Positions 1-40,732 of a stretch of 40,732 nt of DNA are shown in pieces (position 1 is the stretch's first letter; each line of letters begins with the position of its first letter). The DNA lies in assembly GCA_025965175.1 (NCBI GenBank), contig JAOPXL010000063.1:1-40732 (forward strand), in the 5' to 3' direction. Position numbers and translations under genes: made by a program. The notes beneath the pieces are model-generated. The model did no database searches. It was given only the letters and a program-made list of their open reading frames with translations, and had not been told where the DNA came from. Source of the stretch: Aeromicrobium sp. GTDB taxonomy: Bacteria > Actinomycetota > Actinomycetes > Propionibacteriales > Nocardioidaceae.

Positions 1-6
1 GCCCCC

Positions 7-59
7 CAGTGGCGCAGATGTGGACGACACGCCGTCCAAAATGTGCATCTTGCGCCAGT
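7..59. terminator. Imperfect hairpin downstream of meaB
   Basis: Bases 10-20 (TGGCGCAGATG) pair with 46-57 (CATCTTGCGCCA) with a one-base bulge, and an inner 5-bp stem (21-25 with 34-38) closes an 8-nt loop. It starts 14 bases past the meaB stop in the direction of minus-strand transcription, so it is a reasonable 3' end for the mut operon. There is no clear U tract. The TGGCGCA core recurs in the hairpin at 38087-38154, so it may also be a member of a dispersed palindromic repeat. Confidence 0.5.
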
Positions 60-72
60 CGCGGGTCGGAGT

Positions 73-1044
73 TCAGGAGTCGTACGCCTCGAGGATCTGG
101 TCGGCGGCGGTCGCGGCGGGGAGCTCCCCGGACAGCACGGCCTCACGGATCTCGGCGCGGACCGCGGCGACGGTGGGGTCGGTGCGCAGGCGCTGGTCGA
201 GCTCGTCGCGGACCAGTGCCCAGGTGAAGTCGAGCTGCTGCTGGGCGCGCTTCTCGCGCAGCCCGCGGGTGCCGAGGAACTCGCGGTGCCGGATGATCCG
301 GCTCCACACCGTGTCGATGCCGGTGCCGTCGAGCGCCGAGCAGGTCAGCACCGGCGGGACCCAGCCTTGCGTCCCGGCGTGCACGAGCCGTAGCGCGCCG
401 GCGAGGTCCTTGGCCGTCACCTCGGCCTCCTGCGCCCGGTCAGCATCAGCCTTGTTGACTGCGACGACGTCGGCGATCTCCAGGATGCCCTTCTTGATCC
501 CCTGGAGCTGGTCGCCCGTGCGCGCGATCGTCAGGAACAGAAATGTGTCGACCATCCCCGCGACCGTGATCTCGGACTGCCCCACCCCAACAGTCTCGAC
601 GAGGATCACGTCGTAGCCCGCCGCCTCGAGGATCGTCATGGCCTGGCTCGTGGCGCGCGCGACCCCGCCGAGGGTCCCGGCGCTGGGCGAGGGCCGGATG
701 TACGCATCGGGGCTCACCGCGAGCGTCGACATGCGGGTCTTGTCCCCGAGGACCGAACCCCCCGTGCGTACGCTCGACGGGTCGACGGCGAGCACTCCGA
801 CCCGGTGGCCCTCCTCGATCAGGTGCGAGCCGAGGGCCTCGATGAAAGTCGACTTGCCGACCCCCGGGACGCCCGAGATGCCGACCCGGATCGCCCCGCC
901 CGCGTCGGGCGTCAGGACCCCAAGCAGCTCGCGCGCCTCGGCCCGGTGGTCGGCCCGGCTCGACTCGACCAGTGTGATGGCCCGCGAGATCGCAGCCCGC
1001 TTGCCGACCTTGACATCGTCGGACAGGTCTGAGACGTCGACCAT
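73..1044 (-). CDS. meaB: Methylmalonyl-CoA mutase-associated GTPase MeaB
   Basis: A 323-residue G3E-family P-loop GTPase. It acts as a chaperone for methylmalonyl-CoA mutase, gating adenosylcobalamin delivery and protecting or rescuing the enzyme during turnover. Walker A GVPGVGKST is at residues 58-66, the switch region ETVGVGQSE follows mid-protein, and NKAD is the guanine-specificity motif. Length is typical of MeaB/ArgK proteins. The ATG overlaps the mutB stop by one base (TGATG), so translation is coupled and the gene is the last of the mutA-mutB-meaB operon. The older name ArgK (arginine transport kinase) is a misannotation for this family. Confidence is high from both sequence and context. 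Confidence 0.96.
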   Translation of the reverse strand: MVDVSDLSDDVKVGKRAAISRAITLVESSRADHRAEARELLGVLTPDAGGAIRVGISGVPGVGKSTFIEALGSHLIEEGHRVGVLAVDPSSVRTGGSVLGDKTRMSTLAVSPDAYIRPSPSAGTLGGVARATSQAMTILEAAGYDVILVETVGVGQSEITVAGMVDTFLFLTIARTGDQLQGIKKGILEIADVVAVNKADADRAQEAEVTAKDLAGALRLVHAGTQGWVPPVLTCSALDGTGIDTVWSRIIRHREFLGTRGLREKRAQQQLDFTWALVRDELDQRLRTDPTVAAVRAEIREAVLSGELPAATAADQILEAYDS

Positions 1045-3227
1045 CAGCCGGCGGACGCCGTGCGCAGCTTGTCCAGGAGGTCCAGCGCCGAGTCAGCGAT
1101 GACGGTGCCGGGCGGGAAGACCGCGGCGGCGCCCATCTCGAGCAGCGTCGGCACGTCGTCGGGCGGGATGACGCCGCCGATGACGACCATGATGTCGGGA
1201 CGTCCCAGCTCGGTCAGCGACTCCTTGAGCGCCGGCAGGAGCGTGAGGTGGCCCGCCGCGAGGCTCGAGACGCCGACGATGTGCACGTCGGCGTCGATCG
1301 CCTGCTGGGCGACCTCCTCGGGCGTCGAGAACAGCGGGCCGACGTCGACGTCGAAGCCCATGTCGGCGAACGCCGTCACGATGACCTTCTGACCGCGGTC
1401 GTGCCCGTCCTGGCCCATCTTGGCGACCAGGATGCGCGGGCGGCGGCCCTCGGCCTTCTCGAAGTCCTCGGTGGCCGCGATGACCTGGGCGACATTGCCG
1501 GCCTGACCGGCCTCGGTGCGGTACACACCTGAGATCGTACGGATGACGGCCTGGTGGCGCCCGTAGACCTTCTCCAGTGCGTCGGAGATCTCGCCGACCG
1601 TGGCCTTGGCACGGGCCGCGTCGACCGCCAGGGTCAGCAAATTGTCGTCGAGCGAGCCGTCGCTGGCCGAGCCGCGCTCGGCGCTGCGTGTCAGCGCCGC
1701 GAGGGCCGCGTCGACGTCGTCCTGGTTGCGCTCGGCACGCAACCGCTCGAGCTTGGCGATCTGCGAGGCGTACACCGCCTTGTTGTCGACCTTGAGCACC
1801 TCGAGCGGGTCCTCGTCGGGCAGCCGGTAGGTGTTGACGCCGATGACGGCCTGCGTGCCGGCGTCGATCCGGGCCTGGGTGCGGGCCGCGGCCTCCTCGA
1901 TGCGCATCTTGGGGATGCCGGCCTCGATCGCCTTCGACATGCCGCCGGCCTTCTCGACCTCCTGGATGTGCGCCCAGGCGCGGTTGGCGAGGTCGTGGGT
2001 CAGCTTCTCGACGTAGTAGGAGCCGCCCCACGGGTCGATGATGTCGGTCGTGCCGGACTCCTGCTGCAGCAACAGCTGGGTGTTGCGGGCGATGCGGGCG
2101 CTGAAGTCGGTCGGCAGCGCGATGGCCTCGTCGAGGGCGTTGGTGTGCAGCGACTGGGTGTGGCCCTGGGTCGCGGCCATCGCCTCGATCGCGGTGCGGC
2201 CGACGTTGTTGTAGACGTCCTGCGCCGTCAGCGACCAGCCCGACGTCTGGCTATGCGTGCGTAGGCTCAGCGACTTGGGGTTCTGGGGGTTGAAGTCAGC
2301 GACGAGCTGGGCCCACAGCGCGCGGGCGGCGCGGAGCTTGGCGACCTCCATGTAGAAGTTCATCCCGATGGCCCAGAAGAAGCTCAGCCGCGGCGCGAAC
2401 GCGTCGATGTCCAGGCCGACATCGAGCCCCGCGCGGATGTACTCGACACCGTCGGCAAGCGTGTAGGCGAGCTCGAGGTCGTTCGTGGCCCCGGCCTCCT
2501 GGATGTGGTAGCCGGAAATCGAGATGGAGTTGAACCGCGGCATCTTCTGCGCCGTGTACGCGAAGATGTCCGAGATGATCCGCATCGACGGCGCCGGCGG
2601 GTAGATGTAGGTGTTGCGGACCATGAACTCCTTGAGGATGTCGTTCTGGATGGTCCCGGAGAGCTTCTCGGGCGGCACGCCCTGCTCCTCCGCCGCGACG
2701 ATGTAGAGCGCGAGCACCGGCAGCACCGCGCCGTTCATCGTCATCGACACGCTCATCTCGTCGAGGGGTATGCCCTCGAAGAGCTTGCGGGTGTCGTAGA
2801 TCGAGTCGATCGCCACGCCGGCCATCCCGACGTCGCCGACGACGCGCGGGTTGTCGGAGTCGTAGCCGCGGTGGGTCGCCAGATCGAACGCGACCGACAG
2901 GCCCTTCTGGCCTGCGGCCAGGTTGCGACGGTAGAACGCGTTGGACTCCTCGGCGGTGGAGAAGCCGGCGTACTGGCGGATCGTCCACGGCTGGGTCGTG
3001 TACATCGCCGGGTAGGGCCCACGCAGGAACGGGCTCAGGCCCGGGTAGGTGTCGAGGGCGTCGAGGCCCTCGAGGTCGTCGGCGGTGTAGAGGCCCTCGA
3101 CGTCGATGCCCTCCGGCGCGGCCCACGGCTGGGCGCCGTCGGTCGCCCGGGCGTACGTCTCGGGGTCGGGCTCGTAGGCCTGATCGGGATCGAGCGGAAG
3201 GCCCTGGAAGCTCTCGGGAACGGTCAT
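1044..3227 (-). CDS. mutB: Methylmalonyl-CoA mutase large (alpha) subunit
   Basis: A 727-residue catalytic subunit of the adenosylcobalamin-dependent mutase that interconverts (R)-methylmalonyl-CoA and succinyl-CoA, used in propionate and odd-chain or branched acyl-CoA catabolism. The N-terminal two thirds is the substrate-binding TIM barrel (for example the [17 protein letters not shown] stretch). The C-terminal cobalamin-binding domain carries MGQDGHDRG, with the axial ligand His at residue 609. Length is normal. The ATG overlaps the mutA stop in an ATGA, giving tight stoichiometric coupling with the small subunit. No methylmalonyl-CoA epimerase gene lies in the window, so it must be elsewhere. 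Confidence 0.97.
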
Positions 3228-5032
3228 GCGCCTAGCTCCTGTCGGATCGAGCGGAGGAAGGCCAGTGCGTCCAGCCCCATCGCGATGGTCGTGTCGGCGC
3301 CGACGTCAGCCTTGCCGGCGAGGACGACGTACGTCGCTCCCGCCACGCGCAGTGCCGTGACAAGGTCGGCCCCCCAGGCCTCGTAGGCCTTGTCGTTGCC
3401 GACCAGGGCCACGACGGAAGGCTTGCCGGCCTCGTCGTAGGCCGCCAGCAGGTCATCGACGCCCTCGGTCGGTCCCGCCACGACGGTGTCGACACCGCCG
3501 GCGGCGAGCAGGTTGGCGGCGAACGTTGCGCGGGCCGTGTAGCCGGCGACCGTCCCCATCGAGGCCAGGAAAACCGGATCGGCGGCGCGGTCGTCGCGCA
3601 GCGCCTCGAACTCCCCGCCGTAGCGGTGCACTTCGAGTGGGCGGTCGTACGGGCGACGCTCCGGCAGCTGCTCGTGCAGGTTGGGGAACTCCGAGACACC
3701 GGTCAGGGGGCGGGTGCGCTTCGCGATGTCGAGCGCACGGGCCGAGACCGTCTCGTCGACCGCGGACCGGACCAGGTCGAGGGCCGCGTCGAGGCTGCCG
3801 GTCGCGTCGATCTGGCCGAACAGCTGCCACGCGGCCCGGGCCAGGTCGTCGGTCAGCTTCTCGACAGCGTGGGAGCCGCCGGCGGGGTCGGTCACCGCGG
3901 CGACGTGCGACTCGCTGATCAGGAGGCTCGACGTGTTGCGGGCGATGCGACGGCTGAACGGCTCCGGCAGGCCCAGCGGCTCGTCGAACGGCAGGACAGT
4001 CACGGACGCGGCGCCGCCGACTCCCGCGGAGAACGCCGCGACGGTCGTGCGGAGCATGTTCACGTACGGGTCGTACCGCGACATCATGGGCCGCGAGGTG
4101 ACGGCGTGCTGCAGCTGGCCCGCAGCGGCGGACGTGACGCCGCTGAGCTCGACGACCCGGTTCCACAGACGGCGTGCGGCGCGCAGCTTGGCGATCGTCG
4201 GGAACTGCTCGTCGGTCGCGGCGTAGCGGAAGTCGATCAGGCCGGCCGCCTCCTCGACCGTGAACCCGGCCTCGGTGAGCACCCGGAGGTACGTCGCGCC
4301 GGCGGCCAGCGAGTAGGCGAGCTCCTGCACGTCCGAGGCGCCGGCGTCGTGGACCGCGGTGGCGTCGACCGTGACGGCGCGGATCCCGAGCGGATGTGCC
4401 AGACGGGCGAGCTCCTCGACGACGTCAAGGCTGGTCTCTCCTCGGCCACGGAATCGCGCACCTATCGGATCACCGCCAAGACTCGTGCCAGGAGCGGGTG
4501 TGACGGCCTTGTCGGCGATGACGCCGGCCAGCGCCTGTGCCGCCTGGACGGGCTCGAACGGCGCGTCGATCGCGATGGCAGCGAGGTCGACGAACACCGG
4601 CTCGAGGATCGTCGCGAGCGCGTCGATCCGGACGCCGCCGGTACCGACTGAGAGCCACAGCGAGTTGACGCCGTTCTCCAGGTCGGTCACGACGTCCTTC
4701 GCGGTGCGCTCCGGATCAGGATCGGTGAACCAGGCGCGGACGTCCCAGCCGTCCAGCTCACGCGTCGCCGTGCTGCCGCGTGTGAACGGCGCCTGGCCCG
4801 GGAGTCCCCCGTCCGGCAGGTCGGCGCTCAGGCTGGGAGTGCCGAGCGGGGTGACGGCGATGCCGTCGAGCGTCGTCGTGCCGAGCCGGGACCACACGTC
4901 CGTGTCGGGGGCGTCGTCGGCGAGCTTGCGGGACTTGCGGAGCACGGCCGCGGCGGCCTTCTCCCACTCGTCCAGCGTGTGCTCGAGGCCTTCGCTGAGC
5001 GGGACGTCGGGGGTGGAACCGTCGGAGGACAT
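3224..5032 (-). CDS. mutA: Methylmalonyl-CoA mutase small (beta) subunit
   Basis: A 602-residue non-catalytic partner of MutB. It keeps the barrel-plus-cobalamin-domain fold, but the C-terminal region has no DxHxxG motif (it reads [20 protein letters not shown] there), as expected for the beta subunit that does not bind B12. The start at 5032 is chosen because a good -10 hexamer TACGAT (5040-5045) sits seven bases upstream of this ATG with no Shine-Dalgarno, the usual actinobacterial leaderless arrangement. In-frame ATGs at 5041 and 5083 are alternatives. First gene of the mut operon, 69 bases downstream of the small gene ending at 5102. Confidence 0.93.
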
Positions 5033-5039
5033 AAGGGGC

Positions 5040-5088
5040 ATCGTACGAACCCGACCGTGATGTGGGCCACCCAATGTGATCAATGTGA
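5040..5088 (-). promoter_or_regulatory. Leaderless promoter of mutA with a CAATGTGA direct repeat upstream
   Basis: On the minus strand a -10 element TACGAT (5040-5045) is seven bases from the mutA ATG. No strong -35 is seen. Upstream, CAATGTGA occurs twice in direct repeat (5072-5079 and 5081-5088, plus-strand reading), with a 9-base period. This could be an activator or repressor site; which one is not visible. Confidence 0.5.
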
Positions 5089-5101
5089 CGAACGCGTTAC
5101 G

Positions 5102-5413
5102 TCACGCCGGGTCGACCTCGACGAGGAATCCGGCCATGTCGAGCACCTGGACGTGCTCCGCCGGCGTCGCCGTGATGTCGTGCGCGACGGTGCGGCGGCG
5201 GCCCGTCGCCATGAGGATCCGCACGATCGTGCCGGTCAGCAGGGTGTCGCCGTCGTCGTCGGCGGCGCTGGTGACCTCGCCGGCGAAGTCGCCCGGGAGC
5301 TGTGGCAGGAGCTCGGCGAAGTCCCGGGTCAGGACCGGCCAGGCGATCGTGTCACCCACCGCGAACCCGTCCTCCGTAGCGATGTCCTCGGCCCCGTCCA
5401 CCCATGTCCACAC
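5102..5413 (-). CDS. Small uncharacterised protein upstream of mutA
   Basis: A 103-residue acidic protein I do not recognise with certainty. It starts VWTWVDG and contains FAVGDTIAWPVLT near residue 17, vaguely like small DUF6578-type proteins, but that match is weak. No membrane segment or signal peptide is seen. The GTG start at 5413 is preferred over the longer open frame because TACGGT (5421-5426) lies seven bases upstream, a leaderless promoter, and because extending further would run into serC on the other strand. Divergent from serC across 42 bases. It could be cotranscribed with mutA, but mutA also appears to have its own promoter. Confidence 0.7.
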   Translation of the reverse strand: MWTWVDGAEDIATEDGFAVGDTIAWPVLTRDFAELLPQLPGDFAGEVTSAADDDGDTLLTGTIVRILMATGRRRTVAHDITATPAEHVQVLDMAGFLVEVDPA

Positions 5414-5420
5414 GCCCTCA

Positions 5421-6590
<1,170 letters not shown>

Positions 6591-6593
<3 letters not shown>

Positions 6594-7118
6594 ATTCGTC
6601 CCGTCGACCACGGTGCCCGCACGGTGCAGCTCGCGGTGCTCCTCGTAGATCCCAGCATTGGTGTGCAGCTTCTCGACCTCGGCGTCGGTGAGTTCCCGAC
6701 GGACCTTGGCCGGCACTCCCGCCACGAGTGAGCGCGGCGGTACGACCGTGCCCTCCACGACCAGGGCGCCGGCGGCGATCAGCGACTCGGTGCCGATGAC
6801 TGCGCCATTCATGATCGTCGCGCTCATTCCGACCAGGACGTGGTCCTCGACCGTCGCCCCGTGGATCACGGCGCCGTGCCCGACCGAGACGCCCTCGCCT
6901 AGGACGACGGGCTTGCCCTTGTCGACGTGGAACGCACAGTTGTCCTGCACGTTCGACCGGGCACCGATCGTGATGGGCTCGTTGTCAGCGCGGAGCACCG
7001 CTCCGTACCAGACGCTGGCGCCCTCGCCGATCACGACCGAGCCGGCGAGGACGGCCGTTGGCGCGACCCACGCACTGTCTGCGACCTGAGGAATCTTGTC
7101 TCCGAGAGCGATGAGCAT
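6591..7118 (-). CDS. Gamma-class carbonic anhydrase-like protein
   Basis: A 175-residue left-handed parallel beta-helix (hexapeptide repeat) protein of the gamma carbonic anhydrase/PaaY-YrdA family, expected to form trimers with zinc at subunit interfaces. The three metal-binding histidines are H64, H81 and H86 with the usual spacing. Many members have weak or no CO2 hydratase activity, so substrate is not certain. The start MLIALGDK is chosen because the frame upstream encodes only the tandem repeat array. It is isolated between repeat clusters: inverted copies of the same family flank both ends of the gene. Confidence 0.9.
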
Positions 7119-7140
7119 GCCCACAACGTACCCAAGTGAC

Positions 7141-7247
7141 TCCTCACCGGACCTCCGTGGCTCCTCACCGGACCTCCGTGACTCCTCACCGGACCTCCGT
7201 GACTCCTCACCGGGACCTGCGTGACTCCTCACCGGGACCTGCGTGAC
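7141..7247 (-). repeat. Tandem array of five 21-22-bp repeat units
   Basis: Units at 7141-7161, 7162-7182, 7183-7203 (21 bp each), then 7204-7225 and 7226-7247 (22 bp). In minus-strand reading the core is GTCACGCAGGTCC or GTCACGGAGGTCC followed by GGTGAGGA. Two subtypes are segregated: three 21-bp copies near the carbonic anhydrase start and two identical 22-bp copies near the permease stop. There are no spacers, so it is not a CRISPR. The array ends 22 bases upstream of the carbonic anhydrase start codon, so it lies in its promoter or 5' region. Confidence 0.92.
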
Positions 7248-7255
7248 TCCCCCCG

Positions 7256-8695
7256 TCAGCCGATCCAGCGGCTGATCGGGTCGATCGCGAAGTAGACCAC
7301 GAACAGGACGCTGACGACCCACATCAGCGTGTGCACCTGGGCGACCTTGCCCTTGACGACCTTGAGCAGCACGAACACGATGAAGCCCGCGCCGATGCCG
7401 GCCGTGATCGAGTACGTGAACGGCATCAGGGCGATCGTGAGGAACGCGGGGATCGCGATCTCCTCGTCCTTCCAGTTGATCTCCGCGACCTGGGTCATCA
7501 TCAGGAAGCCCACCAGCACGAGAGCAGGCACGGCGGCCTCGCTCGGGATGTGCTCGACGATCGGCGTGAAGATCGTCGCGAGCAGGAACAGCACGCCCGT
7601 GACGACCGACGCCAGGCCGGTCCTCGCCCCGTCACCGACACCCGAGGCCGACTCGATGTACGACGTGTTGCTCGAGACGCCCGCAGCGCCACCGGCGGCG
7701 GCGGCGATCGAGTCGACGACCAGGATCCGCTGTGCGCCCGCGGGGGTGCCGTCCTCGTCGTTGAGGTCCGCCTCGGCACCGATCGCCGTCATGGTGCCCA
7801 TCGTGTCGAAGAAGTCCGCCAGCAGGAGGCTGAAGACCAGCAGCACGACCGTCACGAAGCCGACTCGCTCGAACGAGCCGAACAGGCTGAACTCGCCCAG
7901 CAGGCCGAAGTCAGGAGACTTGACGACGGAGTCCGGGATCGACGGGACGTTGAGGTTCCAGCCCGTGGGGCTGGGCTTGCCGTCCACGAGGCTCGGTCCT
8001 GCGTCGAAGATCTTCTCGACGACGATCGCGAGGACCGTCGTGGCGGCGATGCCGATGAGGATCGCGCCGGGCACCCGGCGGGCGTGCAGCCCGATCATGA
8101 GCAGCAGGCCGATGCAGAACACCAGCACGGGCCAGCCCGACAGCGTTCCCCCGATGCCCATCCCGATCGGCGGGGCGACGTTGCCGGTCGTGCGGACGAA
8201 GCCTGCGTCGACCAAGCCGATGAGGGCGATGAACAGGCCGATGCCGACCGCGATCGCGGTCTTGAGCTCGCGCGGCACGGCGTCGAAGACGGCCTTCCGG
8301 AAGCCCGTGAGGACCAGCACGAGGATCACGAGGCCCTCGAGCACAACCAGACCCATCGCGTCGGCCCACGACATCTGCGACGCGACCGAGTAGGCCACGA
8401 ACGCGTTGAGGCCGAGCCCCGCGGCCAGTGCCAGCGGGAAGTTGGCGACGACGCCCATCAGGATCGTGAGGACTCCCGCCACGAGCGCCGTGGCGGCCGC
8501 GATCTTCGCCAGGTCCGGCGCCGCCCCCCCGCCGAGGAACTGCCCGTCGGCGTCCTTGACGAAGCCGAGGATCAGCGGGTTGAGGACGATGATGTACGCC
8601 ATCGTCAGGAAGGTCACGACGCCGCCGCGAACTTCCCGGCTGACCGTCGACCCCCGCTCAGCGATCTTGAAGTAGGTGTCGAGCTGTGTACGCAT
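7256..8695 (-). CDS. NCS2-family purine permease (AzgA/PbuG type)
   Basis: A 479-residue polytopic membrane protein of the adenine/guanine/hypoxanthine proton-symporter branch of NCS2. It begins MRTQLDTYFKIAERGST, and the VRGGVVTFLTMAYIIVLNPLIL segment, the GLGLNAFVAY motif and the ADFFDTMGTM motif are hallmarks of the AzgA clade. About 12-14 membrane segments are expected. The ATG at 8695 is supported by GGGAGC about six bases upstream; the longer frame (to 8734) lacks support. Substrate specificity within purines cannot be decided. The stop lies just past the repeat array. Confidence 0.92.
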   Translation of the reverse strand: MRTQLDTYFKIAERGSTVSREVRGGVVTFLTMAYIIVLNPLILGFVKDADGQFLGGGAAPDLAKIAAATALVAGVLTILMGVVANFPLALAAGLGLNAFVAYSVASQMSWADAMGLVVLEGLVILVLVLTGFRKAVFDAVPRELKTAIAVGIGLFIALIGLVDAGFVRTTGNVAPPIGMGIGGTLSGWPVLVFCIGLLLMIGLHARRVPGAILIGIAATTVLAIVVEKIFDAGPSLVDGKPSPTGWNLNVPSIPDSVVKSPDFGLLGEFSLFGSFERVGFVTVVLLVFSLLLADFFDTMGTMTAIGAEADLNDEDGTPAGAQRILVVDSIAAAAGGAAGVSSNTSYIESASGVGDGARTGLASVVTGVLFLLATIFTPIVEHIPSEAAVPALVLVGFLMMTQVAEINWKDEEIAIPAFLTIALMPFTYSITAGIGAGFIVFVLLKVVKGKVAQVHTLMWVVSVLFVVYFAIDPISRWIG

Positions 8696-8770
8696 GAAGC
8701 TCCCGCGTCGGTCCGGTGTGAACCCATGGAGCATGCCAGATGGCTCGGAGCGGCCGTACGGTGGCTGGTC

Positions 8771-9781
8771 TCAGCGCCTGCGGGTCGCGGCCACGCAGAT
8801 CGTGGCGAGCAGTGCCATGACCGCCGCTGCCCAGAACCAGGTCGCGCCGGCGAAGCCGTTGCCCTCCCCCGTCTCGCCCGAGCCCGTGCGGTCCGGCGCG
8901 GCGGTCGTCACCGTCGGCCGGGCCGTCGCCGTCGACTGGGTCGGCTCGGTGAACGGGACCCGGACGAGCGCCGATCCCTTGCCCTCGCTGCCGATCAGGA
9001 ACGACCGGCCCGTCGCCTCCATCGCCAGGGTCTCCCCCTGCTCGGAGTCGGGCAGCGGCAGCCGCGCGACCTGGGTGTACGTCTTCGCGTCGAGGACGTG
9101 CGCCGCACCGTAGTCGCGCGCCACGACGTAACGCCCGTCCGGCGTGAACGCGGCGTCCGTGACGATGCCCGGGGCGGTCGCGTCGACCGCCGTCACCGCG
9201 TTGGGGGTGCCGACAACCGGCTGGTCCGGCACGGCATAGACCTCACCCCCGAGCAGCCCCTTCGTCAGCAGGAGCTTGCGGCCCGACCCCGGGTCGATCG
9301 CCAGCGCCTCGACGTCGCGGGGACCATCCGGGTAGGTGAGGGGATAGTGCGCGACGGACGTCACGATCGTGTTGCCGGCGCCCGGCTCGGGGAGTGCGAG
9401 GAGCGCCGCGTCTGTGCGCTGCCCCCGGTTGTCGCCGGTGTCGGCGATCCAGATCGTCCCGTCCCGGTCGATCGACAACGCCTCGGCGTCGATCAGCTCA
9501 GTGCCCAGGGTCGTGGTCCCCACCACGGCGCCGGTCGAGATCCGCACCGCGAACAGGATCGGGGCGTTGCCGGAGTCGTTGATCGTGTAGGCGAGGTCCT
9601 CGACCGACCGGCTCACGACGAGCCCGCTCGACTCGGTGACCCGCGGGTCGTCGATCCGGCTGACCTCGACGGGCGACCCCTCCGCGCCGTCGGCCCGATC
9701 GACCAGCGAGCTCGCGATCACGATCACGAGCAGGGCGATCAGCAGACCCGGGATGAGAAGACGTCGATAGCGCGGATTCAT
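8771..9781 (-). CDS. Exported membrane-anchored beta-propeller-like protein
   Basis: A 336-residue protein of unknown function. An N-terminal hydrophobic segment (about residues 7-25) could be a signal anchor. The body has recurring propeller-like strands (LAYTINDSGN, IWIADTGDNRGQRTD, RDVEALAIDP, DAAFTPDGRYVVARDY). A Thr/Pro/Gly-rich linker leads to a C-terminal membrane segment (WFWAAAVMALLATICVA) and a basic tail. That is the layout of a surface protein tethered at the membrane with its propeller outside. It sits upstream of the purine permease on the same strand, 75 bases away. No catalytic motif is evident. Confidence 0.8.
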   Translation of the reverse strand: MNPRYRRLLIPGLLIALLVIVIASSLVDRADGAEGSPVEVSRIDDPRVTESSGLVVSRSVEDLAYTINDSGNAPILFAVRISTGAVVGTTTLGTELIDAEALSIDRDGTIWIADTGDNRGQRTDAALLALPEPGAGNTIVTSVAHYPLTYPDGPRDVEALAIDPGSGRKLLLTKGLLGGEVYAVPDQPVVGTPNAVTAVDATAPGIVTDAAFTPDGRYVVARDYGAAHVLDAKTYTQVARLPLPDSEQGETLAMEATGRSFLIGSEGKGSALVRVPFTEPTQSTATARPTVTTAAPDRTGSGETGEGNGFAGATWFWAAAVMALLATICVAATRRR

Positions 9782-9828
9782 GACACGTTCAGCATGACAG
9801 CAGGCCTGGGCCCGCAGGCCCCGGCGGG

Positions 9829-9834
9829 TAGGCT
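9829..9834 (+). promoter_or_regulatory. -10 element of the DUF2530 gene
   Basis: TAGGCT lies exactly six bases upstream of the GTG start at 9841, with no Shine-Dalgarno between them. This implies a leaderless transcript. Confidence 0.55.
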
Positions 9835-9840
9835 GGACCC

Positions 9841-10245
9841 GTGAGCGACGAAGACTGGGTCATCCAGCAGGGCGATGGTCCCGAGACCATCGAGCGCAAG
9901 ATGGGCCACCGCGAGATCGCGCGCCTCGAGCGCGCGGCGCGTCGTCACGAGTTCGGCCGCCCCGAGCTGACCGAGCTCGAGATCGGCAGCAAGACGCACC
10001 GCGTCGCCGAGGTCGAGCCCATGGACGTCGACGGCGTCCGCACCATGACGGTCGGCACGATCGTGTGGGGCGTGCTCGCGATCGGCCTGCTGCCGTTCAT
10101 CGGCACGCTTGACGAGAACGGCCGCACGTGGTGGCTGTGGACCGCGGTCGCCGGCTTCGGGCTGGGCCTGATCGGCATCGAGTACTGCCGTCGCCGCCGC
10201 AACGCCTTGCGGATGCAGCCCGGCCGCCGCCGAAAGGCGGACTGA
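9841..10245 (+). CDS. DUF2530 family small membrane protein
   Basis: A 134-residue protein with a charged N-terminal half and two hydrophobic segments (TVGTIVWGVLAIGLLPFI and WWLWTAVAGFGLGLIGIEY), ending in a very basic tail. The PMDVDGVRTMTVGT stretch before the first segment is typical of the actinobacterial DUF2530 family, whose role is unknown. Divergent from the beta-propeller protein and convergent with the MFS gene 23 bases away. Start choice rests on the leaderless -10 and family length. Confidence 0.85.
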   Translation: MSDEDWVIQQGDGPETIERKMGHREIARLERAARRHEFGRPELTELEIGSKTHRVAEVEPMDVDGVRTMTVGTIVWGVLAIGLLPFIGTLDENGRTWWLWTAVAGFGLGLIGIEYCRRRRNALRMQPGRRRKAD

Positions 10246-10268
10246 GCCGGACCGCACCACCCACGGGA

Positions 10269-11831
10269 TCACGCCTGGTCGGCGTCGTCCTTGCGAACCG
10301 TCAGTCGCAGGGGGACCTCCCGGATCAGCAGCGCTGCCACAAGGCTCAGGACCGCGACGCACGCGGCGACCAGGAAGATCGTCCCGGTCGCGTCGCCGTA
10401 CGCCGAACGGACGATCTCTGCGACCTCCGGGGGCAGGCTCTTGACGTCTAGCAGCGAGCCGCCGCCACCGGCCGGATCGACGCCGAGCGCGGCGAGCTTG
10501 GACGTGACGTCGTTCTTGACCTGCGACGCCAGGATCGCGCCCAGCACCGACACGCCGACCGCACCGCCCAGCGACCGGAAGAACGCGACCGTGGCGCTCG
10601 CCGCGCCGACCTGCGAGACGTCGACCGTGTTCTGCACCGCGAGGACGTAGTTCTGCAGCAGCATGCCCATGCCGATGCCGACGAACGCGATGAACGTCAT
10701 GGCGTGCCACTCGGGCGTGCGGTGGTCGATCGTCGACAGCAGGCCCAGACCCAGGATCAGCGACCCCGAGCCGATGATGAGGAAGCGCTTCCACCGGCCG
10801 AACCGGGTGATGAGCTGGCCCGAGAGCAGCGTGCCGAACAGCGAGCCGAGCATCAGCGGGATCGTGAGCAGGCCGGCCTGGGTGGGCGTACGTCCGCCGG
10901 CGACCTGGAAGTACTGACCGATGAAGACCGAGGCGCCGAACATCGCGATGCCCACGGCGACGCTGCCGATGATCGCGAGGGCCGTCGTGCGTTCGCGGAC
11001 GACGGCGATCGGCAGTAGCGGCTCGGGGTGGCGCAGCTCGACCCGCACCAGCATCAGCGAGGCCACGATGGTGGCCGCCCAGAAGGCGGCCGACTGCCAC
11101 GAGATCCAGTCGAACGAGTCACCGGCGAAGGTGACCCACAGGAGCGGGAGGCTCGCTGCGATCGCGATCAGGACGGCGCCGACGTAGTCGAAGTCGACCT
11201 TGCGGCTGACCGTGGCGATGCGGAGGTACTTCTGCAGCACGACCAGGCTGATCAGCGCGAGCGGCACGCAGACGAAGAACGTCCACCGCCAGCCCAGGCC
11301 GGGCGTGTCGACGATCAGGCCGCCGAGCAACGGACCGCTGACGGTCGCCACGGCCATCGTGGCGCCCATGTAGCCGCTGTAGCGGCCACGCTGGCGCGGC
11401 GGGATGATCGAGCCGATGATCGACTGCGCGTTGGCGGTCAGGCCGCCCATCGCGATGCCCTGGACGACACGCATCGCGATCAGCTCGGGCAGGTTGCGGG
11501 ACAGACCCGCGAGCACCGACCCGATGACGAACACGACGATCGAGATCTGGACCAGGACCTTCTTGTTGACGAGGTCAGAGAGCTTGCCCCAAATCGGGGT
11601 TGACACCGTCATGGCGAGCAGCGACGCGGTCACGACCCAGGTGTACTGGATCTGCGAGCCGTCGAGCTCCGCGATGATCGTCGGCAGCGCGTTCGAGACG
11701 ATCGTGCTGCTGAGGATCGCGGTGAACAGGGCGGCGAGGAGGCCGAGGAGGACCTCCATGATCTCGCGGTGGCTGAGCTCTGCGGGGGCCTGCGCAGGCG
11801 TCAGAGCCGCGCTCTCTGTGCTTAGTTGCAT
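10269..11831 (-). CDS. MFS transporter, DHA2 (EmrB/QacA) family
   Basis: A 520-residue protein with about 14 predicted membrane segments, of the drug:H+ antiporter-2 group. The motif A-like TPIWGKLSDLVNKK follows segment 2, GRYSGYMGATMAVATVSGPLLGG is the antiporter motif region, and EREL-type charged loops are present. Substrate is unknown; relatives export antiseptics, dyes or antibiotics. A perfect palindrome spans the start codon and another overlaps the -35, so expression is probably held by a local-type repressor. No regulator gene lies next to it; the neighbours are DUF2530 and DUF3027 genes. Confidence 0.92.
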   Translation of the reverse strand: MQLSTESAALTPAQAPAELSHREIMEVLLGLLAALFTAILSSTIVSNALPTIIAELDGSQIQYTWVVTASLLAMTVSTPIWGKLSDLVNKKVLVQISIVVFVIGSVLAGLSRNLPELIAMRVVQGIAMGGLTANAQSIIGSIIPPRQRGRYSGYMGATMAVATVSGPLLGGLIVDTPGLGWRWTFFVCVPLALISLVVLQKYLRIATVSRKVDFDYVGAVLIAIAASLPLLWVTFAGDSFDWISWQSAAFWAATIVASLMLVRVELRHPEPLLPIAVVRERTTALAIIGSVAVGIAMFGASVFIGQYFQVAGGRTPTQAGLLTIPLMLGSLFGTLLSGQLITRFGRWKRFLIIGSGSLILGLGLLSTIDHRTPEWHAMTFIAFVGIGMGMLLQNYVLAVQNTVDVSQVGAASATVAFFRSLGGAVGVSVLGAILASQVKNDVTSKLAALGVDPAGGGGSLLDVKSLPPEVAEIVRSAYGDATGTIFLVAACVAVLSLVAALLIREVPLRLTVRKDDADQA

Positions 11832-11868
11832 GATGCAACCATACGTTGTGCTGCAGCCTGTTGCAACA
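11825..11868 (-). promoter_or_regulatory. Leaderless promoter and palindromic operators of the MFS gene
   Basis: On the minus strand -35 TTGCAA (11861-11866), a 17-base spacer and -10 TATGGT (11838-11843) end six bases from the ATG. A perfect 15-base palindrome GTTGCATGATGCAAC (11825-11839) covers the transcription/translation start, and a second palindrome TGTTGCAACA (11859-11868) covers the -35. Both share the GTTGCA half-site. This is the geometry of a repressor-controlled efflux promoter. Confidence 0.7.
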
Positions 11869-11954
11869 CGACGCAGCCCCGCGTGAGCGGACTCACGCGG
11901 GGCTGCGGTCGAGAGGTGTCTGACCCGTACGGGCCAGGGGTCCGGCGGGTCGGC

Positions 11955-12719
11955 CTAGAAGCCCTCGACCTCGTCGACGCCGACGGTGTCGAACACCGGC
12001 AGGGGAAGCTTCTGGATGCCGGCCGAGCGGCTCAGCCGCGCGCCCGAGTGGGCGCCGCAGCCGTGGGCGAACGACACAACCTTGCCGTCGTCGTTGGCCA
12101 TGCCGTTGGCGCAGACCCCGAACCGCTCGGACAGCGGTCCGGCGAGGCTGACCAGGAAGCCGCAGGAGTGGCAGATGCCGGGGGCCTGCTGGGCGATCGC
12201 GGACTCGGGACCCTGGTCGCCGTCCTGCCAGCGGTCGGCGGCGAGCTCGCGGCCCTCGATCGACAGCACCCACTCGCGGCCGAGACCGACCTCGCGGGCG
12301 AAGAACCGGTCCTCGGTCTGCTCCTCGCCGTCGCCGGCGGACCACGACGGCACGAGCCGCACGTCGTCCTCGTCGGGCGGGAGGACGTCGCCCGGGCTCA
12401 GGTCGCCGGGCCGGATGCGGTCGCGATAGGGCGTCCACACGGGGGCGACGATCGCGTCGTCGCCGGGCAGGAGCACGACGTCGTTGACCGTGACCTTGTC
12501 GCTGTCGGGAGCGCGGGAGATGCTGACCGACCAGTACCAGCCCTCGTAGCCGGGCTTGCGGCACCCGAAGAGGTGGGAGACGAGCCGCTCGCCGTCCTCG
12601 ACGGCACGGAGGTGGTCGCCGACCGTCCCGGCGTCGGCGGCCTCGTCGGCGGCCGCGCGGGCGACGTCGACGGCTGCGGACAGCTGGTCATCGATGGGCA
12701 TTGACCCATTGTCGCCCAT
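11955..12719 (-). CDS. DUF3027 domain-containing protein
   Basis: A 254-residue soluble protein matching the actinobacterial DUF3027 family of unknown function. Seen in it: an acidic N-terminal helix rich in Ala/Asp, a mid region with RPGDLSPGDVLPPDEDDVRLVPSW, and near the C-terminus paired Cys motifs (CHSCGFLVSLAG, then CANG and HGCGAHSGAR) that look like a metal-binding site. ATGs at 12719 and 12701 are both possible; neither has a strong Shine-Dalgarno. Divergent from the second MFS gene. In actinobacteria DUF3027 commonly neighbours the cold-shock and MFS genes as here, suggesting a conserved housekeeping block. Confidence 0.85.
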   Translation of the reverse strand: MGDNGSMPIDDQLSAAVDVARAAADEAADAGTVGDHLRAVEDGERLVSHLFGCRKPGYEGWYWSVSISRAPDSDKVTVNDVVLLPGDDAIVAPVWTPYRDRIRPGDLSPGDVLPPDEDDVRLVPSWSAGDGEEQTEDRFFAREVGLGREWVLSIEGRELAADRWQDGDQGPESAIAQQAPGICHSCGFLVSLAGPLSERFGVCANGMANDDGKVVSFAHGCGAHSGARLSRSAGIQKLPLPVFDTVGVDEVEGF

Positions 12720-12762
12720 GTCTCGACCCCCATGCTTCCCGGGGTGAGGCAGGATGAGGAGC

Positions 12763-14268
12763 ATGGAGGAGCACGAGGGGCCATACGACTACGCGAAGGA
12801 CCAGCCGCCGACGCCACCGTCCCGCCTGGCCCGCTCCGGCCTGGCCGCCCGTCGCTTCTACTCCGGCACCGCACGGGTCGTCGCGAAGGGCGGCACATCG
12901 GCGTTCACCGGCGCCCGCCGATTCACCCACTCCGGGGGCGCCGGCGAGAGCGGGTTCTCCCGCCTGCTGGAGCTGCACGCGTTCAACACCGCGGGTGACG
13001 CCGCTGTGGCGATCTCGCTGGCCGGCACCCTGTTCTTCACGGTCCCCACCGGTGAGGCGACCGGTCAGGTCGCACTGTTCCTGGTGCTGACGATGCTGCC
13101 ATTCGCGGTCGTCGCCCCCCTCATCGGACCGTTCCTGGACCGCTTCCGTCGTGGCCGGCGTTGGGCGATCGGCGCGACCCTGGCGATTCGCGCCTTCTGC
13201 TGCTGGGTCCTCGCCGGGGCGGTCGTCGACGAGTCCCCCGCGTTCTACTTCGCGGCCCTCGGCTGCCTCGTGGCCTCCAAGGCGTACGGCGTGACCCGCG
13301 CCTCGGCCGTCCCCCGGCTGCTGCCGGAGGAGTTCACCCTCGTCAAGGCCAACTCCCGCATCTCCCTGACCGGCACGGCAGCGGCCGCCATCTCGGCGCC
13401 CCTGGCGGTCGGTGCCGCGACGGTCGGTGCCGAGTGGGCGCTGCGCTACGGCGCGGTGCTGTTCGCGATCGGGACGATCCTGGCGATCCTGCTGCCCGCC
13501 AAGGTCGACTCCAGCGAGGGCGAGGAGCCAGTCGACCTGACCCCGCGGGTCGGCTCGGGTCGCAAGGGGCTCAGCATCACCCGCCCCGTCGTCAACGCGT
13601 TGCGCAGCAACTCCGGGCTGCGGCTGCTGTCGGGCTTCCTGACGATCTTCATGGCCTTCACCCTGCGGGAACCGCCGGGCTCGATGGGGTGGGACGGCAA
13701 CCCGACAATCCTGCTGGGGCTCGTCGTGGGTGGCGCGGGGGTCGGCAACACGATCGGCACCCTGATCGGGTCCGCAGCCAGCTCCCGACGCCCCGAGAAG
13801 GTCGTGATCGGCGTGCTGGTGCTCGACGTCGCGGTCCTGGCGACGGTCGGCGTGTTCTTCACATGGTGGACCGCCGTGATCCTGGGACTCACGGTCGGCA
13901 TCTGCCAGTCGCTCGGCAAGCTGAGCCTCGACGCCCTGATCCAGCGCGACGTCCCCGAGCGCGTGCGCACCAGCATGTTCGCCCGCTCCGAGACCCTGCT
14001 CCAGCTCGGCTGGGTCCTCGGCGGGCTGCTCGGCATCGGCCTGTTCAGCCTCGACACCACGCCGCGCATCGGCCTGCTCGTGATCGGCGCGCTCCTCATC
14101 GCGTGGCTCGTCCTCGTCGTCACCCGCGCGATGCGTCCTGACCCGGCCGCACCGGGCCAGGGCAGCGGGCCGGGCACACCAGGCCCGAGCGCACCACATC
14201 CGGGCGCACCGGGTACGGGCACGGGCGAGCCCCGCACCGCGCCGGACGAGCCGACGCACCGCTTCTAG
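12763..14268 (+). CDS. MFS transporter with soluble N- and C-terminal tails
   Basis: A 501-residue major facilitator. An N-terminal cytosolic tail of about 70 residues precedes the first membrane segment (AVAISLAGTLFFTV), followed by about 10-12 segments, and a Pro/Gly/Ala-rich C-terminal tail of about 45 residues. The set PLIGPFLDRFRRGRRW is the MFS loop 2-3 motif. Substrate is not predictable. The ATG at 12763 is preferred because CAGGAT lies seven bases upstream (leaderless pattern); the in-frame ATG at 12754 with GGTGAGG before it is the alternative. Conserved next to DUF3027 in related genomes by general knowledge. Confidence 0.87.
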   Translation: MEEHEGPYDYAKDQPPTPPSRLARSGLAARRFYSGTARVVAKGGTSAFTGARRFTHSGGAGESGFSRLLELHAFNTAGDAAVAISLAGTLFFTVPTGEATGQVALFLVLTMLPFAVVAPLIGPFLDRFRRGRRWAIGATLAIRAFCCWVLAGAVVDESPAFYFAALGCLVASKAYGVTRASAVPRLLPEEFTLVKANSRISLTGTAAAAISAPLAVGAATVGAEWALRYGAVLFAIGTILAILLPAKVDSSEGEEPVDLTPRVGSGRKGLSITRPVVNALRSNSGLRLLSGFLTIFMAFTLREPPGSMGWDGNPTILLGLVVGGAGVGNTIGTLIGSAASSRRPEKVVIGVLVLDVAVLATVGVFFTWWTAVILGLTVGICQSLGKLSLDALIQRDVPERVRTSMFARSETLLQLGWVLGGLLGIGLFSLDTTPRIGLLVIGALLIAWLVLVVTRAMRPDPAAPGQGSGPGTPGPSAPHPGAPGTGTGEPRTAPDEPTHRF

Positions 14269-14299
14269 CCCGGGACCTCAGCCCCGGATCGTCAACCGC

Positions 14300-14695
14300 T
14301 CAGATCTCGAGCTCGGTCGCGACGGCGCGCAGCACCTGGGCGATCGGCTTGGCCTTCTTGGAGTCGGGGTGCCGCCCGTGGCGATAGCCCTCCCCCACGG
14401 CGTCGAGCATGCGGATGAGGTCCTCGACGATGACCGCCATGGTCTCGGGATCCTTGCGACGGGCCTGGGCCTGGGACCGGGAGACCGAGCCCACCGGGTC
14501 GAGGACGCGGACCTGGAGGGCCTGGTCGCCGCGGCTGCCCTGGACGATGCCGAACTCGACCCGGGTGCCGGCCTTGAGGTTCGTCACCCCGGCCGGCAGG
14601 GCGTCGGAACGCACGTGGACGTCCGGCCCGTCCTCCTGGGTGAGGAAGCCGAATCCCTTGTCTGCGTCGTACCACTTCACTTTGCCCGTGGGCAT
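14300..14695 (-). CDS. Cold-shock domain protein with C-terminal extension
   Basis: A 131-residue protein: an OB-fold cold-shock domain (residues 1-67, with RNP1 KGFGFL at 13-18) followed by a basic linker and a helical tail of about 60 residues not present in CspA. The RNP2 position reads DVHVR where DVFVH is usual, so RNA contacts may differ. It should bind single-stranded RNA or DNA. The ATG at 14695 has a good Shine-Dalgarno (GAAGGTGA). A TAGGCT hexamer about 50 bases upstream (14747-14752) is a candidate -10, giving a leader of roughly 45 nt as common for csp genes. Confidence 0.9.
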   Translation of the reverse strand: MPTGKVKWYDADKGFGFLTQEDGPDVHVRSDALPAGVTNLKAGTRVEFGIVQGSRGDQALQVRVLDPVGSVSRSQAQARRKDPETMAVIVEDLIRMLDAVGEGYRHGRHPDSKKAKPIAQVLRAVATELEI

Positions 14696-14767
14696 GGCGT
14701 CACCTTCGAGTTCGCGGAGCATCTGGCGGACCGTTGTCCTGCTCCCAGCCTAGTGGGCGAAAGGCTC

Positions 14768-15787
14768 CTAGTCCGCCGGTGGCTCGATCGGCGGCATCGG
14801 GAGCCGGTCCTCGAACGTGACCTCGACGGACTGGAACCCCTTGTGCCGTTGGGACTTGGCATACGCGGCGTACGCCTTCTGGTCCGCGGGGGTCAGGACC
14901 ACGTTGTCGGTGAACGGCGTCAGCAGGGCCCGCGGATAGAGCCGGCGCCGCAGCACGACGTTGACCTCGAGCCCCATCACGACCATGATCGCCGCGATGT
15001 AGATGAACGCGAGCAGGCCCAGGACCAGCGCGAACGTCTGGTTGACCTCGTTGGCCTTGCCGATGACCTCGCGGACGTACGTGTTGCCGATCCACTGCAG
15101 CACCTGCCACAGCACGGCGGTCACGAATGCGCCCGGGAAGACCGCCCGCACCTTGGCCCGGCCGAGGCTGATGAGCCGGAACACCGCGACGAAGATGACG
15201 ACCGTCAGCACGAACCCGACGACCCTCGACACCAGCCCGATGGTCGGCGCGAGGTCCGCGCCGAGCGCGTCCGGATTGGCCAGGACCGAGGTCGCGACGG
15301 CGAGCAGCAGGATGCCGACGCCACCGATCGCGAGGAACAACAGGCTGCGGAAGCGCAACAGGAAGGGGTTGGCGCGGCTGTTGCGGGGCACCGACCACGC
15401 GACGTTGGCCGCGTTCTGGAGGGCCTGGCCGAGGCCCATCGCGCCGTAGATCGCGGCGACCGAGCCGATCACGATCGCGCTGGTCGACCCCTGCAGCCCG
15501 TTGGGGCGGCCCAGCTGGTCGCCGATGATGGGGAACTGGCTGAGCGCCGAGTTGAGGAGGCGGTCGCGCAGGTCGTCGTCGCCCTGCAGCACGAACCCCA
15601 GGATCGAGGTGCTGAGCAGGAGCAGCGGGAAGATCGCGATGAACGCGTAGTAGGTCAGGATCGCCGAGAGGTAGGCCCCCTGGTCGTCGAAGTACTTGTA
15701 GACGACCGCGATCGGGAAGCCGACGACGCGGTGCTTGCGCTGGAAGGCGTCGATCGGGCCGATCGGGCGCGGGGGCGGGCTGGTCAC
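14768..15787 (-). CDS. YihY/BrkB family membrane protein
   Basis: A 339-residue inner-membrane protein with about six membrane segments and cytosolic ends (formerly mis-called ribonuclease BN). The domain begins around FQRKHRVVGFPIAVVYKYFDDQGAYLSA-type sequence near residue 14 and shows AILTYYAFIAIFPLLL, characteristic of the family. Function is unresolved; transport or permeability roles have been proposed. The GTG start overlaps the stop of the upstream PemK-like gene (GTGA), so the two are translationally coupled. Confidence 0.9.
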   Translation of the reverse strand: MTSPPPRPIGPIDAFQRKHRVVGFPIAVVYKYFDDQGAYLSAILTYYAFIAIFPLLLLSTSILGFVLQGDDDLRDRLLNSALSQFPIIGDQLGRPNGLQGSTSAIVIGSVAAIYGAMGLGQALQNAANVAWSVPRNSRANPFLLRFRSLLFLAIGGVGILLLAVATSVLANPDALGADLAPTIGLVSRVVGFVLTVVIFVAVFRLISLGRAKVRAVFPGAFVTAVLWQVLQWIGNTYVREVIGKANEVNQTFALVLGLLAFIYIAAIMVVMGLEVNVVLRRRLYPRALLTPFTDNVVLTPADQKAYAAYAKSQRHKGFQSVEVTFEDRLPMPPIEPPAD

Positions 15788-16179
15788 TCCGGGGTCGCCC
15801 CGGTCGGCAGGTGCGGGCGCACCGCGGCGACGACCGTGTCGAAGCGCGCCCGGTCCAGCACGGCACCCTCACGGCGTACGTTCGAGGGCTCGACCCGCAG
15901 GAACCGGTTGACCCGGACCTCGCTGGGCCGGCCGGTGTGGTCCCACGGGCCGGCACCGAGGTCGAGCCAGAACCGGCCCTCCCGGGCCTCCTGGTCGTGA
16001 TCGCGGTCGTGGTCCTTGGAGGTCATCGGAAGGGCGACCAGGTGCGATCCCTCGCGGGCGATCAGCAGGACGGGGCGGTCCTTGCCCTGCGTCGAGTCGT
16101 CCTCGTAGGGGACCCACGTCCAGACGACCTCGCCCGGGTCCGGCGCGCCGTCCGGCGCCGGGGCGTAGGTGATGTCCAC
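15784..16179 (-). CDS. PemK/MazF-like toxin-family protein without an antitoxin
   Basis: A 131-residue protein of the PemK/MazF SH3-like barrel superfamily. The start region PGEVVWTWVPYEDDSTQGKDRPVLLI matches the strand-loop-strand of this family (GEVVWxxxPYxDxxxxKxRPVLV), and VRVNRFLRVEPSNV fits the later strands. The classical members are mRNA interferases, but many chromosomal actinobacterial homologues of this type are single genes of unknown role. No small antitoxin ORF precedes it; the next gene upstream is an ECF sigma factor 55 bases away. The GTG at 16179 fits the domain boundary; the frame further upstream looks non-coding. Confidence 0.75.
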   Translation of the reverse strand: MDITYAPAPDGAPDPGEVVWTWVPYEDDSTQGKDRPVLLIAREGSHLVALPMTSKDHDRDHDQEAREGRFWLDLGAGPWDHTGRPSEVRVNRFLRVEPSNVRREGAVLDRARFDTVVAAVRPHLPTGATPE

Positions 16180-16234
16180 CCGGCAAGACTGCCACAGCCC
16201 ACGCGTGGCGCCCGTCCACCGGCGCGCCGCCCGG

Positions 16235-16753
16235 TCAGGCCGCGTCGGACCGAGTGAGGTAGGCCGCTCGCAGACCGGCTCGCGCCCGGTAGCCCAGCGC
16301 CGAGACCGCATTGGGCGACACCCCCAGCTCGAGCGCGAGCTCCCGCGGCGGGACGCCCTCCACGTCGAGTCGCCACAGGACGTGGCGCCAGCGCGGTGGC
16401 AGGGTCTCATAGGCATCGCGCAGATCCGCCTGCTCCGCCAGGTCAGGGGTCGGCCGCCCCGCCGGGTCGAGGTCGACGGTCGGCTCGCAACGGCGCAGCA
16501 GCGCCCGTCGGCGCGCGGCCTCGTGCCGGACCGCGGTCAGCAGGTAGGCCCGGAACGACACCGTGGGTCCGCGGCCGGCCCTGATCTGGACCAGCACCGC
16601 GACGAACGACTCGGCGACCACGTCGTCGGCCTCGACCCCGCTCATGACGCGGGCGGCGACCCGTCCGGCCACCTCCCGGTGGCGGGCGTAGAGCAGCCCG
16701 AAGGCCTCGTCGTTCCCCTCACGCACGAGGGCCAGCAGCATCACATCGTCCAT
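16235..16753 (-). CDS. ECF-type RNA polymerase sigma factor (paralogue 1)
   Basis: A 172-residue sigma-70 family protein with only region 2 (ADDVVAESFVAVL, core binding and -10 recognition) and region 4 (helix-turn-helix around PRELALELGVSPNAVSALGYRAR). It is clearly paralogous to the sigma factor at 22174-22908, sharing LP.RWR.VLW.LDVEG in region 4, but lacks the latter's C-terminal Cys/His extension. No anti-sigma gene is adjacent. It is divergent from a Wzz-like gene across 101 bases. A role in controlling surface-polysaccharide genes is inference from the repeated arrangement. ATG at 16753; alternatives upstream are weaker. Confidence 0.88.
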   Translation of the reverse strand: MDDVMLLALVREGNDEAFGLLYARHREVAGRVAARVMSGVEADDVVAESFVAVLVQIRAGRGPTVSFRAYLLTAVRHEAARRRALLRRCEPTVDLDPAGRPTPDLAEQADLRDAYETLPPRWRHVLWRLDVEGVPPRELALELGVSPNAVSALGYRARAGLRAAYLTRSDAA

Positions 16754-16841
16754 GCCCCAGTTATGTCCGAGATCCGCGCCCGCTGCCATCGCCGATCGCG
16801 GGCCCTGTGGACAACCCGGCCCCCACACCCGTGGCCCACCC

Positions 16842-16847
16842 CAGACT
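16842..16847 (+). promoter_or_regulatory. -10 element of the short Wzz-like gene
   Basis: CAGACT seven bases upstream of the GTG at 16855. The local context CAGACTGGGC is the same as at the serC start, where the spacing is six. It supports the GTG at 16855 over the in-frame GTG at 16807. Confidence 0.45.
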
Positions 16848-16854
16848 GGGCTGC

Positions 16855-17526
16855 GTGGAGACCCTCACATTGTCCGAGCTCGGTGCGCGCCTCGCGCGGC
16901 GCTGGCGGACGCTTGCCGTCGGCGCCGTCACGGCGCTCTTCGTCGCGGTGGCGGTCCACGTGGCCCTCCCGGCCCGCTATGCGGCCGTGACGGTCGTCCA
17001 CGTCGAGGCCGGCGACCCGGACCGGGTCGACATGACGGCCGAGGAGAGCCTCGCCAGCTCCCGGCGCGTCGTGTCGGAGGCTCGCGCGGCGCTCGGCGGA
17101 CGGGGGCCGACGGTCGGTCGGATGCAGGACGGGACCCGGGCGACGGCCGTGGCGGACTCGACGGTCCTGCGGATCTCCTACGAGGCGGACGATCCCCGCG
17201 AGGCGACCCGGGGCGCGGATGCCGTTGCCAACGCGTACCTCGCGACCCGGGCGGTCGACGCCGCCGAGCGGACCGACCGGATCGCGACCCGGATCTCCCG
17301 CGAGATCCGGCGGGCCGATCCGACCACCCGGGCGGCGCTCGCGGTGGAGCGCGCCCGGCTCGCCGTGGTCGACGACGCCGGCGGCGTGGTCGTCGACACC
17401 GCACGGACACCCACGGCGCCGACCCGCCCGGGCCTCCCGGCGACGGGGCTCGCCGGTCTGGTGCTGGGGCTGCTGCTCGCCGCCCCCGTCGCAGCTAGTC
17501 GAAGTCGGGCAGGTCGCGCTTCATGA
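16855..17526 (+). CDS. Short Wzz-like chain-length determinant family protein
   Basis: A 223-residue protein with a short cytosolic N-terminus, membrane segment 1 (about residues 18-40), a periplasm-equivalent extracellular region of about 150 residues and membrane segment 2 (LAGLVLGLLLAAPVA) close to the C-terminus. That is the two-segment topology of Wzz/YveK-type polysaccharide copolymerases. It is a paralogue of the 431-residue protein at 23325, sharing the region before segment 2 (GADAVANAYLATR versus GANAVAEAYLQTR) and the PxxPxRP/TLGLAGLVLGLL stretch, but it has no C-terminal cytosolic domain. Its 3' end overlaps the convergent acyl-CoA ligase by 32 bases. Confidence 0.8.
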   Translation: METLTLSELGARLARRWRTLAVGAVTALFVAVAVHVALPARYAAVTVVHVEAGDPDRVDMTAEESLASSRRVVSEARAALGGRGPTVGRMQDGTRATAVADSTVLRISYEADDPREATRGADAVANAYLATRAVDAAERTDRIATRISREIRRADPTTRAALAVERARLAVVDDAGGVVVDTARTPTAPTRPGLPATGLAGLVLGLLLAAPVAASRSRAGRAS

Positions 17527-19090
17527 CCTTGCCCGTGGGATTGCGCGGCAGCTCGTCGAGGAACATCGTGCGACCCGGGACGGCGAACCGGGCGACGTGC
17601 GTCTTGGCGTACGCCCTGAGGTCCTCCTCGGTCAGCGACGCGCCCTCCTTGACCACGACGTACGCCGCGAGCACCTGGCCGAACTTCGCGTCGGGGATGC
17701 CAGTGACCACGACGTCGGTGATGTCCGGGTGGTCGATCAGCGCGTCCTCGAGCTCGCGCGGGAAGACGTTCTCCCCGCCGGACACGACCATGTCGTCGTC
17801 GCGCCCCGACACGAACAGCCGGCCGTCGGCGTCGAAGTGTCCCACGTCGCCGGTGCTCATGAGCCCCTCGGCGAAGGTCTTGGTGTTGCCGTCGGTGTAG
17901 CCGCCGAACGGCATGTCGTTGCCGACGTGGATCGTCCCGGTCTCGCCCTGCGGGACCTCCCGGCCGTCGGGGTCGAGGATCTTGACCGTCGTCCGGAACG
18001 GCGGGACGCCGGCGGTGCCCGGTGCCTCCCGCAGGTCCTGGGGGCTGGCGATCGTGACCCATCCGGTCTCGGTCGCGCCGTAGAAGTTGTAGACCGAGTC
18101 GGTGAACAGGTCCATGAAGCGGTTGGCCAGCTCGCCGGCCAGGGCCGATCCACTGCTCGCCGTGATCCGCAGGGACGACATGTCGGCGGCGCGGACGACC
18201 TCGGGGTCGGCGTCGATCATCCGCTGCATCATCAGGGGCACGACCACGAGCACCTCGGCCCGGTGCTGCTCGACGTCCCGCAGGACCGTGGCCGAGTCGA
18301 ACCGGCGCCGCAGGACGTACGTCGGGACGGTCGACAGCCCGAACGCGAAGTTGATGAGGCCCCAGGAGTGGAACAGCGGGGCGGCGATCACGACCGTCGA
18401 GTTCCCCCGGTAGGGGATCGCACCGAAGAACGCGATGAGGGGCTTGAGGTCCTTGGGCTCCTCGCGGCGCGCCCCCTTGGGCAGACCGGTCGTGCCGGAC
18501 GTGAAGATGATGATCTGGCCGTGCCGCTCCGGCTTCGGGTGCGCCTTGGTGGGCTGCCCCTCACGCAGACCGTCGACCGTCGGCAGGTCGTCGGGCGCGT
18601 CGGGGTCGGCCCAGCCGAGCACGATCGTGGACGGGTCGACGTCCCCGGCGACCTCGAGGAACTCCTGGTCGACGATCACGAGGCTCGCGTCCTCGCGCTT
18701 CGCCAGGTCGGCAAGCTGCGAGCGGCTCGCCATCGTGTTGAGGAGCAGCACCCGGCCGCCCACCTGCATGATCGCGACGATCGACAGGATCATCTGGCGG
18801 TGGTTGCGGGCCAGCACCGCAACCGAGTCCCCCGGTCCGACGCCGCGGTCCTTCAGCGCCTGCGTCAGCTGGTTGATCTGGCCCGCGAGCTCGGACCACG
18901 TGACCTGGCCCGAGTCGTCGATGATGGCGGTCTGGTGCGGGAAGCGGGACGCCGCGGCGTTGACCCCCGACGGAAGACCGGGTCCCCACTTGGCGAGCTG
19001 GAGCCCGGCGCCCAGCAACCGGTGCGGCAGGACCGGTTTGAGCATCCCGATCTGCTTGAACACCTTGAGCGTGTAGCCCAGCTCCCGCAT
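17495..19090 (-). CDS. Acyl-CoA synthetase (AMP-forming, FadD-like)
   Basis: A 531-residue ANL-superfamily adenylate-forming enzyme, predicted to activate a carboxylic acid (probably fatty) to its CoA thioester through an acyl-AMP. Seen: the P-loop FTSGTTGLPKGAR, the A5 motif NFYGATETGW, the A7/A8 region STGDVGHFDADGRLFVSGRDDDM, and the C-terminal catalytic lysine region NPTGKVMKRDL. Chain-length specificity cannot be told. It lies inside the polysaccharide region but is not obviously part of it; supply of acyl groups for glycolipid or polymer modification is one possibility. The start has AAGAAGG about six bases upstream. Confidence 0.92.
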   Translation of the reverse strand: MRELGYTLKVFKQIGMLKPVLPHRLLGAGLQLAKWGPGLPSGVNAAASRFPHQTAIIDDSGQVTWSELAGQINQLTQALKDRGVGPGDSVAVLARNHRQMILSIVAIMQVGGRVLLLNTMASRSQLADLAKREDASLVIVDQEFLEVAGDVDPSTIVLGWADPDAPDDLPTVDGLREGQPTKAHPKPERHGQIIIFTSGTTGLPKGARREEPKDLKPLIAFFGAIPYRGNSTVVIAAPLFHSWGLINFAFGLSTVPTYVLRRRFDSATVLRDVEQHRAEVLVVVPLMMQRMIDADPEVVRAADMSSLRITASSGSALAGELANRFMDLFTDSVYNFYGATETGWVTIASPQDLREAPGTAGVPPFRTTVKILDPDGREVPQGETGTIHVGNDMPFGGYTDGNTKTFAEGLMSTGDVGHFDADGRLFVSGRDDDMVVSGGENVFPRELEDALIDHPDITDVVVTGIPDAKFGQVLAAYVVVKEGASLTEEDLRAYAKTHVARFAVPGRTMFLDELPRNPTGKVMKRDLPDFD

Positions 19091-19110
19091 GACATCCCCA
19101 GCCTTCTTCG

Positions 19111-19161
19111 TTGGTCGACGGTACCTTCGCGGCGGTCATCGCAAGGGTAACAACGAGTTAC
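19111..19161 (-). promoter_or_regulatory. Candidate promoter and operator of the acyl-CoA ligase
   Basis: On the minus strand TACCGT is a possible -10 about 22 bases before the ATG, preceded at 15 bases by TTGCGA. Upstream, GTAAC (19147-19151) and GTTAC (19157-19161) form a 5-5-5 inverted repeat that would overlap the upstream edge of the promoter. TetR-type lipid regulators often use such sites; which protein binds is unknown. Confidence 0.4.
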
Positions 19162-19198
19162 ACCCGGCGCTCCCCACCCGCACCGCGGGGCGTGGGCC

Positions 19199-20623
19199 TC
19201 AGTGAGCGCCGTCCCGCGACATCACGGCCCGCACGGTGCGGGCCAGGATCGCCAGGTCGAGGCGCAGGTTCCAGTTGTTGACGTACTGCAGGTCCATCCG
19301 GATCGCCTCCTCCCACGGCAGGGACGATCGGCCGCTGACCTGCCACAGGCCGGTCAACCCGGGCTTGACGTGCAGCCGGCGCCACACCCACTCGCTGTAC
19401 TGCGAGGTCTCCGCCGGCAGGGCCGGCCGCGGGCCGACCAACGACATGTCGCCCTTGACGATGTTGAACAGCTGCGGGATCTCGTCGATCGACGTCCGGC
19501 GCAGGAACCGGCCGAACCGGGTGATCCGGGGGTCGTCGACGAGCTTGAACAGCGGGCCCGCGCCCTGGTTGCGGGCTCGGAGCATCTCCAGCCGGTCCTC
19601 GGCGTCGACGACCATGGTGCGGAACTTGTACATCGTGAACGGCTCGCCGTCGCGCCCCGATCGCTGCTGACGGAAGATCGCCGGCCCGCGGGTGCCGAGC
19701 CGGATCAGCAGGGCGACCACGACGAGCAGGGGTGAGAGCAGCAGCAGCGCGACGGCGGCGGCCACCCGGTCGAACACCGACTTGGCCGCCAGCGACATGA
19801 GGTGGTCGTTGGGGGCTCGCAGCGACAGGGCGATCTGGTCCCCGACGCGTCGCGGCCGGAGCAGCTCCACGTGATCGCTCATGTCCGCCACGACGAGGCA
19901 CTCGACCTCCGCGCGCTGCAGCGCCCAGGCCAGGTGGCGCAGGGCCGGGGTCGTGAACGCCCGGCCGCTCGCGATGACGACAGAGGTCGCCCGACGGCGC
20001 GCCACGACCTCCAGGACCTCACGGGCGACGTCGGTCAGCCCGTCGTCGGACACCGCGCCGACGGGTGCGTTCTCGTGCGGAGAGCGCCACGAGCAGGTCG
20101 CGAGGACGTCGATGTCCTTGCGCCGGGCCCACCGCGACTCGAGCCGACGAACAGACTCGGTCTGGCCCACCAGGATCGTGGGGGTGCGACGCAGCAGCTG
20201 ACGATGCACCGCAGCGGATGCTGCGAGGAGGGCCGGCGCAATCAGGGTCGCGACGGTCGCGTGCCGCATGACCTCGGTGGTCTCGGCGTCAACGAGCAAC
20301 CAGCCGAGCGACGCGACGCCGAGGACCTCGACCAGACGGATCGCCGGCTTGAACGACCGAGCGCGCTCGTACGCCGGAAGCGCCGCGAAGCTGTAGGCGA
20401 GCCATGCGCCCACGAGGGCGACGACCCCGGCCGCCCATCGATCGGGCAGCGCGAAGTGGCGGTAGGCGAGGACGTACGCGGCCGCCAGGGCACCGACGTA
20501 GCCGAGCACACCCTGCCGCAGGACCGTGGTCGGGAGGTGCCTGATGCTCCGGCGCCGAGCCGTGTGTCCGACCCGCGCCACACGGGCACCGCGCAGCGGG
20601 GTGCTGACGTCCATCGCGATCAT
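19199..20623 (-). CDS. Polyprenyl-phosphate sugar-1-phosphate transferase (initiating transferase)
   Basis: A 474-residue polyisoprenyl-phosphate hexose-1-phosphate transferase of the WbaP/CpsE kind. It would start the repeat unit by moving a sugar phosphate from a UDP-sugar to undecaprenyl phosphate on the inner face of the membrane. The N-terminal half holds four to five membrane segments and a nucleotide-binding-like region (residues about 140-260). After a further membrane segment ([21 protein letters not shown]) the catalytic domain has MYKFRTMVVDAE, RRTSIDEIPQLFNIVKGDMSLVGPRP and VKPGLTGLWQVSGRS. ATG at 20623 is two bases after the upstream stop; ATG 20614 is possible. Last gene of the 22016-19199 operon. 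Confidence 0.93.
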   Translation of the reverse strand: MIAMDVSTPLRGARVARVGHTARRRSIRHLPTTVLRQGVLGYVGALAAAYVLAYRHFALPDRWAAGVVALVGAWLAYSFAALPAYERARSFKPAIRLVEVLGVASLGWLLVDAETTEVMRHATVATLIAPALLAASAAVHRQLLRRTPTILVGQTESVRRLESRWARRKDIDVLATCSWRSPHENAPVGAVSDDGLTDVAREVLEVVARRRATSVVIASGRAFTTPALRHLAWALQRAEVECLVVADMSDHVELLRPRRVGDQIALSLRAPNDHLMSLAAKSVFDRVAAAVALLLLSPLLVVVALLIRLGTRGPAIFRQQRSGRDGEPFTMYKFRTMVVDAEDRLEMLRARNQGAGPLFKLVDDPRITRFGRFLRRTSIDEIPQLFNIVKGDMSLVGPRPALPAETSQYSEWVWRRLHVKPGLTGLWQVSGRSSLPWEEAIRMDLQYVNNWNLRLDLAILARTVRAVMSRDGAH

Positions 20624-20625
20624 GG

Positions 20626-21582
20626 CTAGATGCCCTTGCCGGCGAGGTTGGCGACGCGGGCGACGACATCGGCCGACAGCAGGCGGTAGGAGATCAGGAG
20701 CCCCAGCCACGCCCGGGGGTTGAGTCGCTCCTCCCGCAGCGAGCGGCGGAGCCAGGACCGGGACTCCCGGTGACGGCCCGCGGCGGCCAGCGCGAAGCCG
20801 ATCTGAGAGCCGATCCGGGCCAGCGCCGCCGGGTCCCGGCGAAGCTCGGGGTGCTTGTCGAGGAGGTAGACGAGCCCGTCGGCGTACTGCTCCCACCGGC
20901 CGTAGAAGAAGGACTGCCCCGACCAGCGGACCGACACCAGCGGCTCGTTGACCAGGCGGATCGGGGCGAGTCGCGCCGTCGTCAGCAGGACGTCGTAGTC
21001 CTCGCCGTAGCTGCCCGGCAGGTCCTCGTCGATCATGCCGACGGCGTCGACCAGCACGTCGCGGCGGAAGACGAAGCTACTCGAGTGCAGGCCCGCGATC
21101 CGGTCCCGGACGAGGTCGGCGTGCGTCACGACGGCAGGCACGAGGCGCTCGTGCGTCGTGCGTCCGTCGTCGACCTCCATCGCGGTGCCGACCAGGCCGA
21201 CCTCGGGGTGGGCCTCGAACACCGCCATCTGCGCCTCGACCTTGCCCGGCTTCCAGTGGTCGTCGTCGTCGAGGAAGGCGATGAAGTCGTGCTGGGCCGC
21301 GAGGATCCCGGTGTTGCGGGCGCCTGCCAGCCCGCGCACCCGGTGGTTGACGACGGCGCGCAGGGTCCGGCCCTCGTCGAGCCGCACGGAGGGCAGCACG
21401 GGATCGCACGCGTCGAAGACGACGACGACTTCGATCGCGCCGGCGTACGTCTGCGCGAGGATGCTCTCGACCGCGCGGGCCATCAGCTCGGGCCGGCGGT
21501 GGGTCGGCACGACCGCCGTCACCGCCGGGGGCACACGTGTCAACGCGGGGGCGGCGGCGCCGTCCCGCTCGGGGGCGATCAT
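20626..21582 (-). CDS. Family 2 glycosyltransferase
   Basis: A 318-residue GT-A fold enzyme. The nucleotide-sugar binding start VTAVVPTHRRPELMARAVESI (split here at residues 21-41) and the metal-binding FLDDDDHW (DDDD at 105-108) are clear, and the acceptor-side ED pair is present in GEDYDVLL. It would add one sugar to the lipid-linked intermediate; donor and acceptor are not predictable. The C-terminal 60 residues are Arg-rich helices. The ATG overlaps the cytidylyltransferase stop in an ATGA, and the stop is two bases from the initiating transferase, so the three genes form one operon. Confidence 0.9.
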   Translation of the reverse strand: MIAPERDGAAAPALTRVPPAVTAVVPTHRRPELMARAVESILAQTYAGAIEVVVVFDACDPVLPSVRLDEGRTLRAVVNHRVRGLAGARNTGILAAQHDFIAFLDDDDHWKPGKVEAQMAVFEAHPEVGLVGTAMEVDDGRTTHERLVPAVVTHADLVRDRIAGLHSSSFVFRRDVLVDAVGMIDEDLPGSYGEDYDVLLTTARLAPIRLVNEPLVSVRWSGQSFFYGRWEQYADGLVYLLDKHPELRRDPAALARIGSQIGFALAAAGRHRESRSWLRRSLREERLNPRAWLGLLISYRLLSADVVARVANLAGKGI

Positions 21583-22016
21583 TCCTCGTGGTCCGCGAGG
21601 AACGACCGGAGCATCGAGCTCGAGGTGTGACGCGTGTAGGGGAAGTAGACGACCTCGACGCCGAGATCGTCCATCGTGCGCTCGAGCCGGTAGCCCTTGG
21701 GCGTGCCCTGCCAGTCGTTGCCCTTGAAGATCGCGTCGAACGGCCGCTGCTGCCAGATCGCGACCTTGTCCTCCGAACGGTCGATGATGACCTCGTCGAC
21801 GATGCCGAGCGCCGAGATGATGTCGATCCGCTCGTCGCACGGCACGACCGGCGGGCGACCCTTCAGGTGGTCGACGTACTCGTCGCTCGCGACCCCGACG
21901 ACCAGGTGGTGGCAGTGGTTGCGTGCGCGGCGCAGGAGGTTGAGGTGTCCCACATGGAACATGTCGAAGACACCGCTGGAGTAGCCGACGTCGAACGTGG
22001 TGCGTGCGTCATTCAC
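21579..22016 (-). CDS. TagD-like cytidylyltransferase
   Basis: A 145-residue nucleotidyltransferase close in layout to glycerol-3-phosphate cytidylyltransferase. HVGH (21-24) binds the CTP phosphates, GNDWQG (99-104) matches GDDWEG of TagD, and HTSSS (130-134) sits where TagD has the RTxGISTT signature. It should make a CDP-activated alcohol (glycerol, ribitol or another polyol phosphate) from CTP. A CDP-alcohol phosphotransferase that could use such a product is encoded at 27495-28229. The GTG at 22016 is chosen: upstream in-frame sequence is rich in AGG/AGA codons atypical of the window. Close to ribosome entry there is only a weak AAGG. Confidence 0.85.
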   Translation of the reverse strand: MNDARTTFDVGYSSGVFDMFHVGHLNLLRRARNHCHHLVVGVASDEYVDHLKGRPPVVPCDERIDIISALGIVDEVIIDRSEDKVAIWQQRPFDAIFKGNDWQGTPKGYRLERTMDDLGVEVVYFPYTRHTSSSMLRSFLADHEE

Positions 22017-22123
22017 TGGGAGTCCGTACCTTCTCGTGGTCTTGCCATGGGAGAGGCGTGCGAACCTCCTTCGTGACGCCATCGGGCCCAAACGCCCCGT
22101 GATGCGGGGCGTGGGGGCGTCAC
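22013..22123 (-). promoter_or_regulatory. Structured leader of the cytidylyltransferase operon
   Basis: The 157 bases between the sigma gene stop and the cytidylyltransferase start contain, on the minus strand, a perfect 8-bp hairpin (22092-22112, ACGCCCCG with CGGGGCGT, 5-nt loop) followed by TTT. It is framed by a second pair of arms, GTGACGCC (22116-22123) and GGCGTCAC (22073-22080). Next come AAGGAGG (with no start codon at normal spacing) and a possible 11-codon ORF (ATG at 22048) whose TGA overlaps the GTG of the cytidylyltransferase. Either a terminator plus promoter or an attenuator-like leader would fit. Confidence 0.45.
22092..22112 (-). terminator. Hairpin after the zinc-finger sigma gene
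   Basis: Stem of 8 perfect GC-rich base pairs with a 5-nt loop; on the minus strand it is followed by TTTGGG. It lies 62 bases past the stop of the sigma gene and before the polysaccharide operon, so it probably reduces read-through between them. Confidence 0.55.
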
Positions 22124-22173
22124 CACGGCTCAGGCCTGCCCGCCCGCCCGGTGCCCACCTCGTGGTTGACCTC

Positions 22174-22908
22174 CTAAAGGTCCAGGTAGATCGCCATGCA
22201 CTCGCGGCAGGACGCCAGGTGCGTGTGCACCTTCTCCTGGTCCCGGGCCGCCGCCGTGCCGCGCACGAGCGCCGACAACCGCGCACGCACGTCGCGGCAC
22301 ACCTCGCTGTCGTCGTTGCTGCCGCCGATGTGCTGCCGCAGACAGGCCTCGCGGAGCCCCGAGCGGGCCCGGTAGACGAGCGCCGAGACGCTGTTGGGCG
22401 GCAGCTCGAGCAGCGGTCCGAGCTCGTGCGGCTTGCGGCCCTCGACGTCAAGGTGCCACAGCACGGTGCGCCACCGGACCGGCAGGGAGTCGTACGCGCT
22501 GCGGATCGCCGAGCCCTCGAAGCTGTCGAGGTCCCCGCCGCCGAACGGCACGGGTTGGTCGATGTCTGAGTGGTCGCCGGCCGGAGTCACCCGTCGCCGC
22601 ACCCGGGCGCGACGCGCCGACTCGTGCCGGATCGTGGTGAACAGGTAGGCACGGAACGCGGCGTCCGGGCCCATGCCCCGGCGCACCAGGTCCAGGACCT
22701 GCGCGAACGACTCCGAGACGACGTCCTCGGAGTCCTCCTTCTGGCCCAGGTGCCGGGCGAGCCGGTGGGCCGCGTAGCTGTGGCGCGCGAACAGCGCACC
22801 GTACGCCTGCTGGTTGCCGACACGCGCCAACGCCAGGAGCTGTCCGTCGTCGAGTGCGACGAGCGGAGCTCCCGCATCAGGCCCGTCGACAACGTCAACG
22901 TCCTGCAT
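22174..22908 (-). CDS. ECF-type sigma factor with C-terminal zinc-finger-like extension (paralogue 2)
   Basis: A 244-residue ECF sigma factor. Region 2 (SEDVVSESFAQVLDLV) and region 4 (helix-turn-helix at KPHELGPLLELPPNSVSALVYRAR) are followed by a 60-residue tail with a HTHLASCRECMAIYL sequence, the H-x3-C-x2-C arrangement of anti-sigma zinc-finger domains. A fused ZAS-like tail suggests built-in redox or metal control instead of a separate anti-sigma factor. ATG at 22908 has a good Shine-Dalgarno (AGGGGA). Divergent from the long Wzz-like gene, repeating the arrangement at 16.2-17.5 kb. Regulation of the polysaccharide genes is inferred. Confidence 0.9.
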   Translation of the reverse strand: MQDVDVVDGPDAGAPLVALDDGQLLALARVGNQQAYGALFARHSYAAHRLARHLGQKEDSEDVVSESFAQVLDLVRRGMGPDAAFRAYLFTTIRHESARRARVRRRVTPAGDHSDIDQPVPFGGGDLDSFEGSAIRSAYDSLPVRWRTVLWHLDVEGRKPHELGPLLELPPNSVSALVYRARSGLREACLRQHIGGSNDDSEVCRDVRARLSALVRGTAAARDQEKVHTHLASCRECMAIYLDL

Positions 22909-23324
22909 CTGTTTCCCCTGGATGTGTGGTGCAGTGCGATCGAGGCCCCGATAGGAGCCAGGTGATCTGAGACCGATGCTTACGGTCACCGGCAGGATGG
23001 CACGCGACGGGAACCTTCGTCCAGAGATCGCGAAACCATCAATTCCGTCGTCCAGGCAACTCGTGAAACAAATCAGCCACCTTCTGGCGGGGCCCTGGCG
23101 GCCCCGGCGCCGCCCGAACCGGCCTCCACCGCGTGGATCGACGCCGCCGGCATGATTTTTCCTGTCCGGACAGCGTCTGGCAGTTGAGCCACGGAAGGCC
23201 CTGTGACTGATGCTCCATCCGAAGAGATCTTTTTCTTCCCGTCATATCCGCACCCCGCACGGCTCGTTCTTGGTACGGCCCCCACCCGGGGACCCGCAAG
23301 ACGTCGACCCGAGGACACTCCCAG
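22909..23324. promoter_or_regulatory. Long divergent intergenic region between sigma factor 2 and the long Wzz-like gene
   Basis: A 416-base gene-free stretch. It is less GC-rich than its surroundings in parts (for example around 23150-23165 and 23225-23250, with T-rich runs). A 10-bp perfect palindrome TGTCCGGACA lies at 23163-23172. GGGAACC at 23009-23015 resembles an ECF-type -35, but no properly spaced partner was found. No plausible protein-coding ORF with normal codon use was seen. This is where regulatory input to the polysaccharide locus would be expected. Confidence 0.5.
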
Positions 23325-24620
23325 ATGGCCACCTCTCCGCAGACCGTGCAGCTCACCGACATCGGCGGCTCCCTCAAGAGGCACTGGCTCGTCATCGTCG
23401 CGATGGCGATCCTCGGCGTGATCGCCGGTGTGTCCGCGTCGTACGCGATCCCGGCGGCGTACGACGCCACCACCACGGTGTCGGTCAACCCCATGAACGC
23501 CGACATCCTGACGTCGTCGGTCGACGCCTCCCGCTCCGTCAGCATGGCCACCGAGGCCGGCATCGCCCAGTCGGCCAAGGTCGCCGCCGCGGCCTCCAGC
23601 CTCCTGGCCCCGAACTACTCGGTCGGGGCCAAGGCGATCCAGGAGGCGACGACCATCTCGTCGCCGGACGACTCCCTGATCCTCGACATCCGCTACGTCG
23701 GCGACACACCGAAGCAGTCCGCTGCGGGCGCCAATGCCGTCGCCGAGGCCTATCTGCAGACCCGCCGGGACGCGGCCTCGACCGAGATCGATCGTCTCCA
23801 GGCGGCTGCGAAGGCCCAGATCGCGGCGATCCAGGACGACGCCCGGAGCCCCGCCAACAAGTCGGACCTCGCGCAGCGCTCGCTCCGAATCCAGGCCGAC
23901 GCGCTCGGCACCAAGCTCGCCGAGCTCGGCAACTTCGACCTCGACCCCGGCCAGGTCGTCGGCAGCGCCGAGATACCTGCCGCCCCGTCCACGCCGGGGC
24001 CTGTGACGCTCGGCCTGGCCGGCCTGGTCCTCGGCCTCCTGGTCGGCATCCCGATCACGCTCCTGCGCAAGGAGGAGGAGGACTCCGAGATCGGCGGCAT
24101 CGACGGCCTCCACGCGATCGGCGACCAGATCGTCCTCGACGGCACCAAGGACATCAACCGCGCCGACACGTGGGACATCGCGGCCTTCATGCTCAAGATC
24201 CCCACCGAGATCGGCACCGACCGACCGTTCCTCATCATGGTCGACGCCGAGGAGCAGACCGGCCGGGGGACGACGCCCGGCCAGGAGCTCGCCGACGCGT
24301 TGTCGCGCCGTGGCCGCACGGCCCGGTTCGTCGACGCCGGAGCCATCAACGAGGGCAAGATCAGCCGCGGCTGGCCGACCGATAAGAAGCGCGACTCCTG
24401 GGCTGGCGAGGTCATCGTGATCGACACGACCAACCTGACCTCCGACGCCAACAAGGTCGCGCTGGCGACCCGCTCGGACTCGGTGCTGCTGGCCCGCTCC
24501 ACGACCGACGACGCCGCGGCTCTGCGCCGTCTCGCCGGGCTGCTGCGCTCCAAGGGCGTCGACATCGCCCTGACCGCGCTGTTCCCGCCCCAGCCCGAGA
24601 TGGTCTCGCTCGGTCGCTAG
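23325..24620 (+). CDS. Wzz-like protein with degenerate BY-kinase-like C-terminal domain
   Basis: A 431-residue polysaccharide copolymerase-type protein. Segment 1 is at about residues 20-40, then about 185 extracellular residues with helical Ala/Gln-rich stretches, and segment 2 (LGLAGLVLGLLVGIPITLL) near 226-246. The C-terminal 180 residues resemble a CpsD/BY-kinase Rossmann fold: LIMVDAEEQTGRGTTPGQEL stands where Walker A would be but lacks the GK[ST] lysine, and VIVIDTTN aligns with the Walker B-like VIIDTP strand. There is no Tyr-rich tail. It is probably a structural or sensory copolymerase instead of an active kinase. Longer paralogue of the protein at 16855. Confidence 0.82.
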   Translation: MATSPQTVQLTDIGGSLKRHWLVIVAMAILGVIAGVSASYAIPAAYDATTTVSVNPMNADILTSSVDASRSVSMATEAGIAQSAKVAAAASSLLAPNYSVGAKAIQEATTISSPDDSLILDIRYVGDTPKQSAAGANAVAEAYLQTRRDAASTEIDRLQAAAKAQIAAIQDDARSPANKSDLAQRSLRIQADALGTKLAELGNFDLDPGQVVGSAEIPAAPSTPGPVTLGLAGLVLGLLVGIPITLLRKEEEDSEIGGIDGLHAIGDQIVLDGTKDINRADTWDIAAFMLKIPTEIGTDRPFLIMVDAEEQTGRGTTPGQELADALSRRGRTARFVDAGAINEGKISRGWPTDKKRDSWAGEVIVIDTTNLTSDANKVALATRSDSVLLARSTTDDAAALRRLAGLLRSKGVDIALTALFPPQPEMVSLGR

Positions 24621-24641
24621 ATCGTCCAGTCCCGCACGGGT

Positions 24642-24694
24642 GGCGGTGCGCCGGCGTCCAGTCCGGTCGACAATGCGGACGCCAGTGCACCGCC
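24642..24694. terminator. Bidirectional hairpin between convergent Wzz-like and flippase genes
   Basis: GGCGGTGC (24642-24649) pairs with GCACCGCC (24687-24694), and GGCGTCC (24653-24659) with GGACGCC (24677-24683), separated by a 3x3 internal loop; the terminal loop is 17 nt. It sits between stops at 24620 and 24711, so it can end both transcripts. No T tract, as is common in high-GC genomes. Confidence 0.7.
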
Positions 24695-24710
24695 CAGGTG
24701 GGTCATCTCG

Positions 24711-26231
24711 CTAGGACGGCACCAGGCTCCCTGAGCGGTGGGCGACGAGGTCGACCAGACCGAGCCGGTGGCGCAACGGCCAGCTCGCCGCGAGGTAGAC
24801 GATCGCGACGGCGGCGAGCGTGCCGAGCAGCTCCGGGACGCTCGAACCGAGCACCAGGCGGGACGCAGCCGTCAGTGATCCAACGAGTCCGAGCGACAGA
24901 GCCGCGGCGACACCCAGGTGGCGCGCCCGCGGACGCAGCTCCATCAGACGTTGCACCTGGTAGGCCACGAGCAGGGTGTCGACGACGATCGTCACGGCCC
25001 ACGCGACCGCGGCACCCTCGATCCCCCACAGCGGGATCAGCGCCAGGTCGAGGGCGATGTTGAGGGTCAGCGCGACCGACTTGTCGACCAGCTGCCACGA
25101 GCTGCGACCGCCCATCAGCAGGATCGTCTGCACCGTGCCCGCCGCGGTGGACAGCCCCATCGCGAGGCACAGGATGGCAAGCGAGGCGGCACCGTCGTCG
25201 AAGCCGGGACCGAACACCGAGAGCACCGCGTCGCCGAACACTGCGAGCACGATGAAGAACGGCCACGCCAGCCAGATCATCGCCGCCGTGACGAGACCGT
25301 AGACCTGGCGGGCCTCCTCCCGGGCTCCGCGGGCCAGCGCGGCACTGATCTGCGGGCCGACCGCGATCCTGGCGGCCTGCTGGATCACCTCGCCGGCGCG
25401 GGCACAGCGGGTCACGACGGCGTAGATGCCGGCCTCCTCGGGCGAGGTCAGCGCGCCGACCAGGATGACGTCGACCCATTCCAGCAGGATCTCAACGGCG
25501 GCCGTCACGCCCCGGGTCGCGCTGAACGCCCAGAACTCGCGGGACACCCGTCGCCGCTCGGCGGGGCGCGTTGTCGAGGGCTTCAGGGTGCCGGAGCTCC
25601 GGACCGTCAGTGTCATCGCGACGGCCGCCGCCAGCGCCAGCACGACCGGCACCGGGGCCATCCACGCCGTCAGCACGGCCGCGACTCCCCCGCCGGCCGT
25701 GACGACCGCAAGGACGCCGCCCACCCGCAGCAGGGGCAGGACGACGTTCTGCAGAAGGGGGTACGTCAGCACGTCCCCGAAGCCACGCGTCACCGCGAGC
25801 GCCACGGCAAGCAGCGACGACAGGACCGCGATCGCCGCTCCGGCGACCAGGAACGCCGGTGGCAGGCCGCCGAGGGAACCGGTGGAGGAGACCACGCCGG
25901 CCACCACGACCACGACCGACGCACCGGCCAGCAGCACGGGCGTCACCGCGGTCCTGAGCAGGTGCGGGACGTCGACGAGCCGGCCCATGGCGAGCGCCGC
26001 GGAGACGTAGCGGACCAGTCCCGTGTCGGCGCCGAGCTCGGCGACGCTGGACACGATCATGAAGACCGCGACGACCAGGAAGTACGTCCCGGCGCCCTCC
26101 GTGCCCAGCTCGCGGCCCACGATCGCCGCGACCACCAGCCCGATCAGGGAGCCGAGGCCACCGCCGACGAGGTTGACGGCACCGGCCCAGGCGATCCCGC
26201 GCGAGCTGCTGTCAGCCACCGGTCGGGTCAC
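24711..26231 (-). CDS. Polysaccharide flippase (oligosaccharide exporter family)
   Basis: A 506-residue MOP/MATE-superfamily protein with about 14 membrane segments, of the Wzx or MurJ-like polysaccharide translocase kind. The opening GIAWAGAVNLVGGGLGSLIGLVVA and the ELGTEGAGTYFLVVAVF stretch are typical. It would flip the lipid-linked repeat unit to the outer face. The GTG at 26231 overlaps the polymerase gene by 20 bases (a GTG at 26219 is also possible). Last gene of the 31102-24711 operon, stop facing the Wzz-like gene. Confidence 0.9.
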   Translation of the reverse strand: MTRPVADSSSRGIAWAGAVNLVGGGLGSLIGLVVAAIVGRELGTEGAGTYFLVVAVFMIVSSVAELGADTGLVRYVSAALAMGRLVDVPHLLRTAVTPVLLAGASVVVVVAGVVSSTGSLGGLPPAFLVAGAAIAVLSSLLAVALAVTRGFGDVLTYPLLQNVVLPLLRVGGVLAVVTAGGGVAAVLTAWMAPVPVVLALAAAVAMTLTVRSSGTLKPSTTRPAERRRVSREFWAFSATRGVTAAVEILLEWVDVILVGALTSPEEAGIYAVVTRCARAGEVIQQAARIAVGPQISAALARGAREEARQVYGLVTAAMIWLAWPFFIVLAVFGDAVLSVFGPGFDDGAASLAILCLAMGLSTAAGTVQTILLMGGRSSWQLVDKSVALTLNIALDLALIPLWGIEGAAVAWAVTIVVDTLLVAYQVQRLMELRPRARHLGVAAALSLGLVGSLTAASRLVLGSSVPELLGTLAAVAIVYLAASWPLRHRLGLVDLVAHRSGSLVPS

Positions 26232-27498
26232 GGTCGATGCCGTGACGTCGCCGCAGGAGCACCGCGGCGACGAGCATGATCGTGAGCAGCTGCATGACGT
26301 CCAGCCCGTAGACCACGATCACGACGCTCGCCACGACGAGGGTGCTGTGCAGCGCCAGGTCGATGTCGCCCGGGGCGCGCCACGTCCGCAGCGTCGTGCC
26401 CCACAGGAACATCAGGAACAGCGCGAGGCCCACGAAGCCGAAGCTGAACATCAGCATCCAGACGTAGCCCTGGGTCCCGACCGAGAGCGCCTGCTCCGTC
26501 GAGGGCCGGGGCGCGCCGTGGCCCAGGAGCGGGGACTGCAGGGTCCGCTGGAACGTCTCGTCGTAGAGCCTCATCCGGGTCCCCGAGGAGTCGCCGTACT
26601 GCTGGCGCGTGGATATCTGGGAGACGAGACCGTTGGCGATCAGGACGATTCCGCCGACGACCCCGAGGACGGCGATCGCCAGGACCGGGGCGGCCCGGTC
26701 CCTGATCGCCAGGCGCACCACGACGTAGACCGCGGCCAGCAGCAGGGCCCCGAACATGCCGCGGTTGGACGTCGCCATCGCCGGCGCGATCATCGCCGCG
26801 AGACCCAGGACGACGGCGCAGCGCAGCAGCCTGGACCGTGCCTGCAGGAAGCCCGCCACGGCGACCGGGGTCAGCAGCACGAGGGCCACCCCCCAGCTGT
26901 TGGCATAGGGGAACGGCGCCGACGGACGCACGAAGGTCGTCGGGGACCCGAACGGGTGCTGCACCTCCGCCAGGGGCGGGAAGAACAGGTCGTGGACGTA
27001 CTCGTTGTGGGTCAGCGAGTCCGGCAGCAGCATCCCGACGGGGGTCGACAGACGCACCTCCGGCAGGAGCATCCCGACCAGTCCGCCGATGATCGTCACG
27101 AACCACAGGAACGTCAGTGCGTGTACGATCCGGCGGCGGCTGAGGCGAATGCCGGCGCTGATCGTGTAGACCAGCGCCGTGCCCACGATCAGGAGGACCG
27201 AGAAGCGGTAGGCGTAGCCCAGCGCCCGAGAGGTCGAGTCGAGCATCATGGCGCACGGGATGACCCAGACGACGAACGACGTGAACGCGTAGACGCCCGG
27301 GACGAGGCGCGTCGCCCGGTAGTGCGCGAGGTAGGACAGCATCACGACGGTCAGAAGCACGCCGGCGATCACGGTGGCGCCGAGCGCCCAGAAGACGGGG
27401 AATCCCCAGACCAGCGTCAGCACGGGCCACGCCGGCAGCGCCTCGTGCGCGTCCATCGCGGCCGGAGCGGCCGGGCGCTCCTCGAGGAGGGTGCTCAT
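26212..27498 (-). CDS. O-antigen ligase/polymerase-like membrane protein
   Basis: A 428-residue polytopic protein with about 11-12 membrane segments and one large extracellular loop (about residues 165-210, with LTHNEYVHDLFFPPL). Segment MIAPAMATSNRGMFGALLLA followed by a second loop with SGTRMRLYDETFQRTLQSPLLGHG fits the Wzy/WaaL family RxxR-type loop. It would polymerise repeat units or ligate the finished polymer to an acceptor; the two cannot be distinguished here. Coupled by ATGA to the CDP-alcohol phosphotransferase upstream. Confidence 0.87.
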   Translation of the reverse strand: MSTLLEERPAAPAAMDAHEALPAWPVLTLVWGFPVFWALGATVIAGVLLTVVMLSYLAHYRATRLVPGVYAFTSFVVWVIPCAMMLDSTSRALGYAYRFSVLLIVGTALVYTISAGIRLSRRRIVHALTFLWFVTIIGGLVGMLLPEVRLSTPVGMLLPDSLTHNEYVHDLFFPPLAEVQHPFGSPTTFVRPSAPFPYANSWGVALVLLTPVAVAGFLQARSRLLRCAVVLGLAAMIAPAMATSNRGMFGALLLAAVYVVVRLAIRDRAAPVLAIAVLGVVGGIVLIANGLVSQISTRQQYGDSSGTRMRLYDETFQRTLQSPLLGHGAPRPSTEQALSVGTQGYVWMLMFSFGFVGLALFLMFLWGTTLRTWRAPGDIDLALHSTLVVASVVIVVYGLDVMQLLTIMLVAAVLLRRRHGIDRDPTGG

Positions 27499-28229
27499 CG
27501 CGCCTCGCGACCGAGTGCGGCGAGCTCACGGTGCCGGCGCACCAGGGTCGCGACCAGGAGCACCGCGTTCAGAACGCCCAGCAGGGCGTACGCCCACAGG
27601 AACGTCGTGGTCCACGCCCACAGCACCACGACGAGGTTGAGGACCCCGGTGTCGGCGGGGAACTGGATGAGCGTCCCGAACCGAGGGACCGCCTCGGGCT
27701 CCGGGGGCGGGTCCCGCCGGGCCAGCTGCTCGGCGAGGATCTGCGCGAAGAAGCGGACCGTCGACACGAATGCGAAGCCGAGTGGGACGAGCAGGACGGC
27801 GTCCGAGACGTCGGTGAGCCGGTGGAGCCCGATCAGTACCGCGAGGTGGAACAGCAGGTGCCGGGCCGAGTCGACGACGTGGTCGAGCCACTCCCCTGCC
27901 GGCGAACCGCCACCACGCAGGCGGGCGAGCTGGCCGTCGGCGGAGTCGAACGCGAAGCCCAGCTGGAGCAGTAGCATCGAGCCGATCGCCATCGCGGTCC
28001 CCGGCTCGACCGCGACGAGCAGCCCCGCCCCGGCGAGGAACGACGCGAAGCTCGCGGCGGTCATGTGGTTCGGGGTCGCAGGGGTCTGGGCCGCGACGGC
28101 GGCGATCAGGCGACCCAGTCGCCGGTTGACGACGCGCATGTAGAAGGAGATCCCGGCGCCACTCTTCTGCGCACTGACCAGGGCCGCGTAGGCGGCGCGC
28201 GCCCCCCTCGCCTCGGCGACGGCGCTCAT
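27495..28229 (-). CDS. CDP-alcohol phosphotransferase family protein
   Basis: A 244-residue membrane enzyme with the complete CDP-OH-P signature DxxDGxxAR(x8)GxxxDxxxD: D95, D98, G99, A102-R103, G112, D116 and D120. About six membrane segments. The family transfers an alcohol phosphate or phosphatidyl group from a CDP-linked donor, using two Mg ions held by the aspartates. The substrates here are unknown. Its place between a polymerase and a secreted protein suggests polymer or anchor modification, not bulk phospholipid synthesis. ATG at 28229 overlaps the stop of the upstream gene in an ATGA; the longer frame upstream is the shadow of that gene. Confidence 0.92.
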   Translation of the reverse strand: MSAVAEARGARAAYAALVSAQKSGAGISFYMRVVNRRLGRLIAAVAAQTPATPNHMTAASFASFLAGAGLLVAVEPGTAMAIGSMLLLQLGFAFDSADGQLARLRGGGSPAGEWLDHVVDSARHLLFHLAVLIGLHRLTDVSDAVLLVPLGFAFVSTVRFFAQILAEQLARRDPPPEPEAVPRFGTLIQFPADTGVLNLVVVLWAWTTTFLWAYALLGVLNAVLLVATLVRRHRELAALGREAR

Positions 28230-31102
28230 GACGTCGCGACGAGGGACAGGTCCATGCTCGCGCTGGGCGTGGCCCGGTAGTTGGAGTGCACCTCGACGGC
28301 GATGCTGTTGGTGCCGTTGGTCAACAGGTCCACCGGCACGTCGAACGTGACCGGCGCGGCGACGGCGACGGCGGTGCTGGGGGCCGAGGAGGCGTACGTC
28401 GTAGGGGTCAGCGCGCCGGCCGGCAGGTTGGACCGGCCGACCTCGGTGCCGTTGACGTAGACCGCGACGCCGTCGTCGGCGCGGGTCGTCAGCGTCAGCC
28501 TCGTGATGCCGCCCGCGTTGCTGACCGGGAACGACCTGCGGAAGTAGGACGTCAGCGCACGGGTGCCGCCCGCCGGGACGTCGATGTTGGTCGCGATCGG
28601 GCCGGTGCCCCAGCCCAGCGCCGCCGCACCGGTGGCCCAGGACGCCGTGTCGGTGGCCGAGGTCTTCCACGCCGGCGCGACCGGAGCGGTGCTGTCGAAG
28701 GAGTAGGACCAGGTCGCTCCGCTGGCTACGAGGGCCGTCGTCACTGGGGCGGTCGTCGGTGACACGGCCGCCGTCGAGGCGGACCGGTTGCCCCACGTGT
28801 CTGCTGTGCGGACGAAGAACCGGTCGGTGCCGGCCGAGCCGGGCACCGTGACCTCCTTGGCCGAGGTCGTCGCGACGACGCGGTCGTTGCGGATGACCTC
28901 GAAGGTCGTGCCCGCGGCTGCCGCCGAGCTCCACGTCAGCTTGGCGTTCGCGCCGTCGAGAGAGGCCTTGAGGCCGGTCGCGGGCGTGGGCGCGGCGTGC
29001 GGGCGCACCGCGAAGCGGACGAACCCGCCGACCCACTGGTTGCTGCCGTTCTCCTTGACCGCGCTGGTCATCGTGCCGCCGGCCCACAGGGTCTGGTCCG
29101 CGGCCACCTTCAGCGCCCACGCGCCGCGGCCCAGCCGCGCCCGCATCTCGGGGGTGAACTCTTGCGCGTAGTCGCCGGTCGTCGCGTCCCACGCACCGAC
29201 GTAGTAGATCTTGTCGGCCTGGCTCCAGGTGACGTTGGTGGAGCCGGGGGACGTCGTGTCGTACTTCGCGGTGTCGGAGTAGTTCCAGTTCTCGCAGTGG
29301 CAGCCTGCGAACACGAGCCCGTTGCCGCCGGTGATCGCCTGGATGTCACCGCCGTTCTTGGTGACGTGGGTGTTCTCCAGCGCGAACGTCGACGGGTTGT
29401 AGGAGAACATGCTGTGCTGGGACCCGCCGAGCCACACCTTGCCGGCGACCTGCTGGACGGCCTGCTGGTAGCGAGCCGATCCGGCGGTGCTGAACGTCGG
29501 TTGCCAGCTCGCGATCTTGTTGCCGCCCGTCGCGGTGCTGATCGCCGCGGCCCGGTCGGCGGGCTGGGTGCCGTTCTTCATCTGGGTGAAGTAGCCCGAG
29601 AAGTAGACCGCCTTCTTGTCGTCGCTGACGTCCACCGCGGTGCCGGTGCCGTTGAACTCGGGGTTCCAAGCGTTGTCCGCGACACCGGTGGACAGCAGGA
29701 TGCGTGCCCCGTTCTTGGCGTAGCGGTCGGTCGTGCCCGCCTTGGTGAAGTGCGTGAACGCGCCGGTCAGGTACAGGTAGGTGCCGTCGGTGTCGAGTCC
29801 TCGCACCGACACGGTGCCCTTCGAGACCCGGTTCTCCAGGTTCGTCGTCCAGGACGGGTCGAGCGCGCCGGTGGTCGGATCGAGCACGACGAGTCCCGTG
29901 CGCGCGGTGCCGGCGGCCTTGGTGAACTCGCCGCCCACTGCCAGCTTGCCGCCCGGCAGCGCCGCCAGCGACTTGACCTGGTTGTTGAGGACCGGCTTGA
30001 ACGAGCGGATGAAGTCGCCCGTCGTCGCGTCGAACGCCGCAAGATAGGGCTGGGCGACGACGTCGGTGCCGGTCGCGGACGACCCCTTCTGCACCGTCGT
30101 GAAGTTGCCGCCGACATACATCGTGCCGCCGATCTGCGCGAACGCCTGCACCTCGCCGGCGTTCTCGCTGGTGCCACCCGCGCCGATGCCGGTGACGCCC
30201 CACGTGGTCGGGAGCGCCCCGTTGCGGGGGACGGCGCGGATCGTCTGGGCCGCGGAGCCGGAGCTGGGGACCGGGGGGAACGACAGGTCGCTGGTCCGGA
30301 GCTTGGGCCGGATGAAGACCTGGCTGAACGGGGTCCCGTACTCGCCGCCGGAGGCCTTGGAGTAGATGTAGCTCGTCGCGGCGCTCGTGCCGAGTCCGTT
30401 CTTGCCGTAGTTGAAGCCCCGGACGTAGCTGTTCCTGGCGTCCTCGTACGTCCAGAGGCGGCGATAGGCCTGGTCGGACCCGAACTCGTACGTCGTGGTG
30501 TTGCTGCCGGTGACGCCGTCGAGCGTGACCGACGAGAGCGGGAAGCCCGCACCCAGGGCCCAGCTCCACCGGTCGCGGGAGCCGGCCCGGTAGGTCCACC
30601 GGGTCTCCTGCCACGCGGTGCCGGCCTGGTTGGCCGCGCGGCGGACACGGACACCGCTGCCAGTGGTCGGGTCGTCGAACCGCTTGCCACCGAGCAGGCC
30701 GTTGACGACCTCGGAGTCGAGCTGTCGCGGCGAGAACGCGGCCTGGCCCGTCACGGTCGTGGCGACGTCGGCCGGCGTGCCCTTGCCGTTGTAGCCGTAG
30801 GTCCAGCCGTCCCGGCCGCGGCCGATGAGCTCCCAGCCGCCACCGTCGGTCGTCTGGTCGCAGTAGATCATGGTCGGGACCTTGAGCTGGGGCGTCAGGA
30901 TCCAGTAGGCGCCGTCGGGCGAGGCGGCGTTGTCCTGCTTGATCTCCCAGCAGGAGGCGGCGGCCGTCGCCTGGGTCAGGCCGTCGACCGGGGCGGCGGC
31001 GCTCGCGGGGGTCGTCAGCACGGTCAGCCCGGTGAGGGCGAGGACGGCGACCAGCACCGCGAGCAGGGCGGATCGAAGGGGCCGGTGGGTGAACGCGCGC
31101 AT
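28226..31102 (-). CDS. Secreted fibrinogen-like YCDxxxxGGGW-domain protein
   Basis: A 958-residue exported protein. Signal peptide at residues 1-35 or so (basic start, hydrophobic core, ASA cleavage). C51 starts the domain, with the exact YCD-x4-GGGW signature at residues 80-90, of the fibrinogen C-terminal-like family. About residues 310-690 are delta-60/propeller-like repeats (GGNFTTVQ, GGEFTKAAG, TGAFTHFTKAG, SGYFTQMKNG). A fibronectin III-like domain follows, then a C-terminal galactose-binding-like beta sandwich (TTRADDGVAVYVNGTEVG). This looks like a carbohydrate-binding surface protein. GAGG sits about eight bases before the ATG. First gene of the polysaccharide operon. Confidence 0.88.
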   Translation of the reverse strand: MRAFTHRPLRSALLAVLVAVLALTGLTVLTTPASAAAPVDGLTQATAAASCWEIKQDNAASPDGAYWILTPQLKVPTMIYCDQTTDGGGWELIGRGRDGWTYGYNGKGTPADVATTVTGQAAFSPRQLDSEVVNGLLGGKRFDDPTTGSGVRVRRAANQAGTAWQETRWTYRAGSRDRWSWALGAGFPLSSVTLDGVTGSNTTTYEFGSDQAYRRLWTYEDARNSYVRGFNYGKNGLGTSAATSYIYSKASGGEYGTPFSQVFIRPKLRTSDLSFPPVPSSGSAAQTIRAVPRNGALPTTWGVTGIGAGGTSENAGEVQAFAQIGGTMYVGGNFTTVQKGSSATGTDVVAQPYLAAFDATTGDFIRSFKPVLNNQVKSLAALPGGKLAVGGEFTKAAGTARTGLVVLDPTTGALDPSWTTNLENRVSKGTVSVRGLDTDGTYLYLTGAFTHFTKAGTTDRYAKNGARILLSTGVADNAWNPEFNGTGTAVDVSDDKKAVYFSGYFTQMKNGTQPADRAAAISTATGGNKIASWQPTFSTAGSARYQQAVQQVAGKVWLGGSQHSMFSYNPSTFALENTHVTKNGGDIQAITGGNGLVFAGCHCENWNYSDTAKYDTTSPGSTNVTWSQADKIYYVGAWDATTGDYAQEFTPEMRARLGRGAWALKVAADQTLWAGGTMTSAVKENGSNQWVGGFVRFAVRPHAAPTPATGLKASLDGANAKLTWSSAAAAGTTFEVIRNDRVVATTSAKEVTVPGSAGTDRFFVRTADTWGNRSASTAAVSPTTAPVTTALVASGATWSYSFDSTAPVAPAWKTSATDTASWATGAAALGWGTGPIATNIDVPAGGTRALTSYFRRSFPVSNAGGITRLTLTTRADDGVAVYVNGTEVGRSNLPAGALTPTTYASSAPSTAVAVAAPVTFDVPVDLLTNGTNSIAVEVHSNYRATPSASMDLSLVATS

Positions 31103-31192
31103 GGGACCTCGGTCGACTCGGGCGAGGGACACGCCTGGATCGTGTCGCTCCACCAAGGGAGAGTCCCCAACCCTGTCGTCATGACGCGAGGC

Positions 31193-31582
31193 CTAGCGCG
31201 CGGGTTCCGTCGCAAGCTGCGCGGTCTCCTCCTCCGTGAAGATGCGTGACCGGATGATGAAGCGGTTGCCGGTCGGCCCCTCGATCGAGAACCCCGCACC
31301 CCGGCCGGGCACGACGTCGATCGTGATGTGGGTGTGCGACCAGTACGCGAACTGCTCCCGGGAGATCCAGACCGGGGCGACCTCGGACGCGCCGTAGTCC
31401 AGGTCGCCGAGGTGGACGTCCTGGTGCCCCGTCAGGAAGGTGCCCTGCGTGAAGCACATCGGCGCCGAGCCGTCGCAGCACCCGCCGGACTGGTGGAACA
31501 TCAGGGGTTGGTCGTGCGAGGCCCGAAGGCTGCGGAGGAGCTCCGCAGCCTTCGGGGTGATCGCGACCCGGCTCACGGCCAT
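31193..31582 (-). CDS. DUF779 protein paired with acetaldehyde dehydrogenase
   Basis: A 129-residue soluble protein of the DUF779 family, containing the Cys-rich HQSGGCCDGSAPMC motif, which could bind a metal. DUF779 genes typically follow ExaC/AldB-type aldehyde dehydrogenase genes, as here (52 bases downstream). Its biochemical function is unknown. AGGGGT lies about five bases from the ATG. Same strand and probably the same transcript as the dehydrogenase. Confidence 0.92.
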   Translation of the reverse strand: MAVSRVAITPKAAELLRSLRASHDQPLMFHQSGGCCDGSAPMCFTQGTFLTGHQDVHLGDLDYGASEVAPVWISREQFAYWSHTHITIDVVPGRGAGFSIEGPTGNRFIIRSRIFTEEETAQLATEPAR

Positions 31583-31634
31583 CGGTACCCCTGGCGGGGG
31601 TGCCGGGCCGTGGGCGGCAGGATCAGCGGAGCCA

Positions 31635-33158
<1,524 letters not shown>

Positions 33159-33185
33159 GGGTGTGGCTCCTTGCGGCTCGGGGAT

Positions 33186-33225
33186 GCTGTGACGGTAGTC
33201 ACAGCTGCGTTGCAACCCGGTTGCA
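33186..33225 (-). promoter_or_regulatory. Operator region of the aldehyde dehydrogenase gene
   Basis: A perfect 8-4-8 inverted repeat GCTGTGACGGTAGTCACAGC (33186-33205) contains TGTGA-N6-TCACA, the CRP/GlxR consensus. Just upstream is TGCAACCCGGTTGCA (33211-33225), a 7-1-7 palindrome, overlapping GTTGCAAC (33209-33216). The first is 28 bases from the ATG, where it could block initiation or bind an activator of a promoter further up. The same GTGAC-N4-GTCAC core is in the promoter of the GAF regulator. Confidence 0.7.
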
Positions 33226-33247
33226 TGGATGTTGCGGGCCTCTCGGG

Positions 33248-34534
33248 TCAGCCGAGCTCGCGGTCCAGCCGGGCCACGTGACCCGCGACCTGGGCGTGCC
33301 GGGGCGAGCCCGGGGGCAGGATCGCGAGGATGCGTTCCCAGACCTCGAAGTCGTCCCGGCCGTGGCTCGTGTCGGCGAACGACAGCAGCGCGTCGGCGTC
33401 GTCGGACGCCAGCAGGTAGGACCGGACGTGCATGTGGAGCTCGTCGCGCAGCTGCTCGATCGCCGGGGCGGTCGAGGCCGGCAGGACGGGCCCGCGGTAG
33501 CGCCCCACGGCGCGGCGCAAGAGGCCGGTGTCGAGGTCGGCCCGCACGCCGGCGATGTCGGTGTCGACCGGTGACATGACCCGGTAGGGCCGGGAGGCGA
33601 GCTCGATCGGGCCCAGCGAGCCGCGCAGCCGCGAGAGCTCGGCCCGCACCGTGACCTGGGCCTGCTCGTCCTCGCTGAGCCCGACCCCGAGCTCCGCGGT
33701 CGTCAGGCCGTCGGCCGACTCCGTGAGAAGCAGGAGGATCTCGCTGTGCCGCAGGCTGAGCCGGGTCGTGGTGGTGCCGTGGCGCAGGGTGGCGCCGTGC
33801 CCGCCCAGCACCTCGAGCGACGGCCGGGTCCACCCGCCGACCGAGACCTGGGTGCCCCGGCGCGGGCTGAGCCGCTCGATCCGGAGCTCGGCCTCGACTG
33901 CCGCGACGGTCGCCCGGACCAGCGTGAGGCTCTGCGGTGTCGCGACCTCGTCGCCACCGGTCAGGTCGAGGACGCCGAGTATCGCGCCGGTGTCGGGATC
34001 GTGGATCGGCGCCGCGGAGCAGCTCCACGGCGTGACCTGCCGGGCGAGGTGCTCCGGACCGAAGATCTGCACCGGTCGGTCCAGCGCGAGGGCCGTTCCC
34101 GGCGCATTGGTGCCTGCGCTCGCCTCGCTCCAGTCCGCGCCGGGCAGGAAGTGCATGCCCTCGGCCCGCGTTCGCAGCGAGGCATTGCCCTCGACCCACA
34201 GGAGCTGGCCGGCCGCGTCGCTGACCGCGACGAGCAGGCCCGCGTCGGCGGCACCCTCAACCAGCAGCCGCCGGATGACCGGCATGCCGGCGGCGAGGGG
34301 GTGGGAGTCTCGGATGTCGGACAGCGTGTCGTCGTCGAGCCGGATCGCCGCGAGCGCCTGCTCGGGGTCGAGGCCCCCGTCGATGCTGCGCTGCCACGAC
34401 TCCAGCACGAGTCGTCGCAGGGAGGGGTCCTCGCGTCCCGTCGACACGAACGCGTCGTGCGCGAGATTGAGGTACCTCGACAGTGCGGCCGGATCGGCTC
34501 CGGGAGGCATCGCGAGGTCGTTGAGACGACCCAT
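33248..34534 (-). CDS. GAF-domain transcriptional regulator (AcoR-like sensor, SARP-like output)
   Basis: A 428-residue regulator. Residues about 60-200 form an AcoR-type GAF sensor ([24 protein letters not shown], with the [16 protein letters not shown] motif). Instead of a Fis/sigma-54 output, residues about 240-310 look like a winged helix ([23 protein letters not shown]). The C-terminal 110 residues have [26 protein letters not shown], reminiscent of the BTAD domain of SARP regulators. It probably senses an aldehyde, alcohol or related compound and controls the neighbouring dehydrogenase; that is inference from position and shared operators. Leaderless start (TACACT six bases upstream). 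Confidence 0.85.
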
Positions 34535-34540
34535 GGAGCG

Positions 34541-34570
34541 AGTGTACGTGGCGATGTGACGCCGGTCACT
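34541..34570 (-). promoter_or_regulatory. Leaderless promoter and operator of the GAF regulator
   Basis: On the minus strand a near-consensus -10 TACACT (34541-34546) is six bases from the ATG. The -35 position is covered by TGTGACGCCGGTCACT (34555-34570), with GTGAC-N4-GTCAC core and TGTGA-N6-TCACt, matching the site before the aldehyde dehydrogenase. Binding there would affect the regulator's own expression. Confidence 0.65.
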
Positions 34571-34597
34571 CCAGCACTTTTCGGGCCTTTCGCCCCG

Positions 34598-35317
34598 TCA
34601 GGGCACGTCGTTGTGGCTCCAGGTGGCGTCCTCACGGACGACCCGTGCCGGCGTCCCCACCGAGACGGTGAACGGCGGCACCTTCTGCCCCCGGACCAGG
34701 CTGCGCATCCCGACGACGGAGCCCTCGCCGATCTCGACGTGGCCCGTCACGACGGTGTCCCGGCCCAGCCACACGTGCCGGCCGAGGCGGATGTGCGCGC
34801 CGAACGGGTTGATCCGCTCCCCCGTGCGGCGGTCCTCGAGCCGGTGCATGTCGTCGGTCGCAAGGTAGACGCCGGCGGCCCACAGCTGGTCACCGTCTGC
34901 GACGATGCTGCCGCCGTTGCGGGCATCGACGACGGCGCTCCGGGTCGCCACGAGGGGTCCGTGCAGCACGATCCGGCTGTGCGCGCCGCAGTAGAGCTCG
35001 CCCGCCGTCAGGACGCAGCTGCGGTCCAGGAAGATCGTCGCGGCGTCGCCGCCGACCAGCAGGGACGAGAGCCACTCCATCGGCCCGCCGACCACGATCA
35101 GGACGTCACGGACCGGGATCAGCGCGAGCGAGGCCATGACGTGGTCCGGCAGCCAGGCTCGGTCGCCGAGATAGAGCGCGTTGCCGCAGTCGTGCCACCA
35201 GTCCGGCATTGCGTCGGTGACGAGGGTCCAGGTCGCCCGGTCGAGCGAGGACGCCTCGACCCCGGCTGCGCGCAGGCGGTCGTGGTGCGCGGGAGTCATC
35301 GAGGTCGGGTCTGGCAC
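34598..35317 (-). CDS. Left-handed beta-helix (hexapeptide) protein of unknown substrate
   Basis: A 239-residue protein. The N-terminal part (TWTLVTDAMPDWWHDCGNALYLG) is not a known domain to me. From about residue 70 on the sequence has hexapeptide-like turns, ending with INPFGAHIRLGRHVWLGRDTVV and EIGEGSVVGMRSLVRG, typical of acyltransferases of the LbH superfamily. Whether it is an active acetyltransferase is unclear. The GTG at 35317 is preferred because CATGAT is six bases upstream; ATG 35299 and GTG 35323 are alternatives. Confidence 0.75.
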   Translation of the reverse strand: MPDPTSMTPAHHDRLRAAGVEASSLDRATWTLVTDAMPDWWHDCGNALYLGDRAWLPDHVMASLALIPVRDVLIVVGGPMEWLSSLLVGGDAATIFLDRSCVLTAGELYCGAHSRIVLHGPLVATRSAVVDARNGGSIVADGDQLWAAGVYLATDDMHRLEDRRTGERINPFGAHIRLGRHVWLGRDTVVTGHVEIGEGSVVGMRSLVRGQKVPPFTVSVGTPARVVREDATWSHNDVP

Positions 35318-35375
35318 CGTCACATCATGGCGGGGCCGCACGAAAGGTGTCCCAGGGACCCGCCGGGAGCCTTCG

Positions 35376-36194
35376 TCAGGCGTCGCGACGGACGAACAGG
35401 ACGTACGAGATCGCGAGCAGCGCCGCGACGAAGACTGCCATGACGATGCCACCGCCGAGCGGTCCGAACGGCGTGTAGCCGAGGAACGACAGCAGGTCAT
35501 CCAGGGAGGCGCGGGTGTAGAGCTTGCCGCCGGCGTCGTACGGCAGGAATTTGAGGATCTGGATGAATCCGCCGTCCTCCCCCGGCTCGTCCGAGGCACC
35601 CTTGATGGCGATGACGATGGCCCGGATGATCGACTCCAGGACGGAGGGGACCAGCAGGAGCAGCGCCACGGCGGCGGTCTGGTTGCGGGTGATCGCGGCG
35701 AACGCGAGGCCCGACAGGGCGAACAGCACCGTGAAGACGATGGTCCCGAGACCCAGGTCGACCAGCGCCTTCGCGGTCGGCAGGTCGAGCCCGAACCCCA
35801 CGATGCTGAGCAGCGCGACCAGGATGCACACCAGCGCCGCCAGCGCTGACACCACGGTCGTCGCGACGATCTTGGCCGCGAGCACGTAGGTGCGGTGCGG
35901 GATCGCCGTGAGCGTCGCGCGGATCATGCCGTGGCGGTACTCGTGGCCCATCGAGAGCACCCCGAAGAGCCCGATGATGTACGCGATGAACAGTGGCGCG
36001 AACCCGCTCGACGCCCCGATCGTCGCGATGATCTCGAAGGCGCTGTCGCCCCCGCTGAACGTGTCGGAGGACGAGATCGACGCGGCCAGCACGATCGACA
36101 TGACAAGCTGGAACGCGACGGCCGAGCCGATCAGCCAGTACGTCGAGCGGATCGTGCGGAGGCGCAGGTACTCGTAGCGGAGCGCGTCGATCAT
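35376..36194 (-). CDS. ABC-2 type transporter permease
   Basis: A 272-residue membrane protein with about six segments, first after the cytosolic [20 protein letters not shown] start, a common opening of ABC-2 permeases. The [19 protein letters not shown] coupling-helix motif is diagnostic. It pairs with the ATP-binding protein encoded just upstream (ATGA overlap). Probably exports a lipid, peptide or drug; substrate unknown. Confidence 0.9.
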
Positions 36195-37102
36195 GCCTCG
36201 CCACCTCCGCGGAACTCCTCGGCGAGCCCCGTCGCCTCGAGGAACGCCTCCTCCAGCGTCGCCTGTCTCGTGACGAGCTGGTGCAGCCGGGCGCCGACGG
36301 CGTGCGCCTCGTCGCCGATCTGCTCGGCGGTCAGGCCGCGGGCCACGAGGACGCCCCCCTCGCTCGTCAGCTCGGCACCCAGCGCCGTCAGCCGGGGCGC
36401 GAGCACCGCGGCGTCGGGGCTGCGGACCTCGACCGCCCCGAGGCTGCTGCGGGAGATGAACTCCGACACCGCGCCGTTGGCCAGCATGCGGCCCCGCCCG
36501 ATCACGACGAGCTGGTCGGCCAGCACCGCCATCTCCTGCAGCAGGTGGCTCGAGACGAACACCGCACGGCCCTCGCCGGCGAGGTGCTTGAGCAGGTCGC
36601 GCAGCCAGTGGATGCCCTGCGGGTCGAGGCCGTTGCTGGGCTCGTCCAGGATCAGGGTGTGCGGGTTGCCCAGCAGCGCCGCCGCGAGGCCCAGCCGTTG
36701 CCCCATGCCGAGGCTGAACTTGCCGGGCTTGCCCTTCGCGACGCTGCCGAGGCCGACCAGGTCCATGACCTCGTCGACCCGGCCGTCCGGGATCCGGTTC
36801 GACGCCGCGAGCATCCGCAGGTGGTCGCGGGCGTGCCGGGTCGGATGGAACGGCTTGGCCTCCAGCAGTGCGCCGACGTGCCGCATGGGGTGCTCGAGCT
36901 CGCCGAACCGCCGCCCGTCGAAGGTCGTCGAACCGTCACCGTTGTCGAGCCCCAGCATGAGCCGCATCGTCGTGGACTTGCCGGAGCCGTTGGGTCCGAG
37001 GAACCCGGTCACGCTGCCCGGCCGCACGACGAACGACAGGTCGTCGACCGCGCGCTTGGCCCCGTACGTCTTGCCGAGTCCCCGCGCCTCGATGAGAGCC
37101 AT
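36191..37102 (-). CDS. ABC transporter ATP-binding protein
   Basis: A 303-residue nucleotide-binding protein. Walker [10 protein letters not shown] at 36-44, Q-loop near ALLEAKPF, signature [12 protein letters not shown], Walker [16 protein letters not shown] and the H-loop SSHLL are all intact. The 70-residue tail is typical of ABC-2 exporters of the DrrA/CcmA kind. Start at 37102 (MALIEARG) has CAGGCT six bases upstream, so it is probably leaderless; GTG at 37108 is less likely. Divergent from the tryptophan dioxygenase leader across 40 bases. Confidence 0.93.
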
Positions 37103-37108
37103 GTGCAC

Positions 37109-37136
37109 AGCCTGTCACGCGGAGAGGGCCTACGGT
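37109..37136. promoter_or_regulatory. Divergent promoter elements of the ABC exporter and the dioxygenase leader
   Basis: CAGGCT on the minus strand (37109-37114) lies six bases from the ATP-binding protein ATG at 37102. TACGGT on the plus strand (37131-37136) lies six bases from the ATG of the leader ORF at 37143. Both fit leaderless transcription. -35 elements are weak or absent. Confidence 0.5.
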
Positions 37137-37142
37137 GGCGAC

Positions 37143-37217
37143 ATGAGCGAGCGAAACGACGGCAACTCATGTCGCCGCCTCCGTACGGTGCCCTTCCTGA
37201 CGGAGGCGGCGACATGA
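37143..37217 (+). CDS. Leader peptide of tryptophan 2,3-dioxygenase (24 codons)
   Basis: An ORF of 24 codons (starting MSERNDG, containing Arg-Arg-Leu-Arg and Pro17, ending EAAT). Its ATG is six bases after the -10 TACGGT, consistent with leaderless translation, and its TGA overlaps the ATG of the dioxygenase (ATGA). Its second half runs through the 18-bp inverted repeat that occludes the dioxygenase ribosome site, so ribosomes translating it would open that hairpin. It has no Trp codon, so it is not a classical Trp attenuator. Whether the peptide itself matters is unknown. Confidence 0.55.
37167..37217 (+). promoter_or_regulatory. Perfect inverted repeat occluding the dioxygenase start
   Basis: Arms TCATGTCGCCGCCTCCGT (37167-37184) and ACGGAGGCGGCGACATGA (37200-37217) are perfect 18-bp complements with a 15-nt loop. 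The right arm holds the Shine-Dalgarno (GGAGG) and the ATG at 37214 of the dioxygenase. In RNA this hairpin would strongly block independent initiation. The left arm also carries an in-frame ATG at 37169 that lacks a ribosome site. Confidence 0.9.
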
Positions 37218-38059
37218 CTGAGAGCAGCGAGTCCTACCGGCCGATCGAGGAGGGCGTCGCGAGGGACCTGCGGGGCGAGATGACGTACGCGAGCTATCTT
37301 CAGCTGCCGACCCTGCTGTCGGCCCAGCAGCCCGTGTCGGAGCACCACGACGAGATGCTGTTCATCGTCCAGCACCAGGTCACCGAGCTGTGGCTCAAGC
37401 AGCTGATCCACGAGCTGCGGTCCGCGATGAGCCTGATCGCGGCCGACGACCTCTCCCCGGCACTCAAGCGGCTGGCGCGGGTCAAGGCGATCCAGCGGCA
37501 GATGTTCGAGCAGTGGTCGGTGCTCGAGACGCTGACGCCGGTCGAGTACGTCCAGTTCCGCGACTTCCTCGGCAGGGCGTCGGGATTCCAGTCCCCGCAG
37601 TACCGGACGGTGGAGTTCCTGCTCGGCAACAAGAACCCGCAGATGATCTCGGTCTTCGACCACGATCCCGTGCTGCACGACGCGCTGGTCGCAGACCTCG
37701 AGGCACCCAGCCTGTACGACGAGTTCCTCCGCTACCTCGCCCGGCGGGGGCACGACGTCCCGGCGGCGGTGCTCGAGCGGGACGTCTCGCAGCCGTACAC
37801 CGCTGACCCCGGCGTCACCGAGGTGCTGCGACGGATCTACGCCGATCCCGCGACGCACTGGGACGCGTATGAGATGTGCGAGGAGCTCGTCGACGTCGAG
37901 GAGAGCTTCCAGCTGTGGCGGTTCCGCCACCTCAAGACCGTCGAGCGGATCATCGGCTTCAAGCGAGGGACCGGAGGCTCCTCCGGAGTCCACTTCCTCC
38001 AGAAGGCCCTGGAGCTGACCTTCTTCCCAGAACTACTGACGGTGCGAACTCTTCTCTGA
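37214..38059 (+). CDS. kynA: Tryptophan 2,3-dioxygenase
   Basis: A 281-residue heme enzyme that opens the indole ring of L-tryptophan with O2 to give N-formylkynurenine, the first step of kynurenine catabolism. H54 in IVQHQ is the distal active-site histidine, R121 and the Y130-R131 pair lie in [15 protein letters not shown]239 in RFRHLKT is the proximal heme ligand, and GTGGSSG (252-258) is the substrate-carboxylate loop. Length is normal. The start is fixed by GGAGG nine bases upstream and by N-terminal homology ([17 protein letters not shown]). No kynureninase or formamidase is nearby. A hairpin follows the stop. Confidence 0.95.
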
Positions 38060-38086
38060 GACTCTGCTTGAGAACTCATCTGTGAG

Positions 38087-38154
38087 AGCCGCGAATGGCG
38101 CAATGTGGCTGGATCTCGGCGACCAGATTCAGCCGCATTGCGCCACTCGCGGCT
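38087..38154. terminator. Long near-perfect inverted repeat after the dioxygenase
   Basis: Arms of 25 bases (38087-38111 and 38130-38154) differ at two positions, giving one A-C mismatch and one G-U wobble on the plus strand; loop of 18 nt. Starts AGCCGCGA and contains TGGCGCAATG. It lies between the convergent dioxygenase (stop 38059) and metI (stop 38164) and would work in both directions, though there is no U tract. It is longer than normal terminators and shares its TGGCGCA core with the hairpin at 7-59. Confidence 0.75.
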
Positions 38155-38163
38155 CGGTGGGGG

Positions 38164-38826
38164 TCAGCGCCGCATGACCCTGCGGGCCAGCGCGTTGCCG
38201 ATCAGCTGGCCGATCTGCACGATGAGGATGACCAGCAGGATCGCGACGGCCGTCACGGTCCAGTTGAACTGCTTGAGCCCGTACGTCAGCGCGACCTTGC
38301 CGAGGCTGTCCGCCCCGGTGATGCCGACGATCGCGGTCATGTCGACGATCGCGACGAGCGCGAACGTGAAGCCCAGGATCAGCGGGCCCAGGGCCTCCGG
38401 GAGCAACACCGTCGTGATGACCTTCCACCGGCTCGCGCCCATCGCGCGGGCCGCCTCCAGTACCCCCGGCTGGACGCTCACGAGGTTCTGCTCCACGATT
38501 CGCGAGATCCCGAAAGCCGAGGCGAACACGATCGCGACCAGCGCCTGGCCGTTGCCGATCCCAGAGATCCCGAACCAGCGGGACACCGGCTGCAGCGCGA
38601 TGACGAGCAGCACGAAAGGGATCGGGCGCATGAAGTTGACCACGAAGTTGAGAACCCCGTTGGTCCGCCGGTCCGACACGATCCCGCCACGTCGGCTGAC
38701 GTACAGGCCCGTCCCGACCAGCAGCCCGATCAGGCCGCCGATGACGAGTCCGCCGCCAGCCAGCCAGATCGTGGTCCACAGGCTCTCGAGGAAGATGCTC
38801 CGCAGCTCCCACACGCGATCCATCAC
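38164..38826 (-). CDS. metI: Methionine ABC transporter permease
   Basis: A 220-residue permease of the methionine uptake family, five membrane segments and the coupling motif EAARAMGASRWKVITTVLLPEALG. It works with MetN and MetQ, both upstream, to import D- and L-methionine. The GTG at 38826 overlaps the metN stop (GTGA); an ATG three bases later is also possible. Last gene of the metQ-metN-metI operon; faces the convergent dioxygenase across a hairpin. Confidence 0.94.
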   Translation of the reverse strand: MMDRVWELRSIFLESLWTTIWLAGGGLVIGGLIGLLVGTGLYVSRRGGIVSDRRTNGVLNFVVNFMRPIPFVLLVIALQPVSRWFGISGIGNGQALVAIVFASAFGISRIVEQNLVSVQPGVLEAARAMGASRWKVITTVLLPEALGPLILGFTFALVAIVDMTAIVGITGADSLGKVALTYGLKQFNWTVTAVAILLVILIVQIGQLIGNALARRVMRR

Positions 38827-39851
38827 GCCACCTCCGTCGTCTCGACGAGGGCGCTGACGGCCCGCACCGCCTCGTCGACCGCGGCGCGGTCACCGCGGAG
38901 CTCGAGGGTCAGGTGGCCGAACGTCCGACCCCGGACGTCCTCGACGCCGCCGAAGACGAGCTCGAACTCGACTCCCCGGCCGATGATCTCGGCGAACACG
39001 GCCGACTGGCTCACCGACTCGTCCCGGAACGACAACGTCAGGAGCCGGCCGGGGTGCCGGCGCCGCAGGGAGACCACGGATGCCTCGTCGGGCACGTCGT
39101 CGACCAGCGTCGAGACGAACCGGCGGGTGGCCGGCTGCTGCGGCCGGGCGAAGATCTCGAAGACCGGGCCCTGCTCGACGATCCGGCCCTCCTCCATCAC
39201 GACGACCCGGTCGGCGATCGTCTTGACGACGTCCATCTCGTGCGTGATGACGACGATCGTGATGCCGAGCTCGGTGTTGACCCGCTTCAGCAGCCGCAGC
39301 ACCTCGACCGTCGTCTCTGGGTCGAGTGCGCTGGTGGCCTCGTCGGCGAGCAGGATCTTGGGCGACGTGGCCAGGGCGCGGGCGATCCCGACGCGCTGCT
39401 TCTGCCCGCCGGAGAGCTGCTCGGGCCACGCGTGGGCCTTGTCGGCCAGGCCGACGAAGTGCAGCAGCTCGGAGATGCGCTTCTGGTGCTCGGCCTTCGG
39501 CACCTTGGCGATCTCGAGTGGGTACGCGATGTTGCCCCATACCGTGCGGGAGCCGAACAGGTTGAACTGCTGGAAGATCATCCCGATGTCCAGACGGACC
39601 TTCTGCAGCTGCCGCTCGCGCAGCGTCGTGACGTCGGTGCCGTCGACCTCGAGCGTTCCCGACGTCGTCGGCTCCAGCGCGTTGATCAGGCGGACCAGCG
39701 TGGACTTGCCCGCGCCGGAGTAGCCGACGACACCAACGATCTCGCCGGCCTCGATCGACAGGTCCACGTCGTCGACGGCGCGGACGGGGTCGCCGCCCTT
39801 GCGCGTCGGCGGGTACGTCTTGCTGACGCCCCGGAGCTCGATCAGAGCCAT
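38823..39851 (-). CDS. metN: Methionine ABC transporter ATP-binding protein
   Basis: A 342-residue ATPase. Walker A GYSGAGKST at 43-51, signature LSGGQKQRVGIARAL, Walker B ILLADEATSALD. The C-terminal ~75 residues are the NIL domain, which binds methionine and inhibits the transporter when cytosolic methionine is high. GGAGGA about six bases from the ATG at 39851 sets the start. Coupled to metI by a GTGA overlap; 58 bases from metQ with a hairpin between. Confidence 0.95.
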   Translation of the reverse strand: MALIELRGVSKTYPPTRKGGDPVRAVDDVDLSIEAGEIVGVVGYSGAGKSTLVRLINALEPTTSGTLEVDGTDVTTLRERQLQKVRLDIGMIFQQFNLFGSRTVWGNIAYPLEIAKVPKAEHQKRISELLHFVGLADKAHAWPEQLSGGQKQRVGIARALATSPKILLADEATSALDPETTVEVLRLLKRVNTELGITIVVITHEMDVVKTIADRVVVMEEGRIVEQGPVFEIFARPQQPATRRFVSTLVDDVPDEASVVSLRRRHPGRLLTLSFRDESVSQSAVFAEIIGRGVEFELVFGGVEDVRGRTFGHLTLELRGDRAAVDEAVRAVSALVETTEVA

Positions 39852-39876
39852 GAGTTCCTCCAGATGCACCACGAGC

Positions 39877-39897
39877 CCGGCGACGCGAGGTCGCCGG
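39877..39897 (-). terminator. Intercistronic hairpin between metQ and metN
   Basis: A perfect 8-bp stem (CCGGCGAC with GTCGCCGG) and 5-nt loop in the 58-base gap. There is no U run, so it probably acts as partial terminator or as a 3' stabiliser for metQ RNA, giving more binding protein than membrane components. Confidence 0.55.
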
Positions 39898-39909
39898 ACC
39901 GCGGAGCGA

Positions 39910-40731
39910 TCACTTGGTGGCGGCTGTGTCCTTCTCGACCTTGGCGAGTGACGACTCGAGGTCGGCGACCGGGGTCTTGAGCAGCTCGGCGGTTCCGCCG
40001 GAGACCTTCTGCAGGCCGTCGGTCACGGTCCTGGTGTCCTGGAAGATCCTGACCAGCTTGGCGTACGTCTTGTTGTCCTTGTCCTCAGCGCGGGCGGCGA
40101 AGATGTTGACGTAGGGCAGCGCGTTGGGATCGGACGGGTCGTCCTTGGCGATCGCGTCGCCGAACGTCAGGCCGGCCTTCTCGACGAAGTCGTTGTTGAT
40201 GATCGCGCCCGCGAGGTCCTCCAGGCTCGTCGCGGTGATGTCGGCCGACAGGTCCTTGACCTTGACCCGCGAGGCGCTGGTGTCGACGTCCGACAGGTCG
40301 GAGAAGATCGAGCCGCCCGACTTGAGCTTGATGAGTCCGGCCGACTGCAGGATCAGCAGGCCACGGGCCTGGTTGCTGGCGTCGTCGGGCACGGCGACGG
40401 TCGCGCCGTCCGGAATGTCGGCGGCCGAGTCGTACTTCTTGCTGTAGAGACCCAGCGGGTAGATCGCCGTCGAGCCGACGGGCACGAGGTCCTTGTCGTT
40501 CGAGACGTTGTAGTCCGCGAGATAGACGATGTGCTGGAACTGGTTGAGGTCGAGCTCGCCGGCGTCGAGGGCCGGGTTGGGCTGCGTGTACTCGGTGAAG
40601 TCGACGATCTTGACGTTGATGCCCTCGGCCTTGGCGGCCTTGGTGTAGTCGGCCCAGTAGGGGTCGCTGGCTCCGACGACGCCGATCTTGACGGTCTTGC
40701 CGCCCTTGGCGTCGCTGTCGTCGCCGCCGAA
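39910..40731 (-). CDS. metQ: Methionine-binding lipoprotein MetQ (5' end outside the window)
   Basis: At least 273 residues of a NlpA/MetQ substrate-binding protein, missing its signal peptide and lipobox, which lie beyond base 40732. From the window edge the frame reads FGGDDSDAKGGKTVKIGVVGA, then ADYTKAAKAEGINVKIVDF and NPALDAGELDLNQFQH, all typical. The C-terminus ends in an acidic/basic EKDTAATK tail. It captures methionine at the cell surface for MetNI. A SAM-dependent leader would, if present, be outside the window. Confidence 0.94.
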   Translation of the reverse strand, partial: FGGDDSDAKGGKTVKIGVVGASDPYWADYTKAAKAEGINVKIVDFTEYTQPNPALDAGELDLNQFQHIVYLADYNVSNDKDLVPVGSTAIYPLGLYSKKYDSAADIPDGATVAVPDDASNQARGLLILQSAGLIKLKSGGSIFSDLSDVDTSASRVKVKDLSADITATSLEDLAGAIINNDFVEKAGLTFGDAIAKDDPSDPNALPYVNIFAARAEDKDNKTYAKLVRIFQDTRTVTDGLQKVSGGTAELLKTPVADLESSLAKVEKDTAATK

Positions 40732-40732
40732 G

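Follow-up and report, generated by a model that had tools for sequence, protein, structure and literature searches.

A MIRU-like dispersed repeat with a small open reading frame and a covarying hairpin at start codons of Aeromicrobium genes

The mycobacterial interspersed repetitive units (MIRUs), reportedly described by Supply et al. in 1997, are known mainly as typing markers of Mycobacterium tuberculosis, and their role is still debated. Elements of the REP/RAYT and IS200/IS605 types are also short and dispersed, with hairpins and tetranucleotide-specific sites, while coupled leader open reading frames (ORFs) that sense antibiotics or amino acids overlap the start of their target, whose Shine-Dalgarno sequence (SD) lies in a hairpin. 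According to the excerpts consulted, MIRUs measure 40–100 bp and occupy 41 places in strain H37Rv, with a rnc-fpg1 gap of repeat length only in the tuberculosis complex (PMC2734929), appear to be mobile, integrating at start codons in such a way as to couple the target to an inner ORF at −4 spacing (PMC12548453), and can drive regX3 without senX3 (PMC4213456).

Here we describe an element which works like a MIRU by its layout and which was found in front of kynA in a window of Aeromicrobium DNA (the whole stretch analysed, 40,732 nucleotides). As in MIRUs, the repeat is short and occurs both dispersed and in tandem (here units of 71–84 bp; tandem periods of 80, 83 and 84 bp), is inserted at start codons (RTGA; here with empty and filled pairs at kynA and hemA), holds an inner ORF with overlapping stop and start codons (by layout, in 21 of the 23 copies of the window's own genome) and varies in copy number; for MIRUs, promoter activity is reported at senX3-regX3 in the excerpts of PMC4213456. 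It differs in lying outside Mycobacterium and in carrying a covarying hairpin over the SD and start codon with a TANNNT box in its loop, such a hairpin not being mentioned for MIRUs in the sections of text consulted. A published MIRU probe matched 0 of 297 genomes, and the likeness to MIRUs therefore rests on layout. With REP/RAYT and IS200/IS605 elements it shares small size, dispersal, a hairpin and a tetranucleotide-specific site, but it is found only at the RTGA of genes, with its ORF in frame. It also resembles coupled sensing leaders, since its small ORF overlaps the target start and the SD lies in a hairpin, but it is repeated before unrelated genes, with an unconserved peptide and no sensor codons. 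In the open-access literature searched, the left-end sequence strings occurred in no paper and none on such repeats in Aeromicrobium was found; in PMC4633059, neither TANNNT nor MIRU was found as a term. A MIRU-like family outside Mycobacterium that offers empty sites, a covarying hairpin, a candidate promoter and, in some species, many copies per genome makes it possible to ask in harmless environmental strains if these repeats are neutral passengers or serve as portable expression modules. It must also be considered that leaders like that of kynA should not be taken for gene-specific sensors.

The kynA copy and its recurrence in the genus

The features of the locus are the following, in coordinates of the window:

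37131–37136, + strand: TACGGT (TANNNT), native-type −10 box, from the sequence; 6 nt to the small-ORF ATG at 37143
37143–37217, + strand: the element, a small ORF (24 codons) bounded by ATGA at both ends; covariance-model match, E 4.0e-14; empty site in G036
37143–37159, + strand: conserved left end, ATGAGCGAGCGAAACGA; from the alignment of 55 elements
37167–37184, + strand: hairpin 5' arm, reverse complement of the SD and start-codon region of the next gene; inverted repeat, covariation
37184–37189, + strand: loop box TACGGT (TANNNT), candidate internal −10 with putative promoter activity
37200–37217, + strand: hairpin 3' arm, holding the SD and the start codon; inverted repeat, covariation
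37202–37206, + strand: GGAGG, the kynA SD, inside the 3' arm and 7 nt from the kynA ATG; from the sequence
37214–37217, + strand: ATGA, overlap of the small-ORF stop and the kynA start; from the sequence
37214–38059, + strand: kynA, tryptophan 2,3-dioxygenase, 281 aa; Pfam PF03301 (Trp_dioxygenase), E 1.9e-68

The insert unit comprises 71 bp (37143–37213) plus the shared ATGA, and the kynA start at 37214 is consistent with the starts in relatives. An earlier note made from the letters of this stretch had described most of this anatomy correctly: TACGGT stands 6 nt before the ATG at 37143, in the geometry of a leaderless-type start, the 24-codon ORF overlaps the kynA start through its final ATGA, and a perfect inverted repeat of 18 bp (15 nt between the arms) buries the kynA SD and start codon. 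This arrangement is found again in 64 distinct elements of the genus. Its observation that none of the 24 codons of the leader encodes Trp also holds. The leader folds at −42.9 kcal/mol against a shuffle mean of −28.95 kcal/mol (z −4.2; 0 of 200 shuffles as good), and a scan of positions 36900–37400 against Rfam 15 gave no covariance-model match up to E 1. A gene for an ABC transporter ATPase (Pfam ABC_tran; 36191–37108, − strand) is divergent from kynA, with its start about 35 nt from the element ATG.

Judged by sequence comparison, the leader at kynA is one copy of a short dispersed repeat and apparently not a gene-private leader. Searching the genome with it revealed a second place on another contig (C14; E 1.9e-7), where two tandem copies precede hemA with ATGA overlaps on both sides of each, behind an ORF which we take to be rex. 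The third place lies before a response-regulator gene (Pfam Response_reg and Trans_reg_C), presumably mtrA by name. From relatives, 71 elements (64 distinct) were collected by requiring an R-TGA start, an ORF of 20–32 codons and an RTGA end; 55 of the 64 entered the alignment and the covariance model, 9 tandem near-copies being excluded. At E 0.01 the model had matches in at least 45 of the 49 genomes of the genus, with no element among the matches listed for G028, G029, G043 and G048. Matches per genome at this threshold were at least 24 in the window's own genome, at least 3 in its closest relative (G036) and at most, in G016, at least 81. In the own genome, at least 23 matches reached E 2e-8 or better, two of which (L376 and L379) may be one locus counted twice in this assembly of 241 contigs. 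These two loci (L376 on G000:C236, L379 on C132) hold near-identical MerR-type genes with different element copies, as from a strain mixture or an assembly duplication. In a sample of 130 genomes of the family, 32 matched at E 1e-6, comprising 26 of Aeromicrobium and 6 of other genera.

The unit is usually 80 or 83 bp long (71 bp at kynA; range 71–84 bp). Motif counts alone separated poorly from background: when one mismatch was allowed, TGAGCGAGCGNNNCGA was matched 28 times in the own genome and the reversed control 23 times, and without mismatch 4 vs. 2, while exact matches in 39 of the 49 genus genomes were in many cases only at background level. Given that motif matches were so close to the control, single hits were not considered as evidence, and the alignments and the covariance model were used.

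The genes behind the copies have little in common. Twenty of 21 downstream proteins scanned (the gene behind L379 was left out) had Pfam matches, to different families with no common theme, including GlutR, NADHdh, ArgJ, TsaD, DHBP_synthase, GH65, CNNM, MerR, GNAT, Lactamase_B, a permease and Trp_dioxygenase; the protein downstream of L372 had no Pfam match. The copies thus appear to form no regulon. The earlier idea of a leader peptide private to kynA, or of a kynA sensor, does not fit an element that also precedes hemA, argJ, tsaD, ribBA, a nuoH-like gene and others.

Insertion at RTGA start codons

The kynA gene was found in 25 of the 49 genus genomes and its start was read in 24 (that of G034 is unread). 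Eighteen of these starts have TANNNT 6–7 nt before the ATG, four lack it there and two carry the element. From these layouts (18 of 24), kynA is probably mostly leaderless in the genus, and on the same basis TACGGT at 37131–37136 is, by all appearance, the −10 box of the native leaderless kynA promoter, now serving the small-ORF ATG. In the closest relative, G036, which belongs to these 18 and is 95% identical to the window in kynA over the first 93 residues (up to a contig edge) and 98% in hemA, there is no element and TACCGT is followed directly by 7 nt and the ATG. Absence of the stem in close relatives had been named beforehand as refuting the proposed leader, and this relative does have kynA without any leader. 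Among the 24 loci read, only the window's genome and G037 have the element at kynA (22 do not), and in both the native box sits 6 nt before the element ATG; by this arrangement, the element has evidently taken over the native leaderless start. Given that G037 is distant (80% at hemA) and that its kynA element differs from that of the window, the two insertions are most simply regarded as independent.

The 49 genomes yielded 30 hemA loci, of which 8 are filled and 22 empty (G020 contains an N stretch). When the empty locus of G024 is compared with the filled one of G016, the left flank is identical up to the RTGA and the two differ by the insert. Such pairs establish precise insertion at kynA and hemA, as far as can be read from the DNA. 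On the hemA protein tree (n = 30), 7 changes between filled and empty are required, 6 of them forced by well-supported branches, and the filled label shows no more clustering than shuffled labels do (a value as low in 307 of 500). In two further genomes, additional to the 30 loci (G012 and G026), an element match abuts the hemA match by coordinates.

The insertion site is an RTGA start codon, often a stop/start overlap within an operon. In 47 of 55 first copies the left TGA is at the same time the stop codon of an ORF upstream (counted from 100 codons, or from 60 if the frame stays open up to the edge), vs. 98 of 655 other RTGA sites of the same loci; kynA is among the 8 first copies for which this does not hold. 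The right end of the element seems to be tied to the target: its start base equals that of the left end in 66 of 72 first copies, vs. 65% on permutation (0 of 3000), and the flanks beside the left and right ends match above permutation. Before genes with a GTG start, TCAC or TCGC frequently replaces TCAT in the 5' arm. At L058, L072, L373, L115 and other loci, the left flank before the RTGA is identical to the right end of the element over 10 nt or more. A long target duplication was considered on account of a subset with flank/right-end matches of 8–10 nt, but some left flanks resemble remnants of older copies and therefore a long duplication is not claimed.

The small ORF, the hairpin and the loop box

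The 64 elements had been chosen by an ORF rule and, therefore, their frame keeping is no evidence; instead, the own copies found by the model, a choice blind to frame, were used. In 21 of these 23 copies the ORF reaches the right RTGA exactly, the frame being broken in L371 and L381; L378 begins with ACGA, which is no start codon. Tandem periods in the genus were 83 bp (13 cases), 80 bp (10) and 84 bp (2), so the frame is kept in 23 of 25 and broken in the 84-bp arrays. In one of the latter (G016:C12:126660-126843, L096), the ORF continues through the following units. These comparisons establish that the length of the ORF is kept and the peptide is not. The same DNA is read as ...SCRRLRTV... 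at kynA and as ...MPASSYRG... at hemA, and across 58 elements the loop box falls in frame 0 in 37, in frame 2 in 17 and in frame 1 in 4. The fact that the ORF is kept while the same DNA is read in three frames speaks for selection that would act on the open frame and on the DNA or RNA, not on a peptide or a regulatory codon. No conserved peptide appeared when conserved leader codons were sought, as the earlier note had recommended, and the nascent-peptide or Arg/Cys-codon sensing considered there has no conserved substrate, given that, across copies, each of the three frames is used in the middle of the element. Sensing of Trp, Arg or Cys by the kynA leader is thus very unlikely.

The covariation of the stem which that note had also recommended looking for was found across the element copies. 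In the alignment of 55 rows, 89.4% of the cells of 17 pairs are standard pairs, and 13 of the 17 pairs have changed on both sides. Cells with both-side changes numbered 129, vs. 41.5 (sd 4.6) in shuffles, and the covariation score was 0.465 vs. 0.179, with 0 of 500 shuffles as high in either case; arms slid along the alignment were 35–51% paired. When the arms of 58 elements were anchored independently of pairing, 85.4% was paired, compared with 69.8% in overall permutations and 80.7% in permutations within genomes (0 of 2000 as high in each). By an ungapped stem rule, a stem of 13 bp or more with a loop of 8 nt or more is present in 58 of 64 elements, the other 6 having a stem below 13 bp or a loop below 8 nt, and an SD-like motif was recognisable in 58 of 64 and not in 6. 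The fold energies of the two hemA copies and the response-regulator copy were not beyond shuffles (z −0.6, 0.0 and −1.8). Only the kynA copy of the four is exceptional in energy and, therefore, the support for the hairpin comes from covariation. It must be noted that G-U cells numbered 74 and A-C cells 19 (89.7 and 38.6 in shuffles), composition explaining much of the excess of the former over the latter, so that correction at the DNA level between the palindrome arms could also give covariation.

The TANNNT box occurs in 58 of the 64 elements, once in each, 32–36 nt from the right end and nowhere else. Of the 55 rows, 53 have its first T, 53 its A and 54 its final T, the three inner bases being more variable, and the motif is present in 50 of 55 real cores vs. 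36% of composition-shuffled cores. Among the own copies, 18 of 23 have the loop box and 5 do not. If transcription is assumed to start 7 nt after the box, the leader would be 16–20 nt long (18 nt in the kynA copy), with the SD and without the 5' arm. The predicted accessibility of the SD is 0.42 in this box transcript vs. 0.11 in the full transcript, and higher in 56 of 58 elements; for the kynA copy it is 0.26 vs. 0.0001. A transcript whose 5' part is shuffled reaches 0.34, and compared with such an unstructured leader little would be gained.

Readings of the element and repeats in other genera

In our judgement, the element is probably a MIRU-like repeat that inserts at RTGA and carries a small ORF, an SD and a hairpin covering the SD and start codon, with coupled translation. 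Each copy brings a small ORF running from the old RTGA to a new one that is the start of the target gene, together with an SD for this target and a 5' arm that can pair with this SD and the start codon. Ribosomes on the small ORF of a read-through or leaderless transcript would open the hairpin and start anew at the overlapping ATGA; through this coupling, the target would stay expressed after insertion, its translation then depending on the small ORF. As regards the coupling proposed in the earlier note, the geometry is there (a −4 ATGA overlap and the hairpin over SD and start), and the coupling itself we infer. Less certainly, the loop TANNNT could act as a promoter whose transcripts start past the 5' arm, leaving the SD exposed without coupling. 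Coupling would be the likeliest mode and the internal promoter the second.

The emphasis could also be reversed. It is tentatively conceivable that the element is mainly a portable promoter and ribosome site, its loop TANNNT driving a short transcript while the hairpin and the small ORF only silence or pass read-through ribosomes. The fixed place of the box in 58 of 64 elements, the keeping of T, A and T while the inner bases vary and the higher accessibility of the SD in 56 of 58 are in favour of this, as are, in the excerpts consulted, the TANNNT −10 motif at 73% of primary starts of M. tuberculosis (PMC3898074) and the driving of regX3 alone reported for MIRUs between senX3 and regX3 (PMC4213456); but the box could persist merely because the repeat around it is conserved, it is missing from 5 of 23 own copies, and a shuffled 5' part already gives most of the accessibility. 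Moreover, it is missing at this place in 40 of 40 R-bounded tandem units of other genera among the matches listed (39 have no TANNNT and 1 has it elsewhere). A combined version strikes us as somewhat doubtful, namely a two-mode mobile start-codon cassette in which the hairpin would close the target SD unless the small ORF is translated, the loop-promoter transcript, lacking the 5' arm, would be open, and the right end and 5' arm would be matched to the ATG or GTG of the target. Such matching to the gene entered would mean that target sequence is copied into both arms in the course of mobility.

The agreement of the left and right start bases (66 of 72), the matching flanks and the poor separation of DNA from RNA pairing by the G-U and A-C counts are also what would be expected if the hairpin served DNA mobility or replication, as a transposition signal or through template-switch correction of the arms, with an incidental effect on RNA. 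We regard this as unlikely, since mobility requires neither an arm that always covers the SD and start codon nor an ORF that stays in frame, as both are seen here, and the genus genomes hold no Y1/REP-type transposase. It is highly improbable that this is a leader peptide specific to kynA, regulating the gene by sensing an amino acid or a nascent chain: the leader does look translated, its hairpin perfectly covers the SD and a leader of this kind precedes kynA in a second species, G037, but the same element precedes unrelated genes, is absent from kynA in the closest relative and in 22 of 24 loci, has no Trp codon and is read in three frames in its middle. Hardly any credit can be given to an intrinsic terminator or transcription attenuator; the hairpin is strong and GC-rich, but it ends on the start codon of the gene and no T run follows it, on which grounds a terminator was rejected from the sequence. 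A Y1 transposase as mobiliser, and with it a REP/RAYT identity, was ruled out by the absence of PF01797 from all 49 genus genomes in a search that did find it in 5 of 14 control genomes.

A scan of several genera covered at least 120 stretches and at least 80 loci. Among the matches listed, 90 tandem units included 43 bounded by R, 35 of which keep the frame to the TGA, and 46 bounded by TTGA or CTGA, of which 14 do. A strong stem was present in 3 of 3 R-bounded units of Aeromicrobium and in 6 of 40 of other genera among these matches, so the long hairpin is not general. The loci L165, L178, L197 and L229 (Micromonospora, Catellatospora) have R-bounded tandem units of like layout, with stems of 11–13 bp over a GGCGGCRTGA-type end and no loop box. 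A different repeat, with the same core GAGCGAGCG.AGCGAG but bounded by TTGA or CTGA (often ..CGGTCGTTGAGCGAGCG..GACGAAACG), was seen in Microbacterium and others, at L160, L169, L175, L183, L187, L222, L237 and further loci, mostly not keeping the frame. The exact left-end motif was present in no listed genome of the genus inferred as Mycobacterium (g31), but a 66-bp R-bounded repeat in tandem does occur in one Mycobacterium MAG.
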